NCBI GenBank assembly: GCA_014239005.1
Contig: JABAAA010000063.1
Span: forward strand, 1-6,993
DNA from: Alphaproteobacteria bacterium
Lineage (GTDB): Bacteria; Pseudomonadota; Alphaproteobacteria; JABAAW01
DNA: 6,993 nucleotides
Direction of reading: 5' to 3'
How positions within the stretch are numbered: position 1 is the stretch's first letter; every line of letters begins with the position of its first letter. Positions 1 to 6,993 of the stretch are shown here, piece after piece. The notes below the pieces were generated by a model. It searched no databases. It had not been told where the DNA came from and saw nothing but the letters and a program-made list of their open reading frames with translations. A program made the translations under genes and the position numbers.

Positions 1-713
1 CGTTGGTGGGCGAGCCTCGTGTGTTCGTCCGTCCTTCGCCGGCGAGCGCGGAGCATAGTTTGACGACGGGTTTGTTGGAGAATTTGTTATTGTGCGAGGC
101 TTGCGGGTATGAAACTTTGCTGGTCGAATCGGTAGGCTCGGGACAGGCTGAGACGTTGATCGACGACTATGTCGATTGTCTGTTGGTGCTGGTAGCGCCA
201 GGAAGCGGCGACGGGTTGCAAGGCATGAAACGGGGGTTGTTGGAGTTGGCAGACATTCTTGTCGTCACCAAAGCGGACGGGGAACAGGCGCAACGAGCGC
301 ACAAAACTTTGGAGGACTATCGGCAGGCGTTGGGAAGTTCTGCGACGCGGCGCACGACGCGTTATCTTGTCTGTTCGGCGGAGGGGGGGGGGGGGAGGGG
401 GGGGGGGGGAGGGGGGAGGGGGGAGGGGGTTGATTCTTTGTGTGAGGAGATAGACGCGTTCTTTGCAAACCGTTCGGCGGAAGAAGTGTGGAAACGTCGT
501 TGTATGCAACGCAAGAATTTGTTTTTGCGCGCCTTCGCGAAAGAGGCTGTGGAAGATGCGTTGCGGAGGGGGAAGCTGGGAGGGGGAGAGACTTTAGGCG
601 AGGTGCTGGAAAGGTTAAACGATACGAAAGGGGAGGGTTTGTTGCCCGCGGAAGAAGCGGCGAAGTGGTTTGCCAAACAGACATGTTATGCGTCTGAAAA
701 CAACACTACTTAA
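1..713 (+). CDS. meaB: MeaB/ArgK-family P-loop GTPase, 5' end outside the window
   Basis: G3E-family GTPase of the MeaB/ArgK type, known to chaperone and protect cobalamin-dependent acyl-CoA mutases such as methylmalonyl-CoA mutase in the cytoplasm. The first complete codon is at position 3; the coding frame enters from upstream, so the Walker A (G1) and switch I parts are missing. Visible, numbering from that codon: VFVRPSP (residues 7-13), LLCEACGYETLLVESVGSGQAE containing the ESVG G3 motif (about 29-50), the family hallmark PGSGDGLQGMKRG (66-78), TKAD as G4 in place of the usual NKAD (89-92), and CSAEG as G5 (124-128). The C-terminal helical dimerisation region follows (about 140-225). The oddity is a Gly/Arg insertion at residues 128-142, encoded by a poly-G tract, in a loop that is normally only a few residues long. 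The short tail after KWFAKQ is not conserved. Family assignment is firm; the mutase partner is not in view. Confidence 0.9.
   Translation, partial: LVGEPRVFVRPSPASAEHSLTTGLLENLLLCEACGYETLLVESVGSGQAETLIDDYVDCLLVLVAPGSGDGLQGMKRGLLELADILVVTKADGEQAQRAHKTLEDYRQALGSSATRRTTRYLVCSAEGGGGRGGGGGGRGEGVDSLCEEIDAFFANRSAEEVWKRRCMQRKNLFLRAFAKEAVEDALRRGKLGGGETLGEVLERLNDTKGEGLLPAEEAAKWFAKQTCYASENNTT
381..429 (+). repeat. Interrupted poly-G tract inside meaB
   Basis: The run reads GA, then G13 (383-395), A, G13 (397-409), A, G6 (411-416), A, G6 (418-423), A, G5 (425-429). It looks like two G13A units followed by two G6A units, the kind of layout made by slippage and local duplication. In the meaB frame it encodes glycines with scattered Arg and Glu. 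With one base added, the frame stops at TGA 431-433; with one base removed, it stops at TAG 451-453. The tract also has far more G-runs with single-base loops than a G-quadruplex needs. Exact run lengths are prone to sequencing error. Confidence 0.95.
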
Positions 714-807
714 TTAAATTTTTAATTAAGTTTTTAATTAAGTTTTCAGTCAAATTTTCAGTCAAGTTTTTAGCCAAGTTTGGCAAAGGAAAAATTTTCT
801 TGTTCAC
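706..807 (-). CDS. Possible 33-codon ORF made of NLxx repeats, coupled to the mcp stop
   Basis: A GTG at 807-805 overlaps the mcp stop as GTGA, and the frame stays open to TAG at 708-706. The peptide starts VNKKIFPLP (Met if GTG is used) and continues with one NLAK, two NLTE and three NLIK units, each encoded by one 12-bp repeat. An AGAAGG sequence sits only one base before the GTG, too close for a good ribosome site, though termination-reinitiation could help. It would overlap the last bases of meaB on the opposite strand. No family is recognised. It could simply be a chance frame through a DNA repeat: the other two minus-strand frames of the unit contain stops, while this one does not. Confidence 0.18.
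   Translation of the reverse strand: MNKKIFPLPNLAKNLTENLTENLIKNLIKNLIK
708..735 (+). terminator. Possible AT-rich intrinsic terminator at the meaB stop
   Basis: A 10-bp stem can form between 708-717 (ACTTAATTAA) and 722-731, closing a 4-base loop ATTT (718-721), with further Ts to 735. The left arm spans the meaB TAA stop (711-713). All pairs but one are A-T, so the stem is weak; copies two and three of the 12-bp repeat can form a similar alternative hairpin (722-741). It has the right shape and T-tail only on the plus strand, so it would serve meaB, not mcp. Confidence 0.35.
711..782. repeat. Six tandem copies of a degenerate 12-bp unit in the meaB/mcp spacer
   Basis: Consecutive 12-bp units begin at 711, 723, 735, 747, 759 and 771. 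Copies two and three are identical (taattaagtttt); copy one differs by one base; copies four and five are cagtcaaatttt and cagtcaagtttt; copy six is tagccaagtttg. The common pattern is YARYYAARTTTT, with an AT-only subgroup and a GTCAA subgroup. The array fills most of the convergent spacer and is much richer in A+T than the flanking genes. The last copy contains a small inverted repeat GCCAA-GT-TTGGC (773-784). The GTCAAGTTTT form also occurs in tandem inside smc. Confidence 0.9.
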
Positions 808-3419
808 GCCTTCTGAATGTCGCCCATAAACACGCGAATGTGCTGCTCCAACGCGCTCGCCTGAGAACGCAAGTGCTCGACACTGCGCGAAAGCTCGACC
901 GCAGATTCGTCCGCCCCCGCCGACGCCGTATCCACCGTGGTAAAGCTCGTTTGGATAGTTGCGACATTGTTCGCCACATCCAACATGCTTTTTGCCACCG
1001 CTTCTCCCGTTTGACGTTGCTGTTGCATCGTCTCGGAGATTCCGCCCACCACGGTTGCGGCACTACGCACCGTTCCGCGTATCTCGTCCAAGACCTGCAA
1101 CACCTCTGCCGAACTGGTCTGCAAGTTTCCGATCAAGCCCGCAATCTGCTCGGTCGCCTTGGTGGTCTGATCGGCAAGGTTCTTCACCTCCGCCGCCACG
1201 ACCGCAAAACCCTTGCCCGCCTCGCCCGCTCGCGCCGATTCGATGGTGGCATTCAACGACAACAGGTTAACCTGTCCTGCGATCTCCTGAATGAGCTGGA
1301 CGACCGAGCCAATCGATTCGGACGCCGACGCCAACAGCTTCGCCGAGCGGTCGGCTTTCTCGGTGCTGGTCACGCTCTGATGAATGACCTGCGTCGATTC
1401 CTGCGCCCGACGGTTGATCGTATCCAACGCTTGCGTCAAACGAGCGATCTCCTCGGCAGCACCACGCACACGCTGGGTCGTGTTGGCAACGCGCGGCAAC
1501 ATCTGCTGCGTCGCCTCGCGCGCCTGTCCCGCTTGCCGCCGCATCTCGTCGGAAGTCTGCACCAAATGCCCTGTCGCATCGGCTAGCCCGCCCGTAGCTC
1601 CCTGCACCTTCTCTTGAAAGTCGATGATCAAACCCTCCAACCTGCGGCTCCTTTCTTCGTCCATGCGCCTCGTGTCGCTACGCGTATCCTGCGGGCTTCC
1701 TTCGCCGCGCGCGCGGTCGACCAACCCCTTCAACAAGCGAGCATAGTCGCCCAGTCGATCGTCGCGCTCCAAGTAAGGCAAGGGACGCTCGCCGCGTTGA
1801 AAAGGGATCAGGCTTGCAACCAAAAAATCGACACCGCCTTGCCTCGTCTCACGCCTGGGTACCAGCCCCTGCCCTGCAACAAGACACAAGAGCGAAAAAA
1901 CCGCCGCCAGAAACAGAGCCAAACGCAACAAAAAGCCCTCCTGCGGCGGCAAGGAGGGAGGGTCGGTTGCTAGCGCTTGCTCCTGTCCAACGCCCGCGCG
2001 CTCCACATCCGCGATGGCAAGCGTCCACGACTCGCCGAACAGACGGAGCGAACGGAACTGAACAAACCTGTGCCGCTCGTCGCCGCGCTCACCCTCGGTC
2101 GCCGTCGCGCCCAGCGCGCGCGTTTCGACGAATGCCTCTTCGAGCCACGCGCGAGCCTCCGTCAGTTTCTTTTCTCCGTCTTCGATCTGTAGCGTGCCGC
2201 TAGGATCGACGAAAAAGAGCCGCGTTCCCGGCAGGTCGTCGAACGAGCCCGAGCGCAACAGAAGCCTTTTCAACAACTGCTCGCGCGACTGAAACACCAA
2301 CATGCTTCCCAACAGCGTGCGTTCGGCGCTCATCAAAGGCAGCGCGTAAAAGGCAAAGGGCGTTTCGGGAGCGAAGGCGACGGGCGAGCGCGTATGGCTT
2401 GCAAAAAAGATTTCCGTGCCACCATCCAAGGTGGTGGCAGCTTCGCCCTGCAAAAGGGGTGAGCCTTGTTCGACAGCAAACAGAATGGCACGGCGATAGA
2501 CCTCTTCCAACAATTCTCCCGTCTCCTCGCCGAGCGCTTGACGCAAGGACTGGGAGGGCAATGTTTCCCCTGCTACGGAGGGAGCCTCGCCGCTTTCTTC
2601 GCTGCTTTGTTGGTTGGTCTCGCCTTCTTCGCTACTTTTTTCTGTCTCTCGAAAGTCGATGTCGGCAAACGCCTCGTTGCCGCTGGCGACGAAGACGACT
2701 TCGCCCTCGACATTCACGATCAACATCTCTTGCAAAAAGTTGTCGCGCAAGAACGCCCTCGCCGTCTCGTCGGACGAGAGGAGGTTCGGAGCAATCGTCG
2801 AACTTTGCTCCGCTGCCTGTTCTTGTTCTTGTTCTTGCGCCTGCGACAGCGTCTCGACATAGGCGCGCAAACGCGGTGCGCTCGCCATGGCGTGCAATGC
2901 CGCTCCCCAGCTTTCGCTATTGGATTTCACCTGCTTTTCGGAGAGGTCCGACAACAGACGGAATTGCCTTTCCGCTTCTTGCCCCAAGACGCGTTGGGTT
3001 CGCGTGCTGCTCTCTTTTGCGAACTGCTGGAAGAGCCTCGTGCCGCCCAGCGAATAAAAAGCGAGGATCACCGCAAGGCTCAGGCTTCCGAACACCCACG
3101 GCGTGCGTAAAAACTTGTAGACGCGCTCCCACCCCGACGGTTCCCTTGCCTGCGCCTCTGCTCGCGTCCGTTCCTGTCGATATTGTGTTTGCCGATATTG
3201 TGTCTGCTCTTGTGCGCGTGCGGGGACGCTTGAGGGGGGCATCGGGCGTCGTGCGACAGCGACGATACCTCTTGTATTAGCTTGCGTCTTGTCTTGCGTC
3301 TCGTTTTGCGTTCTATCGCTCTTGTCGCGGTCAGAGACGGGCGAGATCGCACCGAAGGCTCGACGCGTCCTCATGCCTAAGGACGCGGCAACCTTTGTCC
3401 ATCGTTGGAACGGGTTCAC
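804..3419 (-). CDS. Methyl-accepting chemotaxis protein with large periplasmic sensor
   Basis: Inner-membrane chemoreceptor, 871 residues, signalling to CheA/CheW. Order seen: a hydrophilic N-terminal stretch (1-107); TM1 about 108-126 (WVFGSLSLAVILAFYSLGG); a periplasmic region about 127-495; TM2 about 496-518 (LALFLAAVFSLLCLVAG); a HAMP-like linker about 521-570; and the MA signalling domain about 600-868. Its hairpin tip is unmistakable: VNLLSLNATIESARAGEAGK at 717-736, then GFAVVAAEVKNLADQT. The periplasmic part has two repeats of Cache flavour (LIVNVEGEVVFVAS at 233-246; LFFVDPSGTL at 401-410, ending SWTLAIADVE), so a double-Cache ligand domain is likely but not certain. There is no C-terminal NWETF-like CheR tether. 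GTG 3419 is the furthest upstream start, with an in-frame stop at 3467-3465 and only a weak GAAGAG ahead of it; ATG 3374 is an alternative. Periplasmic residues 256-284 are an acidic Ser/Glu/Gln low-complexity stretch. Confidence 0.95.
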   Translation of the reverse strand: MNPFQRWTKVAASLGMRTRRAFGAISPVSDRDKSDRTQNETQDKTQANTRGIVAVARRPMPPSSVPARAQEQTQYRQTQYRQERTRAEAQAREPSGWERVYKFLRTPWVFGSLSLAVILAFYSLGGTRLFQQFAKESSTRTQRVLGQEAERQFRLLSDLSEKQVKSNSESWGAALHAMASAPRLRAYVETLSQAQEQEQEQAAEQSSTIAPNLLSSDETARAFLRDNFLQEMLIVNVEGEVVFVASGNEAFADIDFRETEKSSEEGETNQQSSEESGEAPSVAGETLPSQSLRQALGEETGELLEEVYRRAILFAVEQGSPLLQGEAATTLDGGTEIFFASHTRSPVAFAPETPFAFYALPLMSAERTLLGSMLVFQSREQLLKRLLLRSGSFDDLPGTRLFFVDPSGTLQIEDGEKKLTEARAWLEEAFVETRALGATATEGERGDERHRFVQFRSLRLFGESWTLAIADVERAGVGQEQALATDPPSLPPQEGFLLRLALFLAAVFSLLCLVAGQGLVPRRETRQGGVDFLVASLIPFQRGERPLPYLERDDRLGDYARLLKGLVDRARGEGSPQDTRSDTRRMDEERSRRLEGLIIDFQEKVQGATGGLADATGHLVQTSDEMRRQAGQAREATQQMLPRVANTTQRVRGAAEEIARLTQALDTINRRAQESTQVIHQSVTSTEKADRSAKLLASASESIGSVVQLIQEIAGQVNLLSLNATIESARAGEAGKGFAVVAAEVKNLADQTTKATEQIAGLIGNLQTSSAEVLQVLDEIRGTVRSAATVVGGISETMQQQRQTGEAVAKSMLDVANNVATIQTSFTTVDTASAGADESAVELSRSVEHLRSQASALEQHIRVFMGDIQKA
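2818..2835 (-). repeat. Hexamer repeat in mcp coding an EQ run
   Basis: Three perfect copies of tgttct (plus strand) encode part of the AQEQEQEQAAEQ stretch at about residues 194-204 of the chemoreceptor's periplasmic domain. The unit length keeps the frame. This is one of several short in-frame repeats in this window. Confidence 0.85.
3174..3203 (-). repeat. Two 15-bp tandem units in mcp coding TQYRQ
   Basis: The units ctgtcgatattgtgt (3174-3188) and ttgccgatattgtgt (3189-3203) match at 13 of 15 positions. They encode two successive TQYRQ pentapeptides at residues 73-82, in the hydrophilic stretch before TM1. Confidence 0.9.
3281..3316 (-). repeat. Three 12-bp tandem units in mcp coding TQxx
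   Basis: Units start at 3281 (cttgcgtcttgt), 3293 (cttgcgtctcgt) and 3305 (tttgcgttctat, more diverged). They encode TQNE, TQDK and TQAN at residues 37-48. Period and reading-frame use are the same as in the smc repeats, but the sequence is different. Confidence 0.85.
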
Positions 3420-3492
3420 GCTTGGGTGGCTCTTCGGGTTTGGGGAAAGGGGATTGTGGAAAGATTACGGGGCTTTGAGGAGTGCATTCCCG

Positions 3493-3521
3493 ATTCTATC
3501 ACACTTGTCGAGCAGAGTCAT
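3493..3521 (-). promoter_or_regulatory. Candidate sigma70-type promoter for mcp
   Basis: On the minus strand, ATGACT (3521-3516) is followed after 17 bp by TAGAAT (3498-3493), preceded by TG one base away (TGATAGAAT), which gives an extended -10. The -35 matches consensus at four of six positions and overlaps the smc stop codon. Transcription would start near 3486, leaving a leader of about 65 bases before GTG 3419. The match is modest and comes from inspection only; mcp could equally be read through from smc. Confidence 0.3.
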
Positions 3522-3527
3522 TCTGCT
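3511..3527. other. Perfect 6-bp inverted repeat across the smc stop codon
   Basis: AGCAGA (3511-3516) and TCTGCT (3522-3527) flank the 5-base loop GTCAT, which contains the smc stop (3518-3520). There is no T-run after it on the minus strand, so it is not a standard terminator. It overlaps the candidate mcp -35 element and might pause transcription or be incidental. Confidence 0.4.
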
Positions 3528-6500
3528 GCAGGTCTTGCCAGTTTGACCGCCTCTTCCAACGCGACGGAAACGATTCGGCTGCATCCGGGCTCTGGCATGG
3601 CGACGCCGTAGAGGCGCAAGGCGCGGCTCATGGTGTGGCGGTGGTGCGTAATGACGAGGAATCGCGTATCGTGTTGTCGCGCGATGTCTTCGAGCAAGTC
3701 GCAAAATCGTGCGACATTGGTGTCGTCGAGGGCTGCGTCGACCTCGTCCAAGATGCAAAAGCCTCCGCCCGTGACGGAGAAGACCGCCAAGACGAGCGCG
3801 ATGGCGACCAACGCCTGCTCGCCGCCCGACAGCACGCTGAGCGACTTGAGCCTTTTGCCCGGCAGCGCGATGCGTATTTCAAGCCCTGACGAGATGGGGG
3901 CTTCGGGGTCGGAAAAGAAGAGCTTCGCCTCGCCGCCACCGAACAATCGCTCGATGAGCGCCGCGAAGCGCACGCCCGTCTCCTGCTGCACGCGCACCAG
4001 TTTCCCAGATGCCTCCTCCTCCAGCTTTCGTACCGACAAGTGCAACTTCTCCAACGCCTGTGCAACATCGGTGTGCTGTCGCTCGGTCTGCTCTTGCTCT
4101 TCGGTGATAAGCTCGAGCTCCTGCTTCGCCGTAAAGTTGATTTCACCCAAGCGCGCTCGCTTGTCTTGCGTCGAGCGTTTCGCAGCTTTTTGTACTTCGA
4201 CATTCTCAGCAAGAAAGGCATCGTCGAGGTCGTAACGCCGTTGCAAGTCCGAAAGCGAGCAGTCCATCTCTTCTTGCGCACGCGTCGCCAAACGTTGGCG
4301 TTCCAGCGGCAGCGGCTCGGCTTGGGTTTGCAAACGCACCGCCTCCTTTTCCGCCTCCGCGTTTGTTGCCGAGCATCGTCGATGTTGCTCGCGCAGCCTC
4401 GCCAGGCACCCGCTCGCTTTCTCCAAGTCATCCTTGTGCGCTCGATGCTCAAGCGAAGCGCGACGGTGGAGCGCACGTTGTTCGTCCAGCGACTTTTGGT
4501 CGCGCAACGGACGCGCATCCCATGTCGCAGCTTCGTTTTCAAGCGCACGCAGACTCTCGACACTGCGCTGCAACAGCTGGCGATGACGCTCGGTCAGCGC
4601 ACGCAAACGCTTCTCACTTTGAAGACGCGCTTGCTCTTCGTCGCGCGCATGCACAATCGCCGCCTGCTCGCGCTGCCGTTCTGCCAGCAACCCGCCCTGC
4701 TCTTCCAACAAACTCTCGCGCCTTCTGCCGAGCTCTGCCTGCTCGGCTGCCAAACGCTCTCGCTCGTCCAGCTGCCGCAAGCCCTGTTCTGCCGAACGCT
4801 CCTTGTTGCGCGCATCCTCCAAGCTGAGCGAAAGCTGCTGCTCGCTCGCACGATCGCGCTCCTGTTCCCGCGCAAGCGTCTCCGCCGTGCGCATGCGTTT
4901 GCGCAACTCTTGCAAGGCTTTTCCTTGTCGAGCCTGTTCGTCCAACACGGCTTGCACACGCTCACGCGTCTCGACAAGCTTTCTTGCAATCTCTGCCGCT
5001 TGCCGCTCATACTCGTGCTGCAAGCGCGCCAAGTCCGCCTCGCTTTTCGCCAGCGCCTGCTTGCGTTGTTCTTTTTGCAAGAAGGCGTGAAAACGTTGCT
5101 CCAATGCCGCTGCCAGCTCGGCGCGGGTTGCCAGTCCGTCCCATCGCCAGCACGCGCCGTCGCGCGTCACCACCCTCTGTCCGCGCGCGAGCATCGGATG
5201 CAATTTCTCCCCCTCGCGCCTTGAGGAGACCAGCCCGATGCAAGCCAAACGTTCGCGCAAGGGAGGCGGTGCGTTTGTAAAGAGTGCTGCAAAACTGACG
5301 ACCCCCGCAGGCAGAGGAGGCGAAGAGGCTGCGGGAGGCGGAAGGGTTTTCCACGCGCGCCAAGAATTAAGATGATCCTTGAGGGTTTCGATGTTCTGCG
5401 TCTCCTCCTGCCAGCTGGCGAACAGGTCTTCGCCGAGCGCACCGAACAGAGCGCGTTCGAGCCCTTCAGGAATGGTGCAATCCGCGACCAACGGGGTATC
5501 TTCTGCTTCGCTCTGCGCCGCTTGCGAAGACGAGGATGCCTCCCGCAACAGCTCGCGATCTCTGTCGCGTTCTTCGCTCAGCGCGCGATGACGGGCGCGA
5601 TAACCAGCCTCGACCTGCTCGCGCGTCTGTGCCAGCGCCTCTTCTTCGCGGCGCAGGCGCGGCAGCACCTTGCTCTGCGTCTCGTGTGCCTTCTCCTCGG
5701 CCTGTTGCACCTGCTCGGTGAGGCTGTTCAAGTTTTCTGTCCGTTCTTGCGTCAAGTTTTGCGTCAAGTTTTGCAAATGCGCGCTGGTCTGTGTTTTTTT
5801 GCCAATTTTTTCGGTCAGTTTTGCAAGTTCTTTTTCCAGCTGTTCTTTCTGCAAGCGCGATGCAGCAAGGCGTTCCGAATAGACGGCACTCTTCCTGTCG
5901 ATGTTGCTGATCTCAATGGCGATTTGTTTCAACCTTCGCTCGATGCTCACCAGCTCCTGCGTCAACGTTGCCAAAGCTTTTTTATGGTCTTTTTTATGAT
6001 TTTGCTCGCTCTCGCCCTGTTGTCGAGTGGGCTGTTTTGAATTGTTGCTCGGCTTGCTTTGCGTTTGCAAATTTTCTCTAGCCTCGTGCCACAAGCGTTC
6101 AACCTCTTCGAGCGCACGCTGTTGGTCATTGTGTTGCTTTTCCTGTTCGCGCTTTCGCAGCAGCAGGTCTTTTTTTCGCTGCTGGTTTTCTTTCTGCGAT
6201 CGTTCCATAAGCGCCATGTCTTGAGCGATGCGTTGGCATCGCACCGCACTTTCGATCTCGCGCTTTTCAGCCGCCGCATGGTGTTGCTGGGCTTGAACCG
6301 TTTCCGCCTCGATGGTGGCGAGCGCGACGCGTCCCTGCTCGTTCTGCTGCTCGTGCACCTTTTTTCGTTGTTCGATCGAGTTCGCAGCCTTCTCCAAAGC
6401 TTGCTGTTCGCGCAGCAAGTCCGCCGCTTGCCAGCGTTTGATCTGCAACGAGAAGGTTCGATAACGCTCGGCACGCGCCTCGTCGGTGCTGAGGGTTTGT

Positions 6501-6993
6501 CGTCGCTTGGCGAGCTCTTGCAAGCGATCGGCGACGCGCGTCAAGATCGTCTGGGTGTTTTCCATGGCAGCGAGAGCTTCGCTGCGTCGCGTATACAAAC
6601 CCCTGACTCCCGCAGCTTCTTCGATCAGCTGGCGTCGTTCGACGGGCTTCGCCTCGACAAGAGCCGCAACCCTTCCCTGCGCGATGATCGCCGAGGCATT
6701 CGCGCCCAGTCCGACATCGGCACACAGCGTCTGTACCTCGCGCGCCAACGCTTCCTTGCCGTTGATGCGATAGGTCGAGCCCCCGCCGCTTTCGATGCGC
6801 CGCGAAAGAGCGATCCTGCGTTCACCCTGCAAACGCGACAGAGGATGACTGCTGAAAGGGCTGTGAGAAGGGCTATCGGGCAGATTTTCTAGATTGCTTT
6901 CTAGATTGTTATCGGGGTTGTCGTTCGACGGCGACGTTGTTGTCGGTTGTGCTGTCGTCGAGAGGGGGTGCTCCAAGATCAAGGTCACCTCGG
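3518..6993 (-). CDS. smc: Chromosome segregation ATPase SMC, N-terminal end outside the window
   Basis: SMC is the core ATPase of bacterial condensin; with ScpA/ScpB it loops and aligns the chromosome. The frame enters at the right edge as EVTLILE, matching the AEVTL segment usually found after the Walker A and Q-loop, so roughly the first 80-100 residues are off-window. Numbering from the GTG codon at 6988 (internal, not the start): head segment SRRIESGGGSTYRINGKE at 62-79 and IIAQGRVAALVEAKP at 101-115; long coiled coil about 130-490; hinge about 498-625 with LERALFGALGEDL and GQRVVTRDG; return coil about 630-1000; then the C-terminal head with RLFGGGEAKL (1014-1023), signature LSGGEQAL (1053-1060), Walker B FCILDEVD (1077-1084), D-loop ALDD and H-loop VITHH (1112-1116). 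All catalytic motifs that fall in view are intact. Low-complexity insertions occur at about 9-50, 308-337 and 400-420. Hinge and head style resemble alphaproteobacterial SMC. Confidence 0.95.
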   Translation of the reverse strand, partial: EVTLILEHPLSTTAQPTTTSPSNDNPDNNLESNLENLPDSPSHSPFSSHPLSRLQGERRIALSRRIESGGGSTYRINGKEALAREVQTLCADVGLGANASAIIAQGRVAALVEAKPVERRQLIEEAAGVRGLYTRRSEALAAMENTQTILTRVADRLQELAKRRQTLSTDEARAERYRTFSLQIKRWQAADLLREQQALEKAANSIEQRKKVHEQQNEQGRVALATIEAETVQAQQHHAAAEKREIESAVRCQRIAQDMALMERSQKENQQRKKDLLLRKREQEKQHNDQQRALEEVERLWHEARENLQTQSKPSNNSKQPTRQQGESEQNHKKDHKKALATLTQELVSIERRLKQIAIEISNIDRKSAVYSERLAASRLQKEQLEKELAKLTEKIGKKTQTSAHLQNLTQNLTQERTENLNSLTEQVQQAEEKAHETQSKVLPRLRREEEALAQTREQVEAGYRARHRALSEERDRDRELLREASSSSQAAQSEAEDTPLVADCTIPEGLERALFGALGEDLFASWQEETQNIETLKDHLNSWRAWKTLPPPAASSPPLPAGVVSFAALFTNAPPPLRERLACIGLVSSRREGEKLHPMLARGQRVVTRDGACWRWDGLATRAELAAALEQRFHAFLQKEQRKQALAKSEADLARLQHEYERQAAEIARKLVETRERVQAVLDEQARQGKALQELRKRMRTAETLAREQERDRASEQQLSLSLEDARNKERSAEQGLRQLDERERLAAEQAELGRRRESLLEEQGGLLAERQREQAAIVHARDEEQARLQSEKRLRALTERHRQLLQRSVESLRALENEAATWDARPLRDQKSLDEQRALHRRASLEHRAHKDDLEKASGCLARLREQHRRCSATNAEAEKEAVRLQTQAEPLPLERQRLATRAQEEMDCSLSDLQRRYDLDDAFLAENVEVQKAAKRSTQDKRARLGEINFTAKQELELITEEQEQTERQHTDVAQALEKLHLSVRKLEEEASGKLVRVQQETGVRFAALIERLFGGGEAKLFFSDPEAPISSGLEIRIALPGKRLKSLSVLSGGEQALVAIALVLAVFSVTGGGFCILDEVDAALDDTNVARFCDLLEDIARQHDTRFLVITHHRHTMSRALRLYGVAMPEPGCSRIVSVALEEAVKLARPAAE
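5725..5772 (-). repeat. Four 12-bp units inside smc coding NLTQ-type tetrapeptides
   Basis: Units start at 5725 (tgttcaagtttt), 5737 (ctgtccgttctt, diverged), 5749 and 5761 (both gcgtcaagtttt, identical). On the coding strand they give repeated QNLT followed by QERT and ENLN, at about residues 406-421 in the first coiled-coil arm. The CAAGTTTT core is shared with the meaB/mcp spacer array. Confidence 0.85.
5978..6001 (-). repeat. Two 12-bp units inside smc coding HKKD/HKK
   Basis: ttttttatggtc (5978-5989) and ttttttatgatt (5990-6001) agree at 10 of 12 positions and encode NHKKDHKK at about residues 330-337. They sit at the end of a polar insertion (rich in N, Q, S, K) that interrupts the expected heptad pattern of the first coiled-coil arm. 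Confidence 0.8.
6885..6908 (-). repeat. Two 12-bp units inside smc coding NLES/NLEN
   Basis: ttttctagattg (6885-6896) and ctttctagattg (6897-6908) agree at 11 of 12 positions and encode NLES and NLEN at about residues 28-35 of the visible protein. They lie within the Pro/Ser/Thr/Asn-rich insertion in the N-terminal head. Confidence 0.85.

Follow-up and report, generated by a model that had tools for sequence, protein, structure and literature searches.

The window analysed here, the whole of a contig of 6993 bases with three genes (G000:C296), raises the question of why a gene for a metabolic GTPase should carry a long and almost pure poly-G block in its reading frame, and whether this block acts as a genetic switch. 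A reading made from the sequence only (hereafter the sequence-only reading) had regarded it as a candidate phase-variation tract. The window belongs to the genome assembly G000 (1.476 Mb, 336 contigs, 69.9% complete), and its genes are:

3 to 713, plus strand: 3' part of meaB, 236 codons, cut by the contig start
804 to 3419, minus strand: gene for a methyl-accepting chemotaxis protein
3518 to 6991, minus strand: gene for an SMC protein, cut by the contig end

The frame at 3–713 matched the Pfam MeaB family (PF03308) with 112.5 bits against a cut-off of 23.1. Against the NCBIfam equivalogs, this frame truncated by the contig start scored 129.6 bits (cut-off 329) and 96.4 bits (cut-off 240.75). 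The N-terminal part of the protein including the P-loop lies before the contig start, and the P-loop GAPGAGKS is present in the near-relative protein P0001. Both TKADG and CSA are found in frame, and we take TKAD to be the base-specificity loop of this MeaB and CSA to be its G5 motif; in our alignment of MeaBs (A2), S125 is invariant and A126 nearly so. The product would be a working B12 chaperone. The client mutase (PF01642) was detected in four of five genus genomes and not found in G000 at its completeness of 69.9%. The proximity of meaB to the chemotaxis receptor gene recurs in two same-genus genomes, with two open frames between the genes in G003. Between the same two genes, the window also holds 12-base repeats (710–781) with TTAATTAAATTT and AAGTTTTCAGTC as units, in 4.1 and 4.5 copies.

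The block follows directly after C124-S125-A126, and its parts are:

375 to 380, plus strand: codons S125-A126 of the G5 motif, placed by reading frame and alignment
382 to 429, plus strand: poly-G block A-G13-A-G13-A-G6-A-G6-A-G5; the loop codons 381–428 encode EGGGGRGGGGGGRGEG
383 to 395, plus strand: first G13 run
397 to 409, plus strand: second G13 run
411 to 416, plus strand: G6 run
418 to 423, plus strand: G6 run
425 to 429, plus strand: G5 run, read from the sequence
429 to 713, plus strand: C-terminal 94 residues and stop codon, lost in either shifted frame; mostly helices in the structure model

The two G13 runs and three shorter runs are thus located in frame behind the G5 motif, as the sequence-only reading had described, with run lengths being those of an assembly that is likely short-read. 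The 48 bases consist of 43 G and 5 A, a single A preceding each run, and lie within a purine-only stretch of 50 bases (380–429, counting the preceding GG) that is the sole purine or pyrimidine run of at least 25 bases in the window. A longest G/C run of at least 13 was reached in only 3 of 2000 composition shuffles of the window, and hence two adjacent G13 runs are not a product of chance. Tandem Repeats Finder describes 380–429 as 7.1 copies of a period of 7 with 90% matches, a seven-base unit that the sequence-only reading had not mentioned. In the single structure model of the window's 236 residues, whose mean pLDDT of 69.1 is too weak for detail, the block is predicted to form a flexible loop that connects a strand to a helix, with pLDDT below 50 at residues 130–138, which agrees with the flexible linker proposed for this site. 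The structure matches also include the fused mutase IcmF, HypB and UreG at lower Z (at most 9.4). We consider the loop likely to be exposed and harmless to MeaB.

A contingency locus would exploit such an arrangement: through frequent one-base slips in the G13 runs, MeaB would alternate between on and off, so that some cells would deliver the cofactor to methylmalonyl-CoA mutase and others would not. In favour of this explanation are the two in-frame G13 runs of meaB and the dependence of the protein on the ON frame: a net shift of one base in the block leads to a stop after 7 or 0 residues, and the last 94 residues are gone. Furthermore, a run of 13 G is of a length seen at poly-G contingency loci. 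The alleles of close relatives point in another direction. A search of 5.8 billion proteins, in which the 7989 candidates sharing most words were scored, returned 106 proteins, including two near relatives with 96–97% identity to the window MeaB outside the loop: P0001 (211 of 219 residues identical) has a loop of 13 residues, EGGKGEGEKGEKG, and P0002 (138 of 142; an N-terminally short prediction of 165 aa on an 18 kb contig) one of 23 residues, EGGEKGEKGEGEKRGERGKMGEG, compared to 16 residues in the window. All three loops are in frame; they differ in length by whole codons and differ in composition too. E, G, K and R, amino acids that all have purine-only codons, account for 51 of the 52 loop residues, the exception being one M in P0002. 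Purine-only coding of the P0001 and P0002 loops is a deduction, since these two are known as proteins only. No off allele of MeaB occurs among these three alleles, a small sample with two members known as proteins, drawn from a protein database that may favour in-frame alleles because gene callers split shifted ones.

More distant relatives supply the reference state. All twelve more distant MeaBs of the same genus or genus-like origin (P0003–P0012, G003 and G004; P0003–P0012 with 59–68% identity to the window MeaB outside the loop) have five residues at this position, which bears out the short loop that had been assumed for the family. Alignment with homologues had been suggested as a way to see whether relatives lack the insertion: they do in these twelve cases, but not in the near relatives P0001 and P0002, which possess it. 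Judged by this alignment, of the MeaBs compared only that of the window and those of its nearest relatives carry the insertion, which changes far faster than the remaining protein whilst keeping the frame. Relative to the five-residue loop, the three alleles exceed by 8, 11 and 18 codons. Steps of one heptamer as the sole mode of loop change were rejected, with the allele lengths not being multiples of the seven-base unit apart.

The same alleles bear on two further explanations. It could be argued that base calling or assembly produced the lengths of the runs, or the pure-G nature of the block, as an artefact: two-colour sequencers do produce poly-G errors, the assembly is as fragmented and incomplete as noted above, and its N gaps measure about 98 bases and in some cases have flanks that overlap, a pattern that would result from short-read scaffolding. 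Against this, the block is interrupted by single A's, frame and homology resume past it, the independent near relatives P0001 and P0002 show an insertion at the same place, and G runs of at least 10 were found in five of five genus genomes, with one such run shared in position by two of the genomes; we thus regard an artefact as improbable. Alternatively, the gene or its message could fold into stacked G-quadruplexes at the block and thereby slow replication or translation. The prediction in favour of quadruplexes is strong: allowing them takes the energy of bases 360–440 from -12.2 to -128.6 kcal/mol, with three quadruplexes drawn, albeit with a magnitude that is not realistic. The loops of the near relatives, however, are rich in E and K and lack such G runs, so that the runs themselves, and with them a quadruplex, are not a conserved feature. 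This leaves a quadruplex function very improbable.

The explanation that we favour, with a probability of roughly 70%, is an in-frame, purine-only expansion of a five-residue loop that changes by whole codons, likely through slippage under frame-keeping selection. A five-residue loop of the type retained by the distant relatives would have been expanded in frame by the purine-only block, and replication slippage would then lengthen and shorten it; slippage is the natural reading given that the block is tandem and purine-only. Selection would purge out-of-frame products. The loop can be described as elastic codon by codon because the loops of 13, 16 and 23 residues in the near relatives and the window are all in frame whilst the distant ones have five. 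Cells in which meaB is off following a one-base slip may occur, and these variants would be failures, purged or rare, rather than the output of a programmed switch. The block is thus most likely tolerated slippage.

Whether this behaviour is peculiar to meaB was judged against the repeat content of the genus. Short tandem-repeat arrays reach 329 per Mb in the sample from G000 (32 of the 336 contigs, picked by number) and 642, 208, 250 and 336 per Mb in those from G002, G001, G004 and G003, against 46 per Mb in 27 same-class loci (88 kb) and 56 per Mb in 80 diverse loci (584 kb), these controls being loci around MeaB-like genes instead of random genome samples. The diverse, distant loci were 80 kept of 276, with 31–49% identity, and loci consisting entirely of N were left out of the repeat table. 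G/C runs of at least 8 bases likewise exceed the Markov expectation in all genus samples (18 observed against 4.2 expected in G000, 38 against 3.45 in G002, 6 against 0.2 in G001, 3 against 0.5 in G003 and 1 against 0.35 in G004), whereas the two control sets stay under it, with 3 runs for 29.0 expected and 2 for 5.3 expected. In every set, the number of A/T runs of at least 8 is about half to twice the expectation. The G000 sample includes contig C292, which was already known for long runs and is the source of both its runs of at least 10. Some of the 98-N assembly gaps directly adjoin perfect arrays of 13-base repeats (L115:482-579, L149:16034-16131), and some of these arrays are therefore probably longer than assembled. 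Exact-G8 runs number 51.5 and 46.0 per Mb in G000 and G002 and about 11 per Mb in G001, G003 and G004; the median of 55 non-genus genomes is 3.6 per Mb, with two of the 55 exceeding both G000 and G002. Two genomes from other families of the class, G024 and G058, are denser in exact-G8 runs, with 105 and 94 in 1.6 and 1.7 Mb. The idea that long G runs are unique to the genus was rejected, with G12 or longer present in 18 of 60 genomes searched.

These repeats keep the reading frame where this could be judged. Periods divisible by 3 make up 101 of 114 arrays in homology-supported ORFs versus 175 of 268 elsewhere (Fisher p 1.5e-6). Within the fetched genus contigs, which include ones fetched for their long runs, 23 of 89 G/C runs of at least 8 could be frame-checked by homology and 23 of 23 are in frame, a result that was the same when queries of at least 98% identity were left out. 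This count comprises the window's two G13 runs and six runs judged on alignments below 35% identity; the other 66 runs, without homology on both sides, went unjudged, and spans are detected more easily than shifts. Pfam matched eight of ten ORFs at long runs in G000. Five of these carry the run within the matched domain and remain in frame through it (ATP synthase gamma, sarcosine oxidase alpha, BioY, a metallophosphoesterase and an M16 peptidase), in RpoD a long run lies just before region 1.2, and in a Rieske protein and a Na/Ca exchanger the run is at or before the likely start. In one such case (L079, G000:C292:12374-12391) a sense-strand C18 run ends right before the first ATG of the Rieske cytochrome bc1 subunit (petA), where it occupies the position expected for the ribosome-binding site. 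The run-bearing genes identified by Pfam are mostly housekeeping genes, and the kinship with contingency loci of surface or restriction genes did not hold for those that can be named (AtpG, RpoD, sarcosine oxidase alpha, BioY, M16 peptidase and the like). With three of three alleles in frame, the only allele comparison at hand goes against the contingency reading, and all checkable runs are in frame too: phase variation is not supported so far, and a switch at this locus is unlikely. A long in-frame homopolymer alone is hence no sign of phase variation, and the alleles described here point the other way. Nor is every long G run unstable, because a G10 run that G000 and G002 share at one site (L080:3024-3033 and L072:1501-1510) is equally long in both although 69 of 301 aligned columns differ (232 alike). 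For the minus-strand frame at this shared site, Pfam gave no match in G000.

Loss of mismatch repair in the lineage could allow G runs to grow, and in G000 there are hints of this: mutL falls into two overlapping reading frames near model position 152 (L252:10080-11782, G000:C325) and mutS was not found in the 69.9% of the genome that is covered. However, mutS is present in the four remaining genomes of the genus: in three it scores above the cut-off, and in the fourth (G003) it is split at an assembly gap instead of by a frameshift. For mutL, five of five genomes are over the cut-off. The mutL shift itself may be an error: the 112 kb of G000 sequence with homology contain 8 frameshift candidates including this one, and three of the 8 are located at N stretches. 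As a sole cause, mismatch-repair loss is unsupported, given that G002 has both genes and yet is richer in repeats; for G000 it is a lead and no more, and as the cause of the slippage we judge it unlikely.

A second elastic gene was identified in ATP synthase gamma. Across 19 genus-like members its loop ranges from 18 to 35 residues, with the unit QDTAG present in 1, 2 and 3 copies in P0226, P0227 and P0221, and the loop also varies in length among three proteins that are more distant (19, 20 and 25 residues). Named relatives of the protein such as those of Aestuariispira, Marivibrio and Curvivirga have 43–45% identity and suggest that the genus belongs to the Alphaproteobacteria. Going by these sequences, ATP synthase gamma would behave in a similar manner to the MeaB loop. 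A second loop of the same protein, rich in K, D, G and E, has 12–17 residues in P0221, P0226, P0227 and P0229 and 5–6 residues in 15 other genus-like members.

A broader possibility is that of a genus-wide accordion, in which in-frame G/C runs and repeats of 12–15 bases are gained and lost in the loops of core enzymes (MeaB, ATP synthase gamma, RpoD), housekeeping proteins diversify within species and G13 slippage also gives rise to cells reversibly off in B12 delivery; we consider this full version to be a long shot. If it were true, the genus would provide a natural setting in which to study how core enzymes tolerate fast-changing loops. It would also be a setting in which to ask why long G runs are common here, when a survey of 99 genomes describes poly(C)/(G) tracts of more than 2 bases as generally under-represented and poly(A)/(T) tracts as over-represented and placed towards the 5' end of genes (PMC2831843).

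Several known systems resemble the codon-elastic loop in part. Rickettsia palindromic elements are in-frame insertions tolerated in housekeeping proteins, and the meaB block would likewise be a tolerated in-frame insertion in such a protein; unlike them it has no palindrome, as a purine-only strand cannot self-pair as one. Domain, fold, base-specificity loop and C-terminal extension, the last of which is described as taking part in dimerization (PMC9974510), are common to the MeaB/MMAA GTPase and the window MeaB, in which the loop after the G5 motif is, by comparison, lengthened from 5 to 16 residues. With the poly-G/poly-C contingency loci of Neisseria and Campylobacter (PMC5084427, PMC5953494, PMC8437040), the locus shares a long coding homopolymer and a one-base slip that would end translation, but it differs in being a metabolic gene with an A-broken block, whole-codon alleles and no off allele seen among the three. 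It also resembles the homopolymeric tracts regarded as general regulators, in that it is a coding homopolymer in which a frameshift can inactivate the gene; compared to the tracts in that survey, G/C runs of at least 8 here exceed the Markov expectation and the block is found in the 3' part of the gene (PMC2831843). The in-frame coding repeats and low-complexity regions of bacterial proteins (PMC6821194) likewise preserve codons, form a flexible stretch and vary between relatives, and the block shows features of an in-frame coding tandem repeat, with a period-7 unit and loops of 13, 16 and 23 against 5 residues. What sets it apart from these is that it is nearly pure G, lies in a metabolic GTPase and belongs to a genus-wide excess. 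The block is best classed with low-complexity loops that stay in frame and are elastic by codons, here in a genus that is rich in repeats and probably alphaproteobacterial.
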